DNA of 64,000 bases from contig RXIX01000002.1 in assembly GCA_003989075.1 (NCBI GenBank), forward strand, positions 1-64,000, read 5' to 3'. The notes beneath the pieces are model-generated. The model worked only from the letters and a program-made list of their open reading frames with translations. It had not been told where the DNA came from and made no database searches. The stretch is from Candidatus Competibacteraceae bacterium. GTDB lineage: Bacteria; Pseudomonadota; Gammaproteobacteria; Competibacterales; Competibacteraceae. This document shows, piece after piece, positions 1 to 64,000 of this stretch; the stretch's first letter is position 1, and each line of letters starts with the position of its first letter. Made by a program: the position numbers and the translations under genes.

Positions 1-246
1 ATAGGCCAGGGCGATGATGAACACGGTCAGGAAGGTGGCAGCGGCCAGATACAGGCCAAAATGGGTGTATGGACCCAGGGCCAGGAACGCTTCGGCAGGG
101 CCGTAGCAGGCTGAGGACAGGCCATCAGCGCCCAGTCCCACCCAGGCCAGGAAGGCGATCAGGGTAATGTTGTGGCGGGTATCGGGATGCAGTGGATCCC
201 GTGGCTTGCCGATGACGGCTTCCCCGATCTTGTCAACGAACGGCAT
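1..246 (-). CDS. APC-type permease, N-terminal part (runs off the window)
   Basis: The first 82 codons are inside the window and the gene continues past position 1. The start is the ATG at 244-246. The translation begins MPFVDKIGEAVIGKPRDPL, then runs into the first membrane segments, including GLGADGLSSACYGPAEAFL. That glycine- and alanine-rich first helix followed by a second hydrophobic segment is typical of APC-superfamily amino-acid or cation permeases of the inner membrane. The substrate cannot be told from this fragment. The neighbouring lacI-type gene is on the same strand upstream, but a hairpin lies between them, so the two are probably separate units. Confidence 0.7.
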   Translation of the reverse strand, partial: MPFVDKIGEAVIGKPRDPLHPDTRHNITLIAFLAWVGLGADGLSSACYGPAEAFLALGPYTHFGLYLAAATFLTVFIIALAY

Positions 247-297
247 GGCGGCTTCTCATCGTAATAAATTCATCATCACTATAACTGAATCAAGGCG

Positions 298-316
298 CCC
301 CGGTGATGCACCGGGG
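298..316. terminator. Perfect 8-bp hairpin between lacI-type gene and permease
   Basis: CCCCGGTG at 298-305, a 3-base loop, and CACCGGGG at 309-316 form a perfect stem. It lies about 78 bases past the stop of the regulator gene on the minus strand. There is no T-run, so a factor-independent terminator is only possible. Confidence 0.35.
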
Positions 317-393
317 GGCTGGTCCTGGCAAGCCGCCGGGTCGATTGCTGGTGATGGATGAGTGGATGAATGCGCCGTCTGGCCGTCCGACCT

Positions 394-1383
394 TCAGGCC
401 GCACGCCGCATGCTGGAACCCCGTGCCAGCAGCTCCCCGCGCAGGACAACGCGGCGGATCGATTGACCGGGGTTGGCGATGCGCTGCATCAGCAGCTCAA
501 TCGCCGCCTGCCCGATATCGTAGACCGGCTGGGCGATGACCGTGATACCCGGCTCCACCAGCCGAGTCCATGGCAGGTTATCGAAACCGGCCAGAGCAAC
601 CTGTTCGGGAAAGCGCAGTTGCACCTCGCGCAGAGCTTCAGTAATACCTAGTAAAATCAAGCCATTGCTGCCGATGAAGGTATCCGGTGCCGGTTGGACC
701 GTCAGGCGCTGGCGTGTGGCCTGGCAGGCATCGTCCGCCGTTGCCGGCACGGCGTGCGCCTCACTGTCCAGGCCGTGGCGGGCCATGGCGTTGCGATAAC
801 CGTCGAGGCGCTGGTGGCCGGTGGCGCTGGTTGCGCCGTAGATGAACACGATCCGCCGGTGACCCTGTTCGATCAGGTGCGTGGTCAGGCGATAGGCAGC
901 ATCGCTGTTGTCGAGCACCACCGCATCAGCGACGGTATCGGGATTGCAGCGGTCGACCAGCACCAGCGGAAACGGGTAATCGCGCAGCGGCAGGCGCGCC
1001 AGGGTCCGCAGGGTCGGCGACAGGATCACGCCGCTGACGTTCTCATCGCGCATCAGGTCCAGGTACAACGCTTCCTTGTCGGGGTTTTCATCAGCGTTGC
1101 ACAGGATCACCCGCATGCGGTTCTGATAGGCAATATCCTCAACGGCGCGACTGACTTCGGTGAAAAAGGGATTGCGGATATCGGCCACGATCAGGCCGAT
1201 GGTGTCGTTACGCCGCGAGCGCAAGCGCCGGGCGGCAAGATCCGGTCGATAGTCCAGGGCCTTGACGGCATCGAGCACCCGCTGGCGTGTTGCGTCGGTG
1301 ACTGCAGTCTGCCCGGCAAGTACCCGCGAAACCGTCGCGACCGAAACCCCGGCGTGCAGGGCGACATCCTTGATCTGAGCCAT
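394..1383 (-). CDS. LacI-family transcriptional regulator of the sugar genes
   Basis: A 329-residue LacI/GalR regulator. Residues 1-55 hold the helix-turn-helix and hinge: IKDVALHAGVSVATVSRVLA, then YRPDLAARRLRSRR. The rest is the periplasmic-binding-protein-like effector domain, beginning TIGLIVADIRNPFFTEVSRA. The start at 1383 is preceded by AGGGGAGG. Three copies of a LacI-type palindrome with a central CG (around 1408, 1499 and 2825) lie in front of this gene, the porin and the fructose PTS operon. It is therefore probably autoregulated and represses both neighbours. The effector is likely a fructose-derived phosphosugar by analogy with FruR/Cra, but this is inference. A different LacI-type sensor is possible. 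Confidence 0.9.
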   Translation of the reverse strand: MAQIKDVALHAGVSVATVSRVLAGQTAVTDATRQRVLDAVKALDYRPDLAARRLRSRRNDTIGLIVADIRNPFFTEVSRAVEDIAYQNRMRVILCNADENPDKEALYLDLMRDENVSGVILSPTLRTLARLPLRDYPFPLVLVDRCNPDTVADAVVLDNSDAAYRLTTHLIEQGHRRIVFIYGATSATGHQRLDGYRNAMARHGLDSEAHAVPATADDACQATRQRLTVQPAPDTFIGSNGLILLGITEALREVQLRFPEQVALAGFDNLPWTRLVEPGITVIAQPVYDIGQAAIELLMQRIANPGQSIRRVVLRGELLARGSSMRRAA

Positions 1384-1407
1384 GATGCCTTAACCTCCCC
1401 TGTGACA

Positions 1408-1423
1408 AAGTAAACGATTACAT
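1408..1423. promoter_or_regulatory. LacI-type operator upstream of the regulator gene
   Basis: GTAAACGATTAC at 1410-1421 matches the core of the two other palindromes. It lies 27 bases upstream of the regulator's start codon, where it could mediate autorepression. Confidence 0.6.
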
Positions 1424-1485
1424 CAATCATCATACCGTCATGACCGCTGCCATACCAGAGTCACTACTTTTTTGCATCCGGCCTG

Positions 1486-1515
1486 TTGACAGGTCGCAAT
1501 GTAAACGATTACATT
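1486..1515 (+). promoter_or_regulatory. Porin promoter with overlapping operator
   Basis: TTGACA at 1486-1491, an 18-base spacer and TACATT at 1510-1515 form a plausible sigma-70 promoter. The operator ATGTAAACGATTACAT at 1499-1514 covers the spacer and -10 element, so a bound LacI-type repressor would block RNA polymerase. The promoter of the PTS operon has the same geometry. The following 180 bases to the porin start hold only a degenerate third half-site (about 1558-1571) and a long leader. Confidence 0.6.
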
Positions 1516-1695
1516 TTCTTCCACAAGAAAAGCCCTAACACGCTGCTAGAAGTAACGAAAACGATTATCGCGATTAAGCGATTGGCCCGCCGGCCTGACC
1601 GCTGGCTTCAGCGCTGGCAACTGTGTTGCCAATGCATCGATGAAAAATGCGCCATCCCGGCCCCCGACCCATGCCTTTCGAGGAGACATCCTGTC

Positions 1696-2763
1696 ATGAA
1701 CATGTCCAAGTCCCTGCTGAAGCTGGCGATTGCCACTGCCCTTACCACGCCGTTTGCCGTCCAGGCCGATACGATTCTGTATGGCGAGGCCAAGGTCTCG
1801 GTGGATTACGTTGATGATCAGCGCGCGCCCGATACCTATTGGGATGTAGTCAACAACGGTTCCAAGCTGGGCATCAAGGGCAGCGAAGATCTCGGTGGTG
1901 GCATGAGTGCCTTCTACCAGTACGACTTTAATGTCGATATGACTGAAGGTGGCAACTTCAGTGGTCTGAACCAGAAGTTCGTTGGCCTGCAGGGCGGTTT
2001 TGGCGCCGTGACCCTGGGCACGCAGGATACGCCTTATTGGAAGGTGCTCAACGTCGTCGATATTTTCAACAGCGGCAAGATGTTCAACGGCACGGTCTAT
2101 CTGGGCGGGACGCTGACCGATGAGACCGATGACAACGGCGCCCTCGGCACTCTGGCCAACAGCATCGACTACCGGACCCCGGTCTTTAACGGCTTCAGCG
2201 GTGAGGCACTGCTGGTGCTCGATGGCCGCATCAACACGCCGCAGGGCTATTCGGATGGCGTGGATATCTGGACAGTCAACGTCAAATACAACCAGGGTCC
2301 GTATTTTGCCGGCCTGACCTACATCAAGCTTGATGGCAACCGTGATTTCGATCTCGAAACCGGTCGCAGCGTTGACCTTGATCTGTACAACTGGGGTCTG
2401 GGCCTGGGCTACAAGACGCCTCAGTGGCTGGTGGGTGCAATCTACGAGCAGGGCGATTTCAACGACGTCAACTTTGAGCGTCATGTCAGCATCAACGGCG
2501 TGCCGAATGCCAATGGCGATGATGCGCAAAGCTGGATGCTGGTCGGCCAGTACGATTTTGGCAACAGCACTGTCCGGGCGGCCTATGGTCAAACCGATAC
2601 CGGTATCGATGGCGAGTCCAACATCGACAACTATCGGCTTGGCTATCAGTACAACTTCAGCAAGCGCACCCTGCTGTGGGCGGAATATCTGGGCCGCAAC
2701 GCCGATACGCCCCTGTATGGCGACCAGAACGTGGTATCGATCGGCACCAAGGTCCTGTTCTGA
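1696..2763 (+). CDS. Outer-membrane porin, Gram-negative type
   Basis: A 355-residue general porin. The start at 1696 is preceded by AGGAGA at 1681-1686. A signal peptide of about 24 residues ends AVQA before DTILYGEAKVSVDYVDD, the usual first strand of the proteobacterial porin family. The early block SKLGIKGSEDLGGGMSAFYQ and the terminal strand ending VSIGTKVLF, with a C-terminal phenylalanine for BAM-dependent assembly, are diagnostic. It would form a trimeric beta-barrel letting small solutes, here probably sugars, cross the outer membrane. The operator in its promoter ties it to the adjacent PTS genes. Confidence 0.93.
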   Translation: MNMSKSLLKLAIATALTTPFAVQADTILYGEAKVSVDYVDDQRAPDTYWDVVNNGSKLGIKGSEDLGGGMSAFYQYDFNVDMTEGGNFSGLNQKFVGLQGGFGAVTLGTQDTPYWKVLNVVDIFNSGKMFNGTVYLGGTLTDETDDNGALGTLANSIDYRTPVFNGFSGEALLVLDGRINTPQGYSDGVDIWTVNVKYNQGPYFAGLTYIKLDGNRDFDLETGRSVDLDLYNWGLGLGYKTPQWLVGAIYEQGDFNDVNFERHVSINGVPNANGDDAQSWMLVGQYDFGNSTVRAAYGQTDTGIDGESNIDNYRLGYQYNFSKRTLLWAEYLGRNADTPLYGDQNVVSIGTKVLF

Positions 2764-2769
2764 GTTGCG

Positions 2770-2790
2770 CACGCCACGTCACCTGGCGTG
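2770..2790 (+). terminator. Hairpin after the porin gene
   Basis: CACGCCA at 2770-2776 pairs with TGGCGTG at 2784-2790, with a 7-base loop. A weak T-rich stretch follows at 2799-2803. It starts 7 bases past the porin stop and probably ends that transcript. Confidence 0.5.
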
Positions 2791-2811
2791 GCAGAAAGTT
2801 TTGTTCTACCC

Positions 2812-2841
2812 TTGATGATGCCTGATGTAATCGATTACATT
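2812..2841 (+). promoter_or_regulatory. Fructose PTS operon promoter with perfect operator
   Basis: The perfect 16-base palindrome ATGTAATCGATTACAT at 2825-2840 overlaps the spacer and -10 of a candidate promoter, TTGATG (2812-2817), N18, TACATT (2836-2841). The arrangement is the same as at the porin. It lies 41 bases upstream of the first PTS gene. Confidence 0.65.
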
Positions 2842-2881
2842 AAGGGGTAGTAGATTCAGCGCCACCACAGGTAAAAATCAG

Positions 2882-5380
2882 ATGAAAACGATTACTAAAT
2901 CCTGTATCCGCCTCAATACGCATGCCGCTAGCAAGGACGAAGCGATCCGCCTGGCCGGGCAACTGCTGGCCAGCGCCGGCTACATCGAACCGGCCTACAT
3001 CGACAGCCTGCTCAAGCGCGAGCAGGTCGCCAACACCTTCCTTGGTAGTGGCGTGGCGATCCCGCACGGCATGATCGAGGACCGCCACCTGATCCACCAC
3101 ACCGGCATTGCCATCCTGCAGCTTCCCGAGGGTGTGGAGTGGAACGCCGGCCAGAAAGCCCATCTGGTGGTCGCCATTGCCGCGCAGTCCGATGAGCATA
3201 TCGGCCTGTTGCGTCGCCTGACCCGCCTCATGCAGCAGCCCGAGGCGCTTGATGCTCTGGTGCATGCCCACAATCCGCTGGTGTTCATCGCCGCGCTGGA
3301 TGACGCTGCCGCGCCCAGTGTCCGCGAAGTGCCCGCTGCGCCGCCCTGGGCGGTCGATGCGGAAAACACCTGGAGCGTGGATTATCCCAATGGCCTGCAT
3401 GCCCGTCCGGCCATGCGCTGGGTCGAGACCGCCAAGCGCTTTGTCTGTGAACTGCGGGTGTACAAGGGCAACGAGTTCGCTGATGCCAAGGCGCTCACCG
3501 ATCTGCTTGCCTTGGGCGTGACCTATGGCACTACCCTGCGTTTCGCCGCCCGCGGCACCGATGCTGCCCGCGCCCTGCAGAGCCTGCTCGACACGGTGCG
3601 CGGCCTGTCCAGTGTTGAGCAGGCTGACGCCGAGCAGGCCCGCCGCGCTGCGCTGGCCGCACGCAAGACCCAGGCGGAATGGACACCCAGCGCCGCTGCA
3701 CACACTCTTTACGGGTTGGGTGCCAGCCCGGGTCTGGCACTCGGCCGACTGGTGCGCCATGTCGCGCAGCGCTTCGAGATCCGCGATCAGCCCGGTGATG
3801 TGGTCGCTGAGGGCGAGGCCCTGGAACAGGCCCTGCTGGCGGTGCGCGCCGAACGCGAGGCCCTGGAAGCCCGCACCCGGCAACGGCTCAGCGCCACCGA
3901 AGCGGCCATTTTCGCCGCCCAGCGTGAACTGCTGGCTGATCCGGTGCTGGTGCGTGAGGCACTGGCGACCATCATGCAGGGCCATGGTGCGGCCTGGTCC
4001 TGGCAGCAGGCCCTGCAGGCGCGCATCACCAAACTCCAGCAGGTGAACGATCCCCTGCTGGCGGCGCGCGCGCTGGATTTGCGCGACGTGGGTGAGCGGG
4101 TGCTGGCGCAACTGCTCGGTATCGAGCGTCAGCAGCTCACCCTGACTGAAGCAAGTATTCTCGCTGCCGAGGATCTCACCCCGTCCGATACCCTGCATCT
4201 GGACACGCGCTACGTCGTCGGCCTGGTCACCAGCGCCGGTGGCCCGACCTCGCATACCGCGATCCTGGCCCGCACCCTTGGCATGCCGGCGATTGTTGCC
4301 GCGGGTCCGGCGCTGTTTGGCGTACCCGATGGCGGCATGGCAGTGGTCGATGGCAGCAGTGGCTGCCTCTATGCCGGCCTGAGCGAAGCGGATCAGCGCA
4401 GCGTTGCCGAAGTGATTGCCCGGCAGAACGCGGTCCGCGAAAGCCTGCGTGCCACCCGCCATCTGCCGGCGACCACCACCGATGGCCATACCATCGAAAT
4501 CGCCGCCAACGTTGCCAATCCCCAGCAGGCCCGGTCAGCGCTGGATGCCGGCGCCGAAGGCATCGGCCTGATGCGCACCGAATTTCTGTTCCTGGAGCGC
4601 GACAGCGCCCCCGACGAGGAGGAGCAGTATCAGGTTTATCGCGAGATGGTCGAGATCATGGCCGGTCGGCGGCTGATCATCCGCGCCCTGGACATCGGCG
4701 GTGACAAGCAGGTGCCCTATCTGAACCTGCCGCATGAGGACAATCCCTTCCTTGGCGTGCGTGGCGCACGCCTGCTGCTGCAGCGTCAGGATCTGCTCTA
4801 CACCCAGTTGCGTGCGCTGTACCGCGCTGCCCAGCATGGCTCGCTGTGGATCATGTTTCCGATGGTGACCCATCTGAGTGAAATCGAGGCGCTGCGTGGC
4901 CATTGCGAACAGGCGCGCGAGCAGGTCAAGGGTCCCGAAGTCAAGCGCGGCATCATGGTCGAGGTCCCGGCGGTGGCGGTGATGGCGGAAAGCTTCGCGC
5001 CGCTGGTCGATTTCTTCTCGATCGGCACCAATGACCTCACCCAGTACACCCTGGCGGTCGATCGTCAGCATCCTGAACTGGCCGCGCAGGCCGATAGCCT
5101 GCACCCGGCGGTGCTCAGGTTGATCGATGCTACGGTACGTGGCGCGCAGGCTGCGGCCCGCTCGGTGGGTGGCGGTTGGGTGGGCGTTTGCGGTGGTTTG
5201 GCTGGCGATCCGCTGGGCGCGCGCATTCTCACCGGTCTGGGTGTCGATGAGCTGAGCATGAGCGCCCAGGATATCGCTCCGGTCAAGGCCGCCTTGCGCG
5301 GGGAAGCGCGTGCGGCGATGCAGGAACTGGCCCGGCGCGCGCTGCGTGCCCGTACCGCTGAGGAGGTCCGCAGTCTATGA
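2882..5380 (+). CDS. fruB: Fructose PTS multiphosphoryl transfer protein, EIIA-HPr-EI
   Basis: An 832-residue cytoplasmic fusion carrying phosphate from PEP to the fructose EIIB domains. Residues 1-145 are EIIA of the fructose/mannitol type with its phospho-histidine in GSGVAIPHG (His62). Residues 160-245 are HPr with NGLHARPAM (His173). Residues 275-832 are enzyme I, with the phosphorylated His458 in [13 protein letters not shown], the PEP-binding block [14 protein letters not shown] and the active cysteine in VCGGLAGDP. All catalytic residues are present. It is the first gene of the operon and overlaps fruK by 4 bases (ATGA). In enteric bacteria FruB lacks EI, so this longer form can work without the general PTS proteins. 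Confidence 0.95.
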
Positions 5381-6360
5381 ATCCCCTGAATCCCTTTGCA
5401 CCCCCCCCGCAGGTGGTCACCGTTGCCCTGAATCCGGCCCTGGATCACACCATCACGATCGCCGATCTGCACTTGGGCGTGGTCAATCGCGCCCTGCGCA
5501 TGCAGGTCGATGTCGGCGGCAAGGCGATCAACGTTGCGTCCTGCCTGTCCGATTTCGGCATCAACGCCGCGGTCACCGGCCAACTGGGTCGCGACAACGC
5601 CGCCCTGTTCGAGGAGCTGTTCCAGCGCAAGAAGATCGCCAATCACTGCTGCTATCTCGACGGCCTGACCCGGATCAACACCAAGCTGGTCGATAGCGAG
5701 CGCGGCGAGACCACCGATCTGAATATGCCCGGACCGGAATTTACGCCGGCGGCGGCAGCGGATCTGCTGGCGCAGATCGTGGAGCGGCTGGAGCGGCTGG
5801 TCGAGCAGGTCGAGTGGGTGGTGCTGTCGGGCAGCCTGCCGCCGGGCATGCCTGAGGACGCCTACGCTACGCTTACCACGCGGGTGCAGGCGCGTGGCGG
5901 CGCCGTGCTGCTCGATACCAGTGGCGCACCGCTGCGGGCGGCCCTGGCGGCCGGACCGCGCATCGTCAAGCCTAATCGTCATGAACTGGCTGATCTGGTC
6001 GGTGCGCCGCTGGACACTCTGGACGCGGTGATCGCGGCCGGGCGGAGCCTGCTTGCCGGTGCCGCCGCGCCCGAATGGGTGGTGGTGTCGCTGGGTGGTG
6101 ACGGTGCGCTGTTCCTGAGCCGCGAGCAGGCGGTGCGCGCCGAGCCGATTGCGATGGCGGTGACCAGTACCGTGGGTGCCGGTGATGCCATGGTGGCCGG
6201 ACTGATCGCCGCACGGCTGGAAAACCTTGCCCTGGCGGAGGCCGCGCAACTGGCGACTGCCTTCGCCGCCGCCAAGCTGACCCGGATCGGTCCGCATCTG
6301 CCGCGCCCGGCCGAGGTGCGCGCTCTGGCCCAGCAGGTCGTCGTCAACGTCCTTGCTTGA
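5377..6360 (+). CDS. fruK: 1-phosphofructokinase
   Basis: A 327-residue PfkB-family sugar kinase. It phosphorylates fructose 1-phosphate, the product of the fructose PTS, to fructose 1,6-bisphosphate with ATP. The N-terminal block [14 protein letters not shown], the glycine motif [11 protein letters not shown] and the C-terminal anion-hole/catalytic signature [15 protein letters not shown] are the marks of this subfamily. It starts inside the stop region of the EIIA-HPr-EI gene, which suggests translational coupling. The N-terminus carries a short proline-rich extra segment. Confidence 0.94.
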
Positions 6361-6374
6361 CACAAAATCATCAG

Positions 6375-6393
6375 CCCCTCCCCGGTGGAGGGG
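6375..6393. repeat. GC-rich palindrome in the fruK-fruA gap
   Basis: CCCCTCC (6375-6381) and GGAGGGG (6387-6393) enclose CCGGT. The sequence resembles the palindrome at 27991-28014, so it may belong to a small dispersed palindromic element family. It could also moderate fruA transcript level or protect the upstream message. Confidence 0.45.
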
Positions 6394-6421
6394 ACGCATA
6401 AAATCTGCAGGAGAACCGCAC

Positions 6422-8188
6422 ATGGCTAAACTCGTTGCCGTCACCGCGTGCCCGACCGGCATTGCCCATACCATCATGGCCGCCGAAGGTCTGGAACAGG
6501 CCGCCCGGGCGCTGGAACACAGCATCCAGGTTGAAACCCAGGGCTCGGTGGGCGCCCGCAACACCCTGGCGGATGCCGCTATTGCCGCCGCCGACGTGGT
6601 GATCATCGCTGCCGATACCCGTGTCGATACCGCGCGCTTTGCTGGCAAGCCGCTGTATGAAACCACTACTGAGCCGGCGATCCGCAGCGGTGTCGAGGTG
6701 ATCAAGGCGGCACTGGCCAGCATCGCGGTTCCCGCCGCGCCGTCCCCGGGCCCGGCTGCCAGTCTGAAAATCGTCGGCATCACCTCCTGCCCGACCGGCA
6801 TCGCCCATACCTTCATGGCCGCTGAAGGGCTGGAACAGGGCGCGAAAAATCAGGGCCATGCCATCAAGGTCGAGACCCAGGGTTCAGTCGGTGCCAAGAA
6901 CACCCTGACCGCTGCGGACATCGCTGCGGCCGATCTGGTGATCATTGCCGCCGATACCCAGGTTGATAAGACCCGCTTCGCCGGCAAGCGCATCTACGAA
7001 GCCAGCACCAAGGCTGCCATTCATGATGGCGCCGCACTGGTGCGCACTGCGATTGCCGAAGCCCGGAGCATGGGCGGTGGGACGGGCGCTGCTGGCATCG
7101 AACAGCAGGTCCAGCAGGCCAAGGCCCAGCAGGCCGCAACCCGCACCGGTGCCTATAAGCATCTGATGACCGGCGTGTCCTACATGATTCCCTTCGTGGT
7201 TGCCGGCGGCCTGCTGATCGCGATCAGTTTCGCCCTTGGCGGTATCAACGTGTTCGAGGACGCCAATCAGGGCACGCTCGGCTGGACCCTGTTCCAGATC
7301 GGTGCCAAGGCCGGCTTTACGCTGATGGTGCCGATTCTGGCCGGCTTCATCGCCTATTCCATCGCCGATCGGCCAGGCATCGCCCCGGGCATGATCGGAG
7401 GCATGATCGCCAGTACCATCGGCTCGGGCTTTCTCGGTGGCATCGCTGCCGGTTTCATCGCCGGCTATGTCGTCAAGTTCCTCAGTGACCACATTCCGTT
7501 GCCACGCACCCTGGCCGGCCTGAAACCGGTGCTGATCCTGCCGCTGCTTGGCACGGTGATCGTCGGTCTGCTGATGTATTACGTGGTTGGTGAGCCGGTC
7601 GCTGCCGCGCTGGCCACGATCACCGCCTGGCTGAAGGGTCTGCAGGGCAGCAACGCGGTGTTTCTCGGCCTGCTGCTCGGTTCGATGATGGCCTTCGACA
7701 TGGGCGGACCGGTCAACAAGGCGGCCTACGCCTTCGCTACCGGACTGATTACCAGCCAGGTTTACGCGCCGATGGCGGCGGTGATGGCCGCTGGCATGGT
7801 GCCGCCTCTGGGTCTGGCATTGGCTGCGCTGCTGTTCAAGAACCGCTTCTCGCTGGATGAGCGCGAGGCGGCTGGCGCGACCGCTGTGCTCGGTATCTCC
7901 TTCATCACCGAAGGTGCGATTCCCTATGCCGCCAAGGATCCATTACGGGTGATTCCGGCGCTGGTGCTGGGTTCAGCGGTCACCGGGGCGATTTCAATGC
8001 TGGCCGGTTGTGAGCTGCGCGTGCCGCATGGTGGCGTGTTCGTGCTGCCGATTCCGAATGCGGTGACGAATCTGGGCCCGTACCTGATTGCAATCGTGGC
8101 CGGTACCCTGGTGACAACCGCAGCTCTATTCTTTCTCAAACGGCCTCTGAATGAGTCGAGTGCCGCGCTGGCTGCTGCTGCGCGCTAG
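6422..8188 (+). CDS. fruA: Fructose-specific PTS EIIBC permease
   Basis: A 588-residue inner-membrane protein that imports fructose and phosphorylates it to fructose 1-phosphate. The start at 6422 follows GCAGGAGAA. Two tandem EIIB domains (residues 1-100 and 115-220) each keep the phospho-cysteine in the motif (V/I)T(A/S)CPTGIAHT, at Cys10 and Cys123. In many FruA proteins the first copy has lost it. From about residue 240, EIIC has several hydrophobic helices and the conserved block [17 protein letters not shown]. It is the last gene of the operon, with a terminator at 8246-8283. Confidence 0.94.
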
Positions 8189-8245
8189 CCGGCCGCACGG
8201 CGTACTTCTGTGGTGGAACCGTGTGGGTCTATGTGCCTGCACTCT

Positions 8246-8283
8246 CCCGCGGCCGGCCATAGACACCGTCCGCGGGCTTTTTT
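8246..8283 (+). terminator. Intrinsic terminator of the fructose PTS operon
   Basis: CCCGCGG (8246-8252) and CCGCGGG (8270-8276) form a stem, followed directly by C and six T residues (8278-8283). It is 57 bases past the fruA stop. The remaining 140 bases to the next gene show no operator like those at 1499 and 2825. Confidence 0.75.
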
Positions 8284-8424
8284 AATCGATCGGCTCATTC
8301 AGGATCAGCCTGGATACGCATATCCGGCTCCTCGTCAGGAGGCGTTGTCCATGCATGACCAGATGCGGTTTTGGCTCATGTGCGTGGTCTGCTCTTTCAT
8401 CTCTTATAACTATCGAGCACAACT

Positions 8425-10998
8425 ATGAAGAGTCCAAATGAACTCGATCATGATTCCACTCGAATCACGCTGATCGCGCCGCTCTCGGGTGTGTTATTGC
8501 CGCTTGAGCAGGTACCGGACCCGGTGTTCGCCCAGAAAATGGTTGGTGATGGCATTTCCATCGATCCACTGGATCAATGCCTGCGTGCGCCCTGCGATGG
8601 CCAGATCGCTCAACTGCACCCGGCCGGGCATGCCGTCACTGTTACCACGCCGCAAGGCATCGAAGTGTTGATGCATATCGGCCTGGACACCGTCGGTCTC
8701 AAGGGCAGCGGTTTTACCCCGAAGGTCAGGACCGGCGATGCGGTCAGGACCGGCGATGCGCTGATTGATTTTGACGCCGACTTTATCGCCACCCATGCCA
8801 AGAGCCTGCTCACCCAGATCGTCATTACCAACAGCGAACAGGTCGAGATCTTCGCGGCGCATTCCGGGGTGGTTGCCGCAGGTCAGGATGTGATTCTGGA
8901 GCTGGCTCTGGCTTACGCCCAGGCTGAGGACGCGCCCGAGACGATCAAAACCGCCACCTCTGAAGCCATCCTGATTCCCAATCCAACCGGCCTGCATGCC
9001 CGTCCGGCAGCGGTGCTGGCCAATCTTGCCAAGAAGTTCAAGGCCGAGATCCGCATCCAGAAGGGTGAGCAGGCGGTCAATGCCAAGAGCGTAGTCGCCA
9101 TCATGGGTCTGGAGATCGGTCAGGGCGATAAGGTGATCCTGATCGCCAAGGGTGACGATGCCGAAGCGGCGATCGCAACCCTGACGCCACTGCTCTGGGA
9201 AGGGCTGGGCGATGAGGGCTGCAAGCCTGCGCCGGCTCCGGCCAGTTTTGAAGTATCGGCTGCTGCCGCGCCCGCGCCGCGCCCGCGTTCGGAAGACCCG
9301 AACCTGCTGCTCGGTGTGGCTGCGTCGCCCGGGCTGGCGGTGGGCGAAGTGTTCCAGGTGCGCCATGTGGAAATCCAGGTCACCGAAACCGCCACCGGCG
9401 ATCCGCAACAGGAGCGCGAGCGGCTGGATCATGCCATCGATGAAGCGCGCATTCACCTGGAAGCCCTGCAGGCGCAGTTGCACAGCCAGCGCGCCGCTGA
9501 CAAGGCCGCCATTTTCGCCGCCCATCAGGAACTGCTGGACGATCCTGACCTGCTGGATATTGCCCATTCGGCACTGGCCAAGGGCAAGAGTGCCGAATTC
9601 GCCTGGCAGCGTGCCTTTAGCACCCACGCCGAGCGCCTGGCCAGCCTGCGCAACGAACTGCTGGCGGCGCGCGCCAACGATCTGCGCGATGTAGGCCGGC
9701 GGGTACTGACCCTGCTGACCGGCGCCGCGCCGGAACGCCCGGAACCACCGGTCAACGCCATTCTGATCGCCGAGGAATTGACCCCCTCCGATACCGCCAG
9801 CCTCAACCGCGACCGGGTGCGCGGTTTTTGCACCACGCTCGGTGGCGCGACCTCGCACGTCGCCATTCTGGCCCGTTCGCTGGATATTCCAGCGGTGGCC
9901 GGCATCGAAGCGCGGGCGCTGGAACTGACCAACGGCACGCCGGTGATTCTCGACGGTGGCAAGGGCACGCTGCGGCTGAATCCCAGCGCCGGGGAGATCG
10001 CGCGCATCCGTCAGACCCAGGAACGGCTGGCCGAGCGCCGGCAGGCGGAAATGCTGGTTGCACACGAGCCGGCCATCACTCAGGACGGTCACCGGATGGA
10101 AGTGGCCGGCAATATCGGCGGGCTGGCCGAGGCCGAGCAGGTGTCGGGCCTGGGTGGCGAGGGCGTCGGCCTGCTGCGCTCGGAATTCCTGTTCATGGAA
10201 CGCAGCACCGCTCCCAATGAGGATGAGCAATTCGAGAGCTACAAGGCGATCGCCGCGGTACTCGGTCCGGAGCGGCCGCTGATTATTCGCACGCTCGATG
10301 TCGGCGGTGATAAGCCACTGGTGTATCTGCCGATTCCCAGGGAGGACAACCCGTTTCTCGGCGAGCGCGGCCTGCGCATTGGCCTGGATCGACCGGAGAT
10401 TCTGCGCACTCAGCTGCGGGCGATCTTGCGCGCGTCGGCCTTTGGCAAGGTACGGGTGATGTTTCCCATGGTCGGCTTGCTGTCCGAGCTGCGCGATGCC
10501 AAGGCGATTCTGGAAGAAGAGCGGCAGCGGCTGGGTGTTGGGCCGATTGAGACCGGCATCATGGTGGAAATCCCGGCGGCCGCGATCATGGCGGCGCAGT
10601 TCGCCCGCGAGGTGGACTTTTTCTCCGTCGGCACCAACGATCTGACCCAGTACACCCTGGCCATGGATCGCGGTCATCCCAAGCTGGCGCCCAAGGTCGA
10701 TGGACTCAATCCGGCGGTGTTGCGCCTGATTTCCTGGACGGTCGAAGCCGCCCATGCCCAAGGCAAATGGGTCGGGGTCTGCGGCGGCATTGCCAGTGAC
10801 CCGCAGGCGGTACCGCTGCTGATCGGTCTGGGGGTCGACGAGCTCAGCGTCAGCCTGCCGACCATTCCCAGCATCAAGGCGCAGATTCGTGGGCTGCGGC
10901 GGCACGAATGCCAGGCGCTGGCGCGGCGGGCCCTGACCCTGGAAAACGGTGCGGACATTCGGGCGCTGTGTCCCGATCCTTTCGCCACTATCGCCTGA
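8425..10998 (+). CDS. Glucose-type PTS multiphosphoryl transfer protein, EIIA-HPr-EI
   Basis: An 857-residue fusion that supplies phosphate to the neighbouring EIICB. Residues 15-160 are EIIA of the glucose (Crr) type, with the two active-site histidines at His69 and His84 ([10 protein letters not shown]). HPr spans about 180-262 with [10 protein letters not shown] (His191) and the regulatory-type serine in [11 protein letters not shown] (Ser222). After a proline/alanine-rich linker, enzyme I runs from 294 with His478 in [13 protein letters not shown]. The order EIIA(Glc)-HPr-EI is known from GlcNAc and glucose PTS systems of some proteobacteria. An 18-base tandem duplication at 8725-8760 repeats VRTGDA within EIIA. 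Confidence 0.93.
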
Positions 10999-11017
10999 TG
11001 ACCCGGAGAGCGCTGTC

Positions 11018-12799
11018 ATGTGGCAACACGCATTCGCATTTTTGCAAAAGATTGGCAAGGCACTGATGCTGCCGGTTTCGGTGCTGCCGGTCGCCGGTAT
11101 CCTGCTGGGCATTGGCAGTGCCCATTTCGCCATTATCCCGGATCTGGTGTCCAGCATCATGGCCCAATCCGGTGGCGCGATCTTCGGCCTGATGGCGATC
11201 ATGTTCGCGATCGGCGTGGCGCTGGGCCTGACCAATAACGACGGTGTTTCGGCGCTGGCGGCTGTGGTCGGCTATGTGGTGATGCTGGCGACGCTGGGCG
11301 TCATGGCCAAGGTGCTCGGCGTGGAAAGCAAGGAGCTGATGGGCATGGTGTCCATCGACACCGGCGTGTTCGGTGGCATTTTGATTGGCGGCATTGCGGC
11401 GGCGCTGTTCAACCGCTATTACCGGATCAATCTGCCGCCCTATCTGGGCTTTTTCGCCGGCAAGCGCTTTGTGCCGATCGTGACCGCTTTCGCCGCCATT
11501 GGCCTGGGGATCGTGCTCAGCTTCGTGTGGCCGCCGATTGGCGCCGGCATCAAGAGCTTTTCGCACTGGGCGGCGGAGAGCAATCCGGCGCTGGCCTTCA
11601 GCATTTATGGCGTCATTGAACGCCTGTTGATTCCCTTCGGCCTGCATCACATCTGGAACGTGCCGTTCTTCTTCGAGGTCGGCAGCTATATGGACCCGAC
11701 CACCGGCAAGGTCATCACCGGTGAGATTCAGCGCTACATCGCCGGCGATCCAACCGCAGGCAATATGGCCGGCGGCTATCTGTTCAAGATGTGGGGTCTG
11801 CCGGCAGCGGCGATTGCCATCTGGCAGTGCGCCCGTCCGGAGAACCGCGCCAAGATCGGCGGCATCATGATCTCGGCGGCGCTGACCGCGTGGCTGACTG
11901 GCATCACCGAGCCGATTGAATTTGCCTTCATGTTCGTAGCGCCGGTGCTGTATCTGATTCACGCCCTGCTGGCCGGCGTGGCCTATTTCCTGTGCATCGA
12001 ACTGGGCGTCAAGCACGGCATGACCTTTTCGCATGGCGCCATCGACTATGTGGTGCTGTACGCCAAGTCCACGCAGGGTTGGTGGCTGCTGGTGATGGGG
12101 CCGCTCTGGGCGCTGCTCTACTACACCATCTTCCGCACAGTCATTGTGAAATTCGATCTAAAGACACCCGGCCGCGAGATCGAGGAAGAGGTGATGACCA
12201 GCGCCGCGGCCACCGATATCGCCCACGGTTTCGCCCGGCAACTGGTGCTGGCCTTTGGCGGGCGCAGCAATATCAAGACGCTGGATGCCTGCATCACCCG
12301 GCTGCGGGTGGATTTGAACGATGTGCGCAAGGCCAGTCCCGATAAGCTCAAGGCTCTGGGTGCGGCGGGCGTGGTGGTGGTTGGCAGTGGCCTGCAGGCG
12401 ATTTTCGGCACCCGCTCCGAGAATCTGAAGACCGACATGGAGGAGTATCTGAAAACTGCTGGCCCGGAAGCTGATGCAGTTGAGGAACCATCGCCGGTTA
12501 CTGCGCCGCTGCCCGCTGGCATTGTCTCCAGGCTGCGTGATCCGCAGGCGTCGGGCAAGGCGCGCGACTTCATCGCCGCGCTGGGTGGTGCCGGCAACAT
12601 TCAGCGGGTCGATGCCTGTGCCGAAACCCGCCTGCGGCTGGTGCTCGGCGATGCTGGCGCCGTGAACGAAGCGGCGCTGCGCAGCGCTGGCGTAGCCGGG
12701 GTGATGCGGCTGGCCGATTCTACCCTGCACCTGGTGGTGGGTTTTAATGCCGATCAGTACGCGGCGGAAATGCGCGGACAACTGAGCGGCGCCTGGTAA
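11018..12799 (+). CDS. ptsG: Glucose-specific PTS EIICB permease with a second EIIB-like domain
   Basis: A 593-residue inner-membrane transporter resembling E. coli PtsG nearly end to end. Similar blocks are the N-terminus [19 protein letters not shown], the sugar-binding loop [15 protein letters not shown] and the linker [12 protein letters not shown] follows, with the phospho-cysteine in [10 protein letters not shown] (Cys424). A second EIIB-like domain (about 515-590) has its own cysteine in [11 protein letters not shown] (Cys534). The start at 11018 is preceded by CGGAGAG, 19 bases after the EIIA-HPr-EI gene, so the two form one operon. It imports glucose as glucose 6-phosphate. GlcNAc specificity is less likely from the overall match. 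Confidence 0.9.
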
Positions 12800-12905
12800 G
12801 CCTGTCAGGCCGTTCATCCTCGCGCCGGTGGGAATTCAGCCTATTGAAAATGTGCTGGACTCCTGCTGACGCGGGAACGACACGGCGGCAATTTCCTTCA
12901 CTCAC

Positions 12906-12925
12906 GGGCCGGTTGGTTCCGGCCC
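12906..12925. promoter_or_regulatory. Hairpin just upstream of the D-lactate dehydrogenase gene
   Basis: GGGCCGG (12906-12912), a 6-base loop, and CCGGCCC (12919-12925) form a perfect stem ending 21 bases before the start codon. There is no T-run. It could be a leader element or a terminator remnant of the ptsG unit. The rest of the 147-base gap shows nothing clear. Confidence 0.35.
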
Positions 12926-12946
12926 TGCTCCGAGGTCGATACGCCA

Positions 12947-13936
12947 ATGAAAATCGCCGTTTTTAGCAGCAAATCCTACGATCGTCATTCCCTGATGCAG
13001 CACAATGCCGTCTTCGGTCATGAACTGCATTTCTTCGAGCCGCGCCTGGCGCCGGATACCGTGGCTCTGGCGCGTGGTTTTCCGGGCGTGTGCGTGTTCG
13101 TCAACGATGCCTGCACAGCCGCAGTTATCGAGGATCTGGCCCAGCATGGCACGAAGATGATCGCCACACGCAGCGCCGGCTATAACCAGATCGATCTGGC
13201 AGCGGCCGCGCGGTACGGCATCACGGTTGCCCGGGTACCGGCCTATTCGCCCAACGCGGTTTCGGAATTCACCCTGGCGCTGATTCTGACCCTGGGGCGC
13301 AAGATTCATAAGGCCTATAACCGGACCCGCGAATTCAATTTCGAGATCGCCGGGCTGGAGGGGTTTGAGCTGCGCGACAAGACGGTAGGCGTGTTTGGCA
13401 CGGGCAAGATCGGCCAGATGGTGATCCGCAATTTAAGTGGCTTTGGCTGCCGCATTCTCGCCTATGACCAGTACCCTAATGAAGCCGTCAAGCAGTACGC
13501 CAGCTATGTCGATGGTCCGACCTTCGCCCGTGAGGCGGACATCATCACCCTGCACTGCCCGCTGACGCCCGAGACCCATCACATTCTCAACGAGCAAACC
13601 CTGCCCTATCTCAAGGATGGCGTGTTCATCATCAACACCAGCCGCGGCGCACTGCTGGATACCGGCAAGGTTCTGCAGTTTCTCAAGAATGGCAAAATCG
13701 GTCTGCTGGCGATCGATGTCTATGAGGAAGAGGCCGACTATTTTTACCGCGACCTGTCCGATAAGGTGCCGACCAATGATGAACTGGCGCGGCTGCTGAC
13801 CTTTCCCAATGTTCTGGTAACTTCGCACATGGCGTTTCTCACCGACCATGCCCTGCGCAACATCGCCGAAACCACGCTGGGCAATTTCGCCGAGTTCGAG
13901 CGCAGCGGCCAGTGCGCCAACCAGGTGCGCGAGTGA
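12947..13936 (+). CDS. ldhA: D-lactate dehydrogenase (D-2-hydroxyacid dehydrogenase)
   Basis: A 329-residue cytosolic NAD-dependent enzyme reducing pyruvate to D-lactate. The N-terminus MKIAVFSSKSYDR, the cofactor-binding loop VGVFGTGKIGQMV, the arginine in INTSRGALLDT and the catalytic histidine in LVTSHMAFLT match fermentative LdhA closely. Length equals the family norm. Placed after the glucose uptake operon, it suggests a fermentative or overflow route from sugars to lactate. Another 2-hydroxyacid dehydrogenase specificity cannot be fully excluded. Confidence 0.93.
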   Translation: MKIAVFSSKSYDRHSLMQHNAVFGHELHFFEPRLAPDTVALARGFPGVCVFVNDACTAAVIEDLAQHGTKMIATRSAGYNQIDLAAAARYGITVARVPAYSPNAVSEFTLALILTLGRKIHKAYNRTREFNFEIAGLEGFELRDKTVGVFGTGKIGQMVIRNLSGFGCRILAYDQYPNEAVKQYASYVDGPTFAREADIITLHCPLTPETHHILNEQTLPYLKDGVFIINTSRGALLDTGKVLQFLKNGKIGLLAIDVYEEEADYFYRDLSDKVPTNDELARLLTFPNVLVTSHMAFLTDHALRNIAETTLGNFAEFERSGQCANQVRE

Positions 13937-13967
13937 GCAGAACCTGGCTGCTGTTCCGGTGCAGGGT

Positions 13968-13991
13968 CGGGCCAGTCCACAGACTGACCCG
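13968..13991. terminator. Hairpin between convergent genes
   Basis: CGGG and CAGTC (13968-13977, one unpaired base between) pair with GACTG and CCCG (13982-13991) around a CACA loop. It lies between the convergent ldhA and antiporter genes and could stop both. There is no T-run. Confidence 0.4.
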
Positions 13992-13999
13992 ATAAGTCC

Positions 14000-15103
14000 C
14001 TAAAGCAATCCCATTAGCACCAGGGCTATGAAGGCAGCGAATAGCACCAGATGGCTGACGCCCTCAATGGCGTTGGTGCGGCCATCGTGCGAATTGTTCA
14101 TCGCCGTCAGCAGGGTCAGCAGCAGCAGGCCGGCCTGCATCGGCGTCAGCGCCATGATGATGCGCTCGCCGCTGAGCAGCGCGATGCTCTCGATCACCGG
14201 CAGGGTCAGCAGCACCGTGGCCAGCGACGCGCCCATGGCGATGTTGACCGTGGTTTGCATCCGGTCATTGCGGGCGGCGTTGAGCGCGGTGAGAATCTCC
14301 GGGCTGGCGGAAATCAGCGCCACCAGTACCGCCGGCAGCGACTTGGGCAGGGAACTGCCCGCCAATCCGGCATCGAGCAGCGCCGACAGCACTTCCGACA
14401 TCAGGCCGACCAGCACGATCGCGCCGATCATGACCGCCACATGCAGCCGGTTCGGGCTCTGGGCCTGATCGTGACTTTCCTCTTCCAGTTCACTGCCGTA
14501 CTCGAAGAACTTGCGGTGTTCGACCGTCTGCAGGCGCAGGAAGGCTACATACATCACCGCCATCACCATGACCGAGAACAGCGAATAGGTTCGCCATTGC
14601 GCATCGGGAATGAAATCGGGAATGAACATGCCCACGCCCAGCGCCACCAGCAGCATGGCAATGAAGGCATTGGCTGAATCGAGGTTGTAGCGCGGTGTGC
14701 CGTGCGCCAGGCCGCCGACAATCGCCGCCAGGCCGAGAATGCCGTTGATGTCGAACATCACCGCTGCGAATACGGTATCGCGGGCCAGGGTCGGGTTGGG
14801 CTCGCCCTGCAGCAGCACCACCAGGATCACCACTTCCACCGACACCGCCGCCATGGTCAGGATCAGGGTGCCATAGGGTTCTCCCAGGCGCACCGCCAGC
14901 ACCTCGGCATGGTGGCTGATGCGGAAGGCCACACCGATGATCGCGGCCAGGATGATCAGCAGCAGACCCCAGAGCAGCACGCCGCCGTGGCTGATTGCGC
15001 TGTGTTCGAGCAGCAGGCCCAACAATAGAAGGACCAGGGCAATGATGATCGGCCGTTCGGTTTTGACCAGTCGGCTATTGGCGACAGTGTTGAGCAGGGA
15101 CAT
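14000..15103 (-). CDS. chaA: Calcium/sodium:proton antiporter, ChaA type
   Basis: A 367-residue inner-membrane protein with about eleven hydrophobic segments. Two alpha-repeat motifs carry the family's acidic residues: GEPYGTLILTMAAVSVEVVI (about residue 75) and LISASPEILTALNAARNDRM in the second half. A short hydrophilic, acidic loop (about 205-220, ELEEESHDQAQ) separates the halves. This layout is that of CaCA-superfamily ChaA, which exports Ca2+, Na+ or K+ in exchange for protons. It is divergent from hypA and convergent with ldhA, so it is probably a single-gene unit. Confidence 0.88.
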   Translation of the reverse strand: MSLLNTVANSRLVKTERPIIIALVLLLLGLLLEHSAISHGGVLLWGLLLIILAAIIGVAFRISHHAEVLAVRLGEPYGTLILTMAAVSVEVVILVVLLQGEPNPTLARDTVFAAVMFDINGILGLAAIVGGLAHGTPRYNLDSANAFIAMLLVALGVGMFIPDFIPDAQWRTYSLFSVMVMAVMYVAFLRLQTVEHRKFFEYGSELEEESHDQAQSPNRLHVAVMIGAIVLVGLMSEVLSALLDAGLAGSSLPKSLPAVLVALISASPEILTALNAARNDRMQTTVNIAMGASLATVLLTLPVIESIALLSGERIIMALTPMQAGLLLLTLLTAMNNSHDGRTNAIEGVSHLVLFAAFIALVLMGLL

Positions 15104-15231
15104 GGCTTCTCACGGTAGCGCGGGTGCGGGGAATGACGACGGAGTATGGCGCAGGATGGTGGGTACTGCCATAGCTGCGCCGGTGTGCAGATTGCCAGCG
15201 AATGCGCTGCGTTCAAACTAGGCTTTTGCTC

Positions 15232-15573
15232 ATGCACGAATTTTCCCTTTGCGAAAGCATCCTGGACAGTATCGCCGAGCAGGCGCGGCGGCACGGTTTC
15301 CAGCGGGTGCGGCGCGTGGTTCTGGATATCGGCGAGCTGGCCAATGTTGAACTGGAGGCCCTGCGCTTTGCCTTTGAAATCACCCGCTGTGGCACGCTGG
15401 CGGCGACGGCGGAGCTGACGATCATCGAACAGCCCGGTCGCGCCGAGTGTCCCGATTGCGCGCGCAGCGGGGCGGTGCATACGCATTTCGATCCCTGTCC
15501 GCACTGCGGTGGTCACCGCTGGCGCCTGACCGGCGGCCACGAGTTGCGCATTCGGGAACTGGAGGTGGAGTGA
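15232..15573 (+). CDS. hypA: Hydrogenase nickel-insertion protein HypA
   Basis: A 113-residue NiFe-hydrogenase maturation factor that hands nickel to the large subunit together with HypB. The start at 15232 gives the invariant N-terminus MHEFSL, where Met1, His2 and Glu3 bind nickel. The zinc site is formed by CPDC and CPHCGG (about residues 74-97). Its stop overlaps the HypB start by one base (TGATG), so translation is coupled. The 128 bases before it are shared with the divergent antiporter and show no clear promoter. Confidence 0.95.
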   Translation: MHEFSLCESILDSIAEQARRHGFQRVRRVVLDIGELANVELEALRFAFEITRCGTLAATAELTIIEQPGRAECPDCARSGAVHTHFDPCPHCGGHRWRLTGGHELRIRELEVE

Positions 15574-16331
15574 TGTGTACGAGCTGTGGTTGCGGTCATC
15601 CGGACATGCTGCCGGCGGTTCCTCTGCGGCCGGGTGGTCTGGTGCATGATCCTGGGTCCGGTCTGGGACCGGTGCGGCGGATTGTGCTGGAGCAGGATAT
15701 TCTGGCGAAAAATGCTGAATTTGCCGCCGTCAACCGGCATCGTTTTGCTGCCGCTGGCGTGCTGGCGCTGAATCTGGTATCGGCGCCCGGCGCCGGCAAG
15801 ACCACACTGCTGGCACGCACCGTCACCGCCTTGCGCGATGAGTGTCCGCTGGCGGTGCTCAGCGGTGATCCCTATACGGCGCAGGATGCCGAGCGCATCG
15901 CCGCGACCGGGGTGCCGGTGCTGCAGATCAATACCGGCAAGGGCTGTCATCTTGATGCCCAGGGCGTCGGGCGGGCGCTGGATCGGTTGCCGTTGCCCGA
16001 GGGCGGCATTCTGTTCATCGAGAATGTCGGCAATCTGGTCTGTCCGGTTGATTTCGATCTTGGCGAGGACGGTATGGTGCTGGTGCTGTCGGTGACCGAG
16101 GGTGAGGACAAGCCTTTGAAATATGCACCGATCTTTGCCGCTGCCAGCGTGCTGCTGCTGAACAAGGTGGATCTGCTGGCGCATGTCGATTTTGATCTGG
16201 TGCGCTGCCTGAATGATGTGCGGCGGGTGCATGCGGATCTGCCGGTGTTGCAGTTATCGGCGCGCAGTGGCGCGGGTTTTGCCACTTGGCTGAACTGGTT
16301 GCGCCAGCGTTGTGCCGCGCTGCGGCGCTAG
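15573..16331 (+). CDS. hypB: Hydrogenase nickel-insertion GTPase HypB
   Basis: A 252-residue SIMIBI-class GTPase that drives nickel insertion into NiFe-hydrogenase. The N-terminal high-affinity metal motif MCTSCGCG is present. The P-loop SAPGAGKTTLL (about residue 70) and the base-recognition motif NKVDL are intact. There is no histidine-rich nickel-storage stretch, so this is a plain insertase. The start is set by the TGATG overlap with hypA; a longer upstream reading frame is an overlap with hypA coding sequence. HypF follows 4 bases later. Confidence 0.94.
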   Translation: MCTSCGCGHPDMLPAVPLRPGGLVHDPGSGLGPVRRIVLEQDILAKNAEFAAVNRHRFAAAGVLALNLVSAPGAGKTTLLARTVTALRDECPLAVLSGDPYTAQDAERIAATGVPVLQINTGKGCHLDAQGVGRALDRLPLPEGGILFIENVGNLVCPVDFDLGEDGMVLVLSVTEGEDKPLKYAPIFAAASVLLLNKVDLLAHVDFDLVRCLNDVRRVHADLPVLQLSARSGAGFATWLNWLRQRCAALRR

Positions 16332-16335
16332 CGCA

Positions 16336-18639
16336 ATGCAGACGATGCCGCGTCGTTGGGCAATCCGGGTGCGTGGTCAGGTGCAGGGGGTCGGCTTTCG
16401 GCCTTTCGTTTGCCGGTTGGCGCGGCAGCGTGGTTTGAGCGGCGCGGTGGGCAACGATGGCGCTGGGGTGTGGATCGAGGTGCAGGGTCCATTGCCGCTG
16501 CTGCGTGATTTTGTGGCGGCTTTGCGGCAACCGCCGCCGCTGGCCTGTATTGCGGCCTTGCGGGTGCGGGCGCGACCGCTGTGTGTCGGCGAGAGCGGTT
16601 TTTTCATCGCGGCGAGTGGCGGTGGTGCAATCAGTGTCGAGATGCCGCCCGACACGGCGCTGTGTCCGGCGTGCCGGGCGGAATTGTTCGATCCGGCCAA
16701 TCGCCGCTGGCGCTATCCGTTCATTACCTGTACCGATTGTGGTCCACGCTACACCATCAGCACTGCCCTGCCCTATGACCGGTCACGCACCAGCATGGCC
16801 GGTTTTGTGCTGTGCGCGGCGTGCGCCGGTGAGTATCACGATCCCGATGATCGCCGTTTTCACGCCCAGCCCAACGCCTGTCCACGCTGCGGGCCGCGTC
16901 TGCGCCTACATGATGCTTCGGGCATGCTGCTGGCGGTGGATGATGTGATCGCGGCGGTGCTGGAGCTGTTGCGTGGTGGGGCAATTGTGGCGCTTAAGGG
17001 TCTGGGTGGTTTTCATCTGGCCTGTGATGCGACCAATGCGGCGACTGTGGCCAGTCTGCGCCAGCGCAAGCAGCGTGAGGCGAAGCCGTTTGCGTTGATG
17101 GCGGCGAATCGGGTGTCGCTGGCGCAGTGGGTTGAGGGTGATGCGGTGAGCTGGCGGTTGTTGCAGTTGCCGCAGCGGCCGATCGTGCTGTTGCGGCAGC
17201 GTCTGGACCGTGCGCGGCGGTTGCCTGGTATTGCGCCCGGTCTGGCTGATTTTGGAGTGATGCTGCCGAGCACGCCGTTGCAGGAGTTGCTGTTTCATGA
17301 GGCGGCAGGTCGGCCAGCGGGGTTGGCGTGGCTGGAGCAGCCGTGGCCGCTGCTGTTGGTGATGAGTAGCGCCAATCCGGGCGGTGAGCCGCTGGTGGTT
17401 GACGATGCTGAGGCTCTGCAGCGCTTGCGCGGTATTGCGGATGCGTTTGTGCTGCATGATCGGGCGATTGTGGCGCGTTGTGATGACAGTGTGGTGGCGG
17501 CTGATGGGGGTTTTGTGCGTCGGGCGCGTGGTTATGTGCCTGGGGCGATTCGTTTGCCGGATGCGGGACCGGCGGTGTTGGCGCTGGGTGGGTTTTTTAA
17601 GAATACCGTGTGCCTGACCCGGGGTGATTGTGCCTATCCGTCGCCGCATGTGGGTACGCTGGATAATGCGGCTGCCTGTCGGGCGCTGGAGGAGACGGTG
17701 GCGCATTTGCGTCGGGTGCTGGAGATTACGCCGGTGCGGATTGCCTGTGATCGACATCCGGATTTTCCGAGCAGCCGTTTGGCGTTGCGTTATGCGGCGG
17801 AGTGGGCGCTGCCGTGTATTGCTGTGCAGCATCATCATGCGCATGTGGCGGCGGTTGTGGCGGAGTGGGGCTTGCGTGGGCCGGTGCTGGGTTTGGCGCT
17901 GGATGGGGTTGGTCTGGGGGTGGATGGCGGTTTATGGGGTGGTGAGTTGCTGTGGGTGGATGGGGCGCGCTTTGTGCGTTGTGGGCATTTGCGGGAGTTG
18001 CCGTTGCCGGGTGGTGATCGGGCGGCGCGTGAGCCATGGCGGATGGCGGCGGCGGTTTTGTATGAGCTGGGGCGCGGTGCAGAGTTGGGGCGGTGGTTTG
18101 GGGAGCGGGCAGAGCTGATCGGGCAGATGCTGGCACGGGGTGTTGGGGTGGCGGTGACCAGTAGCGCGGGCCGGGTGTTTGATGCGGCTGCTGCGTTGCT
18201 GGGGGTGCGGGAGTGGAGTGCTTATGAGGGCCAGGCGGCGATGGAACTGGAGGCTTTGGCGTGTCGTTATGGGCCACTGGCGCCGCTGAGGAATGGGTTT
18301 CAGGTGGGTGAGGATGGGGTGTTGGATCTGTTGCAGTTATTGGATGAGTTGGCTGGGGATATGGCGGCGGATGCGGGCGCGGCGCTGTTGCATGCGACTC
18401 TGACGCTGGCTTTGTATAAGTGGCTGGAGTGGGCGGGCGGTCGCTGGGGTTTGCGGAGGGTGGTGTTGAGTGGTGGGTGTTTTTTGAATCGGTTGCTGGC
18501 TGTGTGTTTGCGGGAACGACTGGAGGCGGCTGGTTGGCAGGTGTTTACCGCTCGGCAGATGCCGCCGAATGATGGGGGTTTAAGTCTGGGACAGGCGTGG
18601 GTGGCGATGCAGATGACTGTGCCTGATGGGGTTCAGTAG
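16336..18639 (+). CDS. hypF: Carbamoyltransferase HypF
   Basis: A 767-residue enzyme that makes the cyanide ligand precursor of NiFe-hydrogenase from carbamoyl phosphate, acting with HypE. Domains in order are acylphosphatase (RVRGQVQGVGFRPFVCRLA near the start), two zinc fingers (CPAC...CTDCGP and CAAC...CPRCGP, about 105-190), a YrdC-like adenylation domain (about 200-385) and a Kae1-like C-terminal domain. The last has HHHAHVAAVVAEWGL, DGVGLGVDGGLWGGELLW and LSGGCFLNRLL. The ATG at 16336 is 5 bases after the hypB stop. No hypC, hypD or hypE follows. The next sequence belongs to the CRISPR island. Confidence 0.95.
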   Translation: MQTMPRRWAIRVRGQVQGVGFRPFVCRLARQRGLSGAVGNDGAGVWIEVQGPLPLLRDFVAALRQPPPLACIAALRVRARPLCVGESGFFIAASGGGAISVEMPPDTALCPACRAELFDPANRRWRYPFITCTDCGPRYTISTALPYDRSRTSMAGFVLCAACAGEYHDPDDRRFHAQPNACPRCGPRLRLHDASGMLLAVDDVIAAVLELLRGGAIVALKGLGGFHLACDATNAATVASLRQRKQREAKPFALMAANRVSLAQWVEGDAVSWRLLQLPQRPIVLLRQRLDRARRLPGIAPGLADFGVMLPSTPLQELLFHEAAGRPAGLAWLEQPWPLLLVMSSANPGGEPLVVDDAEALQRLRGIADAFVLHDRAIVARCDDSVVAADGGFVRRARGYVPGAIRLPDAGPAVLALGGFFKNTVCLTRGDCAYPSPHVGTLDNAAACRALEETVAHLRRVLEITPVRIACDRHPDFPSSRLALRYAAEWALPCIAVQHHHAHVAAVVAEWGLRGPVLGLALDGVGLGVDGGLWGGELLWVDGARFVRCGHLRELPLPGGDRAAREPWRMAAAVLYELGRGAELGRWFGERAELIGQMLARGVGVAVTSSAGRVFDAAAALLGVREWSAYEGQAAMELEALACRYGPLAPLRNGFQVGEDGVLDLLQLLDELAGDMAADAGAALLHATLTLALYKWLEWAGGRWGLRRVVLSGGCFLNRLLAVCLRERLEAAGWQVFTARQMPPNDGGLSLGQAWVAMQMTVPDGVQ

Positions 18640-18652
18640 GGGAGATTGGCTA

Positions 18653-18693
18653 GTCGCCTTCAATCCTTGTTGTATTGGATTGGGTATTCAAAC
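18653..18693. repeat. Single CRISPR-repeat-like sequence
   Basis: A 41-base stretch 13 bases past hypF contains CAATCC (18661-18666) and GGATTG (18677-18682) as an inverted repeat around a 10-base loop. It begins GTCGCCTT and ends ATTCAAAC. Read on the minus strand it contains GGATTGAAG, similar to the 3' part of many CRISPR repeats. Only one copy is seen, so it is at best a vestige. Confidence 0.3.
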
Positions 18694-18728
18694 CTCTCTA
18701 CTGCGGAGTCATCGGACTCGTACCCGAC

Positions 18729-18835
18729 CTTTTTTGACATTTTTACCCCCGAAAACGCGCGAAAAAGTCCTGAAACCAGCCTGCTTTACATCAATTTTTC
18801 ATATAAAAAATATTACAATCAATAAGTTGAAGAGG
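18729..18835. other. AT-rich leader-like region
   Basis: This stretch has a T-run at 18730-18735, then A-rich and T-rich blocks ending ATTACAATCAATAAGTTG near 18830. Its composition and last bases resemble CRISPR leaders. It has no reading frame of note and no repeats beyond it. The remaining sequence to 18955 shows no gene. Confidence 0.3.
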
Positions 18836-18955
18836 CACGGTATGATTCAGCCAATAATTTTTTCCTCAGCAGTGTTCCAGTAGGACCGGTATGAGTCTCT
18901 TTCCGACCACCTTGCAACGGACTAATCGCTAAGATCGTACTTTTTTTGAGACAAG

Positions 18956-19330
18956 CTACACCAATCGCAACCGAACAACCCGTGAAATACTCTCCTGATC
19001 GCGTCCGGACCCTCGCAGATACGGTGCACAATCTGCAGAATCAACAAAAGACTCTACAACCTCAAAGTACCCCTGAAAAATCCACTGCCTATTGATATTT
19101 TTAATAAATACTGGAATCGGCCTTGCTTGACTTACTAGACACTCTCCCGCCTGACGAACACTAGGACCATTACCACACAGAATGATACACGGTGCTTGTG
19201 GATTCATTTCCACTGTCAAACAGGCCGCTACTACAACTCCATCCTTGCAAGGCAGATACGTCTGCAAACTGCCACCACACTGTTCATGAATCTGCTCGCG
19301 AGAATAAGCATTACCAACAAAAAATACCAT
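18956..19330 (-). CDS. Unrecognised 124-residue protein at the end of the cas series
   Basis: I do not recognise this protein. The start at 19330 is supported by GAGGAAATGCC directly upstream, as good a ribosome binding site as any in the island. It is 49 bases past the cas4 stop on the same strand. The sequence is compact and folded-looking: MVFFVGNAYSREQIHEQCGG, then QTYLPCKDGVVVAACLT, a glycine/proline turn LCGNGPSV, IPVFIKNINRQWIFQGYFEV and a final strand VVRLRLV. It has no signal peptide or membrane segment. The alternating strands and the W-x-F-x-G-Y-F motif faintly recall PUA/SRA-like folds; this is a visual impression only. It could be a CRISPR accessory or an unrelated cargo gene. 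Confidence 0.6.
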   Translation of the reverse strand: MVFFVGNAYSREQIHEQCGGSLQTYLPCKDGVVVAACLTVEMNPQAPCIILCGNGPSVRQAGECLVSQARPIPVFIKNINRQWIFQGYFEVVESFVDSADCAPYLRGSGRDQESISRVVRLRLV

Positions 19331-19379
19331 GGCATTTCCTCGAATTTCTTATTTAGTGACAAATAGAGGCAAAAAGCAA

Positions 19380-21266
<1,887 letters not shown>

Positions 21267-21378
21267 ACCACATCCCTTAAAAAGAGGCAGATTGATCAAG
21301 TTGCCCGCAAATACTAAATTGCCAGCTTCCTGAAAAAAGGTAAAACCTGAATGAATTTTTAAAGAATAGACAGTTAAA

Positions 21379-22062
21379 TCAAATCGCCATTATCCAGCCA
21401 AACCCGTGACTGACTGCATGACCAATTCCCAATCCATCAGGTAAAACCGCATTGCATAAAAACTCACCACTGATACCCAGAAGTTCTTGATTCTTGTAAT
21501 GGCATGGCCGGGTACGTAATTGTGCAAACGTCGCATATAATCGATCGGAAAAATTCACATTCAGACCACGCAGCGCCATCAGCAGATTCGATACCAGCAA
21601 GCGATCGCGCTCCGCCCGCTGCTGCGCTTCGCCCAACTCCTGATAGCGGCTATAATTCTCCGACTTGAAAAGCAGAACCGGTGTCACCAGTCGATAAGAC
21701 AATAGATGATCACTGACACCAAACTCTCCTTGTCGAAAGGTCAGTGCCGCATCACTGATCACCCGTTTATCAGTCCCCAGACGCAATTCCAAATCCAGCC
21801 ACGGCAGCGCCAGTAAACGCCCGGCTGCCTCGCTCCAGCCGACTACCAGACCGCGTCCATCCCGCCAGCGATATTGCACTCGTGGATAGCGATACAACGG
21901 CTTGCCGGTTATCGGATCATGCTGATGAAACAGATCATCTTGAGCAAATGCCTCCGCCAGCGCGCCGCGTAATTGCCGGGTGCGCATTTCCGCACCACCG
22001 GCCAGTTCCTGATCCCAGCATAATTCCACCTGGGTACAGGGTACTCTACTTAAAAGATGCAT
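21379..22062 (-). CDS. cas6: CRISPR RNA endoribonuclease, Cas6b-like
   Basis: A 227-residue RAMP protein. The block MRTRQLRGALAEAFA near the N-terminus, the DLFHQHDPITGKPLYRYPRV segment and the C-terminal glycine-rich loop DGLGIGHAVSHGFGW fit the Cas6 family of type I-B systems, which cuts the precursor crRNA within repeats. It overlaps the end of cas3 by 13 bases. The type III-B module here lacks its own Cas6, so this protein probably processes guides for both effectors. The 112-base gap between it and cas1 shows no gene. Confidence 0.8.
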   Translation of the reverse strand: MHLLSRVPCTQVELCWDQELAGGAEMRTRQLRGALAEAFAQDDLFHQHDPITGKPLYRYPRVQYRWRDGRGLVVGWSEAAGRLLALPWLDLELRLGTDKRVISDAALTFRQGEFGVSDHLLSYRLVTPVLLFKSENYSRYQELGEAQQRAERDRLLVSNLLMALRGLNVNFSDRLYATFAQLRTRPCHYKNQELLGISGEFLCNAVLPDGLGIGHAVSHGFGWIMAI

Positions 22063-24443
22063 GTTGAGTCCTCTTCAGCCAAACCAATAAAGCCCGCTTC
22101 ACGATCATAAGTTTCCATACCAAAATTCAGCCGGTTTACTACATCGCGATCCAATCCCGGCGCCTCTTGGGCATAAACCTGTATAACCCTTTCATAAAAG
22201 GCGCGCCTGAAGGGCCGAAAACGTTTTTCCTGCTCCGCTGGCGATAGTGTTGCATCGGCATGAACTGTCTGATAGCAAGCCCATAATGCTGCATCCGTTG
22301 CCGTGCGCAGTACAAACAGGGCTACTGTTGGTGGACCTGATTCAATCAACTGGAAATTCTGTTCTACGCCAATCAGATCGCCGCGTGTCAATTGCTCATC
22401 AACCCGCTGTTGATCCTGCCGTGCCCGACAGCCTACGAAATACCGCCGGCTTAAATCCAAAAATTCACTTTCATCCCAATATTCCATCATGCCGAGTACT
22501 TCGCTGGTTACTTCAATCAGCGCACTGTCATAGACTCGCCGCCATAAAAGATCACCCAGACGGCCACCAGCCAGGCGTGCCTGTAATTGCCATAGATGCA
22601 CCTCGCCAGGCATCACCCCATTTTCACCATGTCGATTGCAGCGCCCCGCTGCCTGAATGATCGCATCCAGCGGTGCCAGATCGCGGTGCACCACGGGAAA
22701 GCTGAAATCTACTCCAGCTTCAACCAATTGCGTGGTTACTACCACTACCAGTCGGCCTTGGCGTAACAGTCGCTGAATCAGTCGAATCCGTGCCCGCCGA
22801 TCCAGCGGTGTCAGATTGGTCGACAACGCCACCAACGGCTGCTCCGGCAATGCATCCCGCAGCATGTTGAACAGCGTTCGCACTGCCCGCCGCCGGTTGA
22901 CAATAATCAGCATCGCGCGCGGATCAGTGTGCAGCCTGTCCACTAAATGTGCTGCGAACTCATCCAGCGGCAACGCTTCCCGGTGCCGGGTATATAGGCG
23001 GGTACGGGTCAGCGCCCGGAAATGTGCGTCATGGTCGGGTAGCAGTTCAACCGCATCCCTAGGCTGGAAAATGAGTGGCCGAGTCGCAGTCAGCAACACG
23101 AAGCGTGTGCCCAGACTGCGCGCGGCAGCCAGGAAAAGTTGCCGCAACGCCTCCCAATAGCGCAACGGTAGCGCCTGCACTTCATCAAGCAGCACCAGCG
23201 CTCCACTCAATTGCCCAGCGCGTTTGAGATTGGCATTGCGCGGACTGAGCAGCGAGTGCAGCAGTTGATGAAATGTGGTCACCACCAGTTCGCTGTTCCA
23301 GGTTTCGGTGAGCAGTTGCCCAGCGCCATCAGGCTGATATTCGGCGTCCTCGGTACGGAAGGTCGCCTCGGTCAAATGATGATGCTTGATCAATACATCC
23401 TCGTGGTCGGGCAGGCCGTTACTGCGCAATACGGCGCGAAATATCGCGTGGTTCTGATCAATGATTGCAGTGAACGGCAGACAGTAGATCAGGCGCGGCG
23501 CGACACCATGGCACTGTTCCAGCACTGCCCGCATCTGCAGGGCGGCATGGAGAATGGCCAGCGTCTTACCCGCTCCAGTCGGCGCGGTCAGGGTTAGCAG
23601 GGGTGCGTCTACGTGCGCCAGCCAGGTGGCCGCTACCGTGGTCGCGATCTGTTCGCGGCGTGCGTTCAACGCATCCCGTCTGCGCAGACGGGCGTTGGCA
23701 AACGCTTGTGCCTTGTGCACGGTTACTGCGTCCGCCGGCAGCGCCCGCCGCGCTATCTGCCCGCCCTGCAAGGCTGCATCGGTCTTGTCCACCGCCAGTA
23801 GGGCGCCAAATCCGGCCAGCGTAGCCAGCGCCTGATCAAGTGCACTGAAGGCCCTGCGCAGCTTCGAGCCACCAGCAAGCCGTTGATCAAAAAGTTGCTC
23901 GCTGATGCGCTCCATGCTCAATGCGCCCGGCACGGGCGGTAGACTCAAGTCGGGATGCCGCCCAGCCACGCTGCACAGCCAGCGGTGAATCCCCACCAAA
24001 TCCAGCGCTGCAATTTGCTGCGACAGCACTGCGTCAGTATCAACACTGAAATTCAGCCGGGTCTGCTCCAGCAGTTGCGGCCAATCCTGGAACAGCAGCG
24101 CTCCATGATGCCGCCGCACCGCGATGAACACTGCCAGACGCTGCCACAATGGCCAGCTCAGTTCACCGCTGTACCACCAGGCCAGGATCGCGCTGCTTTC
24201 GGCATGGTGACTGAACACCGAGCGCCGCCCATTGCGCAGCAGGTAATCCTGAAACCAGGGTGTCGCCTTGCCCAGATCATGGAAGAGCCCGGCAACAAAG
24301 GCGATGGCGCGAATTTCGGTGCGCGCGCTTGGGGCAATACTGGCCGCCGCCCGTTTCGCGACCCGCTCCAGGTGTTCCGGCAGTGGGTCGTCAGGGTGGG
24401 CGAAGCTGCTAGAGAAAGGTAATGATGTCGTCGCCAACGCCAT
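22050..24443 (-). CDS. cas3: CRISPR helicase-nuclease Cas3
   Basis: A 797-residue effector nuclease recruited by Cascade to unwind and degrade target DNA. The N-terminal HD domain has FHDLGK (His55-Asp56) and FSHHAES (about 78-84). The superfamily 2 helicase has Walker A TAPTGAGKT (286-294), a DEVQ box (420-423, in place of DEVH), TATRP and the C-terminal motifs around QAAGRCNRHGE. The chosen ATG at 24443 overlaps the cas5 end by 35 bases; a longer upstream frame is cas5 sequence. All nuclease and helicase motifs are intact. It is GC-rich, unlike cas1, cas2 and cas4. Confidence 0.93.
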   Translation of the reverse strand: MALATTSLPFSSSFAHPDDPLPEHLERVAKRAAASIAPSARTEIRAIAFVAGLFHDLGKATPWFQDYLLRNGRRSVFSHHAESSAILAWWYSGELSWPLWQRLAVFIAVRRHHGALLFQDWPQLLEQTRLNFSVDTDAVLSQQIAALDLVGIHRWLCSVAGRHPDLSLPPVPGALSMERISEQLFDQRLAGGSKLRRAFSALDQALATLAGFGALLAVDKTDAALQGGQIARRALPADAVTVHKAQAFANARLRRRDALNARREQIATTVAATWLAHVDAPLLTLTAPTGAGKTLAILHAALQMRAVLEQCHGVAPRLIYCLPFTAIIDQNHAIFRAVLRSNGLPDHEDVLIKHHHLTEATFRTEDAEYQPDGAGQLLTETWNSELVVTTFHQLLHSLLSPRNANLKRAGQLSGALVLLDEVQALPLRYWEALRQLFLAAARSLGTRFVLLTATRPLIFQPRDAVELLPDHDAHFRALTRTRLYTRHREALPLDEFAAHLVDRLHTDPRAMLIIVNRRRAVRTLFNMLRDALPEQPLVALSTNLTPLDRRARIRLIQRLLRQGRLVVVVTTQLVEAGVDFSFPVVHRDLAPLDAIIQAAGRCNRHGENGVMPGEVHLWQLQARLAGGRLGDLLWRRVYDSALIEVTSEVLGMMEYWDESEFLDLSRRYFVGCRARQDQQRVDEQLTRGDLIGVEQNFQLIESGPPTVALFVLRTATDAALWACYQTVHADATLSPAEQEKRFRPFRRAFYERVIQVYAQEAPGLDRDVVNRLNFGMETYDREAGFIGLAEEDSTCIF

Positions 24444-25128
24444 AACAACTCTCTTCGCCGCTCGCGATGCGCAAGGGTTGCGCATCCTCGGCCAGCACGA
24501 TTTCCTGATAGCGATGCACGATGCGCGCATCATCCATCACCGCCGGCAGGCGCAGGCGATGATAGTGGCGGTTGTCCTCGTAATGTACGCTGATGTCCGC
24601 CTGCAGCGGCACAGCGCTATGCACGGTCCATTCGCCCGCCGGCAGGGCGCGCGCCGACCATTCGCCAATCCAGCGCACCTCATCGGCCAGACAGGGCGCC
24701 AGGCCCAGCGCAACCGTGTAGGCACTGCGGCCATTGCGCAGGCATGCAGCCAGTTCATCAGCGACCGGCTCCGCCAGGCCAGCGACGTAGATCCGGAAAT
24801 GCGGCTGGCGCAGGAACTCGAACGGCACCTGGGTATGCACGTTCTGTCCGGCGCGTGGCCGGAAGAACGCATCGGTACCGTCCTTGGTTTGCAGCAGATT
24901 GAGCGCGGCGCGAAATACCCGCAGTGGCTTGCGCAAGCCCACCGCGATCCGCAGCCGCGCCCAGTTCAGACGCTGGGTATATTCGTTCTTGCCATAGCCG
25001 AGCACCGCGCCCAGCATCCCCAGCACTGCCGGCGGCGGCGGCAGGGGATAGCTCACCGGGCTCATCGGCGAATAGGGCTTTTTAAATTGGCCGTATTCGC
25101 CGGCGACCTCGAATACCAGGGTGCGCAT
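24409..25128 (-). CDS. cas5b: Cascade subunit Cas5, type I-B
   Basis: A 239-residue RAMP protein that binds the 5' handle of the crRNA in the type I-B Cascade. The N-terminus RTLVFEVAGEYGQFKKPYS and the glycine-rich stretch PPPAVLGMLGAVLGYGKNEY are characteristic of Cas5 of the Hmari/Csh type. It begins 2 bases after the cas7 stop and its end contains the cas3 start, giving a tight cas7-cas5-cas3 block of uniform GC-rich composition. Confidence 0.92.
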   Translation of the reverse strand: MRTLVFEVAGEYGQFKKPYSPMSPVSYPLPPPPAVLGMLGAVLGYGKNEYTQRLNWARLRIAVGLRKPLRVFRAALNLLQTKDGTDAFFRPRAGQNVHTQVPFEFLRQPHFRIYVAGLAEPVADELAACLRNGRSAYTVALGLAPCLADEVRWIGEWSARALPAGEWTVHSAVPLQADISVHYEDNRHYHRLRLPAVMDDARIVHRYQEIVLAEDAQPLRIASGEESCYGVGDDIITFL

Positions 25129-25130
25129 GG

Positions 25131-26117
25131 TCAGACCGCCAGCGTCGTCACTGGCAGGCCCGCCGCTGTGGCCAGTTCGGTAAACGAACCGGTCCGCCCG
25201 CCAGCTCGGCAGCGCAGTCGCGCATCCTGAAGCACGCGCAAGTCGGTGAGCATCGGAAAATCGCGCCAGGCAGCAAGCAGTTCCCCCACCTCAAGCTGGA
25301 AATCGTGAGTCGAGCGCAGCGCGGTATCCTCGGTCGTCTTGTCGCTCAGGGCAATGCGCCGGGGCAGCGCGCCAAGTCGATAACCGGGCTGATAGTGCGC
25401 TACCACCAGCAATAGCGGATCGTGGCCAAGCTTGGAATGGGTGTTGAGCGCCGCCGTGCCCCGCCACAGACCCTGCAACAGCAAATCGAGATCAGCCTCG
25501 CTCAGGCCGGTCGTGCGCGCGGCAGTCTCGTTGGCGACTCCATAAGCGGCAATCAGGGCATAGGGCAGCAGCCAGCGTTCAGCGAAGGATTTCTGATTGC
25601 CCTTGTCACTGCCGGCATAGGCGGCGTTCTGTTGCACCAGGGTCGGCGATACCCGATGCAGCGAGCGATTGAAGGCGGAAAATTGCACCGGCCCAGTCAG
25701 TTGCAGCGACGGCTCGCTCTTGCCTAGCGGCAGGGTCGCGCCAAACAGCCGGGCATCGATGCAGCCGCGCAGCACCGCACTTTCCAGCAGCCGGCGCTTT
25801 TCCTCGCCCTTTTTGCCCTTGGCCGCTTCGCTGAGAAATTGCTCGGCCCGATCCTTGCTCTCGGATAGATAGCCGTCGGCTTTAAGCGTATCGCGGATCA
25901 GTACTTCCCGGCCCGCTGCTAGCCGTTTTTCAACGTCCGGCTCCAGGCTCAGGAAATAATCACGTACCGTACGCTTGATCCGCACATCGCTCACCGTCGC
26001 CTCGCCGGTTTCCTGATCGGTGCGCGGGCGGTTTTCATCCAGCGGATCGCCATTTGGGTTGCAGTCCTTAGCTTCGTAGATGAACAGAATTTCGTAGCGC
26101 TTGGAAAGAATTGTCAT
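25131..26117 (-). CDS. cas7b: Cascade backbone subunit Cas7, type I-B (Csh2)
   Basis: A 328-residue protein forming the helical backbone along the crRNA. The ATG at 26117 gives MTILSKRYEILFIYEAKD, followed by CNPNGDPLDENRPR and VRIKRTVRDYF, the signature of the Csh2 family. A longer in-frame extension upstream lacks family features and overlaps the end of cas8b, so it was left out. The gap to cas8b is 46 bases. Several copies per complex are expected in place of Cas8. Confidence 0.93.
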   Translation of the reverse strand: MTILSKRYEILFIYEAKDCNPNGDPLDENRPRTDQETGEATVSDVRIKRTVRDYFLSLEPDVEKRLAAGREVLIRDTLKADGYLSESKDRAEQFLSEAAKGKKGEEKRRLLESAVLRGCIDARLFGATLPLGKSEPSLQLTGPVQFSAFNRSLHRVSPTLVQQNAAYAGSDKGNQKSFAERWLLPYALIAAYGVANETAARTTGLSEADLDLLLQGLWRGTAALNTHSKLGHDPLLLVVAHYQPGYRLGALPRRIALSDKTTEDTALRSTHDFQLEVGELLAAWRDFPMLTDLRVLQDARLRCRAGGRTGSFTELATAAGLPVTTLAV

Positions 26118-26163
26118 AATAAATAATCCTGATGAGCGGGTTATTAATATTAAAGTACGGTGA

Positions 26164-27897
26164 TTATCTGGAGCTATCCAGCTGACTGATACGATAGGCC
26201 AGGCTATAGCCAATGGTGAAAGCAAAGGTTGCCTCATCATCGCTGATCGTCCAGTCGTCGCCACAGGCTACCCAAGCATTAGCAAGATCAGGATCAAGAC
26301 TGGTGATGACATAGCTCAGCTTCCCATATTGCGCCAGCTTGCCATGGCCCTCGCGATAGAGTCGCTGTAAATGCTGGCGACTCAGTAACCGGCCAATGAA
26401 TTTCTTGGTAAACGGATCGGCTCCGCGTTCATGGCGCTGCACAGATGCCACCTGGGAAGCATAGCAGCCCGTCAGAAACGCAATAATCAGCTCGGGGCGG
26501 CAGAAAAAGTCAGCATGTTCTTTTACATAGCGTCCGTAGGGACTTTTGGGAATGACATCAGACATCGCGGGATGCTCCATAACAGGATCGTGAATAATCA
26601 GTTGCGTCAGACAGGCATAGCGATACAAGCCCCAAGCGTAGCGGGTCATCCCGTATAAAAAGCTGGTATTACGCTTGCCAGTATCCAATAATTTGGCGAC
26701 CAGGTTATGTAAGAAATAGCGGCGATCAATTGTCTGTCCGGAAAAAAGAGCCGCCAGCCAGTTACGCAAGGTTTCATCACTGGATTTATCGCTTGGACTG
26801 GAAAAATTTTTAAAAGTCAGGGCATGGATATGAACCGGTTTACTTTCTTTATGATCTTCAGCAATCAAATCAGAAGCGCTGGCAATTTTTTGAGACGCAT
26901 CATGCAGGACACGCAATCGGCTGGGTAATAATTGCTGCACCTCGGCCTGAATTCGCCATGCCGCATTTTGCTGTCGGTAAAAGATCAGCGCGAATGCTAA
27001 TTGATCACCGCACTTGGCAAATTCACCGGTCAGCGCCAGCTCATCTGCCAGCAGATCGCGCGCCTTGCCAAGCTGGTAACGGTCGGGTTGCCGGCTAAAG
27101 TGCTCGCGCAACTCCTCGCGCACATCCGGATTATTGCTGTAGGGCAAAATGAAATAGCTTTGCCCGGCCATGCTGCTGGATAGCCAGGTTTCAGTAAAAG
27201 TCAGCGTATCGGAAAGGGATAGCGCGCAATCGCCACAGACCGGAAAATTTCGATGTGCCTGATGAGCCTGAAAACCACCTGCAATGCTGCCTGGATTATT
27301 CAGGTTGTAGCAGGCCAGCACTGCATAATTGCCATAGACCTTGACGTCATGGCTACCGCAAACTGCGCAACTACCCTTCTCTCGCACACCGCCCTTACCG
27401 GCATATGATTCCAGCGCACAATCAACCATGAATGCCTTGGTTTCCGGCCAGGCATAAACAGGTGCCATATTTTCATCGGCCCAATACACATAACCACGAT
27501 GGTTCTTATCAACTCCAGCCTGCTTTTGTTTTAATTCAACCTCGGCCCATATATTTTCCCGATCGGCATTGAATGAAGCCAAACTGTCAGCCAGCCACTG
27601 CCGTTTTTTTGCAGGCAAATCTGGATAATTAACCAGTACCTTGGTTGTATTAAAAATACGGATGGCTGTATTGCCAGCCAGTTTGCAACAGGGCGTGAAA
27701 TCAACTCCATTTGATGGGCCAGAACGATAGACTACACCGTTATTACCCATATAAGTTTTGACGCCTATCCATTGACTGTTTGAATCGAAGCATAATGCTA
27801 GACCACGGTCATAATAATCCGGCATTCCTTCATTAAGGCGTTCCCAAGTCGCTCGTTCCGGCAGGCACTCGCTCAACTCATATAAACGTTGAAACAT
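26164..27897 (-). CDS. cas8b: Cascade large subunit Cas8b (Csh1 type)
   Basis: A 577-residue protein. The start at 27897 is preceded by AAGGAAAATCACC. A zinc finger is formed by CAVC (Cys177, Cys180) and CGDC (Cys221, Cys224), placed about where Csh1-family Cas8b proteins have theirs. The C-terminal part is mostly helical, as expected for the small-subunit-like region. It recognises the PAM and starts R-loop formation. It is the first gene of the I-B operon, separated from the Cmr genes by 141 bases holding two palindromes. Its base composition is AT-rich like the Cmr genes, not like cas7-cas5-cas3. Confidence 0.87.
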   Translation of the reverse strand: MFQRLYELSECLPERATWERLNEGMPDYYDRGLALCFDSNSQWIGVKTYMGNNGVVYRSGPSNGVDFTPCCKLAGNTAIRIFNTTKVLVNYPDLPAKKRQWLADSLASFNADRENIWAEVELKQKQAGVDKNHRGYVYWADENMAPVYAWPETKAFMVDCALESYAGKGGVREKGSCAVCGSHDVKVYGNYAVLACYNLNNPGSIAGGFQAHQAHRNFPVCGDCALSLSDTLTFTETWLSSSMAGQSYFILPYSNNPDVREELREHFSRQPDRYQLGKARDLLADELALTGEFAKCGDQLAFALIFYRQQNAAWRIQAEVQQLLPSRLRVLHDASQKIASASDLIAEDHKESKPVHIHALTFKNFSSPSDKSSDETLRNWLAALFSGQTIDRRYFLHNLVAKLLDTGKRNTSFLYGMTRYAWGLYRYACLTQLIIHDPVMEHPAMSDVIPKSPYGRYVKEHADFFCRPELIIAFLTGCYASQVASVQRHERGADPFTKKFIGRLLSRQHLQRLYREGHGKLAQYGKLSYVITSLDPDLANAWVACGDDWTISDDEATFAFTIGYSLAYRISQLDSSR

Positions 27898-27969
27898 GGT
27901 GATTTTCCTTGCAAGGCTCTGTAATTCCTGGCGCAGAGTGTGCCAAACTTGTGATCCTTTGTCCGACCT

Positions 27970-27981
27970 GACAAGCTTGTC
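27970..27981. repeat. Palindrome GACAAGCTTGTC, copy 1
   Basis: A perfect 12-base palindrome 73 bases upstream of cas8b. Identical copies lie at 36360-36371 and 37632-37643, all within or just upstream of the CRISPR operons. Confidence 0.6.
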
Positions 27982-27990
27982 GCTCAATTT

Positions 27991-28014
27991 CCCTCTCCCG
28001 CCGGTGGGAGAGGG
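27991..28014. repeat. GC-rich palindromic element between the Cmr and type I-B operons
   Basis: CCCTCTCCC and GGGAGAGGG form a perfect 9-base stem around GCCGGT. The following TTGGGTGAGAGGGT is typical of dispersed proteobacterial palindromic repeats. It sits 25 bases past the cmr6 stop and could act as transcript stabiliser or terminator. No T-run is seen. Confidence 0.6.
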
Positions 28015-28038
28015 GTTGGGTGAGAGGGTGCTGTTTTT

Positions 28039-29133
28039 TCACCCACGTAGTGCCGCGATCTTCTCCTTACGTTCTTTCTTCTTGTTACCCCAACCGATGT
28101 AGGAAAAGATCGCCTCGACCAGCGTCGCCAATGCCTGCCGATCCGCCACTGGCCAGTTCAATCCCTCTTTGAGCAACTGGTTGGTTTTACCAATCAGTTC
28201 ACCCCCAGCTTCCCTGGCGCCGCGTTTCTGATCCGCTGCGAAACGCTCATGCAGGGCGCGCAATTCCTGCTGCTCGGGCGACAATTTGCTTATCTCCGCC
28301 TTTGCCGCAACCTTGCTTATCTCTTCGGTCAAGTGGGCGGTCTTGCTGGGATCTTCCACCATTCGCCCATAACCGACAGCGGTCTTGGCTCCTGCGCCCA
28401 GCCAATCCAGCGCCTGTTTCAGAGCCTCAAAGACCTTCGGCAATTGATCCGCAGATTTTTCAGTACGTGGCGCAATACCAAATAGCAATTTGGCTTCTTT
28501 CACCACCAGAAAAGGTACGGGTACAGGTGCATGCCAGTCGGCGGGTACTTTATCCGGTTCCTTTTGCCAGTCACTGATCTTGCCGCCCTGCTCATACCAT
28601 TTAGCCATATGTGGTGTCATGACATCAGGTGTCAACAACACGGGTTCTATCGGCAGTGCATCGAAGAAAATGAAGTTACCCGCTTTTTCCGTGGTACCGA
28701 ACCAGTCATCACACCGCTTCTTTCGCGTTTCATCATCACTCTGTGATTCATCCCAAACCTCAACCCATGCCTTCACTAATCCTTTCACACCACTGCCGGC
28801 CAAATAAGGAACACCCAGGGTATGATGCCACGCCAAGCCATTCTCAACCGGATGGGGTAGACCAAGACCGGTGGCGAAATGCCAATCGGTTTTGAATACC
28901 GAGCCACGTCCATTCAGAGCAGTGATGAGATTCAACTGACGAAGCGCGGCCATCTGCAGCATTTCTTGCTGCCCGGTCCTTTTCGCGTTGTCACTGACCC
29001 ACTGACGCTTGCCGTCATCGGGAATGGTCCAATCGCCAGCATAGCTATTAAAAAAACGGCTGTACCAAAGTCCCCGATTGCCGGCATCACCTAGTACCGG
29101 CTGCAAATCACAACGATATAAGGGCATATTCAT
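28039..29133 (-). CDS. cmr6: Type III-B effector subunit Cmr6
   Basis: A 364-residue RAMP protein. Family marks are the N-terminal region NRGLWYSRFFNSY, the central block GLGLPHPVENGLAWHHTLGV and the glycine loop PYLAGSGVKGLVKAWVEVW. Cmr6 lies at the 3' end of the crRNA in the Cmr complex and contacts Cmr1 and Cmr4. It overlaps cmr5 by 4 bases and is the last gene of the III-B operon. The C-terminal 100 residues are charged and lysine-rich, somewhat longer than usual. Confidence 0.92.
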   Translation of the reverse strand: MNMPLYRCDLQPVLGDAGNRGLWYSRFFNSYAGDWTIPDDGKRQWVSDNAKRTGQQEMLQMAALRQLNLITALNGRGSVFKTDWHFATGLGLPHPVENGLAWHHTLGVPYLAGSGVKGLVKAWVEVWDESQSDDETRKKRCDDWFGTTEKAGNFIFFDALPIEPVLLTPDVMTPHMAKWYEQGGKISDWQKEPDKVPADWHAPVPVPFLVVKEAKLLFGIAPRTEKSADQLPKVFEALKQALDWLGAGAKTAVGYGRMVEDPSKTAHLTEEISKVAAKAEISKLSPEQQELRALHERFAADQKRGAREAGGELIGKTNQLLKEGLNWPVADRQALATLVEAIFSYIGWGNKKKERKEKIAALRG

Positions 29134-29738
29134 GATCCGCTATCCTCATCCTTGGCGAGGAAGGCACTGGCTATTTTTTTAACCCAATCAAGAAACAGCA
29201 TCGCCTCAATCTGTGCTGCCATATAGGTTTCCATATCGGATTGTGTGATTCCATCCAGTAAATCAGGCTTCCCAGTAAAGGGTTGATTCGGTTGACTGAG
29301 CCAGTCGCCGAGCAACTGATAAAGTTGGTAGTAGGTATGCTCGGTGCCTTTGCGCCGATAAAAAGCGGCGGTTTGGCCCAAGCCGTTCGCGTGGATCATG
29401 AACGGCATGGCACTGGCATAGCTGTTGAATTCTTTTTGCTTCTTCGAATCATCCTTCCATTTATTCGCCAGTGTCTTAATTTGGGTCAGTGCGAAATGTG
29501 CCCGCCGCTGTTGCAGGGTGGCAGTGGCGGGCAGAGAATTCGCCGGATTGGACTGCAGCGACGAATCTACCGGTGCTTTGTAAAAAGCGGAATTCGCATT
29601 GGCTTGTACATTTTGCTTCGCCGCAGGATTTTCCTTCGATACCGCTGCTGATGATTTGGAAATAGCAGAGCCGGTCACGTTGGGGCTTTTTTGATTAGTG
29701 TTTTTTTGATAATTCCCAGAATTATGATGCTTACTCAT
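29130..29738 (-). CDS. cmr5: Type III-B small subunit Cmr5 with long N-terminal extension
   Basis: A 202-residue protein. Residues from about 78 onward are the helical Cmr5 domain: LQQRRAHFALTQIKTLAN and AMPFMIHANGLGQTAAFYRR. The first 75 residues are an Asn/Ser/Lys/Ala-rich, presumably disordered segment not usual for Cmr5, which is commonly 110-150 residues. Internal methionines are lacking in the extension after Met1, so it is probably translated. The gene sits 3 bases after cmr4 and overlaps cmr6. Cmr5 subunits line the filament opposite Cmr4. Confidence 0.88.
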   Translation of the reverse strand: MSKHHNSGNYQKNTNQKSPNVTGSAISKSSAAVSKENPAAKQNVQANANSAFYKAPVDSSLQSNPANSLPATATLQQRRAHFALTQIKTLANKWKDDSKKQKEFNSYASAMPFMIHANGLGQTAAFYRRKGTEHTYYQLYQLLGDWLSQPNQPFTGKPDLLDGITQSDMETYMAAQIEAMLFLDWVKKIASAFLAKDEDSGS

Positions 29739-29741
29739 GAC

Positions 29742-30617
29742 TTAACTCCCCGCCTTGCAAATTGCTACTTTGCACCAGCCCATACCCACAGTCTCGTTCC
29801 CACCGAGTTGAAGATAAGGCCGGGAAAACAGTTCATCAGTGATATGGCTCAGTACTTCGCCAGCAGTCTTTTTTTCCTTTTCGGTCCGCGTTGCCTGAGC
29901 ATGCAGGCCCACATAAAGCACGGTATCTGCTGGCAGACTTTCCTCATACCACAATGCACCGGGTTTGACAGTCTTGGTTTTATTATCAATACAGACATGT
30001 GCATTAACCGGGGTGGCAAATTTCGCCATATGCTTAAAGCGATCGTCATGCACGATCACTAACTGCTGTTTTAATGCGGCGACAGCATCATCTCGATCCA
30101 TCAAGCGGGCTAGTATCTTAATCAGCGTGTCCAGATCAGCCGCCTTGGCAGTGAATTTGAATTCCTCCAGAAACAGCGCACCAGTTGCTGCATTCGCTAC
30201 CAGAGCTATTTCCTTCTTATCGTTATCAAATTCAGGAATTACAAAATCAGCATCACTCAATTGGAGACGCTTGATATCTGCCTTGAGCCGATTAAGTAAT
30301 GCTGGACAGGTTACCCACTTGAAATGACTGGTTAATGAGCGCACCGGCAATAACAGCAAACGAGCATCGCTAACCAGTAACGCACCCGCATGATCTGAAG
30401 CATTACTGGTTTCAGGACCAAACACCGCGAAACGCCATGAGGCTTGCTGCTCATCGGCCAAGGTACGCAGTGCACCCTTGACGGATGAACCAAAAACTAC
30501 CGGCCATTCGGTATGTGCCTCGCGCTGAATCGGCAGATCAATCACACCAGCCATTTGGCCAGCCCCAGCATGAATCGAAGTTTCGGCTAACAAGCCCAGC
30601 AATGCGGTATGAGTCAT
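29742..30617 (-). CDS. cmr4: Type III-B backbone RNase subunit Cmr4
   Basis: A 291-residue RAMP protein forming the backbone and cutting target RNA every six bases. The start at 30617 is preceded by CTGGAGAAAAAAC. It begins MTHTALLGLLAETSIHAGAG, followed by IDLPIQREAHTEWPVVFGSS and VKGALRT, the classic Cmr4 N-terminus. The catalytic aspartate of Cmr4 lies in this region (the Asp of VIDLPIQRE is the likely one). The glycine motif QLGGNETVGMG is at the C-terminus. Confidence 0.94.
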   Translation of the reverse strand: MTHTALLGLLAETSIHAGAGQMAGVIDLPIQREAHTEWPVVFGSSVKGALRTLADEQQASWRFAVFGPETSNASDHAGALLVSDARLLLLPVRSLTSHFKWVTCPALLNRLKADIKRLQLSDADFVIPEFDNDKKEIALVANAATGALFLEEFKFTAKAADLDTLIKILARLMDRDDAVAALKQQLVIVHDDRFKHMAKFATPVNAHVCIDNKTKTVKPGALWYEESLPADTVLYVGLHAQATRTEKEKKTAGEVLSHITDELFSRPYLQLGGNETVGMGWCKVAICKAGS

Positions 30618-30643
30618 GTTTTTTCTCCAGTTATTCGACATTT

Positions 30644-31747
30644 TTACCAGAAACCAATCGCCAGCTCGCCGCGGCCCAGCGCGGTATGCTGCCCGATATG
30701 ACAACCGTGCAAGGTTTTAACGGCCGTCTGTACATCACCTTCAACTGTGCAGAAGTAAACGCTGCCGGCTGGAACCAGGCTTTGCACCGGGCGCGGCTGT
30801 TTATTCAGCAAGTCCCAGCCACCTTCACGCACTGCCTTGCCTATCACAGCACTGTGTAAAATCAGATCAACACCATTAATCTTTCCGCGCCAGACTTTAA
30901 TATCACCCTGCGTTTCTTCTTTGAAATCGGGTAATTCCCATTTACCGCCGAAATCCGCGTGAGTGAGCAGAACTAATAGCAGATTTCTGCTATCAATTTT
31001 TGGTGCTTCTACGGTAGCTAATGATGGTTCCTCAACTGTGACTGTGCTAGCCCGTCCTTCACCGCCAAAGCGAATTACGCCATACGCTGGATACAATTCT
31101 GGGTCAATGCCGCTGACTGTTGCGCCAATTGCCAGTTCTGCGCGTGGCCGAATATGACGGGTTTGATAGAGAAGCCCATCAGAAACTGTACGCTGAGCAT
31201 TATTGCGGGCAATACCAAGCCGGGATTCAGTACTATATAAATCTCGGGAATGCCAAACTTTTTCTGGCGATTCATTTTTTAAAACCCGCTGCAGATCAGT
31301 ATTGGTCAGCCAGGCATTTTCCAGCGGCTTGGCTCCGGGTAGGGATTCTTCCAATTTCGGCAGTTTTACCTTGCCCAAATCACATTGGACAACAACGCCC
31401 GGTTTTAAAAATCCATACTTCTGCTCTTTGGCCAACAGATGCAGTGGTGCGGGATACAGTCGCTCATTATTCCAGAGTGGATAAGGTCCGCGGATGCGCA
31501 GTGCTCCTAAATCATCACCAGAACCGATGGATTGCTTTAAATCAGCATATTTTTCAGCATTGGCAAAATCCTGCCAATCAACGCCTTGCGTTTCGCCAAT
31601 CAGGGTTCGCACTGCCCCGGCCACCGTGCGAGCAGGTGGAGGAAACAGGCTGTTGAGTTCATTGCTACCGCTGGTGTCGAAAGTCCGCGCTTCACGGAAA
31701 AACCAGCTATCCAGCGGATCAAATCGCCATTGCCTTTCATTATTCAT
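30644..31747 (-). CDS. cmr3: Type III-B effector subunit Cmr3
   Basis: A 367-residue RAMP protein that binds the 5' handle of the crRNA and contacts Cas10. The N-terminus RFDPLDSWFFREARTFD and the block SLFPPPARTVAGAVRTLIGE are typical, as is the C-terminal glycine stretch HTALGRGELAIGFW. Its start codon shares one base with the cas10 stop (TAATG type overlap), which implies coupled translation. Confidence 0.92.
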   Translation of the reverse strand: MNNERQWRFDPLDSWFFREARTFDTSGSNELNSLFPPPARTVAGAVRTLIGETQGVDWQDFANAEKYADLKQSIGSGDDLGALRIRGPYPLWNNERLYPAPLHLLAKEQKYGFLKPGVVVQCDLGKVKLPKLEESLPGAKPLENAWLTNTDLQRVLKNESPEKVWHSRDLYSTESRLGIARNNAQRTVSDGLLYQTRHIRPRAELAIGATVSGIDPELYPAYGVIRFGGEGRASTVTVEEPSLATVEAPKIDSRNLLLVLLTHADFGGKWELPDFKEETQGDIKVWRGKINGVDLILHSAVIGKAVREGGWDLLNKQPRPVQSLVPAGSVYFCTVEGDVQTAVKTLHGCHIGQHTALGRGELAIGFW

Positions 31748-33675
31748 TATCGTTCTACCCCCTTGCGGCCGAGGAAGCGTACTAATAGCGCGCCATCGAC
31801 TTCCAATCGCTTGCTTTTAGGAAATTTATTTTCTTCATTGCTCTCGTTGGGGCGACGGATCACCGGCCGACACTGTTCGAGCAGCAGCTTGATTTTATCC
31901 TCAGCGTCTTTGATTTTTAATTTATTGTGCCGCCCCTCGTTGATGCCGGATGCGAGATAATCCACAGCTAGCAAGGTTACGGCATCATCTTCACTGAAAA
32001 TGGCCGATTCATTTCCCCACTCCTCTTGTTTGTTCTTCTCTGGGTTAAGCAAATCAAAACGCTCGCGAATTTTGTAGAAGAATTTGCTGCTGAAACGGTC
32101 AATATTTTCGCCTTCAGCATCTTTACTCTTGGCAGTCGATTTATCGCCGGCGAGTTGATCGGCTATTTGTTCGATCTTCAGTTTTTTACTGTCCTCGGTA
32201 AGTGCTTTTTCCCATGGCATTGCCCATTCCAGCGCCAGCCCACCCGGTTTCCAAACTCGCACCGCAATTGCATCACGCCCACGTCCTTCCTTGGCAATAT
32301 CATCCAGCAGATGATGGGCATCACCGAGAATCCGGGTCAGTGGCGTTTTGACATGAGTGTATTCAATTGCGGCTGAAATAGTGGACGATAGGTTTTGGGT
32401 CTTGAAAGCATTGAGATAGCATTGGCGAATATCCGCTGCGCATTGCAAAGTATCCTCCAACGGCAATAAAGCCAGCACATCATCACCGCCGGCATAAATC
32501 AAAAAGCCGTTGCGTTTATAAACGATATCCGGCACCGCCTTAGTGAATGTATTCAGTGCATGGGAAACCTTTGCGCCACTTTCGCGTAACAGTTCACCTA
32601 GGCTGTCGCCATCCATCAACAAAATAGCGTAAAACGGTGCGGGCAACGTCGGTTGAACGAGTTTCTTGATAGCGTCCTTCATTTGCCGCACTGCGCTGGG
32701 ATTTGGGCATTCCTTTTTATTGTCGAGCACATGACTAAACACAGCGCTACTGTTTAGGTGCTGCATCGCGCGCACTTTATAAGCTTCCTTGACAAAGCTC
32801 AGGCGATTGATGCCGCAGTCATTCGGTTCAAAAAGGGCATCTGCGGCCTGATGCAGGCGATTCAGGGTTGATTCTTGATTGTCAAGTATCGTGCGGGCCA
32901 GCCAGTTGGCAGCGGCTAGATCCAGCGTTGAAGGCGTTTGCGCATTGACTGGCCAACCGTGCAGGGTCCAGTTGCCGGGCATATCCTTGACCTTGACCTG
33001 CTCAAAACAGTGTGGAAACCGTCGCTTGATAAAGGCAATTGCGCATAGATTTTCATCTTCGGCCAGATCGCGCCCGCAATCCTTGCGTAATGGCTGCCAA
33101 AATTTATTTAATTCTTTACTGTTTGGCGCTATCAATCCTGATAATTCCTGCCAGCCGGACATGACTGAGCACTTGATCCCTGCTTCAGTCGGTGGCAGTT
33201 GTATGCGCCAGTTTTTACGCTGATCGAGTAGTGAATCATCATCGCCAATAGCCCAAGCGATCTCCCAAAAACCGCCTATTTGTCGATCCCAAATCTGTCG
33301 GGTGTCCGGGTACATCTGGCAATGCCTCTCCAAATCTTTCTGCCAGACAGTTTCTGCCAGTGCCTCCCAGGCTTTTTTAACGGTATCCACGACTAATTCG
33401 GGTTTAAAGTCTTGATTAACTTTGGCTTTGAATCGATTGGGAATACCGCCCTGCCGGGGTGGCTTTCCACGACTCTGCCCTTTTAGCCACTTGAGATAAT
33501 CTTCATCCGGCGTGGGAAAGACGATGTCTCCACGCTGCATGATCACGGTTTGCATCGCTGCGCCTGCTAGCCAAGACAGCAAAAAGGAACCGGCCCAGAA
33601 ATCGCGTGTGCGGCGGGCTTGAGCGACAAAGCCCTGCACTGGACCAAGTGTGAAATGAAATTTTTTTTGATTCAT
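31747..33675 (-). CDS. cmr2: Type III-B Cas10 (Cmr2), cyclase-competent, without HD domain
   Basis: A 642-residue large subunit. The second palm domain keeps the cyclic-oligoadenylate synthase motif GGDD at residues 396-399 in FLIYAGGDDVLALL. The preceding palm strand is ILLMDGDSLGELL (351-363). The protein starts directly with FTLGPVQGFVAQARRTRDFW, the segment that normally follows the HD nuclease domain. No HD pair is seen, so single-strand DNA cleavage is not expected. Signalling through cyclic oligoadenylate should be its main output, in line with the CARF genes upstream. Confidence 0.94.
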   Translation of the reverse strand: MNQKKFHFTLGPVQGFVAQARRTRDFWAGSFLLSWLAGAAMQTVIMQRGDIVFPTPDEDYLKWLKGQSRGKPPRQGGIPNRFKAKVNQDFKPELVVDTVKKAWEALAETVWQKDLERHCQMYPDTRQIWDRQIGGFWEIAWAIGDDDSLLDQRKNWRIQLPPTEAGIKCSVMSGWQELSGLIAPNSKELNKFWQPLRKDCGRDLAEDENLCAIAFIKRRFPHCFEQVKVKDMPGNWTLHGWPVNAQTPSTLDLAAANWLARTILDNQESTLNRLHQAADALFEPNDCGINRLSFVKEAYKVRAMQHLNSSAVFSHVLDNKKECPNPSAVRQMKDAIKKLVQPTLPAPFYAILLMDGDSLGELLRESGAKVSHALNTFTKAVPDIVYKRNGFLIYAGGDDVLALLPLEDTLQCAADIRQCYLNAFKTQNLSSTISAAIEYTHVKTPLTRILGDAHHLLDDIAKEGRGRDAIAVRVWKPGGLALEWAMPWEKALTEDSKKLKIEQIADQLAGDKSTAKSKDAEGENIDRFSSKFFYKIRERFDLLNPEKNKQEEWGNESAIFSEDDAVTLLAVDYLASGINEGRHNKLKIKDAEDKIKLLLEQCRPVIRRPNESNEENKFPKSKRLEVDGALLVRFLGRKGVER

Positions 33676-33677
33676 GA

Positions 33678-34688
33678 CTAGGACTCCATCGGTATAAATC
33701 GCTTTACTTCGCGGTAGAAATTTTCCAAATCAGCAGTCTGATATCGGCTTTCATGGTGAAATTCAGCCGGCAGGTAAAGTACAGCGCCAGCAAAAGAGCC
33801 ATCGCGCAAAGCGTGAATATGGAAAATCAATGGACTCGCACGACGGCTTTCCAGATCGACACCTTGTAAAGGCAAACGTAAAGGCAAACCAAATGGAATT
33901 TTGGCTGTACCACGTAATGCACTAGTCTGTCCACGGTGAGCTTTATAGAGCAGACCTGCCTGATTATGTGCCAACCGCGCATCTTGGCTTGTGGATAGAA
34001 TGCCAAAACGGCTATGTCGACTCAATGCGGTATAGGGCGGAAAACTATTGGTATCAACAGCATTGGCGAGTACAGATTTAACTGCTGCACGATAAGCATT
34101 CTGATCCAGTCGGGTATCCTGCCCATTTAATTTCAACAATGTCACCGAGCCAAAACCGCGCCGTGCTCGACTACCCAAACCACCAAAAAGACCCCAAATT
34201 TTCAGGGTTTCAGTAATCGCATCAACATCAGTCTGATTTGTTCCTGGTTTGAAATATAGTTCTAATTCAAAGTCAACACCCTCACGAATGCCTTCACGGT
34301 GTGGCTGATAATTTTTTTTTGAGGATTGACCAGATTCCATGATTCCAAAACCAAGATAGCCACTGCCGGTATTATTGGTTGGCCATGAATTATCGATTAT
34401 GATTTTAGGCTGATTACTAACGCGCAATAAAAAAACACCTTGACCAAGTGATTTTTTATCTTCGATAACAGCAGCAGTTCCAAACAGGCGTTGTTCTTCC
34501 TGATGAAGATGGTTAAGTGCTTCAGAGACCGATCCGGCTTTTTTTCGGCAATTTCCCCAATTCAGCGCCCGCCACCAGAAACGCAGCGCGCCTTTAATCG
34601 AAGGCGGGCGTAGACTGGTGGCTTTCTGATCCGCGTCGCCGATAAACATGGGCGTAACCACGCGGTATGTTGCGGTTATGACTGTCAT
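33678..34688 (-). CDS. cmr1: Type III-B effector subunit Cmr1
   Basis: A 336-residue RAMP protein at the 3' end of the Cmr complex. The N-terminus TATYRVVTPMFIGDADQKA, the segment LRPPSIKGALRFWWRAL and the glycine-rich GGLGSRARRGFGSV are the hallmarks of Cmr1. It overlaps csx16 by 4 bases and ends 2 bases before cmr2. The length is within the family range. Confidence 0.94.
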   Translation of the reverse strand: MTVITATYRVVTPMFIGDADQKATSLRPPSIKGALRFWWRALNWGNCRKKAGSVSEALNHLHQEEQRLFGTAAVIEDKKSLGQGVFLLRVSNQPKIIIDNSWPTNNTGSGYLGFGIMESGQSSKKNYQPHREGIREGVDFELELYFKPGTNQTDVDAITETLKIWGLFGGLGSRARRGFGSVTLLKLNGQDTRLDQNAYRAAVKSVLANAVDTNSFPPYTALSRHSRFGILSTSQDARLAHNQAGLLYKAHRGQTSALRGTAKIPFGLPLRLPLQGVDLESRRASPLIFHIHALRDGSFAGAVLYLPAEFHHESRYQTADLENFYREVKRFIPMES

Positions 34689-35026
34689 TGCAATCCTCCA
34701 CTGAGTTGAAGAGAAACGAAATTGCTATCGAGTACTGTTTCACGAATAACGCGATAACCCTCCAAGCGTGCTCCACAGGCACGCAATTCAGTCGCCGAAA
34801 GCTCCCGGCCACGCCACTCTGGCGGCACATTGAGACTCAAATGCAGATAATGTCCACCATGGGCGCAAACGTGGGCCGCCAGATGAATCGGCAAAGTCCC
34901 AATAACGATATCACCCGTCTGCACACACTCAGGATCGAAATGGCTGATGACCTGATCCACAATAATGCCCAGACTTTGAGCCCAATCCATCGCACCACCA
35001 TGTCGAGAAATGAAATAGGTAGTCAT
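34685..35026 (-). CDS. csx16: Type III accessory protein Csx16
   Basis: A 113-residue protein starting MTTYFISRHGGAMDWAQ, followed by GDIVIGTLPIHLAAHVCAHG and LHLSLNVPPEWRGRELSA. This matches the Csx16 (VVA1548) family found beside type III loci. From memory, Csx16 has been reported to degrade cyclic tetra-adenylate, which would make it an off-switch for the Csx1-like RNase encoded next to it; I cannot check this here. It overlaps both neighbours by 4 bases, so its amount is tied to that of the effector and the RNase. Confidence 0.85.
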   Translation of the reverse strand: MTTYFISRHGGAMDWAQSLGIIVDQVISHFDPECVQTGDIVIGTLPIHLAAHVCAHGGHYLHLSLNVPPEWRGRELSATELRACGARLEGYRVIRETVLDSNFVSLQLSGGLQ

Positions 35027-36189
35027 GGCTTGCCAAGTAATTGCGTGAAAAGACTCTTCAGTGTGTTGCGTAGATTGTCTTCATCACTGATGATGCGTTC
35101 GATATCTTTATTGAATGGACGCAAACCATGAGCCAGCGCATTGCGTAAATGCCCGAGCATCCTGAAGCCATCCCGTGTGTGTTTCAGTTTTTCACGCAGT
35201 GCATCGCGACAGTCGAAACTGCCAATATCCTGACCGCATTGGGCCGCTTCACTGGAAATAACAGCTTCCAGCCCATAAATGGCGGCACGAACATAATCCT
35301 GATGGTCCAGATATTCCCAAGCCAGACTTTTTTCCCAGGCTGGGCGATTGGGCTGCCGAAACCAGCGCACCCGTTCTTCCAAAGGTTCACGGAATAAATG
35401 TGCTGCAGGATCAGCATTTGGATATCGTTCAGCACGATTGATCCAGGTATTGAGCGCTGCACGCGCCTTCACTGGATTGCTGGTGCGTTCGAAAAATGCG
35501 GCTTTGGATAACTGGTCACCGGCTGGGCCAAGTAGTTTGGCAAATACACCATAATCACCGTCCTTGTCATAGGTGCTGAGCGCATCCAGCCAATCCGCAA
35601 TTCGCAATAAACCGCTCAGATCGACAACCGGTGCTGCGCCACTGTCGTGATCATAGGCGCCATAATAAATCCCTTCGATATGCGCATTACGTACTACCCG
35701 TAGATGCATGGCGCTGAGCAAAGCCAGCATCGGCAAATGACGAAAACCATGCGTCACGTCCAGACTGACCCGATCACCCAATTCAACCTGTGTAGCCATA
35801 ATGGTTAGCAGATCCAGTTGCTCAGCTTCGTTATGGCAATAGGGAATCAGCGCCAGCCGTACTTCACAGCCCAGCCGCTGTTGTAACACGGGTGCGAGCG
35901 GTTTCAGCAATTCCGCTGTCACGATCCTGTTTTCAGTCGCCTCCTGCAACGCCAGTCGTTCATCCTCGGCAACTGTACCCAGATCAATATCTCGCTCGAA
36001 CAGGTGGTCCCACATGCTGCCGGCAGTGCCGAGAATCACCAGTCGATCGGGCGTGAGTCGCCGACGCAAACTCCATCCGATAAAGGCAGTCGGTTCATCA
36101 AGAACACCATCAAAGCTGTAAGTCGTGGGGCGATAACCCGCGACTTGCTTAGGAACGCGACCGAGAAAGGAAATCAGCGTATGTGCCAT
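35023..36189 (-). CDS. CARF-HEPN ribonuclease, Csx1/TM1812-like
   Basis: A 388-residue protein. The N-terminal CARF domain begins LISFLGRVPKQVAGYRPTTY and has the ligand-binding block SLDVTHGFRHLPMLAL (about 142-157), seen in the TM1812/Csx1 group. The C-terminal HEPN domain has the RX4H RNase motif RNALAH at 349-354. It should be a non-specific RNase activated by cyclic oligoadenylate from the adjacent Cas10, probably the tetramer. The 140 bases upstream of its start, between it and the NE0113-type gene, hold no clear promoter. Confidence 0.88.
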   Translation of the reverse strand: MAHTLISFLGRVPKQVAGYRPTTYSFDGVLDEPTAFIGWSLRRRLTPDRLVILGTAGSMWDHLFERDIDLGTVAEDERLALQEATENRIVTAELLKPLAPVLQQRLGCEVRLALIPYCHNEAEQLDLLTIMATQVELGDRVSLDVTHGFRHLPMLALLSAMHLRVVRNAHIEGIYYGAYDHDSGAAPVVDLSGLLRIADWLDALSTYDKDGDYGVFAKLLGPAGDQLSKAAFFERTSNPVKARAALNTWINRAERYPNADPAAHLFREPLEERVRWFRQPNRPAWEKSLAWEYLDHQDYVRAAIYGLEAVISSEAAQCGQDIGSFDCRDALREKLKHTRDGFRMLGHLRNALAHGLRPFNKDIERIISDEDNLRNTLKSLFTQLLGKP

Positions 36190-36329
36190 GCGAACCGTAC
36201 TCCTGGAAATGGGTTGTTGCGTCTGAAGATGAAAAGCGAGTGAGGTTGGCGCGTCCCTGCGCCGAACATCCTTGTCCTATTCATGGATCCTGAACTGATC
36301 CTGGTTGCACCGGTGGAACGCCTGCCAAT

Positions 36330-37517
36330 TTACGCTACAGTGTCGTTTGCGTCTGAATCGACAAGCTTGTCGTCAATCGCTGGTTTTAGTGCCTCGAAAT
36401 GAATCTGCTCCGGTTTCAGTTTCAAGGCATAACGCGATTTCGGGCGCTTTTTGTCGTTGTGTATCAGGTAGGGTTGTGCTCCAGTATTTCCTAGTTTCCG
36501 CACCAAGGCTTTACGAAGGATGGCTTGCCGATTGTCGAAATACTCAGGATCCATGCCGTTTGCGAGCGCCTTACGCACTCGGTCGATATCCTGGTCCATT
36601 TCGTTATGCAGAGCGGCATACTCGGCTAGAAAAGCAGCACTGTCTTCGGTATTCATCTCGTTGCGGCACACGCCGGTCTGACCGGACTGGGCGCGGCGGG
36701 CTAGCCAGGCATAGAAGGCGAAATCTACCCGGCGCAGTGGGATCGGGGTTTCTCCACAACGTATTTGGCAGGTTGCGGTATTGAGTGTCAGGGATGGCGC
36801 GGCCAGGTTGCGTTGGGCCTGAGCGACGACTGCGCTAAAGCTGGCTCCGGGTGCGAGCAGGTTTTCCTGCAAGCCATCGCGCAGGCGCACGAAAGGAATA
36901 TCCGCCAGGGTGACCTGTGCGGTGTGAGTGTCGAGTGGGCGCTGGTCAGGGCTGTTAGCGAAAATGACCCGCGGCTCCGGCGAGGTATAGAAAAACTGCG
37001 GATGGGTCTCGAAGGGGCTGGAGACCAGCACATGCGATAGTCGATCTTGTGGCCGACCTAACAGCGACAGCGCGTAACCGAGATAAAAACCCATGGTTTT
37101 GCGCCCGCCCGCGATCGAGGCATGCACTGCACAGCCGGGATCGGCGGTGAAGTCGCGCACCAGGGTGGTGATGGTGTCGGCAACTGCGGTGTTGTCTTCC
37201 TGGGTGCGGATATCGGACAGCGGCCGCCCGGCGGCGCCGCGAATGCAGTGCAGGGTATCAATGCCGAAATGGATTTTCGCCGGGTCGAGCTGGTAATCAG
37301 CGCACAGCCGACGAAACCAGCCCGGTTCCTCACTCAATAGGGTCAGACGGGCGCGTTCGACGCCTTCAAGGGTGGTGATCAGGTGAATTTCGGTGGGCAG
37401 AAATGCCGGTGTTTGCGTTACAGCTAGGGCATAGAGGGTTTCAGTGACGATTTGCGGTGATAAACCCGTTACACACAGCAGAATACGACGGGTGAACATA
37501 TGGGGCATCGCGGTCAT
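36330..37517 (-). CDS. CARF-domain protein of the NE0113 (TIGR02584) type
   Basis: A 395-residue protein if the ATG at 37517 is used; ATGs at 37508 and 37499 are equally possible and no clear ribosome binding site decides. The CARF part (about 1-210) has ILLCVTGLSPQIVTETLYAL and IAGGRKTMGFYLGYALSLLG, as in the NE0113 family, which genome annotation often labels Csm6-like ring nuclease. No HEPN RX4H motif is evident. The C-terminal part (about 235-395) begins LTLNTATCQIRCGETPIPL and continues DFAFYAWLARR, a pattern recalling winged-helix domains. It could be a ligand-responsive regulator or a ring nuclease. GC content is higher than in the Cmr genes. Confidence 0.75.
   Translation of the reverse strand: MTAMPHMFTRRILLCVTGLSPQIVTETLYALAVTQTPAFLPTEIHLITTLEGVERARLTLLSEEPGWFRRLCADYQLDPAKIHFGIDTLHCIRGAAGRPLSDIRTQEDNTAVADTITTLVRDFTADPGCAVHASIAGGRKTMGFYLGYALSLLGRPQDRLSHVLVSSPFETHPQFFYTSPEPRVIFANSPDQRPLDTHTAQVTLADIPFVRLRDGLQENLLAPGASFSAVVAQAQRNLAAPSLTLNTATCQIRCGETPIPLRRVDFAFYAWLARRAQSGQTGVCRNEMNTEDSAAFLAEYAALHNEMDQDIDRVRKALANGMDPEYFDNRQAILRKALVRKLGNTGAQPYLIHNDKKRPKSRYALKLKPEQIHFEALKPAIDDKLVDSDANDTVA
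36360..36371. repeat. Palindrome GACAAGCTTGTC, copy 2
   Basis: Identical to the copies at 27970 and 37632. This copy lies inside the last codons of the NE0113-type gene (encoding DKLV) and about 170 bases upstream of the Csx1-like start. Confidence 0.55.
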
Positions 37518-37911
37518 GGCGTTATTCGTTTTTGTTGGCGCAGGGCGGTCACGCAGCAGTTGCCGCTTGGCGCATGCAGGAATATGGATGCGTAAGTAGG
37601 GTGCCATGCCCCATGCCTGCATGACTGCATCGACAAGCTTGTCAGCCTGACACGCTAATGATAATCCCGTCTCATCCTGTCAGCCTAATAATAAAAAGAC
37701 GCTAAAAAATCCCCGTGCTGTTCATGGTTGAGACGTTTTTTCTGGTGTTGAATGGCGAAAAAGCTGCTGCGGCCGTGCCTAGTGCAGCGATTTGGAAACA
37801 GTCGTGGCGTTTGCGAAGGCAATTAAGAAAAATTACCTTTTTAAATAGATGGTTATGTTGAAAATGGGGAAAGCGGATGCTGCGTGACGCTTAGCGCGTG
37901 GTGTGAGCGAG
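37518..37911. promoter_or_regulatory. Intergenic region upstream of the CRISPR island
   Basis: About 390 bases without a gene, AT-rich in the right half. It contains the third copy of GACAAGCTTGTC at 37632-37643. Two runs of A and T (37690-37735) may belong to a promoter for the leftward operon, but no convincing -35/-10 pair is seen. No CRISPR repeats are present. Confidence 0.4.
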
Positions 37912-38427
37912 TCAGTTCAGACGCATCACGGGGGCTAGAACAGTGCTGATTTCGGCGCGGGTCAAATGGCGCGGCTGGCTGGCGCTGTCCTGAAGGTGGG
38001 CGCAGACGAGGCGGAAGATATCCGGCTGCCGTGGCGTATCCAGATATAGATAGGTGGTGAACTGCAGCAGATGCGGGCCGTCGCTGTCGAACAGGCGTAC
38101 CGGCCGCAGTGCCGACGACCGGCTGCTGAATATCTGTGCTTCGCGCTGCACGCGGGTGATGGTCATATGGTCGGCGCTGACGGTACGGGCCGCAGGTGCG
38201 AGACTGCGCAGTTCGAGGCGGCAGGCGGCCTCGTAGCGATAGCGGTTGCCGATTGGGGTACCCGGTACGAACACGCCGACCTGATCAGCGGGAATCACCA
38301 GTGGCTGAAGTAGATCGATCGGAGTGCCCGGTTCGATGCGATAGGGCCGCTCGGCCTCATCCAGCATCTGGCAGGCGTTGAGCAGGAGCAGAATGCTGCA
38401 GATCACGATCAGAGTGAGTGTGCGCAT
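37912..38427 (-). CDS. Hypothetical lipoprotein
   Basis: A 171-residue protein not recognised by family. The ATG at 38427 gives MRTLTLIVICSILLLLNAC, a signal peptide with lipobox ending in Cys19, so it is probably a membrane-anchored lipoprotein. The mature part has several beta-strand-like segments (LLQPLVIPADQVGVFVPGTP, YRYEAACRLELRSLA) and two further cysteines that could form a disulfide. It is a single gene at the edge of the CRISPR island and has host-like GC-rich composition. Confidence 0.75.
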   Translation of the reverse strand: MRTLTLIVICSILLLLNACQMLDEAERPYRIEPGTPIDLLQPLVIPADQVGVFVPGTPIGNRYRYEAACRLELRSLAPAARTVSADHMTITRVQREAQIFSSRSSALRPVRLFDSDGPHLLQFTTYLYLDTPRQPDIFRLVCAHLQDSASQPRHLTRAEISTVLAPVMRLN

Positions 38428-38470
38428 ATCGGGTGCAAGGGCGATAATCGCAAGGGGTTGGTGCGTCGCT

Positions 38471-39046
38471 TCAGCCGTGGAAGGCTTCGGGCGATGCCAA
38501 ATAGGCGAGTTCATCAGCGGTGCTGGCCCGTCCGAGAATGGCATTGCGGTGTGGAAAGCGCCCGAAGCGGTGGATCAGGCTGCGGTGGTGTTCGGCAAAA
38601 CGCAGGTTGTCCTCCAGTCCGGGCTGTTGGTAGAGCTGCACCGAGCGATCCTGCTCGGCGGGATTCTCGCTGTGCATGAATGGCAGATATAGAAACAGCT
38701 TCTGTTCGGGATTCAGTGTCTGATCAAAACCACGCGCGATGGCCCGTTCCGCGACTGCGCGTGCCTGTGCCTCGGTGGCGAAGCTGGCTGGCTGGCCGCG
38801 AAACATGTTCAGCGGGAACTGGTCGAGGACGATCACCAGTGCCAGTGCGCCATCCCCTGACTGTTCCCAGTCGGTGAGTGCTCCGGTGGCAGCGGCCCGA
38901 TAACAACTGGCAAAGCGTTCGCGCAGGGTCTGGTCGAATTGTGCGGTGGCGGCGAACCAGTAGGGCCTGACTGCGGCCGTGAACCAGAAGGCCAGGACAT
39001 CGGCGCTGGTGGTGGTGGCCGGAATGGTGAGATGTGGGGCGATCAT
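38471..39046 (-). CDS. DUF924 family protein
   Basis: A 191-residue protein of the DUF924 family, which has a TPR-like helical fold and no established reaction. Diagnostic segments are VLAFWFTAAVRPYWFAATAQ, ALALVIVLDQFPLNMFRG, LPFMHSENPAEQDRSV and FGRFPHRNAILGR. The length is normal for the family. It ends 43 bases before the lipoprotein start on the same strand. Confidence 0.9.
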   Translation of the reverse strand: MIAPHLTIPATTTSADVLAFWFTAAVRPYWFAATAQFDQTLRERFASCYRAAATGALTDWEQSGDGALALVIVLDQFPLNMFRGQPASFATEAQARAVAERAIARGFDQTLNPEQKLFLYLPFMHSENPAEQDRSVQLYQQPGLEDNLRFAEHHRSLIHRFGRFPHRNAILGRASTADELAYLASPEAFHG

Positions 39047-39170
39047 GGCATGCTACTCCGCTGGAATTCGCTTTGATAAAGCAGGCTTGGCGCCGGTCGG
39101 TGCCTGGTCCTGAGTGAACTATAGCAATCCCGGGTGGTTTCGCCGCGCCGGGTTCGGGATGATGGAAACG

Positions 39171-40037
39171 ATGGCGCGAATTGTGGTGATTGGCGCGGTG
39201 GCGCGTGATGAGGTGATCCGGTTGACCGGGCCACTGCGCGCCGGTGGGCATTTGAGCGGGGTGGCTGACGGTATTCGACTGGGCGGCGGCGGGGCTAATA
39301 CCGCGCTGGCTCTGGCGGCGGCGGGTCATGCCGTGCGTCTGCTGGCGGCAGTGGGGCACGATGCGGGTGGTGATGCGCTGCTGGCGGAACTGGCGGCCGC
39401 CGGTGTGGATATCTCGGCCATCGTCCGGCTTGATCAGCCGACAACTCATTCGCTGCTGTGCATTGATCCCGATGGTGAGCGCACAGTGATCAATCTGTGT
39501 CGCTGCGAGGAGCGCGACCCGCCCGAACGTCTGCTGGATATGCCGGCTGATCTGGTGTATGTGCGCAGCCGGCGTGCTGATCTGGCGCCTCTGTTGACGG
39601 CAACCGCGCGGCGCGGCGCCCAAGTCGTCGCTCATTTGCCGCCCAGTCTGCCCGATTCGCGTCCGGCATCTATTCTTCTGGCTTCAGCGTCCGATCTAAG
39701 CGAGCAGGAGCGCCGGTCACTCTGGGCATTGGGGCGTTATGTCGCGGGTGATGAGGTTCGCTGGGTGGTCATGACCGAGGGTGCGGCCGGTGCCCGTGCC
39801 GTGAATGAGCAGGAGCAGCACCGGGTAGCGGCAGAGTCGGTGCAGGCACTGGATACGACGGGTGCTGGTGATGCGTTTGCCGCGGGTCTTCTGCACGGAC
39901 TGGCCTGTGGTCAGGCACTGCCGGAGGCGTTGGCAATGGCGGTGCGTTTTGGCACCGAGTCAATCCGATGGACCCGTTCCGCTTTGCCGGTGGTGGTGGT
40001 GCAGCGCCTGCTGGTGCCCGTCGCGCGGAATACGTAG
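39171..40037 (+). CDS. PfkB-family carbohydrate kinase
   Basis: A 288-residue ribokinase/PfkB-type kinase. The N-terminal motif RLGGGGANTALALAAAGH and the C-terminal catalytic signature ALDTTGAGDAFAAGLLHG, with the base aspartate, are intact. In-frame ATGs at 39159 and 39162 are alternatives; I chose 39171 because the family usually starts a few residues before VVIGAVARDE. The protein is slightly short in the middle. The substrate cannot be deduced and no sugar-transport genes are beside it. Confidence 0.83.
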   Translation: MARIVVIGAVARDEVIRLTGPLRAGGHLSGVADGIRLGGGGANTALALAAAGHAVRLLAAVGHDAGGDALLAELAAAGVDISAIVRLDQPTTHSLLCIDPDGERTVINLCRCEERDPPERLLDMPADLVYVRSRRADLAPLLTATARRGAQVVAHLPPSLPDSRPASILLASASDLSEQERRSLWALGRYVAGDEVRWVVMTEGAAGARAVNEQEQHRVAAESVQALDTTGAGDAFAAGLLHGLACGQALPEALAMAVRFGTESIRWTRSALPVVVVQRLLVPVARNT

Positions 40038-40047
40038 AAAATAAAGC

Positions 40048-40076
40048 TTGTTTTGTCCCCCGCCGTAACCTATAGT
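40048..40076 (+). promoter_or_regulatory. Promoter of the cold-shock gene
   Basis: TTGTTT (40048-40053), a 17-base spacer and TATAGT (40071-40076) form a good sigma-70 promoter. Transcription would start near 40083, giving an untranslated leader of about 110 bases, as in cspA-type genes whose leaders respond to temperature. Confidence 0.65.
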
Positions 40077-40194
40077 GAATCCAGCATGACTTCCCCAGTC
40101 GACAGTTTGTTGTTTCCTTGGACTGTTTTGTGCTGGATATGCATGCAACTATGTTTTTTTGCTCTAACTTTTCAAATGTAGAGACACGCAATAC

Positions 40195-40401
40195 ATGTCA
40201 ACGGGTACTGTTAAGTGGTTTAACGAAGCGAAGGGTTTCGGTTTCATCTCCATGGACGGTGGTGGTGAAGATCTGTTCGCACATTTCTCGGCCATTCAGA
40301 TGCAGGGTTTTAAGACCCTCCGCGAGAATCAGCGGGTTTCTTTTGATGTTACGACAGGTCCCAAAGGTAAGCAGGCGGCTAATATCCGCCCTGTAGATTG
40401 A
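40195..40401 (+). CDS. CspA-family cold-shock protein
   Basis: A 68-residue single cold-shock domain. The RNP1 motif KGFGFI and the RNP2-like motif DLFAHFSAI carry the aromatic residues that bind single-stranded RNA and DNA. The N-terminus [18 protein letters not shown] is standard. It acts as an RNA chaperone or antiterminator. A promoter, a long leader and two stacked terminators make it a self-contained unit. Confidence 0.96.
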
Positions 40402-40420
40402 GATCTGGGGTAACTCCCTT

Positions 40421-40444
40421 GGGAGCAGGCTAATGCCTGCTCCC
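40421..40444 (+). terminator. First hairpin after the cold-shock gene
   Basis: GGGAGCAGGC, a TAAT loop and GCCTGCTCCC form a perfect 10-base stem 19 bases past the stop. An A-run follows, so on its own it may work better for the opposite strand or as an RNA-protecting stem-loop. Confidence 0.65.
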
Positions 40445-40447
40445 ATG

Positions 40448-40477
40448 AAAAAAGGCTTGCTCTGGCAAGCCTTTTTT
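40448..40477 (+). terminator. Intrinsic terminator of the cold-shock gene
   Basis: A long stem from AAAAAAGGCTTGC and GCAAGCCTTTTTT around TCTG, with A-run and T-run on the two sides. It should stop transcription in both directions and separates this gene from the opposing RNA-binding protein gene. Confidence 0.9.
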
Positions 40478-40556
40478 ATTGTTTATTGCACCTAATAACA
40501 CCAATACTGCAATTGCAATTACTGAAAGTTATTAACGCCATCTACTCTACAATACG

Positions 40557-40589
40557 TTCCTTCCCCGTCCCACTGGGGCAGGGAAGGAA
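40557..40589. repeat. Palindromic element near the RNA-binding protein gene
   Basis: TTCCTTCCC (40557-40565) pairs with GGGAAGGAA (40581-40589). The 15-base loop has a further CCC/GGGG pairing. It resembles the GC-rich palindromes at 6375 and 27991 in style, though not in exact sequence. Confidence 0.45.
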
Positions 40590-40647
40590 GCGGCACCGGA
40601 TTGGCAAACAAACAATCGAAAACCAATCACCAATCTGAGCCAGGGCG

Positions 40648-40668
40648 CACCGCAGCTTGGCTGCGGTG
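40648..40668 (-). terminator. Hairpin after the RNA-binding protein gene
   Basis: CACCGCAGC, TTG and GCTGCGGTG form a perfect 9-base stem 13 bases past the stop of the minus-strand gene. No T-run follows. Confidence 0.5.
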
Positions 40669-40681
40669 TCCGGCATGCGTT

Positions 40682-41065
40682 TTAGAAGCGGCGACCGCCG
40701 CCGCCGCCGTAGCCACCACCGCCGCTACGCTTACCGCCGCCGCCGCCGTAGCCACCACCGCCGCCGCCGCCGTAGCCACCACCGTAGCCGCCGCCACCGC
40801 CGCCACGTTCACGTTCCTGCGGCGGACGGGCCTCATTCACAGTCAGGTTACGACCGCCGATCGAGTTGCCGTTCAAGGCGGCAATCGCAGCTTGCGCTTC
40901 CTGGTCGCTGCTCATCTCCACGAAACCGAAGCCCTTCGAGCGCCCCGAGTCGCGGTCGCGAATGACCTGGGCTGAAACGACCGTGCCATGGCTGGCGAAC
41001 AGTTGCTCCAGATCTTCGTTGCTAACGGCATAATTCAGGTTGCCCACATACAATTTCTTGCTCAT
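40682..41065 (-). CDS. RRM-type RNA-binding protein with glycine-rich tail
   Basis: A 127-residue protein. The start at 41065 follows GGAGAG and gives MSKKLYVGNLNYAVSNEDLE, with RNP2 (LYVGNL) and RNP1 (KGFGFVEM) of a complete RNA-recognition motif in residues 3-80. The tail after RPPQERE is almost only Gly, Tyr, Arg, Lys and Ser (GGGYGGG repeats), like plant and cyanobacterial glycine-rich cold-inducible proteins. It faces the cold-shock gene, and both are probable RNA chaperones. Confidence 0.93.
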   Translation of the reverse strand: MSKKLYVGNLNYAVSNEDLEQLFASHGTVVSAQVIRDRDSGRSKGFGFVEMSSDQEAQAAIAALNGNSIGGRNLTVNEARPPQERERGGGGGGYGGGYGGGGGGGYGGGGGKRSGGGGYGGGGGRRF

Positions 41066-41239
41066 TCCAAACGTCTCTCCACGGCCTGATGTCAATATTG
41101 CCAAACGGTAACTAGGCCAGTCGAGCATCGGCTTGCACGTTTTCCAGTTTGGGCAATCAATCGCATTGTAGTTTATTCATGGGCATTTATCGACAAGCAT
41201 CGCACGGCAAATTTTCGCCGCACCGCGCCAGCCGTGATT

Positions 41240-41842
41240 GTAATGACTTCAACCAACCCCGAGGTGCTGTTGTTCATGCCTCTTTCAAGTCCTGGCCTGC
41301 GCTTGCAGGCGCACCCTGCGACCCCCTGTCCATGGATCGACAGCATCACCGCGCGGGCCCACTGGCTCCGCGCCGGTGTTTTGCTATTCGATTACATCTT
41401 CAGCGGAGACATCGCTCGCCTGTGCGTTCCGCCACCCCAACCGGCGTGCCACACTGATCGACTCTGGCAGCACACCTGCTGTGAAGCCTTCCTGGCCCTG
41501 GATGGGGATGACGCGTACCACGAGTTCAACTTTGCCCCTTCAGCGGCATGGGCGGTCTACCGCTTCAGCGCCTATCGTCGGGATATGAGTGTGCCGCTCA
41601 TATGTCAACCACCGCTGGTAACGGTGCATGTCGATACGGAACAGCTTGAATTGCGTGCGGTTGTTGATCTGGATGGGCTGATCGAGTTGCCGGCTGGCGC
41701 CGAGCTGCGACTGGCGTTGTCCGCTGTCATCGAGGATCAACATGGCAACCGCGCCTACTGGGCGCTGCGACATCCGGTCAGTGCGCCTGATTTTCACCAC
41801 GCGGACGGCTTTGTACTGCGTTTGCCCGTTGATAAGTGCTAG
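41240..41842 (+). CDS. DOMON-like domain protein
   Basis: A protein of about 200 residues, with possible starts at 41234 (ATT/GTG region) or the ATG at 41243. The central part LWQHTCCEAFLALDGDDAYH, EFNFAPSAAWAVYRFSAYR and the later ADGFVLRLPVD match the DOMON-like type-9 carbohydrate-binding family found in proteobacteria. The role is unknown. There is no signal peptide. The stop overlaps that of the convergent HIT gene in a shared CTAG (41839-41842). Confidence 0.8.
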   Translation, partial: VMTSTNPEVLLFMPLSSPGLRLQAHPATPCPWIDSITARAHWLRAGVLLFDYIFSGDIARLCVPPPQPACHTDRLWQHTCCEAFLALDGDDAYHEFNFAPSAAWAVYRFSAYRRDMSVPLICQPPLVTVHVDTEQLELRAVVDLDGLIELPAGAELRLALSAVIEDQHGNRAYWALRHPVSAPDFHHADGFVLRLPVDKC

Positions 41843-42261
41843 CAGTTGGGCGTCAGGCCGATTCGCTGGATCAGGCAATCGCGGATCGTCGCAACTTCGG
41901 TGGCACTGTAGCTGTGATCGGTTGCAAGATGTCCCCACACCGGTTGCGGCCAGCAGGGATCACCCGGATGGCGACCGACGACATGCAGGTGCAGTTGCGG
42001 AACCAGATTGCCAATCGCGGCGAAGTTGATCCGGGTGAAGCGCGGTTCCTCACGAATGTACGCGGCAACCCGCGCGCATTCGTCGATCAGGGCGCCGCGC
42101 AGTGGTTCGGGCAGGTCGAGAAAATCTAGCACCGCCGTTTCCGGTACCAGGATGAACCAGCGTACCGCTGCATTGCGATGCAGCAGCAGGTGGCTGTGGG
42201 CGAGCTGGCCCAGCGGCCAGGTATCGGCGGCGAGCCGGGGGTGTAGCGAGAATGCAGACAT
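41839..42261 (-). CDS. HIT family protein
   Basis: A 140-residue histidine-triad protein. The catalytic motif is QLHLHVVGR (His-x-His-x form, about residues 94-102). It starts MSAFSLHPRLAADTWPLG, and RWFILVPETAV is the nucleotide-binding strand. HIT proteins hydrolyse nucleoside phosphoramidates, dinucleoside polyphosphates or similar; the substrate is not determined. It is divergent from the SLAC1-type gene. Confidence 0.9.
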   Translation of the reverse strand: MSAFSLHPRLAADTWPLGQLAHSHLLLHRNAAVRWFILVPETAVLDFLDLPEPLRGALIDECARVAAYIREEPRFTRINFAAIGNLVPQLHLHVVGRHPGDPCWPQPVWGHLATDHSYSATEVATIRDCLIQRIGLTPNC

Positions 42262-42350
42262 TGGATAGGTGTGCTCCGTGCGTGCTGTGGGCGACCGGCC
42301 TGGATCAAGACGGTACTGCCGTTTGGAGTTGATGGTGGTGAAGGTGGCGC

Positions 42351-42380
42351 TGTGGATCAATTACATTAGATTATTATAAT
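42351..42380 (+). promoter_or_regulatory. Candidate promoter of the SLAC1-type gene
   Basis: A perfect -10 box TATAAT at 42375-42380 sits 18 bases after TGTGGA, a weak -35. The start codon is 78 bases downstream. The region is AT-rich compared with its surroundings. Confidence 0.5.
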
Positions 42381-42457
42381 ATGCTTCTTTATGGCGTTGC
42401 CGGACAGCTATTGCCGGTTCCAGGTATTGCCGTTTTCTCTGATCGCAGGTGATGTTC

Positions 42458-43450
42458 ATGAGCACTTATTCCTCCTCACCGCCGTCGCGGATGGATGCCA
42501 CAGCGTCGCGCCTGGCTTTTGTCCCGGTTTCCATATTTTCGATGGTGATGGGCATGGTTGGGCTGGCGCTGGCCTGGCAAAAAGCGCATGTCGTGTGGGG
42601 TTTGTCGCCGCTGGTGGGCGCGAGTCTGCGCGGTGTTGCGGGCGCCCTGTTTGTACTGCTGCTGACGGTCTATGGCCTCAAGGCGCTGCGTCATCCCCAG
42701 GCCATCAGCGCCGAAATGCGCCATCCGGTGCAGCTGCATTTCTTCCCGACAGTATCGATTTCCCTGCTGCTGCTGGCCATCGCCTATCTGGACACGGCAC
42801 CAGAGCTGGCGCTAGGGCTGTGGGTCACGGGTGCTACTCTGCATCTGGGGCTGGCGCTGGCGATTTTTGGCAGCTGGTTGCATCACAGCCACTATGCGAT
42901 TGAGCATGCTAATCCGGCCTGGTTTATTCCGGTGGTGGGCAATATCGTTGTGCCAATTGCCGGTGTGCATCTGGCTTCGCCAGAGATTTCCTGGTTCTTC
43001 TTCAGTATCGGCCTGATCTTTTGGCTGGTACTGCTGGTAATCGTGCTGTACCGGCTGTTTTTTCACGAATCCCTGCCGGCGCGACTGGCTCCGACCCTCT
43101 TTATCCTGCTGGCGCCGCCCTCGGTGGGCTTCGTTGCCTATACCCAGTTAACCGGTGGCGTGGATGCGTTCGGGCGCGTGCTGTATTACACGGCGCTGTT
43201 TCTGGGGCTGCTGCTGGCCAGCAATGCCCTGCGCTTCCTGCGCCTGCCCTTTTTTATTTCCGCCTGGGCCTACTCTTTTCCACTCGCGGCGCTGACCGTT
43301 GCGACCCTGGTGATGAGTGTGCATCTGGGGGCATTTGGTCTGAGCGTGCTCGGCGCGGTGTTGCTGGCGCTGCTCAGTCTGGTGGTGGCGATCCTGACCA
43401 TGCGCACGGTAATGGCCGTTGTCCGTGGCGAAATCTTCCAGCCCGGCTAG
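42458..43450 (+). CDS. SLAC1/TehA-family anion channel or transporter
   Basis: A 330-residue inner-membrane protein with ten hydrophobic helices. The start at 42458 follows AGGTG. The helices begin RLAFVPVSIFSMVMGMVGLALAW and include AWFIPVVGNIVVPIAGVHLA, a segment typical of the TDT/SLAC1 superfamily (tellurite-resistance/dicarboxylate transporters and slow anion channels). The ion is not predictable. It is 14 bases upstream of the hydrolase gene, suggesting co-transcription. Confidence 0.88.
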   Translation: MSTYSSSPPSRMDATASRLAFVPVSIFSMVMGMVGLALAWQKAHVVWGLSPLVGASLRGVAGALFVLLLTVYGLKALRHPQAISAEMRHPVQLHFFPTVSISLLLLAIAYLDTAPELALGLWVTGATLHLGLALAIFGSWLHHSHYAIEHANPAWFIPVVGNIVVPIAGVHLASPEISWFFFSIGLIFWLVLLVIVLYRLFFHESLPARLAPTLFILLAPPSVGFVAYTQLTGGVDAFGRVLYYTALFLGLLLASNALRFLRLPFFISAWAYSFPLAALTVATLVMSVHLGAFGLSVLGAVLLALLSLVVAILTMRTVMAVVRGEIFQPG

Positions 43451-43464
43451 GACACGGTCCACAC

Positions 43465-44355
43465 ATGGCGCTGCATGGCATGATCGAGTGGATTCTGGCC
43501 CTGCTGGGGATCACGGTTCTGGCGCATCTGCTGATCCATATCGGTCTGCGCGCCCCGCGGATTCGGGAAACCGGGACGCCGGCATGTCAGGGGCTGCCTT
43601 TTCGCCGGGTTGTCATCCGGACCGTGCGCGGCAAGCGCCTGTTTGGCTGGTTCATAGCAGCCAATGGCCATGTGCCGGCGCCGACTGTCGCGATACTGCA
43701 TGGCTGGGGTGGCAATGCCGAGATGATGCTGCCGCTGGCGGGGCCTCTGCACCGGGCGGGCTACAGCGTTCTGCTTTTCGATGCACGCGGTCATGGGCGT
43801 AGCGACGGCGACACCTTTGCCTCACTGCCGCGTTTCGCCGAGGATCTTGACCATGTCCTGAACTGGCTGGCTACGCGCGCCACTGTCGATACGCGCCGCC
43901 TTTACGCCATCGGCCACTCGGTCGGAGCCGGCGCGGTGTTGCTGGCCGCTGCCCGGCGTCACGATCTGGCAGCAGTGGTGAGCATTGCTGCCTTTGCCGA
44001 TCCGGAGTCGATGATGCGGCGGTTTCTCACCTCCTACCGCATACCCTACCCGCTGCCCGGCGCCTATATCCTGCGCTATGTGCAGCGCGTGATTGGCCAC
44101 CGCTTCGCAGATATCGCCCCGGTGAACACCATCGCCCGGATCCGCTGCCCGGTGCTGCTGGTCCATGGTCACGATGATACGACCGTGCCGGTCACGGACG
44201 CGGCGCGCATCCATGCCGGTCGCCGCGATAATCGGGTTTGCCTGCAACTGCTATCCGGTAGTCATGATACCTTCGCCGATCCCGAGCGGCAGGCCACTAT
44301 CCTGCTCGACTTTCTCGCTGAAACAGGTGGTGGCGCACCCGTGACGCGAGCCTGA
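43465..44355 (+). CDS. Alpha/beta hydrolase, membrane-anchored
   Basis: A 296-residue protein with an N-terminal hydrophobic anchor (IEWILALLGITVLAHLLIHI). The hydrolase core has VAILHGWGGNAEM, FDARGHGRSDGDT, the nucleophile elbow IGHSVGAGA with serine, an aspartate in HGHDDTTVP and a histidine in LSGSHDTFA, so the triad is complete. It resembles the YqkD/BAAT-like group of serine hydrolases. The substrate is unknown. Confidence 0.87.
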   Translation: MALHGMIEWILALLGITVLAHLLIHIGLRAPRIRETGTPACQGLPFRRVVIRTVRGKRLFGWFIAANGHVPAPTVAILHGWGGNAEMMLPLAGPLHRAGYSVLLFDARGHGRSDGDTFASLPRFAEDLDHVLNWLATRATVDTRRLYAIGHSVGAGAVLLAAARRHDLAAVVSIAAFADPESMMRRFLTSYRIPYPLPGAYILRYVQRVIGHRFADIAPVNTIARIRCPVLLVHGHDDTTVPVTDAARIHAGRRDNRVCLQLLSGSHDTFADPERQATILLDFLAETGGGAPVTRA

Positions 44356-44362
44356 TCGACAC

Positions 44363-45046
44363 TCACAGGCCACCGACCCGCACATAAATCAGACAGCCAC
44401 ACTCGGAATAAGGGGTATGGCGGCTCATATGCGGATTGCGTAGCCAGCAACCCGGTCCGTAGCGACCCCATTCATCGCACAGCTCTCCTTCCAGCACCAG
44501 GATTTCCTCACCGCCGGGATGGACGTGGGGCCGGAACACGGTGCCCGGCGCCCAGCGCACCAGCGCCATGCGTTCCGGATAGGTAGCCTGCGTGTATAGG
44601 GTCTTGACACTCAAGCCCGCTACGGTGCCCGGTGCCCAAGGCATCGCCGTGGTATTGACAATGGCGTGCACACGGTCGGCACCGGCGTACTGGCGCAGGC
44701 GCACGAACAGGGTGCAGCCGGTCTCCGAGCGCGGCGCGTGCGTACTGCCCTCGGGGTTGAGCAGATAGCTGCCCGCCGGATATTCGCCATGCTCATCGGC
44801 GAAGATGCCTTCCAGCACCAGAATTTCCTCGCCCTCTGGATGCGCGTGGGGACGGAAAACCCCGCCTGGCGCATAGCGCACCAGACTGGTGACCGGACCG
44901 TATTCGCCGCCCTGGCGATACAGCGGCTTGCGCCAGACCGTGCCGCTTGGGCTGGCTTCCCAATCCAGAGTGGTGGTATCGACGCGCGCGCGCTGGTCGA
45001 GATCGGCATTGATATCAGGTAATACGCAGGCTGCGGACATCGGCAT
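44363..45046 (-). CDS. Double-cupin ChrR-like protein
   Basis: A 227-residue protein with two tandem cupin domains. Each carries the metal motif FRPH(A/V)HP(E/G)GEEILVLEG, at about residues 64-80 and 166-182, so two metal sites are expected. It is of the anti-ECFsigma ChrR-cupin type, but lacks the N-terminal zinc anti-sigma domain, and no sigma factor gene is beside it. It is more likely an independent metal-dependent enzyme or sensor. Confidence 0.88.
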   Translation of the reverse strand: MPMSAACVLPDINADLDQRARVDTTTLDWEASPSGTVWRKPLYRQGGEYGPVTSLVRYAPGGVFRPHAHPEGEEILVLEGIFADEHGEYPAGSYLLNPEGSTHAPRSETGCTLFVRLRQYAGADRVHAIVNTTAMPWAPGTVAGLSVKTLYTQATYPERMALVRWAPGTVFRPHVHPGGEEILVLEGELCDEWGRYGPGCWLRNPHMSRHTPYSECGCLIYVRVGGL

Positions 45047-45094
45047 CGGGCAAGTCCTTGGCGGATTGTGCAGGTGCTTTACGACCGGTGCCGT

Positions 45095-45499
45095 TCAACG
45101 CCGGCCGGAGCGGGATTCGGGTTCAATCACGCCATCAATATAGAACCAGCCGTCGGCTTCGCGCACAAAGCGGCTGATTTCGCTAAGCCGGTGCGCCTGT
45201 CCGCCGACCTTGTAGCGGGCGACGAAAGTGACGGTTCCGCAGCGGTCATCCGCGCCGCCCTCCGCCGTGCGCAGAATCTTCAGGCCCAGCCAGCGCACGG
45301 CATCCCCGGTGCTGTCATCCAGTCGCGCCGGCCGGGTGGACGGGTGCCAGGTACGCAGCAGGTAATCCTCATGGCCCAGGACATAGGCACAGTAGCGCGA
45401 GCGCATCAGGGCCTCGGCTGTGACCGGTTGCAGGTCGCCCGCTAGACAGGGGCCACAACAGACCGCATAGCGCCGGGTCGAGCCACATGGACAGGCCAT
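45095..45499 (-). CDS. ychJ: YchJ family protein (UPF0225)
   Basis: A 134-residue protein beginning MACPCGSTRRYAVCCGPCL, the SEC-C zinc-binding motif, followed by MRSRYCAYVLGHEDYLLRTW and WHPSTRP, as in YchJ of E. coli. The function is unknown. I chose the ATG at 45499 because the cysteine motif is at the extreme N-terminus in this family; a further ATG at 45538 would add 13 residues. Confidence 0.88.
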   Translation of the reverse strand: MACPCGSTRRYAVCCGPCLAGDLQPVTAEALMRSRYCAYVLGHEDYLLRTWHPSTRPARLDDSTGDAVRWLGLKILRTAEGGADDRCGTVTFVARYKVGGQAHRLSEISRFVREADGWFYIDGVIEPESRSGRR

Positions 45500-45604
45500 G
45501 TTCCCGTCCGGGGATGGAGAGTGGCAAAAATGCATCATGGATCACCTCGCGCGTGGCGCTCTCTGCCCATTTCGCCGGAGTCGGCAATGATCCAATGGTC
45601 GCGA

Positions 45605-45850
45605 CTAGGTCAGGTCAGTGGTGCGGCGGGCTGCCATACGCAGCCGCTCCTCGCGCTGGCGGCGGGTTTCCCGGGCCAGGCGTTCCTGGCTGCGCTGGGT
45701 TGCCCGCAGCCGCTCTTCACGCTGGTGGCGGGTTTCCCGGGTCTGGGACACTGCGGGTTGTTCGAGCGCCACCGGCACGCTGGCCGGTACCGCTGGCAGG
45801 GGAGAAAAGCCAAGGGTAGCGACTGTGGCGACCGTCAACAGGGTTTTCAT
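45605..45850 (-). CDS. Small secreted protein with charged repeats
   Basis: An 81-residue protein, not recognised. The start at 45850 is preceded by CAGGAAATCCG, a strong ribosome binding site. A signal peptide (MKTLLTVATVATLGFSPL, then AVPA) is followed by a highly charged tail with two copies of an 11-residue unit, ETRHQREERLR and ETRRQREERLR. This should form a basic/acidic coiled helix in the periplasm. It may be a real small exported protein. Confidence 0.65.
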   Translation of the reverse strand: MKTLLTVATVATLGFSPLPAVPASVPVALEQPAVSQTRETRHQREERLRATQRSQERLARETRRQREERLRMAARRTTDLT

Positions 45851-45995
45851 CGGATTTCCTGAGGCGAGGGAACAGGCCTGCAGGATAACCGGGGCTGGCT
45901 GAACAGTAGCCAAATGAATGCCCGGTCGCTTACGTGGTAGCAGGCAGTTATGCTTGAACACTCAAACCGTACCACCGCCCTTGCATGGTGATCTC

Positions 45996-46826
45996 ATGGC
46001 CAACCCTCAACATGTACTGATTGTCGATCTCGAAACCCGGCCCGACGCGGCGATTCTGCCTGCTGATCACGATCCGGCGACTTTGCCCAAGCCGATCCAG
46101 AACGAGATCGTCACCCTGGGATTTTTGCTGGCGCGGATTGAACGCGAGGGTGAATATGAGCGCTACCGGGTGCGTAAACTGGGCTCGGCCAGCATCACCC
46201 ACTATAGCGAGCGCGAGTTGCTCGCGCGGTTCTGGCAGATGATCGATAAGCAGCAGCCGCGACTGGTGACCTGGAACGGGCGCAGTTTCGATGCCGCTGT
46301 ACTCAAGCAGCGCTCCCTGATCCATGGCCTGAGCGCGCATAGCTGGCACCGCACCAATCCGCGCTACGGCTATGACTACCGCTTTGAATCGAACTGGCAT
46401 TGCGATCTGATGGACGTGCTCGGCGATTTTGGCGCCTCGCCCAGGCTGGGTCTGGATGAAACTGCGCGCGCCTTGGGCCTGCCGGGCAAATGGAACGGTC
46501 AGGGCGCGAGTGTAGACGAGCAGGCTAAGGCCGGGGATTTCGCCGCCATCGACCGCTATTGCGAAGGCGACGTGCTCAATACCTATGTACTTTATCTACG
46601 CTGGGCCTATTTCAGCACCCGCAGCAGCGCCCGTGCCCATAACGCCAGTATTCAAAATCTGCTTGGTTATCTGGACGCCGGCCGCGACAGCCATCCGCAC
46701 TGGGGCGAGTTTGCCGAGCGCTGGCAGGCCAGCGACCGGCCCTGCCCGCTGTTCGTGTCCGAACCGGATCCGGAATCCGGACCACAGGCCCCGGATGTGC
46801 ACTTGCGCAGTGAGGATGTGGTCTAA
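45996..46826 (+). CDS. Predicted 3'-5' exonuclease, PolB-exonuclease-like
   Basis: A 276-residue DnaQ-fold nuclease of the DNA_pol_B_exo2 group. The start at 45996 gives MANPQHVLIVDLETRPD with exonuclease motif I (DLET). Motif II is in LVTWNGRSFDAAVLK and motif III around YCEGDVLNTYVLY, each with its acidic residue. It acts on nucleic acid ends, probably in repair. It is a single gene upstream of the queuosine operon. Confidence 0.9.
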   Translation: MANPQHVLIVDLETRPDAAILPADHDPATLPKPIQNEIVTLGFLLARIEREGEYERYRVRKLGSASITHYSERELLARFWQMIDKQQPRLVTWNGRSFDAAVLKQRSLIHGLSAHSWHRTNPRYGYDYRFESNWHCDLMDVLGDFGASPRLGLDETARALGLPGKWNGQGASVDEQAKAGDFAAIDRYCEGDVLNTYVLYLRWAYFSTRSSARAHNASIQNLLGYLDAGRDSHPHWGEFAERWQASDRPCPLFVSEPDPESGPQAPDVHLRSEDVV

Positions 46827-46919
46827 CCCAGGGCCGCGCAGCCGCGAAAGCGTCGCCAGTTGCGCAGCCTCATATTATGATTCCCCATTTCCGTTGTTGC
46901 CGAACGCTGGAATCCACCC

Positions 46920-47342
46920 ATGTCCGACATTGAAGGCCTGACCCTGCTGGGTCACTCCCAGACCGAATATCCGCGTGAATACGCGCCACAGGTCCTGGAA
47001 CGTTTTGCCAATCTGTACCCACAGTACCCTTACGAAGTGGAGCTGGACTGTCCCGAGTTCACCTGCCTGTGCCCGGTGACCGGTCAGCCTGATCTGGCCC
47101 GCATCCTGATCCGCTATTGCCCGCGTGGCTGGCTGGTGGAATCGAAGTCGCTCAAGCTGTACCTGTTCAGCTTCCGCAACCAGGGCTCGTTCAGCGAGAA
47201 CAGTATCAATCGCATTGCCCGCGATTTGTTCGATCTGCTGCAGCCGGAATGGTTGGAAGTGCGCGGCGATTTCGCTCCGCGGGGTGGTATCGCCATCAAG
47301 CCCAGCGTACGGCTGGCCAGCGGGCAGGCTGCGTTGCCATGA
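46920..47342 (+). CDS. queF: NADPH-dependent preQ0 reductase QueF
   Basis: A 140-residue short-type QueF that reduces 7-cyano-7-deazaguanine to preQ1. The active cysteine is in [12 protein letters not shown] and the substrate-binding motif is [15 protein letters not shown]. The C-terminal RGGI is also present. Its stop overlaps queC by ATGA. It is the first gene of the queF-queC-queD-queE operon. The 93 bases before it show no recognisable preQ1 riboswitch. Confidence 0.95.
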
Positions 47343-48022
47343 CCCGTGCCTTGGTCGTCCTGTCCGGCGGGCAGGATTCCACCACCTGTCTGTATTGGGC
47401 GTTGCACCGGTTCGGCGCTGGCCAGGTCGAGGCGCTGAGTTTCGATTATGGCCAGCGCCACCGCATCGAGCTGGACTGCGCCCGGACCATCGCCGCGCGC
47501 GCTGCGGTGCCATACGCGGTGTTGCCGATCAACACCTTTGCAGCGCTCGGCGGTAATGCCCTGACCGATCCCGGGATTGCGGTGCAGGGTGCGGCGGAGA
47601 ATTCCACCGCGCTGCCCAATACCTTTGTTCCCGGCCGCAATCTGATTTTTCTGACCTTCGCCGCCGCTTATGCCTATCCGCGTGGCATTCGCCATCTGGT
47701 CACCGGTGTCGCCCAGACCGATTACAGCGGTTATCCCGATTGCCGGCAGGGCACCATCAGCGCGCTGGAACAGGCAATCAGCCTGGGCATGGACTGCGAT
47801 TTCACCCTGCACACCCCACTGATGCACAAATCCAAAGCCGACACGGTGCGTATGGCGCGTGAACTGGGTGCCTTGGAGGCGCTAGCCGACAGCCACACCT
47901 GCTATCACGGTCAGCGCCCGCCCTGTGGTAGTTGCCCGGCCTGCGTGCTGCGCGCCCGGGGCTTTGCCGAGGCCGGGATTGCGGATCCCCTGCTGGAGCG
48001 GTTCCGCGCCGATCCGCCATGA
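47339..48022 (+). CDS. queC: 7-cyano-7-deazaguanine synthase QueC
   Basis: A 227-residue ATP-dependent enzyme converting 7-carboxy-7-deazaguanine to preQ0. The PP-loop is [16 protein letters not shown] near the N-terminus, with FDYGQRH next. [14 protein letters not shown] is the substrate region. The zinc site is formed by cysteines in [20 protein letters not shown]. It overlaps both neighbours by 4 bases. Confidence 0.96.
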
Positions 48023-49104
48023 ACGAGCGTATCTATACCAGCGCCGCCGCATCCTTCGAAGCCGCCCGGCACATCCCCGGCCTGCCCGAAGGACATCGCG
48101 CCGGTCGTCTGCATGGGCATGGCTTTCAGGTCCGGGTGCGTGCCCTGCTGCCGCCGGATTGGGCACCGTTTCCAGGTGCCGAGAGCGATGCTTTGAGTGA
48201 ACGGCTGCGCGCGGTGGCGGCACCGCTGGATTACGCCCTGCTCAACGAGCATCTGCCCGTGCCGACCGATGCCGAACTGGCGCACTGGCTGTGGGCGCGG
48301 CTCGAACTGCCTGGTCTGGAACGCATCAGCCTGGGCAGCGCTCCCGGGCAGGGTGTGACTCTGGATGCGCACCACCGCGTCGGTTGCTGGCGGCGGTTTC
48401 GCTTCGAGGCCGCGCACCAGTTGCCAAATGTGCCGGCGGGACATCCCTGCGGACGGATGCACGGTCATGGTTTCGAGGTGATCCTGCATGCCGGTGCGGG
48501 CGCGGAGCCGGAACTGGACGGTGAACGCCTGGAGTCGGCTTGGGCGCCGCTGCAGGCTGAGTTGCACCATGCCTGCCTGAACACCCTGCCCGGCCTGGAG
48601 AATCCGACCAGCGAACGGCTGGCGGCCTGGATCTGGCAGCGCCTGCATGGGACGTTGCCGACGCTATCCTGGGTCACCGTCTACGAGACCGCCAGCGCCG
48701 GCTGTCATTATCAGGGCACGCAGTACCGTATCTGGAAGGAACGGCTGTTTGACAGTGCCCTGAGCCTGCGCCGTGCTCCGGCGGACGATAGTCGGCATCG
48801 TCTGCATGGTCACAGCTACCGGATTCGCCTGCATCTGCGTGCGCCGCTGGATGCGGTCATGGGCTGGACGGTCGATTATGGCGAAGTGAAAGCGCGCTTC
48901 GAGCCGGTTTACCGCGAGTTGGATCATCAGCGGCTCGATGCCCTGGCCGGGCCAGACGATGCCGATCCGGCGAGCCTGCTGCGCTGGATGCGTCCCGTTC
49001 TGGCCGGGCGGCTGCCGGCACTTGAACGCATCGACCTGGAACAGACGCCGGGTTGTGGAGCGGTGCTGTACTGGGGCGCTGCCGATCCATTGCCACCGGA
49101 CTGA
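48019..49104 (+). CDS. queD: Three-domain QueD fusion (6-carboxytetrahydropterin synthase)
   Basis: A 361-residue protein made of three tandem QueD-like domains (about 5-118, 124-235 and 240-352), about three times the usual 120 residues. All have the zinc HGH (32-34, 148-150, 263-265). Domain 2 is closest to E. coli QueD: first zinc histidine 133, catalytic cysteine 144, ENPTSE (194-199) and Glu223. Domain 1 has Arg17 and Ala28 in place of the zinc histidine and cysteine. Domain 3 lacks the cysteine (Arg259) and the first histidine, but keeps GWTVDY (282-287) and the Asp-His pair 302-303. The active site may be assembled between domains. It overlaps queC by 4 bases. Confidence 0.9.
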
Positions 49105-49117
49105 GGGTGGCCGCAGC

Positions 49118-49765
49118 ATGAGCTACGCAGTCAAGGAACTGTTTTACACTCTGCAGGGCGAAGGCGCACAGGCCGGGCGACCGGCGGTGTTCTGCCGCTT
49201 TGCGGGCTGCAATTTGTGGAGCGGTCGCGAAATCGACCGGGCTGCGGCCATCTGCCGGTTCTGCGACACTGATTTCATCGGCACCGATGGGCCCGGTGGT
49301 GGCCGGTTCGCCACTGCGGCGCAGCTTGCCCAGGCGATTGCCGGTCACTGGCCCGCCACAACCCTGCCCGGCGCACAACCCTATGTGGTTTGCACCGGTG
49401 GCGAGCCGCTGTTGCAACTGGATGCACCGCTGATCGAAGCGCTGCACATGGCCGGTTTTACGGTGGCGGTGGAAACCAACGGCACCCTGCCGGCCCCGCC
49501 CGGCCTCGACTGGATTTGCGTCAGTCCCAAAGCGGGCGCTCCTCTGCGCCTGACCCGGGGCGATGAACTGAAGCTGGTTTATCCGCAGATCGAACCCGAA
49601 GCCCAGCCCACGCGCTTCATCGATCTCGATTTCCGCTATTTCTTCCTGCAGCCGCTGGATGGTTCCGAACGGGAAGTCCACACCCAGGCCGCCGTGGCCT
49701 ATTGCCTGGCTCATCCGCAATGGCGGCTGAGCCTGCAAACCCACAAGCTGCTCGGCATACCCTGA
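49118..49765 (+). CDS. queE: 7-carboxy-7-deazaguanine synthase QueE
   Basis: A 215-residue radical-SAM enzyme. It starts MSYAVKELFYTLQGEGAQAG. The cluster cysteines have the spacing C-x14-C-x2-C (CNLWSGREIDRAAAICRFC), not the common Cx3Cx2C. From memory, this is the form described for the Burkholderia-type QueE. TGGEP and the ribose-contact region VETNGTLPAP are present. It turns the QueD product into 7-carboxy-7-deazaguanine and closes the operon, 13 bases after queD. Confidence 0.95.
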   Translation: MSYAVKELFYTLQGEGAQAGRPAVFCRFAGCNLWSGREIDRAAAICRFCDTDFIGTDGPGGGRFATAAQLAQAIAGHWPATTLPGAQPYVVCTGGEPLLQLDAPLIEALHMAGFTVAVETNGTLPAPPGLDWICVSPKAGAPLRLTRGDELKLVYPQIEPEAQPTRFIDLDFRYFFLQPLDGSEREVHTQAAVAYCLAHPQWRLSLQTHKLLGIP

Positions 49766-49883
49766 GCGGTGCGGCCGCGTTTCGCGCTGGCGGGTTTCTA
49801 TACTGTCGAGACAGCGATGGTTCCCGGCACGGACCCTGGTCGGGAGCAGCGGTATCAGCCACTCCAGCGAGGAAGCAAACACC

Positions 49884-51416
49884 ATGTACATCGGCGATTA
49901 CCTGGGCCGGCGGGCGCTCTACAGTCCGGATGCGCTCGCCATTGTGGACACCGGTCAAACTCCGGAACTGCGTCTGAGCTACGCGCAGATGGATGAGCGC
50001 GCCAACCGGCTGGCCAATGCTCTGGCTGAGCTGGCCAGCATCGGACATGGCGACCGGGTGGCGATCCTGGCTCAGGACGGGGTGGAGCATCTTGATCTGC
50101 TGTTCGCCTGTGGCAAACTCGGCGCGATTCATACCGCCCTGAACTGGCGGCTGCACTGGCGTGAGCTGCAGCAGATTCTGGCCGGGGTCACCCCGACCGT
50201 GCTGCTCTATGACGATACCTTTCGTGACGGCGTCGCCGAGCTGGCGCAGGTGGAAACGCCGCTGCGGCACTGGATACACCTCAACGGTCCGGGCATTGCC
50301 GGCAGTCGGCATTATGCCGATCTGCTGGATGCCGCGCCGGCCACACCACGCCGTTGCGAAACCCTGGTCGAGGAGGATATCGCCGCCATTGTCTTTACCG
50401 GCGGCACGACCGGCCTGCCCAAGGGCGCGCAGATCAGTCATCGCCAGATTGCCTGGAATGCGCTCAACACGATGATTCATGATCTGCAGCGCGGCGATAT
50501 CTACGTCAACGTATTTCCGCTGTTCCACGTTGGCGGCCTGTTTGTGTACACCCTGCCGCAAGTGATTCTGGGTGGCGTCACGGTGCTGCTGAAACGTTTT
50601 GATGCGGATCAGGTGTTGCGTCTGATCGAGCGTGAGCGGGCTACGGTGTTCGCGGCGGTGCCGGCGATGTACCAGATGCTGACCCAGACGGCGGCCTGGA
50701 ACGAGGTCGATCTGGGTTCGCTGCGTTTTTGCACCAGCGGTGGTGCGCCCCTGCCGGTGCCGCTGGTCGAGCAATACACCGCCGAGAAGGGGATCCGCTT
50801 CAAGCAGGGTTTCGGCATGACCGAGTTCGGGCCCGGTCTATTCGCGCTGGCTCCCGAAGACGCGATTCGCAAGGCGGGCAGCATTGGCCGGCCCAACTTC
50901 TATATCGATGCCCGTGTCGTCGATGCTGGCAACCGACCGCTCGGACCCGGCGAAGTCGGCGAACTGGTGCTGAAAGGTCCCAGCATTGCGTCGGGTTATT
51001 TCAACAACGCCGCGGCCTGGGCGGATGTGATCGATGTCGCCGGCTGGTTCCACACCGGCGATCTGGCCCGCTACGATGCTGAGGGCTATTTCTACATCGT
51101 TGACCGGCTCAAGGACATGTTCATCTCCGGCGGTGAGAACGTCTATCCGGCCGAAATCGAAGCGGCGCTATACCGGCACCCGGCGGTATTTCAGTGCGCG
51201 GTGGTTGGCGTGCCCGATCCCAAGTGGGGCGAGGTCGGCAAGGCCTACGTGATCAGCAAGCCGGGGCAGAGCGTCAGTGCCGGGGAATTATTGGCGCATC
51301 TTGGCGAGCACCTGGCCCGCTACAAGATACCGCGCACGATCGAATTCGTGACGGCTCTGCCGATTTCGGCGGCGGGCAAGATGCTGCGGCGGGAATTGCG
51401 CGAGCGCGAGCACTAG
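49884..51416 (+). CDS. Acyl-CoA synthetase, AMP-forming
   Basis: A 510-residue ANL-superfamily enzyme that activates a carboxylic acid with ATP and CoA. The start follows GAGGAAG. Motifs are the phosphate loop IVFTGGTTGLPKGA, the adenine-binding region FKQGFGMTEFG, the hinge WFHTGDLARYDAEGY, DRLKDMFISGGENVYPAEIE and the catalytic lysine in ISAAGKMLRREL. It resembles long-chain or aryl acid:CoA ligases; the substrate is not clear. Its stop shares CTAG with the convergent gene. Confidence 0.92.
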   Translation: MYIGDYLGRRALYSPDALAIVDTGQTPELRLSYAQMDERANRLANALAELASIGHGDRVAILAQDGVEHLDLLFACGKLGAIHTALNWRLHWRELQQILAGVTPTVLLYDDTFRDGVAELAQVETPLRHWIHLNGPGIAGSRHYADLLDAAPATPRRCETLVEEDIAAIVFTGGTTGLPKGAQISHRQIAWNALNTMIHDLQRGDIYVNVFPLFHVGGLFVYTLPQVILGGVTVLLKRFDADQVLRLIERERATVFAAVPAMYQMLTQTAAWNEVDLGSLRFCTSGGAPLPVPLVEQYTAEKGIRFKQGFGMTEFGPGLFALAPEDAIRKAGSIGRPNFYIDARVVDAGNRPLGPGEVGELVLKGPSIASGYFNNAAAWADVIDVAGWFHTGDLARYDAEGYFYIVDRLKDMFISGGENVYPAEIEAALYRHPAVFQCAVVGVPDPKWGEVGKAYVISKPGQSVSAGELLAHLGEHLARYKIPRTIEFVTALPISAAGKMLRRELREREH

Positions 51417-52792
51417 CGGCAGGCGCTGCCTGCGTGGGGCAGCGTATCGGGGAAGATCTGGACACCGGTGGTGTAGACCTGTTCCGGTTCCAGCGCGCCG
51501 GCGGTTTCGAAGCTGACTTCGATCATGAACGCTGTCCAGCCGCGTGCTGGTGCCTGCAGCCGCGCCGCATAAAGGCCGTTGGGGCGTGCCTGCAGGGTTT
51601 GGCTGGTCCAGACCGGGCCGAGCGTTTCCAGGCGAAAATCGCGTGCATCCGGATTACTGGCCTGCCACAGCCGCACTGATTTGGGGGGCTGCGAAGTGCG
51701 CACCCACAGGGCACCGCGCCGGGTCAGCTTCCATTCGATGTTTGGGCTGGTCTTGTTGTCGAGAATGTCATCGATCCACGGCAAGGCCTTGATGACCGTA
51801 TCATCGCTTTGCTTGTGATCGGTGTTGGGGGTGTAGCGCAGCCATTTTGGGCCGGGAAGATCGGCGTAATAGAGCTGCGAGGAATCGGTGACGAAGAACT
51901 GGTCGCCGGTGGCATTGAGCAGCAGCTTGGGCAAGGTGTAGCGTTCACGATAGGCGTAGGGATCGATCACCTGCAGCAGCGCCTGGCCCTGTGGGGTTTG
52001 CAGTCGGCAGGGCAGATCGAAGGCTACGTAATCACTCAGCGCCGGCGCATAGAAGCCATAGGCCTCCCAATGGTGGATAAACTGCTGGCCCAGGTTGGGC
52101 ATGTCGATCGAGGCTGGCACAATGGCCTTGACCCGGGGATCGACCGCTGCAGTCAGCCAGGTGGTCCAGCCGCGCTTGGAACCGCCCAGCACCAGGAAAT
52201 CGCGGATGATTTTCCCCTTGCTGGCGGCGAAGCTCTGCACCGTGTCCATGGCGCGCACCGCCGCCTTGGTCATTGCCAGATGCACCGCCCATTCAGGGTC
52301 GCCCGTGTCCAGCGCCTTGTCCAGGCTATAGGCAAGAATCGCGTCTTCCTTGCGCGCCCGGCCGGGTTCATCGGCAAAGTACAGCGGCTGATTGGGTATC
52401 TGCCGCACCACCGCCAGCACCGCACCGGTGGCGACCGCAGCTGCGCCCACTGCCGAATCCACTTCATCAAGCAGCGTGCCGTCATTGTCGCCGCCATCGA
52501 TCAGCAGCACCGCCGTATCGCTGCTGTCCAGCCCAAATTGCGGCATGACGATCAGGACTTCGTGTTCCCAGATCGGCCGGTCGACCTCAGCGGCGCTGCG
52601 CCACTGCTGGGAGGTCATCTTGAGAAAGTAGGCGTTGTAGCCGAATTCGCGCTGGCTGCGGTATTCGCTGAAACTGTAATGCGAATCAGGCCGGGCAACG
52701 TAGCGATCAAGCGCAGTTTCCGTCGCTTGCGCCAGATTCAGCATCCAGAAACTGCCGATGAACAGGAAAAGACTGAGCGTGCGCACGCGCAT
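51413..52792 (-). CDS. PhoPQ-activated pathogenicity-related protein family
   Basis: A 459-residue exported protein with a signal peptide ending AQA (about residue 23). The body, with TALDRYVARPDSHYSFSEYR, VLGGSKRGWTTWLTAAVDPR and LLLNATGDQFFVTDSSQLYY, matches the PhoPQ_related (PqaA) family. The GGSKRGW elbow and Asp in GDQFF suggest an alpha/beta-hydrolase fold in the periplasm. The function is unknown despite the family name. Confidence 0.9.
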   Translation of the reverse strand: MRVRTLSLFLFIGSFWMLNLAQATETALDRYVARPDSHYSFSEYRSQREFGYNAYFLKMTSQQWRSAAEVDRPIWEHEVLIVMPQFGLDSSDTAVLLIDGGDNDGTLLDEVDSAVGAAAVATGAVLAVVRQIPNQPLYFADEPGRARKEDAILAYSLDKALDTGDPEWAVHLAMTKAAVRAMDTVQSFAASKGKIIRDFLVLGGSKRGWTTWLTAAVDPRVKAIVPASIDMPNLGQQFIHHWEAYGFYAPALSDYVAFDLPCRLQTPQGQALLQVIDPYAYRERYTLPKLLLNATGDQFFVTDSSQLYYADLPGPKWLRYTPNTDHKQSDDTVIKALPWIDDILDNKTSPNIEWKLTRRGALWVRTSQPPKSVRLWQASNPDARDFRLETLGPVWTSQTLQARPNGLYAARLQAPARGWTAFMIEVSFETAGALEPEQVYTTGVQIFPDTLPHAGSACR

Positions 52793-52898
52793 GCAGGGCA
52801 GAACTCCACGTCGGGATCAGTCGAGACCGCGCCCGCTGATTCGGCGCGGCATACTGGCCGGGGTCAGGTCGGCGCCGCGACCCGACGACGGTCGATAC

Positions 52899-53174
52899 TT
52901 AGGCTGCTTCGCGCAGCACGGGATGGGTGGCATTAAAGTGGTCGAGCACCTGCTGCCAGTGAATCGCTTCCTGCGGGTGGCCATGCTGGCGGGCTTCTTC
53001 GGCATCTTCGCGGAGCATTTGCCGGATCCGTCCTACGCCCGCTTGCGGCTCATGCACCAGACAGCAGCCCAGTTCAGCGGCGATGATTTCCGGTACATGC
53101 TCGTGCTGGGCGATAGCCTCGATTTCCTCTTCGTCCAGGTCGGTCAGACCGACGCAGTCTTCATAAGTCAACAT
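52899..53174 (-). CDS. Small acidic hypothetical protein
   Basis: A 91-residue protein with a very clear ribosome binding site (GGAGGTGTATC) before the ATG at 53174. It starts MLTYEDCVGLTDLDEEEIEA, followed by IAQHEHVPEIIAAELGCCLV and a helical, histidine-rich C-terminal half. It is acidic and cytosolic. I do not recognise a named family, but the signal for translation and codon use make it a genuine gene. Confidence 0.75.
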   Translation of the reverse strand: MLTYEDCVGLTDLDEEEIEAIAQHEHVPEIIAAELGCCLVHEPQAGVGRIRQMLREDAEEARQHGHPQEAIHWQQVLDHFNATHPVLREAA

Positions 53175-53476
53175 GATACACCTCCAGTCTTCTGCGCATG
53201 CCCGATCGGCCGCCAGGGCTGACGGCCTGCAAGACCAGGGCGCGGCGCAGCGTACTTGATCCTAAGCATCCGTGACTCCGGGCACCCGTTTCAAGTGCGC
53301 TCTCTATAAAACCTAGCACAGAAAAAGCGTTTCACAATATGTACTTTCCCGGATTGAGCTGCTGGCATGGTGGGTATGCAGTAGCTTTTGCGCTGCAAGG
53401 CTAGCAAACTAGCCGGCGTTCATTTATCGCCCGGCCCGGGATTTGTCGCGCCTGGATGTCTATTCCGGAGATGCCC
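53175..53476. other. Intergenic region with small hairpin
   Basis: About 300 bases between divergent genes. GGCTAG-CAAA-CTAGCC at 53399-53414 is a perfect 6-base hairpin upstream of the HdeA-like gene. An AT-rich stretch CTCTATAAAACC at about 53304-53315 may be a -10 region. No reading frame of note is present. Confidence 0.4.
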
Positions 53477-53818
53477 ATGTCACGTCCGCATCTGCCTGTC
53501 ATCGTTGCCGTACTGCTGGGTACGATGAGCATGTGCCAGGCCGCACCGCTGTCAGCCGCAGACAGGAAACTGCCCCGCGTCCTTGAGTTGACTGGCATGA
53601 GCTGTGGGGAATTCCTGCAGAATCTCGAAAAACGTTCGGTCAAGGATGCCGGTGTGCTGTTGACCTGGCTCGATGGTTATCGCAGCGGTTTTTCCGGTGC
53701 CCGGCGCATGGACCTGAACGCCATGGAGAAATTCAGCACGGATCTGATGGCGCGCTGTCACAGCAAGCCCAGCATTCCGGTTCTGGACGCTATTGAAGAA
53801 GCCAATTTGCCCGAGTAA
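53477..53818 (+). CDS. HdeA-like periplasmic protein
   Basis: A 113-residue exported protein. CGGAG at 53466-53470 is 6 bases upstream of the ATG at 53477, which decides that start over those at 53456 and 53471. A signal peptide ends CQA. The mature part has two cysteines in LTGMSCGEFL and LMARCHSKPS, with VLLTWLDGYRSG between them, the pattern of HdeA-family acid-stress chaperones. It lies 7 bases upstream of pyrF. Confidence 0.8.
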   Translation: MSRPHLPVIVAVLLGTMSMCQAAPLSAADRKLPRVLELTGMSCGEFLQNLEKRSVKDAGVLLTWLDGYRSGFSGARRMDLNAMEKFSTDLMARCHSKPSIPVLDAIEEANLPE

Positions 53819-53825
53819 GCCCACG

Positions 53826-54584
53826 ATGACCCACGATACCTGCCTGCTGTCACAAAAACCCATTCCCGTCGCTGACCGGCTGATTTTCGCACTCGATGTA
53901 CCCGGTCCTGATGCGGCGCGCGCTTTAGTCGAGACCTTGGGTGATGCCGTGACCTTTTACAAAATCGGCCTGGAACTGTTCATGGCCGGCGGCTATTTCG
54001 AGCTGCTGGACTGGCTGCGTGCCCGTGACAAGAAGGTATTCGTTGATTTGAAGTTCTTCGATGTGCCGGAAACCGTGCGCGCTGCCGTGCGCCAGCTTGC
54101 GCCCCATGGCGCCAGTGTGGCCACCGTGCATGGCAACGATGCCATCCTGCGCGCGGCGGTTGAAGCTGCCGGGGAGCAGGGCGGCGATCTAGGTATTCTG
54201 GCGGTGACGGCCCTGACCAGCCTGGATCAGGCCGATCTGAACGATCTCGGCTTTGCCTGTGATCCGAAAACGCTGGTGCTGTCGCGGGCGCGGCGCGCGC
54301 TGGAAATCGGTTGTCGCGGCGTGATTTCCTCGGGTCTGGAAGCGGCCGAACTGCGCCGAAACCTCGGCGATAAGCTGCTGGTGATCACGCCCGGGATTCG
54401 CCCGGTGCTCAACCGTCCAGCCGATGACCAGAAGCGCACACTGGATGTCGAGGATGCCTTCCTGAGTGGCGCGGATCATATCGTGATCGGTCGGCCCATT
54501 CGTCAGGCGCCCGATCCGCGTGCGGCCGCCGCCGCGATCCAGGCGCGCATCGCGCGCCTGTTTGCCACCACGGGAGTGGTATGA
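53826..54584 (+). CDS. pyrF: Orotidine 5'-phosphate decarboxylase
   Basis: A 252-residue TIM-barrel enzyme that makes UMP in the last step of pyrimidine synthesis. The catalytic motif VFVDLKFFDVPETV has the Asp-x-Lys-x-x-x-Asp array, IFALDVPGPDAAR is the first strand, and VITPGIRP and HIVIGRPI are the phosphate-binding loops. All are intact. The start at 53826 is the first one compatible with the family N-terminus. Confidence 0.96.
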   Translation: MTHDTCLLSQKPIPVADRLIFALDVPGPDAARALVETLGDAVTFYKIGLELFMAGGYFELLDWLRARDKKVFVDLKFFDVPETVRAAVRQLAPHGASVATVHGNDAILRAAVEAAGEQGGDLGILAVTALTSLDQADLNDLGFACDPKTLVLSRARRALEIGCRGVISSGLEAAELRRNLGDKLLVITPGIRPVLNRPADDQKRTLDVEDAFLSGADHIVIGRPIRQAPDPRAAAAAIQARIARLFATTGVV

Positions 54585-54637
54585 ACGCAGCCGCGCCGTG
54601 TTCAGACGCGATGTTCATCTCAGGAAGGTGAATGCGG

Positions 54638-55831
54638 ATGTGGTTCTTATTGAGATGCTTGGCCAGCGTTCTGCTGCTGATCCTGGCGGGCGCCGTGCAT
54701 GCCCAGTCGGCGCCAGTGCCGATTCTGATCGGTATCGACGCCGAATTTGGCGTTACCGGCAGCACCTCGGCGCAGGCGATCCGTCTAGGCGCCCAGATAG
54801 CCGCCGATGAGCTGAACGCCAGCGGTGGCCTGCTCGGCGGCCGGCCGCTGATGCTGGTCGAGAAGGACAATCGCTCGGTACCGGCGCGCTCGATTCGCAA
54901 CCTGCGCGAGTTTGCCGCCGATCCGCGCGTGGTTGCCGTCCTGACCGGCAAGTTCAGTCCGGTCGTCGTCGAGGCGCTGCCGGTGATTCACGAACTCAAG
55001 CTGCCGCTGCTCGATCCCTGGGCGGCTGCCGACCCGATCACCGATCACCCGTACAAGCCCAGCTATGTATTCCGCCTGTCTCTGCGTGACAGTTGGGCGC
55101 TGCAGGTCATGATTGACGCTGCCGCGCGGGCCGACCGGCAGCGGATCGGGCTGCTGCTGCCCAACACCGAGTGGGGGCGCAGCAGCCAGCGCGCCGCGCA
55201 GGCCGTGGTGCAGGCCCGCTCTGCTGTGCAACTGGCCGGGGTGCAGTGGTACAACTGGGGCGAGGCGTCCATGCTGGAGAAGTACCAGGCGCTGCGCGTG
55301 GCTGGTGCCGACGCCATCATTCTGGTGGCCAATGATCGTGAAGGTGCGTTACTGGTGCGCGAGGTGGCGGCATTGCCGGCGGAGCAGCGGTTGCCGATTT
55401 TCAGCCACTGGGGTATTACCGGCGGCACTTTCTTTGAAAACACCGGTGCGGCAGTGCTGGCGGCAGTCGATTTCAGCGTCGTACAAACCTATTCCTTTCT
55501 GGACGCGCGCGACCCGGTGGCGTTGCATGTTATCGCCGCCATCCGGCAGCGTGGCATCGACGTTCCGCGACGCATCGAAGCGCCGGTGGGCGTGGCTCAG
55601 GCCTATGATCTGGTGTGGATTCTGGCCCGGGCCATTGACCGGGCCGGCTCGATCGAGCGTGCCGCAGTGCGCGATGCCCTGGAACAGGTCAACGACTACC
55701 GTGGCCTGATCAGATATTATGCTCGCCCCTTTGCGCCGGATCGTCATGAGGCGTTGGCGCTGGAGGATGTGTTCATGGCGCGTTATGCCGCGGATGGCGC
55801 CATCGAGCGCATCGGTACTGTACTGCACTGA
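54638..55831 (+). CDS. Periplasmic binding protein, branched-chain amino acid type
   Basis: A 397-residue exported protein. AGGAAGG at 54622-54628 is 9 bases from the ATG at 54638, preferred over the ATG at 54632. A signal peptide ends VHA. The body (PILIGIDAEFGVTGSTSAQAI, VVAVLTGKFSPVV and the later VAQAYDLVWILARAI) is of the LivJ/Peripla_BP_6 type. No ABC permease or ATPase gene is near. It is followed after one base by a GGDEF sensor gene, so it may be a ligand receptor for that sensor rather than a transport component. Confidence 0.88.
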   Translation: MWFLLRCLASVLLLILAGAVHAQSAPVPILIGIDAEFGVTGSTSAQAIRLGAQIAADELNASGGLLGGRPLMLVEKDNRSVPARSIRNLREFAADPRVVAVLTGKFSPVVVEALPVIHELKLPLLDPWAAADPITDHPYKPSYVFRLSLRDSWALQVMIDAAARADRQRIGLLLPNTEWGRSSQRAAQAVVQARSAVQLAGVQWYNWGEASMLEKYQALRVAGADAIILVANDREGALLVREVAALPAEQRLPIFSHWGITGGTFFENTGAAVLAAVDFSVVQTYSFLDARDPVALHVIAAIRQRGIDVPRRIEAPVGVAQAYDLVWILARAIDRAGSIERAAVRDALEQVNDYRGLIRYYARPFAPDRHEALALEDVFMARYAADGAIERIGTVLH

Positions 55832-55832
55832 C

Positions 55833-57395
55833 ATGACCCTACTGGAACGCGGACAGCGCTGGATGAGCGTGACCCTGGAGCGGCGCATCGCGCTGTACTC
55901 CGTGGCGGCGATTATGGGCATCTGTCTGCTGTTTGGCTCGGTGTCGTTTGTCGCCAGCCTGCTGATTATTCAATATCACCAGCGCGAAAATCTGCACAAT
56001 CGTCTCATCCAGGTCGTGGTGCGCCTGGAAAATGCGCAACAGTCGCTGTCGCGAGAGATGGAAAACCTGGCCGCGAATCCGATCGTGCCGACGGCACTGC
56101 TGGATTCCAGTGGCCGCGATGTTTATCTGCAGCCGTTTTTTGCCAGTCACCATTTTTCGGTACCCGAGGCTCAGGGGCCGGTGCTGTGTGATTTCGAGGG
56201 TAAGCCACTGGCTGGGCAGATTCATAATGCGCTGGGCTGTTTCCCTGGATCGTCACCGGTGCTGGCGGTGCTTGAGAACGAACAGCCCCAGGTGATCCTG
56301 GATCTGGATCTCGACCCAGGCCTGTCGTCCCTGCGGGCGCTGCTGTTTCAGCCGGTGCGCTATCCGGGCACCAATCGCGTCGAGGGTTATCTGGTGGCGG
56401 CGCTCGATCTGCGCGCGCTGCTGGATGATCCCAGCCTGAGCGCGCCCCAAAGCACGCTGCTGCTGCACCGGGTCGATGGCCGTCTGCTCTATGCCCGACA
56501 GGACGGGCGCCCTGTCACAACGACGCCGGCGCTGCCGGATCTAACCCAGCCTCTGTTTGCGCAATCGTCGTTTCAGCATCTCAAGCTGCACGTGACCTTG
56601 CACACGCTGTTCGATCCGCTGGCGGGGTCGGCCTATTTGCTGACCGGATACGGCCTCGGTACCCTGGCACTGATTTTCCTGGCCTTGCTGGTGTCGCGGC
56701 GGCTGGCGCGTCATCTGGCGGCGCCGCTGATTGCCTTGAACGAGGCCGCGCGCCGCATCGCCACTGAGGGGCCGGAAGTAGAGCGGGTGCAGGTGAATCG
56801 CCTGGACGAGATCGGCCAGCTGGCCGCCTCCTTCAATCATATGGCGGTCGTCCTGCATCGCGAACAGCGTCAGCTCGAATATCTGGCCTACCATGACGCC
56901 TTGACCGGATTGCCCAACCGTCTGTTGCTGTTTGATCGCCTGCGCCAGGCAATTACGCGATCGGACCGTGAACGGCATAGGATCGCGGTCTGCTATCTGG
57001 ATCTGGATGGATTCAAGCCGGTCAACGATTGCCATGGTCACAAGAATGGTGACCGGCTGCTGATCGAGCTGGCGCGGCGCCTGGAATCTGCGGTGCGTGC
57101 CCCGGACACGGTGTGCCGTTTGGGGGGTGATGAGTTCGTGCTGCTGCTGGCGGGGCTGGGATCGCAGCTGGAGTGCACGCGCATCCTGGAACGGGTCAGC
57201 CGAATTCTGTCCCAACCCCATGTGTTGGAGAATGGTCAGACGGTTGCGGTGTCGTCGAGTGTCGGCGTCGCCCTGTATCCCGATGATGGCCATGATCCCG
57301 ACACTCTGTTGCGGTACGCCGATCAGGCCATGTACAGGGCTAAACAGAACGGGTGCGGCAAGGTTGAGTTTTTCGGCGCGCTTGCGAACGGCTAG
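55833..57395 (+). CDS. Membrane diguanylate cyclase with periplasmic sensor and HAMP
   Basis: A 520-residue protein. Residues 20-50 are a first membrane helix, then a periplasmic sensor region to about 270, a second helix (GYGLGTLALIFLALLVS), and a HAMP segment (about 290-345). A GGDEF domain follows, with DALTGLPNR at the start and the intact active-site GGDEF in VCRLGGDEFVLLLAG. It should make cyclic di-GMP. The RxxD-type inhibitory site is not obvious. It is co-transcribed with the binding protein upstream. Its stop shares CTAG with the convergent gene. Confidence 0.92.
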   Translation: MTLLERGQRWMSVTLERRIALYSVAAIMGICLLFGSVSFVASLLIIQYHQRENLHNRLIQVVVRLENAQQSLSREMENLAANPIVPTALLDSSGRDVYLQPFFASHHFSVPEAQGPVLCDFEGKPLAGQIHNALGCFPGSSPVLAVLENEQPQVILDLDLDPGLSSLRALLFQPVRYPGTNRVEGYLVAALDLRALLDDPSLSAPQSTLLLHRVDGRLLYARQDGRPVTTTPALPDLTQPLFAQSSFQHLKLHVTLHTLFDPLAGSAYLLTGYGLGTLALIFLALLVSRRLARHLAAPLIALNEAARRIATEGPEVERVQVNRLDEIGQLAASFNHMAVVLHREQRQLEYLAYHDALTGLPNRLLLFDRLRQAITRSDRERHRIAVCYLDLDGFKPVNDCHGHKNGDRLLIELARRLESAVRAPDTVCRLGGDEFVLLLAGLGSQLECTRILERVSRILSQPHVLENGQTVAVSSSVGVALYPDDGHDPDTLLRYADQAMYRAKQNGCGKVEFFGALANG

Positions 57396-58519
57396 CGGTA
57401 CTGACGCAGATACCACCACTCGAAGAAGCGCTTGGCCTGATGACCAAGCCGCATGGGGGGCAGCGTGAGCAGCCGCTCTGGCGTGCGCCAGATCAGCATG
57501 CCGCGATCGAGCATATCGACAATGCAGATCAGCTCGGTTTTGAAGGTCGCGTTCGGGGTCTGGCCGGCCAGTTCCGCCAGCAGGTTGGCGGCGGCGGCGC
57601 AGGCCTGCAGATCGGCGATATGCGCCTGTTTGGGCATCCACTCCGGCCCGGGAAAGCTGCCGGAATCGCCGGCCACATAGACGCGCTCCCAGCCCGGTAC
57701 GCGGCACTGCTCATCAGCGCGGATCATGCCACCGGGCGATTGTGGCAGCTCGCTCTGCTCCAGCCAGGCCGGGCCGGTCATGCCGGGCATGAATAGGATT
57801 AGATCGGCGGCGAAAGCTCCGCCTTCGGTGACTACCTGATCGGCCGTAAAGCGCAGCATCTTGTGGCCGAGGTGGGTTTCGATGCCCTGTTCAGCCATCA
57901 TCCGCAACAGGCGCGCCACCGCTGGCGGTCCCATGCGCTGGCCGGGCTGTTCAGCGGGGCTGAAGAACACCAGCTTGAAGCGTTCGCGGCGACCCTGCTG
58001 GCGCAGCAGGCGGTCGATGCCAAACAGAAACTCGAACATCGGTCCGCCGCGCACCGCTGCCGGTTCATTCGGGTTGCCGGCGAAACCGATGGCGAGGGTG
58101 CCGCCCTCCAGAGCCTGCAGGCGGTCGCGGATCGCCTCGGCGCTGGCCAGACCCTCGCAGGGAATCAGTGCATGCTCGATGCCGGGCAGGCGTTTCAGGA
58201 AACGGCCGCCGCTGGCGATGATCAGGCCATCGTTGTCGATTATGCCGGTGTCGGTCAGCACCTGACGGCCGCCGCTGGCCAGCCCGGTGACCGTGCCCGG
58301 ATGCCAATGCACGCGCTGCCGGGTCAGGAAGGGCCGCAGGTCGATCTGCAAATCCGCGCCGCGCCGCAGGCCGCTGGGAATCCAGATCAAACTGGGATAG
58401 AACAGGAACTCGGCATGTGGCGCGACCAGGGTAATCTCGGCAGTCGGTGCCTGGGCGCGGATACGCTGCACGGCAGTCAGTGCGGCAAAGCCGGCGCCCA
58501 GAATGGTGATGCGGTGCAT
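57392..58519 (-). CDS. FAD-dependent oxidoreductase, sulfide:quinone oxidoreductase-like
   Basis: A 375-residue flavoprotein. The ATG at 58519 follows CCGAGGC and gives MHRITILGAGFAALTAVQRI, the FAD-binding Rossmann motif. The second motif is VYVAGDSGSFP near residue 290. Sequence order and the C-terminal amphipathic region (FFEWWYLRQYR) fit the SQR/NDH-2-like group. The cysteine pair typical of true SQR is not evident, so the exact electron donor is open. Confidence 0.85.
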   Translation of the reverse strand: MHRITILGAGFAALTAVQRIRAQAPTAEITLVAPHAEFLFYPSLIWIPSGLRRGADLQIDLRPFLTRQRVHWHPGTVTGLASGGRQVLTDTGIIDNDGLIIASGGRFLKRLPGIEHALIPCEGLASAEAIRDRLQALEGGTLAIGFAGNPNEPAAVRGGPMFEFLFGIDRLLRQQGRRERFKLVFFSPAEQPGQRMGPPAVARLLRMMAEQGIETHLGHKMLRFTADQVVTEGGAFAADLILFMPGMTGPAWLEQSELPQSPGGMIRADEQCRVPGWERVYVAGDSGSFPGPEWMPKQAHIADLQACAAAANLLAELAGQTPNATFKTELICIVDMLDRGMLIWRTPERLLTLPPMRLGHQAKRFFEWWYLRQYR

Positions 58520-58663
58520 GATAAGCCTCGGCGAGTGGTGATGATGCAATCAGCGCTGATTATCTCACCAGCGTGCACCGGCGGGCATGATGAATCGCAG
58601 TCCGGGCCGCTTTACAATTTCCGGTCACGGCGCTTGAGCCGGTCATGTGGGTTAGGTCAAGTG

Positions 58664-59554
58664 ATGAGCAAGAATAATGGGCCGATAGGCGTGTTCGACT
58701 CCGGCGTGGGCGGATTGTCGGTGCTGCGGCGGATTCGTGCTGACCTGCCCCACGAGGAATTACTGTACGTGGCCGATTCGGGCCATGCGCCCTACGGTAA
58801 CAAGCCGGCTGAATTCGTGGTGCGCCGCTCGCTGGCCATCACGGCTTTCCTGCTGGAACAGGGTGCGAAGGCTGTGGTCGTGGCTTGCAACACGGCGACG
58901 GCGGCGGCGATTGCCCGGTTGCGTGCGCAGTTTTCCGTGCCGATCATCGGTATTGAACCTGCGATCAAGCCGGCGGTAGCGGTGACCCGCTCGGGCGTGG
59001 TTGGCATCCTGGCGACTGGTAACACGGTGCGTAGTGACAAGTTTGCCGCCCTGCTCGATCAGCATGTTCACCGGGCGCGGGTGCTGGTGCAGCCCTGTCC
59101 GGGTCTGGCCGACTGCGTCGAGCAAGGCGACCTGGACGGTCCACGCCCACGCGCCCTGCTGGATGGCTATCTGGCTCCGCTGCTGGCCGAGGGCGCTGAT
59201 ACCCTGGTGCTGGGCTGCACGCATTATCCGTTTCTGATCCCGCTGATTGAGCAACTGGCCGGGCCGCAGGTGAACGTGCTTGATCCGAGTCCGGCGGTGG
59301 CGCGCCAGTTGCGGCGGCGGCTGGAATTGGCGGGATGGCTGACGGCTTCGCAGGCCAGGGGCAGCGAGCGCTATTTCACCAGCGGCGCGGTGGAACCGGC
59401 AGCGCGTTTGGCCAGCCGGTTATTGATGCGACCGGTGCGGTTTGAGACGCTGCCGGAGCAGGTTCGGCAGGGAGGGTTTATGCCGGCGGTTGAAGAGTCA
59501 CCTGTTCTGGATATGGAAAGTGGCAGGATAGTTGTTGGGAATACAACTCGCTGA
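58664..59554 (+). CDS. murI: Glutamate racemase
   Basis: A 296-residue enzyme supplying D-glutamate for peptidoglycan. Both catalytic cysteines are present in VVACNTATAAAIA and LVLGCTHYPFLIPL. The N-terminus GPIGVFDSGVGGLSVLRRI is diagnostic. The ATG at 58664 gives the normal length; a much longer upstream reading frame lies on the opposite strand of the oxidoreductase gene and was rejected. Confidence 0.96.
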   Translation: MSKNNGPIGVFDSGVGGLSVLRRIRADLPHEELLYVADSGHAPYGNKPAEFVVRRSLAITAFLLEQGAKAVVVACNTATAAAIARLRAQFSVPIIGIEPAIKPAVAVTRSGVVGILATGNTVRSDKFAALLDQHVHRARVLVQPCPGLADCVEQGDLDGPRPRALLDGYLAPLLAEGADTLVLGCTHYPFLIPLIEQLAGPQVNVLDPSPAVARQLRRRLELAGWLTASQARGSERYFTSGAVEPAARLASRLLMRPVRFETLPEQVRQGGFMPAVEESPVLDMESGRIVVGNTTR

Positions 59555-59673
59555 ATATGAACGGGTTCTGCTGGTATTAATCAGCTTTTGTGCTTTATGC
59601 TGGCGTTGAAGTCGTAAAAGATCATTACCGGTCTGTGCAGAGATGCCTATAAAAACTGCTAGCAAATTTTGAA

Positions 59674-60519
59674 TCAGGTTTTTTGCCGTTTTTTCGAGGA
59701 TATTTTGCTATTAATTCCAATTATCACATAAATCAGGTATGCGGATATGCCCATGAAAAATTGGCGATTTTTTAAGAACTCCTTGGCGAAATCATAATAT
59801 TCCCAGCGAAGAAAAATAAAATCTTTTCTTAAGGATTTTAATCGAAAATACCTGATGATCAGAAATAATCGGTCTTTGTTGAAGACGAGATCCTTATTGT
59901 TTGAACTTAGTCCAGTAGCTGAGAATATCGAGATAGTAATGGGCATGTAATATAAATTAAAATTCGCTGCGGCGCGCAAAGCAAAATCCCAGTCTGCACA
60001 TGTACGGTAGCGGGTGTTGAAATTGCCGAGACGGGAAAAAATATCGCGCCGATAGAAAATAGCCTGCTGGCAGATATTCTTCTGCAAAATCTTCTCAACA
60101 GTAAATTCGCCATCGTATATTTGACCCTCGTGCAAAAGACTTGAATTTCCACGAACCAGTACATTTCCGTAGGCAAATGGTTCAGTTGTTTTTTTAAGGT
60201 ATTCCGCTGTGGTTTTCAGTATGTCGTCTGTCGCCAGTTGATCGTCGCTGCCGAGAATGAATATCCATTTTCCGGATGCTATTTCTATCGCTTTGTTGAC
60301 GGCGTCGTAGACTCCTGAATCAGGTTTTGAGGAAATTGTGATCTGCGGTATTTTTTTAATAAATGACTCAACTATTTTTATGGTTTTATCCGTTGATGCG
60401 CCATCGGAAATAACAAGCTCGAAATCTCGCATCGATTGCGAAGAAACACTTTCCAGGGTTTGATCAAGAGTTTTTTCTGAATTAAATGTCGGGATAATAA
60501 TAGAAAAAAATGGGGTCAT
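59674..60519 (-). CDS. GT2 family glycosyltransferase, AT-rich
   Basis: A 281-residue GT-A fold glycosyltransferase. FSIIIPTFNSEKTLDQTLES begins the nucleotide-sugar domain, with VISDGASTDKT next and the metal-binding DxD-like GSDDQ. The C-terminal part, about 220-275, has one hydrophobic segment (FFMGISAYLIYVIIGI). Base composition and codon use (many AAA, ATA and TTT) are strongly AT-rich compared with the flanking murI and rhodanese genes, which suggests recent transfer. It probably builds a surface polysaccharide, but no other such gene is nearby. Confidence 0.9.
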   Translation of the reverse strand: MTPFFSIIIPTFNSEKTLDQTLESVSSQSMRDFELVISDGASTDKTIKIVESFIKKIPQITISSKPDSGVYDAVNKAIEIASGKWIFILGSDDQLATDDILKTTAEYLKKTTEPFAYGNVLVRGNSSLLHEGQIYDGEFTVEKILQKNICQQAIFYRRDIFSRLGNFNTRYRTCADWDFALRAAANFNLYYMPITISIFSATGLSSNNKDLVFNKDRLFLIIRYFRLKSLRKDFIFLRWEYYDFAKEFLKNRQFFMGISAYLIYVIIGINSKISSKKRQKT

Positions 60520-60561
60520 GATTTTTTACCTCCATAAGTTGGCATTGTTCACTGCCCGCTA

Positions 60562-60912
60562 TTACTCCGCATAGCCATTGCGCAGCATATCGCCTAATCC
60601 GCCCTGGTTTTCAACCTGCTGATAACCTAGTTGCCGTAGAGTCTGCTCAGCGATGCTGGCGCGGCGCCCGCTGCGGCAATAGAGCACGATGCGCGCATCG
60701 TGAGCCGGTGCCAAGGCAGCGATGCGCGTGGAGATTTCATCAAAGGGAATATTCACCGCTTCGCGCACATGGCCCTGCTGGTACTCATCGGTGGTGCGTA
60801 CATCGATGATCAGTGGCTGACCGGGCGCGGGCGGATCACCATGCCCGGCCAGCGTTGGCAGTGGTGCTAGCAGCGCCATGCAGAAGTACCAAAAACCTGT
60901 TGTCCTGCTCAT
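60562..60912 (-). CDS. Exported rhodanese-like protein
   Basis: A 116-residue protein with a signal peptide (FWYFCMALLAPLPTLAG) and a single rhodanese domain. The active loop is CRSGRRASIAEQTLRQLGY with catalytic cysteine, preceded by LIIDVRTTDEYQQGHV. It would handle sulfane sulfur in the periplasm; the family also includes phage-shock PspE. Nothing in the sequence points to a specific partner. Confidence 0.9.
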   Translation of the reverse strand: MSRTTGFWYFCMALLAPLPTLAGHGDPPAPGQPLIIDVRTTDEYQQGHVREAVNIPFDEISTRIAALAPAHDARIVLYCRSGRRASIAEQTLRQLGYQQVENQGGLGDMLRNGYAE

Positions 60913-61045
60913 GGTTATACCCTGTCAAATGCAGTGAATGCCGGTGGTTGCCTGTAAAGTCATAGCAGCTTTTTAACCGACTGCGCAATTTCGGGCGCGT
61001 GGACTGGATGCCGCGCGCCCGGGTTGGCGATCAGCCCCGTGCCGC

Positions 61046-62509
61046 TTATGCAGCGGGAATTTCAACCGCCAGATACAGCGACCCCTGCGCGCGCTTGACT
61101 AGCAGCGGCACCCGCGTGCCACGCGGCAGTTCCCGCACCAGTTGCTGCAGATGAGCGACGTCGCGGATCGGCTGACGATTGAGACTGACCAGGATATCGC
61201 CCGGTTTGACGCCTGCTTTGGCAGCCGGCCCCGGCCCGAGCTGCTCGACCCGTACGCCACTGGATGATTCGGGATGGTCGGGACTGGCCGGCACATCGGT
61301 GACGGTAACGTTCAGGCGTGGCGCACCATCGGCGGGTGGTTCGTTCAGCGCCAAGGCGGACGCCTTTCGATCCGGCAGGGTGCCGAGGGTGACTTCCAGC
61401 GTTCTTTCCCGGCCATCGCGGATGATGGTCAGATCCTTCCGTGCGCCGGGCCGACTTGATCCGACCAGCGGTGGCAGTTCGGTGCTGTCGCCGATTATGC
61501 GGCCCGCATAGCCGACAATAATGTCACCCGCCTGTAGTCCAGCCTTGGCGGCGGGACCGTTGGTGCTGACATCTGCCACCAGGGCGCCGCGCGGCTGCTC
61601 CAGATTGAACGACCGCGCCAGATCTGCGGTGACTTCCTGCAGGCTGATGCCCAGCCAGCCCCGGGTGACATGCCCGTCGGCCTTGAGTTGCGTGATCACG
61701 TCCATGGCAACGTCCGCTGGAATGGCGAACGACAGGCCCATGTAGCCGCCGCTGCGACTGAAAATCTGCGAGTTGATGCCCACTACCTGGCCGCTGAGGT
61801 CGAACAGCGGTCCACCGGAATTACCCGGATTGATCGGCACGTCGGTCTGAATAAATGGCACATAGGTATCGTTGGGCAGGGCGCGGCCCAGGGCGCTGAC
61901 AATACCCTTGGTCGCGGTGCGTTCCAGGCCAAATGGCGCGCCGATGGCGAAGACCCACTGGCCAACCTTGAGGTTGCGGGCATCGCCGAGGGTGGCTGTG
62001 GGCAGATCGTGAGCGTCGATCTTGAGCAGGGCGATATCGGATTGCGGATCGCTGCCGACCACTGTAGCGGCAAACTCGCGCCGGTCGCTGAGCCGCACGC
62101 GAATCTGCTCGGCGCCCTCGATAACGTGGTGATTGGTGACGATATAGCCGCTGGCATCGATGATAAACCCGGAACCCATGCCCTGGGCGGGTACGCTCTG
62201 GCCGCCCGGTCCAGCCGGTGGCATCGGGAATTGCCTGAAGAAGGGGGGCAGCGGGCTGCTGTCATCGTCCGGTTCGGCAAGGCCGCGCGCGACCGCCACC
62301 GGCTTTTTGCTGGTGACAGTCACATTCACTACGGCAGCGGCATTCTGTTCGACCAGGGCGCTGAAATCGGGCACGGTCATGTCAACCCGGAGCGGCGCGG
62401 CGTTCTGAGTGGCCAGCGCCGGTGGCAGGGCCAGGGTAGTAACGATGGCAGTGCTGCCCGCTAGAACAAGCGCCGCTGCCAGGATGCGGGGTTTACTGGA
62501 GATATGCAT
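61046..62509 (-). CDS. DegP/MucD-type periplasmic serine protease
   Basis: A 487-residue HtrA-family protease and chaperone. A signal peptide ends in the segment ALPPALATQ. The trypsin-like domain keeps the triad His128 (TNHHVIEG), Asp158 (QSDIALLKID) and Ser231 (GNSGGP). Two PDZ domains follow (about 280-370 and 400-480, the latter with GPAAKAGVKPGDILVSLN). The ATG at 62509 is preferred; the longer upstream frame has no signal features. It degrades misfolded envelope proteins. Confidence 0.94.
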   Translation of the reverse strand: MHISSKPRILAAALVLAGSTAIVTTLALPPALATQNAAPLRVDMTVPDFSALVEQNAAAVVNVTVTSKKPVAVARGLAEPDDDSSPLPPFFRQFPMPPAGPGGQSVPAQGMGSGFIIDASGYIVTNHHVIEGAEQIRVRLSDRREFAATVVGSDPQSDIALLKIDAHDLPTATLGDARNLKVGQWVFAIGAPFGLERTATKGIVSALGRALPNDTYVPFIQTDVPINPGNSGGPLFDLSGQVVGINSQIFSRSGGYMGLSFAIPADVAMDVITQLKADGHVTRGWLGISLQEVTADLARSFNLEQPRGALVADVSTNGPAAKAGLQAGDIIVGYAGRIIGDSTELPPLVGSSRPGARKDLTIIRDGRERTLEVTLGTLPDRKASALALNEPPADGAPRLNVTVTDVPASPDHPESSSGVRVEQLGPGPAAKAGVKPGDILVSLNRQPIRDVAHLQQLVRELPRGTRVPLLVKRAQGSLYLAVEIPAA

Positions 62510-62628
62510 GGCGTAGAACCTCTCGAAAATGGCCGGATGGTGCGGGCGGAAACCGTGTCCACCACGCTGCATGGGGCTATTGTCGGGGCGCAGGCTTAAG
62601 GAAAGCTTAAGGCTGCACCCGTTCGAGT

Positions 62629-64000
62629 TTAGAAATACACCCGCAGGCCCAGCATGAATTCGTGCCATCCCGGCTGGTAGCGCCAGGTGGTCTGCAAGGC
62701 CAGATCGCGTGCCAGAGCCAGATTCTGTTGCAGTTGTGCGCGCAGCGTTGTGCCCGAATCGCCCCATTGATCATTCAGCCAGAATGCGCTGGCCTTGAGC
62801 GTCCAGTTCGCGTCGGGCTGCGCCAGGACGCCCACTGTCAGACTCGGGCCGGCCTGTTCGCCATCGTCAGGTGTAGCGCCGCTCTCGAACGCCAGTCCCG
62901 GTAATCCGAACCACAGCATCCGCCAGGGCCAACTGCTCTCGGCCGCCAGCCCGAGCGCGCCGCCGAGATGAAACAGCGTGCAGTCATAGCAATCGGCACG
63001 CGCCGCCGATAGCCAGCCGGCATGTATCTGCCAGGCTGGGCGCGGCGTTAGGCGGTCGAAGGGCCGCAGCGAGGTGATATCGAGCAGCGTCAGCCGTTCC
63101 AGTGCCAGCGGCCCACCGGCGTAGTAGCGCACTGCCAGATCAAGCATTTCAATCTGTGCATCCGGGGTATAGCCGGCGACCGGTTCGAGCAGATCGTGAT
63201 AGGCCGCGCGCGCATTTAGTTCGATGAACGCAGCGCCATTGCCCTGGCCAAGGCCGATGCCCAGTCGCCGCGAGGCATGACCGGTTTCCGGTTGAGTAGC
63301 ATACGGGGTGATGGGAACCGGATCAGCCGCTACGGCCAGCCGGTTGCGCGCCTTGAGCAGCCACTGGTCGCCGGGATCGGCGGGCGCACCGGCCTCATCC
63401 GCTGACCGGGCGCGGCGAAACTGGCGTTCATCCAGGGCCAGTTCCAGCATCAGGGCCTGCCGTGCTGCGGGACGGTCGCGGAACGCCGGATCCAGAGTCA
63501 GCTCCGGTGCATGGCGCAGGCGTCGCAGCAGGCGCCGTTCCCCGGCATCGAGCGCCAGATAACGGCGGCGCAGACTGCTGCCGCGCGCCGGTCGGGCATG
63601 GACCGGACCGACCAGTCCTGATTGTTCGAGCAGCAGGCGCAGCGTGTCGGCTGGCAGCGTCCACAGGGTAAAGCGGTCGCTGAGCATCAGCGTGGGATCG
63701 GCAGCCTCAAGCAGAGTGAGCAGTTGCCAGGCGCAGTTCTCGCGGAAAAAGTAGTAATCAAAGTGAATGTCGCGCAGTTCCCAGGCATGTTCCAGCAGGC
63801 GCTGCAATTGGGCTGGAGTCAGGTTGAGCCGGTATTCCCACAGGTCGCGGCTTTCCAGATCGCTGTAGGTGCGCACCAGCTTGTAATAGGGCTGCACCTC
63901 GAAGCGGCCCTGAAAGCCGCCGGCGATGCCGTCGAAGGCGTACAGAAGTGGATGGCTGTTGGAATCGTCGGCCGCATAGTTGATCGCATGCGCCAGCAGG
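62629..64000 (-). CDS. DUF4105 envelope protein, C-terminal part (runs off the window)
   Basis: The frame is open to the right edge of the window, so the N-terminus is missing. The visible part begins LLAHAINYAADDSNSHPLL, with YAFDGIAGGFQGRFEVQPYY, DLWEYRLNLTPAQLQRLL and FDYYFFRENCAWQLLTLLE, all typical of the DUF4105 family. The catalytic-looking cysteine of this group is in ENCAW. The last 200 residues alternate beta strands and end with VYF, suggesting an outer-membrane barrel-like tail. Members have been linked to lipoprotein acyl transfer (Lnb-like); that role is inference here. Confidence 0.85.
   Translation of the reverse strand, partial: LLAHAINYAADDSNSHPLLYAFDGIAGGFQGRFEVQPYYKLVRTYSDLESRDLWEYRLNLTPAQLQRLLEHAWELRDIHFDYYFFRENCAWQLLTLLEAADPTLMLSDRFTLWTLPADTLRLLLEQSGLVGPVHARPARGSSLRRRYLALDAGERRLLRRLRHAPELTLDPAFRDRPAARQALMLELALDERQFRRARSADEAGAPADPGDQWLLKARNRLAVAADPVPITPYATQPETGHASRRLGIGLGQGNGAAFIELNARAAYHDLLEPVAGYTPDAQIEMLDLAVRYYAGGPLALERLTLLDITSLRPFDRLTPRPAWQIHAGWLSAARADCYDCTLFHLGGALGLAAESSWPWRMLWFGLPGLAFESGATPDDGEQAGPSLTVGVLAQPDANWTLKASAFWLNDQWGDSGTTLRAQLQQNLALARDLALQTTWRYQPGWHEFMLGLRVYF

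What the first reader, a model, noticed from the sequence alone, without database searches (positions are those of the whole stretch)
18956..19330. Unrecognised 124-residue gene as the last member of the cas operon
It has a strong ribosome binding site, lies 49 bases after cas4 on the same strand and encodes a compact protein that I cannot assign. A faint resemblance to PUA/SRA-like folds, which often recognise modified bases, would be notable next to a defence locus.
Basis: partly seen in the sequence, partly recalled or inferred. Interest (0 to 1): 0.55.

Follow-up and report, generated by a model that had tools for sequence, protein, structure and literature searches.

The report
Stand-alone SRA-fold protein beside cas4
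The small unassigned gene after cas4 encodes a free-standing domain with the fold that many proteins use to recognise chemically modified DNA bases; it looks like a wandering defence-type gene that landed beside a CRISPR locus, not a standard part of CRISPR immunity.

Summary
The ORF is real: minus strand 18956-19330, 124 aa, Shine-Dalgarno GAGG 7 nt before ATG, 49 bp after cas4. It has full-length homologues, and pairs within the family show dN/dS 0.10-0.23. It is a divergent relative of Pfam DUF6697, for which no paper was found.

It is not a conserved cas gene. None of 43 homologue loci carries a relative of 11 window cas proteins. Three relatives with 83-85% identical Cas1 lack it after cas4; two of these have a CRISPR array there. 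In the window the gene lies between cas4 and a leader with one decayed repeat; live arrays lie on other contigs.

Several divergent homologues sit by other defence systems: Ssp phosphorothioation, CBASS, a Drt8-like reverse transcriptase, a DpdF-like helicase. Two are fused to a restriction-nuclease-like domain (NOV_C). Best reading: a stand-alone modified-base reader, a mobile defence accessory captured at the array end of a cas operon. DNA binding and co-transcription are untested; the usual 5mC aromatic cage appears missing.

The parts
18956..19330 (-). 124-aa stand-alone SRA-fold protein, divergent relative of Pfam DUF6697
19336..19341 (-). Shine-Dalgarno GAGGAA, its GAGG 7 nt before ATG
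18720..18872 (-). CRISPR leader remnant, homologous to the leader of this genome's own array on contig C36
   Evidence: local alignment score 123 against shuffle mean 22, maximum 32
18657..18693 (-). single decayed CRISPR repeat (31 of 37 to this genome's repeat, 29 of 37 to that of G007)
   Evidence: 20-nt core exact, 0 expected in shuffles
19380..19988 (-). cas4
   Evidence: TIGR00372 2.4e-37
19985..20314 (-). cas2
   Evidence: PF09827 7.5e-18
20277..21299 (-). cas1
   Evidence: PF01867 3.9e-77

Best explanation
The gene encodes a single SRA-fold domain that most likely binds DNA and scrutinises a flipped, chemically modified base, as the recognition module of modification-dependent defence. 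It belongs to a patchily spread, DUF6697-related family that occurs alone, fused to a restriction-nuclease-like NOV_C domain, and beside several unrelated defence systems. In this genome it has landed, or been kept, between cas4 and the leader of a CRISPR array that has decayed to one repeat, where it could be translated from the cas transcript. It is not a conserved Cas protein. Shown here: the gene, its homology, its fold (by model), its placement and the lack of a conserved cas association. Inferred: DNA binding, base flipping, modified-base preference, co-transcription and a defence role.
For: Model mean pLDDT 94.7, pTM 0.88. The 11 Foldseek PDB hits below E 0.001 are all SRA proteins: SUVH5 and ScoMcrA; TagI follows at 3.1e-3. 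VIA Z 10.6, rmsd 2.7, 109 residues to SUVH5 SRA; the top 46 rows are SRA-bearing proteins (UHRF1/2, TagI, AspBHI, LpnPI, ScoMcrA, MspJI, PvuRts1I and others) and non-SRA rows start at Z 5.0. Fusions in L006 and L021 to NOV_C (5.1e-13, 1.3e-11; PDDEXK_5 1.8e-5 in L021), with the family domain recognised in L021 by profile at E 2.1e-12. Neighbours: SspA/B/C in L005, cyclase, E1-E2 and SAVED-HNH in L006, Drt8-like RT in L021, DpdF-like helicase 1.6e-77 in G020. Placement against relatives.
Against: No sequence-level SRA match: no Pfam hit for the window protein at E<=1 and hhalign to a bacterial SRA-HNH protein gave probability 0.9% or less. By hand alignment the two stacking tyrosines of SUVH5 fall on non-aromatic residues in 23 of 23 family rows, so a classical 5mC pocket is doubtful. 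Most homologues found are Burkholderiaceae copies beside chaperonin-type and other household genes, not defence genes. In this family of bacteria, of four copies one has an in-frame stop and one is a partial match ended by a stop, so the gene is dispensable there.
Confidence: 0.6

Rival explanations
1. A true CRISPR accessory: the protein works with Cas1-Cas2-Cas4, for example by marking modified invader DNA as a source of spacers.
For: 49 bp after cas4, same strand, strong SD, no terminator-like site between; lies between cas4 and a CRISPR leader; GC content 46% like cas1 and cas4 (45%) and unlike the window (59%).
Against: 0 of 3 relatives with 83-85% identical Cas1 carry it; 0 of 43 homologue loci contain relatives of 11 window cas proteins; the array beside it has decayed to one repeat.
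Confidence: 0.08
2. An SRA-fold protein whose job is no longer modified-base reading: a small housekeeping or regulatory nucleic-acid-binding protein, as the stable copies in Burkholderia suggest.
For: Non-aromatic residues at the two cage positions in 23 of 23 rows; Burkholderia copies near chaperonin-type genes and under purifying selection.
Against: Fusion to a nuclease-like domain in two loci and placement by defence genes in four loci; acidic residue D/E kept at the position aligned with SUVH5 Asp418 in 20 of 23 rows (hand alignment).
Confidence: 0.24
3. A passenger gene with no selected role in this genome, on the way to decay.
For: In the same bacterial family 4 of 39 genomes have a match, one with an in-frame TAG and one ended by a TAA after a partial match; the neighbouring array is already a relic.
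Against: The window copy is intact, full length, with a strong SD, and shares 60% identity with the intact copy of a relative.
Confidence: 0.08

Closest known systems
SRA domains (SUVH5, UHRF1/2; prokaryotic TagI, ScoMcrA, AspBHI, LpnPI, MspJI, PvuRts1I)
   Same: Fold over the whole 124 residues; an acidic residue at the position aligned by hand with SUVH5 Asp418, and a glutamine (Q23) in the loop after the first helix, where SUVH5 has Gln392 (SUVH5 residues from passages of PMC4740795).
   Different: No Pfam SAD_SRA match; the positions aligned with SUVH5 Tyr416 and Tyr428 are not aromatic; shorter; no attached SET, RING or nuclease domain.
Pfam PF20411, DUF6697
   Same: 19 of 23 homologues hit it at E<=0.1, best 1e-6; RefSeq names the Methylibium homologue (45.5% identical over 97%) a DUF6697 family protein.
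   Different: The window protein itself does not reach E 1; no function is attached to the Pfam family.
Modification-dependent (Type IV) restriction enzymes of SRA plus PD-(D/E)XK layout (MspJI, AspBHI, LpnPI, PvuRts1I)
   Same: The relatives in L006 and L021 join the same domain to a NOV_C domain with a GYDL...EVKG motif (reading the motif as PD-(D/E)XK is recalled).
   Different: The window protein has no nuclease domain; its immediate neighbour is cas4.

Membership tests
SRA domain family | SRA/PUA-like beta-barrel fold over the full domain | tested here: met
   Foldseek E 4.5e-5 to SUVH5 SRA; VIA Z 10.6, rmsd 2.7, 109 residues; AlphaFold2 model, not an experimental structure
SRA domain family | Sequence signature (Pfam SAD_SRA PF02182) | tested here: not met
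   no Pfam family at E<=1; PF02182 found no match in G000
SRA domain family | Aromatic pair that stacks on the flipped base (SUVH5 Tyr416, Tyr428; passages of PMC4740795) | tested here: inconclusive
   T39 and L51 by hand alignment, non-aromatic in 23 of 23 rows of A5; no residue-level structural alignment was available
SRA domain family | Acidic residue reading the Watson-Crick edge (SUVH5 Asp418) | tested here: inconclusive
   D or E at position 41 in 20 of 23 rows, same hand alignment
SRA domain family | Binding of modified cytosine in DNA | not testable with these tools
   needs a binding assay
DUF6697 (PF20411) | Profile match over the curated cut-off by the protein itself | tested here: not met
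   no hit at E<=1, none in G000 with PF20411
DUF6697 (PF20411) | Full-length homology to proteins that match the profile | tested here: met
   homologue in G641 over the cut-off at 26.6 bits
Modification-dependent restriction endonuclease | Reader and nuclease domain in one protein | tested here: not met
   124 aa, the SRA fold fills residues 1-124; met only in relatives L006 and L021
CRISPR-associated (Cas) accessory protein | Conserved neighbourhood with cas genes | tested here: not met
   0 of 43 homologue loci; 0 of 3 relatives with the same cas locus
CRISPR-associated (Cas) accessory protein | Expression with the cas operon | not testable with these tools
   only spacing and the lack of a terminator-like site known

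The most novel reading that the evidence does not exclude
A modified-base reader has been recruited into the Cas1-Cas2-Cas4 adaptation module: the SRA-fold protein, made from the cas transcript, would deliver modified phage DNA to Cas4 (itself a PD-(D/E)XK-type nuclease), biasing spacer capture towards phages that hide behind base modification; it would be a split-gene counterpart of the SRA-nuclease fusions seen in its relatives.
Probability: 0.05. Interest if true: 0.88.

Novelty: new variant of a known kind. Interest (0 to 1): 0.48.

Why it matters
It gives an uncharacterised bacterial family (relatives of DUF6697; 0 papers hold the name) a fold and a testable function, and points to what looks like an unlisted SRA-like plus NOV_C nuclease layout beside CBASS and reverse-transcriptase defence genes. 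A stand-alone SRA reader with a non-classical pocket could recognise a modification other than 5mC. As a CRISPR story it is mostly a caution: adjacency to cas genes, even with a strong ribosome-binding site, does not make a Cas protein.

Tried and rejected
Rejected: (1) chance ORF: homologues and dN/dS say otherwise. (2) Conserved cas gene. (3) Phage origin: no match in 50,697 phage records, no relative in viral contigs by peptide patterns; the BFVD hit to an archaeal virus SRA protein shows only the shared fold. (4) Shared DNA flanks that would mark a mobile unit: blastn of 18501-19700 against fetched loci found, besides cas4 and repeat/leader matches, only 82 bp inside the gene in G020. (5) Sequence-only proof of SRA membership: hhalign against one bacterial SRA-HNH protein failed, and the PDB sequence search gave one chance hit at E 1.8. 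(6) A complete Dpd system in G020: only a DpdF-like helicase near an integrase-like gene was seen (integrase label recalled).

Limits: the cas test in 43 loci used 11 proteins of this window's cas region as queries and flanks of up to about 9 kb, shorter at contig ends; two of the 43 (L017, L022) are the same contig. Of those 11 queries, cmr5 and cmr4or3 are my labels and were not scanned. Gene calls for the neighbour scan were greedy longest ORFs of 150 aa or more, which can pick antisense frames in GC-rich DNA; 87 of the 119 listed proteins, from 10 of 13 listed loci, were put in (L023, L026, L049 and a few edge genes were dropped). In G001 the stretch after cas4 could be checked only over 784 bp to the contig end. 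How often a random gene lies near defence genes was not measured. Structure comparison gave ranges, not residue pairs, so pocket statements rest on a hand alignment.

Full report
The observation. The ORF lies on the minus strand at 18956-19330 and encodes 124 aa. A GAGG box lies 7 nt before its ATG. The stop of cas4 is 49 bp upstream, and no terminator-like site lies between on that strand. The upstream genes were recognised as Cas4, Cas2, Cas1, Cas6b, Cas3, Cas5, Cas7, Cas8b/TM1802 and Cmr6. The finding as described is there.

Homologues. tblastn found 13 of 72,556 plasmid records, 12 of them over at least 80% of the query, and none of 50,697 phage records. One scan of genome contigs gave 32 loci from 79 candidate stretches, mostly Burkholderia and Paraburkholderia. 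Whole-genome searches gave 4 of 39 genomes of the same family including its own, 1 of 369 of the class, its own only, and 3 of 398 of the phylum including its own. Within the family of bacteria, the copy in G018 is intact (60% identical), the G023 copy contains one TAG, and the G020 copy is a partial match ended by TAA. Six Burkholderiaceae pairs gave NG86 dN/dS of 0.10-0.23. Pfam DUF6697 is hit by 7 of 8 members of A1 and 19 of 23 of A5, but not by the window protein at E<=1. One paper search for the name DUF6697 found none.

Fold. A model from 23 aligned sequences has mean pLDDT 94.7 and pTM 0.88. Foldseek's 11 PDB hits below E 0.001 are SUVH5 SRA and ScoMcrA chains. VIA-align 2 gives Z 10.6 to SUVH5 SRA (rmsd 2.7, 109 residues, model 1-124), with SRA-bearing proteins filling ranks 1-46 down to Z 6.1 and other folds from Z 5.0. 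This stands well above the background described in that output. SRA domains in print flip 5mC or 5hmC into a pocket (passages of PMC4259335; of PMC7461809). In SUVH5 the base is stacked by Tyr416 and Tyr428 and read by Asp418, while Gln392 of the thumb loop fills the gap (passages of PMC4740795).

Pocket. The bacterial SRA-HNH protein in L085 shows the motif GGYEDDEDFGDIIIYTGAGG with the same Tyr/+2 Asp/+12 Tyr spacing. Laying the family's CLTVEMNPQAPCIILCGNGP on it without gaps, anchored on the G-x-G turn, is my hand alignment. It puts T39 and L51 at the tyrosines and E41 at the aspartate. Across A5 these columns are aromatic in 0 of 23 and 0 of 23 rows, and D or E in 20 of 23; Q23, in the loop after the first helix, is Q in 20 of 23. 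The reading head may therefore be kept while the cage differs. Profile comparison could not confirm this alignment.

Not a conserved cas gene. Eleven proteins of the window's cas region were run against 43 homologue loci; the only matches at E<=1e-3 were to the window itself. Conversely, Cas1 relatives were sought in 39 genomes of the family: 9 matched including the own genome, 3 of them at 83-85% identity. In these three (L064-L066) cas4, cas2 and cas1 are 80-85% identical to the window's, and the gene is absent: the only tblastn match at E<=1 was a 27-residue chance piece in L066. In two of the three a CRISPR array begins after cas4, within about 60-180 nt; in L064 784 bp remain to the contig end and no repeats were found.

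The site. Downstream of the gene, before hypF on the other strand (label recalled), the window holds one CRISPR repeat core: a 20-nt exact match at 18659-18678 with none expected in shuffles, 29 of 37 to the G007 repeat where the next best place in the window scores 22. The same genome has arrays with this repeat at the ends of contigs C36 and C40, four and seven matches, plus single matches on C31 and C85. Positions 18872-18720 align with the leader of the C36 array at score 123 against a shuffle mean of 22 and maximum of 32. So the order is cas4, this gene, leader, one decayed repeat: the gene stands at the array end of the operon, and the array beside it has been lost while others elsewhere remain.

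Context of relatives. Four divergent or non-Burkholderia homologues are near defence genes. In the Azospirillum plasmid locus L005 the gene lies 93 bp after a GIY-YIG nuclease gene (RefSeq name; no Pfam hit) and near SspA, SspB and SspC (4.9e-104, 4.3e-100, 3.5e-129). In the Massilia plasmid locus L006 it is fused to NOV_C and next to a cyclase, an E1-E2 protein and a SAVED-HNH effector, a CBASS. In L021 (G596) the same fusion lies about 1.3 kb from a Drt8-like reverse transcriptase (3.1e-133). In G020 the broken copy is directly followed by a DpdF-like helicase (1.6e-77). Against this, the PADLOC scan of 87 neighbour proteins from 10 loci had hits tracing to few members: that helicase (the DpdF, PsyrT and C3a193 models), a GlgB-like protein in G018 (C3a214), and one REase_II hit in a member that I did not trace. 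The Deinococcus match has no listed defence gene, Methylibium has DNA ligase D next door, and Burkholderia copies sit near chaperonin-like genes (label recalled).

Fusion. L006 and L021 are alike over their whole length, with the family domain first and a shared GYDL...EVKG stretch in the second half. NOV_C (5.1e-13, 1.3e-11) hits the second half of both, PDDEXK_5 (1.8e-5) and AHJR-like REase (0.0027), each below its curated cut-off, that of L021. The family profile recognises the first half of L021 at E 2.1e-12. A reader domain joined to a PD-(D/E)XK nuclease is the layout of the MspJI and PvuRts1I enzymes (passages of PMC4259335). A paper search for at least two of DUF3883, modification-dependent and SRA listed 12 of 102 papers, all 12 with 0 occurrences of DUF3883. 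The list was not exhaustive, so novelty of the fusion is likely but not shown.

Verdict. The protein is a stand-alone SRA-fold domain (about 0.93 sure), not a conserved Cas protein (about 0.9), and most likely a modified-DNA reader of general anti-phage use (about 0.6). The CRISPR address is probably incidental, though co-expression with cas4 is possible and a recruited role cannot be excluded.

Noticed in passing
18657-18872: Relic CRISPR leader with a single decayed repeat beside the cas operon, while arrays with the same repeat lie at the ends of contigs C36 and C40 of the same genome.
   Followed up: yes
L006:5959-6711 and L021:8390-9130: DUF6697-like domain fused to a NOV_C nuclease-like domain, beside CBASS and near a Drt8-like reverse transcriptase; possibly an unlisted modification-dependent restriction enzyme.
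   Followed up: partly
L066:10039-10119: Two repeat-core matches 58 bp apart between cas6 and cas1 in G014, away from the main array; its cas1 relative also carries one in-frame TAA.
   Followed up: no
L084:5095-5183 and L083:5302-5336: Isolated CRISPR-repeat-like sequences on contigs C85 and C31 of the own genome, the latter at the 3' end of a hydrogenase-like gene (gene label recalled).
   Followed up: partly
L065 (G007): cas1, cas2, cas4, cas6 and cmr6 are 71-84% identical to the window's but cas3, cas5, cas7 and cas8 only 21-34%: the interference genes appear to have been swapped between otherwise orthologous loci.
   Followed up: no
40687-40819: Short GC-rich direct repeats reading like a glycine-rich protein tail.
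   Followed up: no
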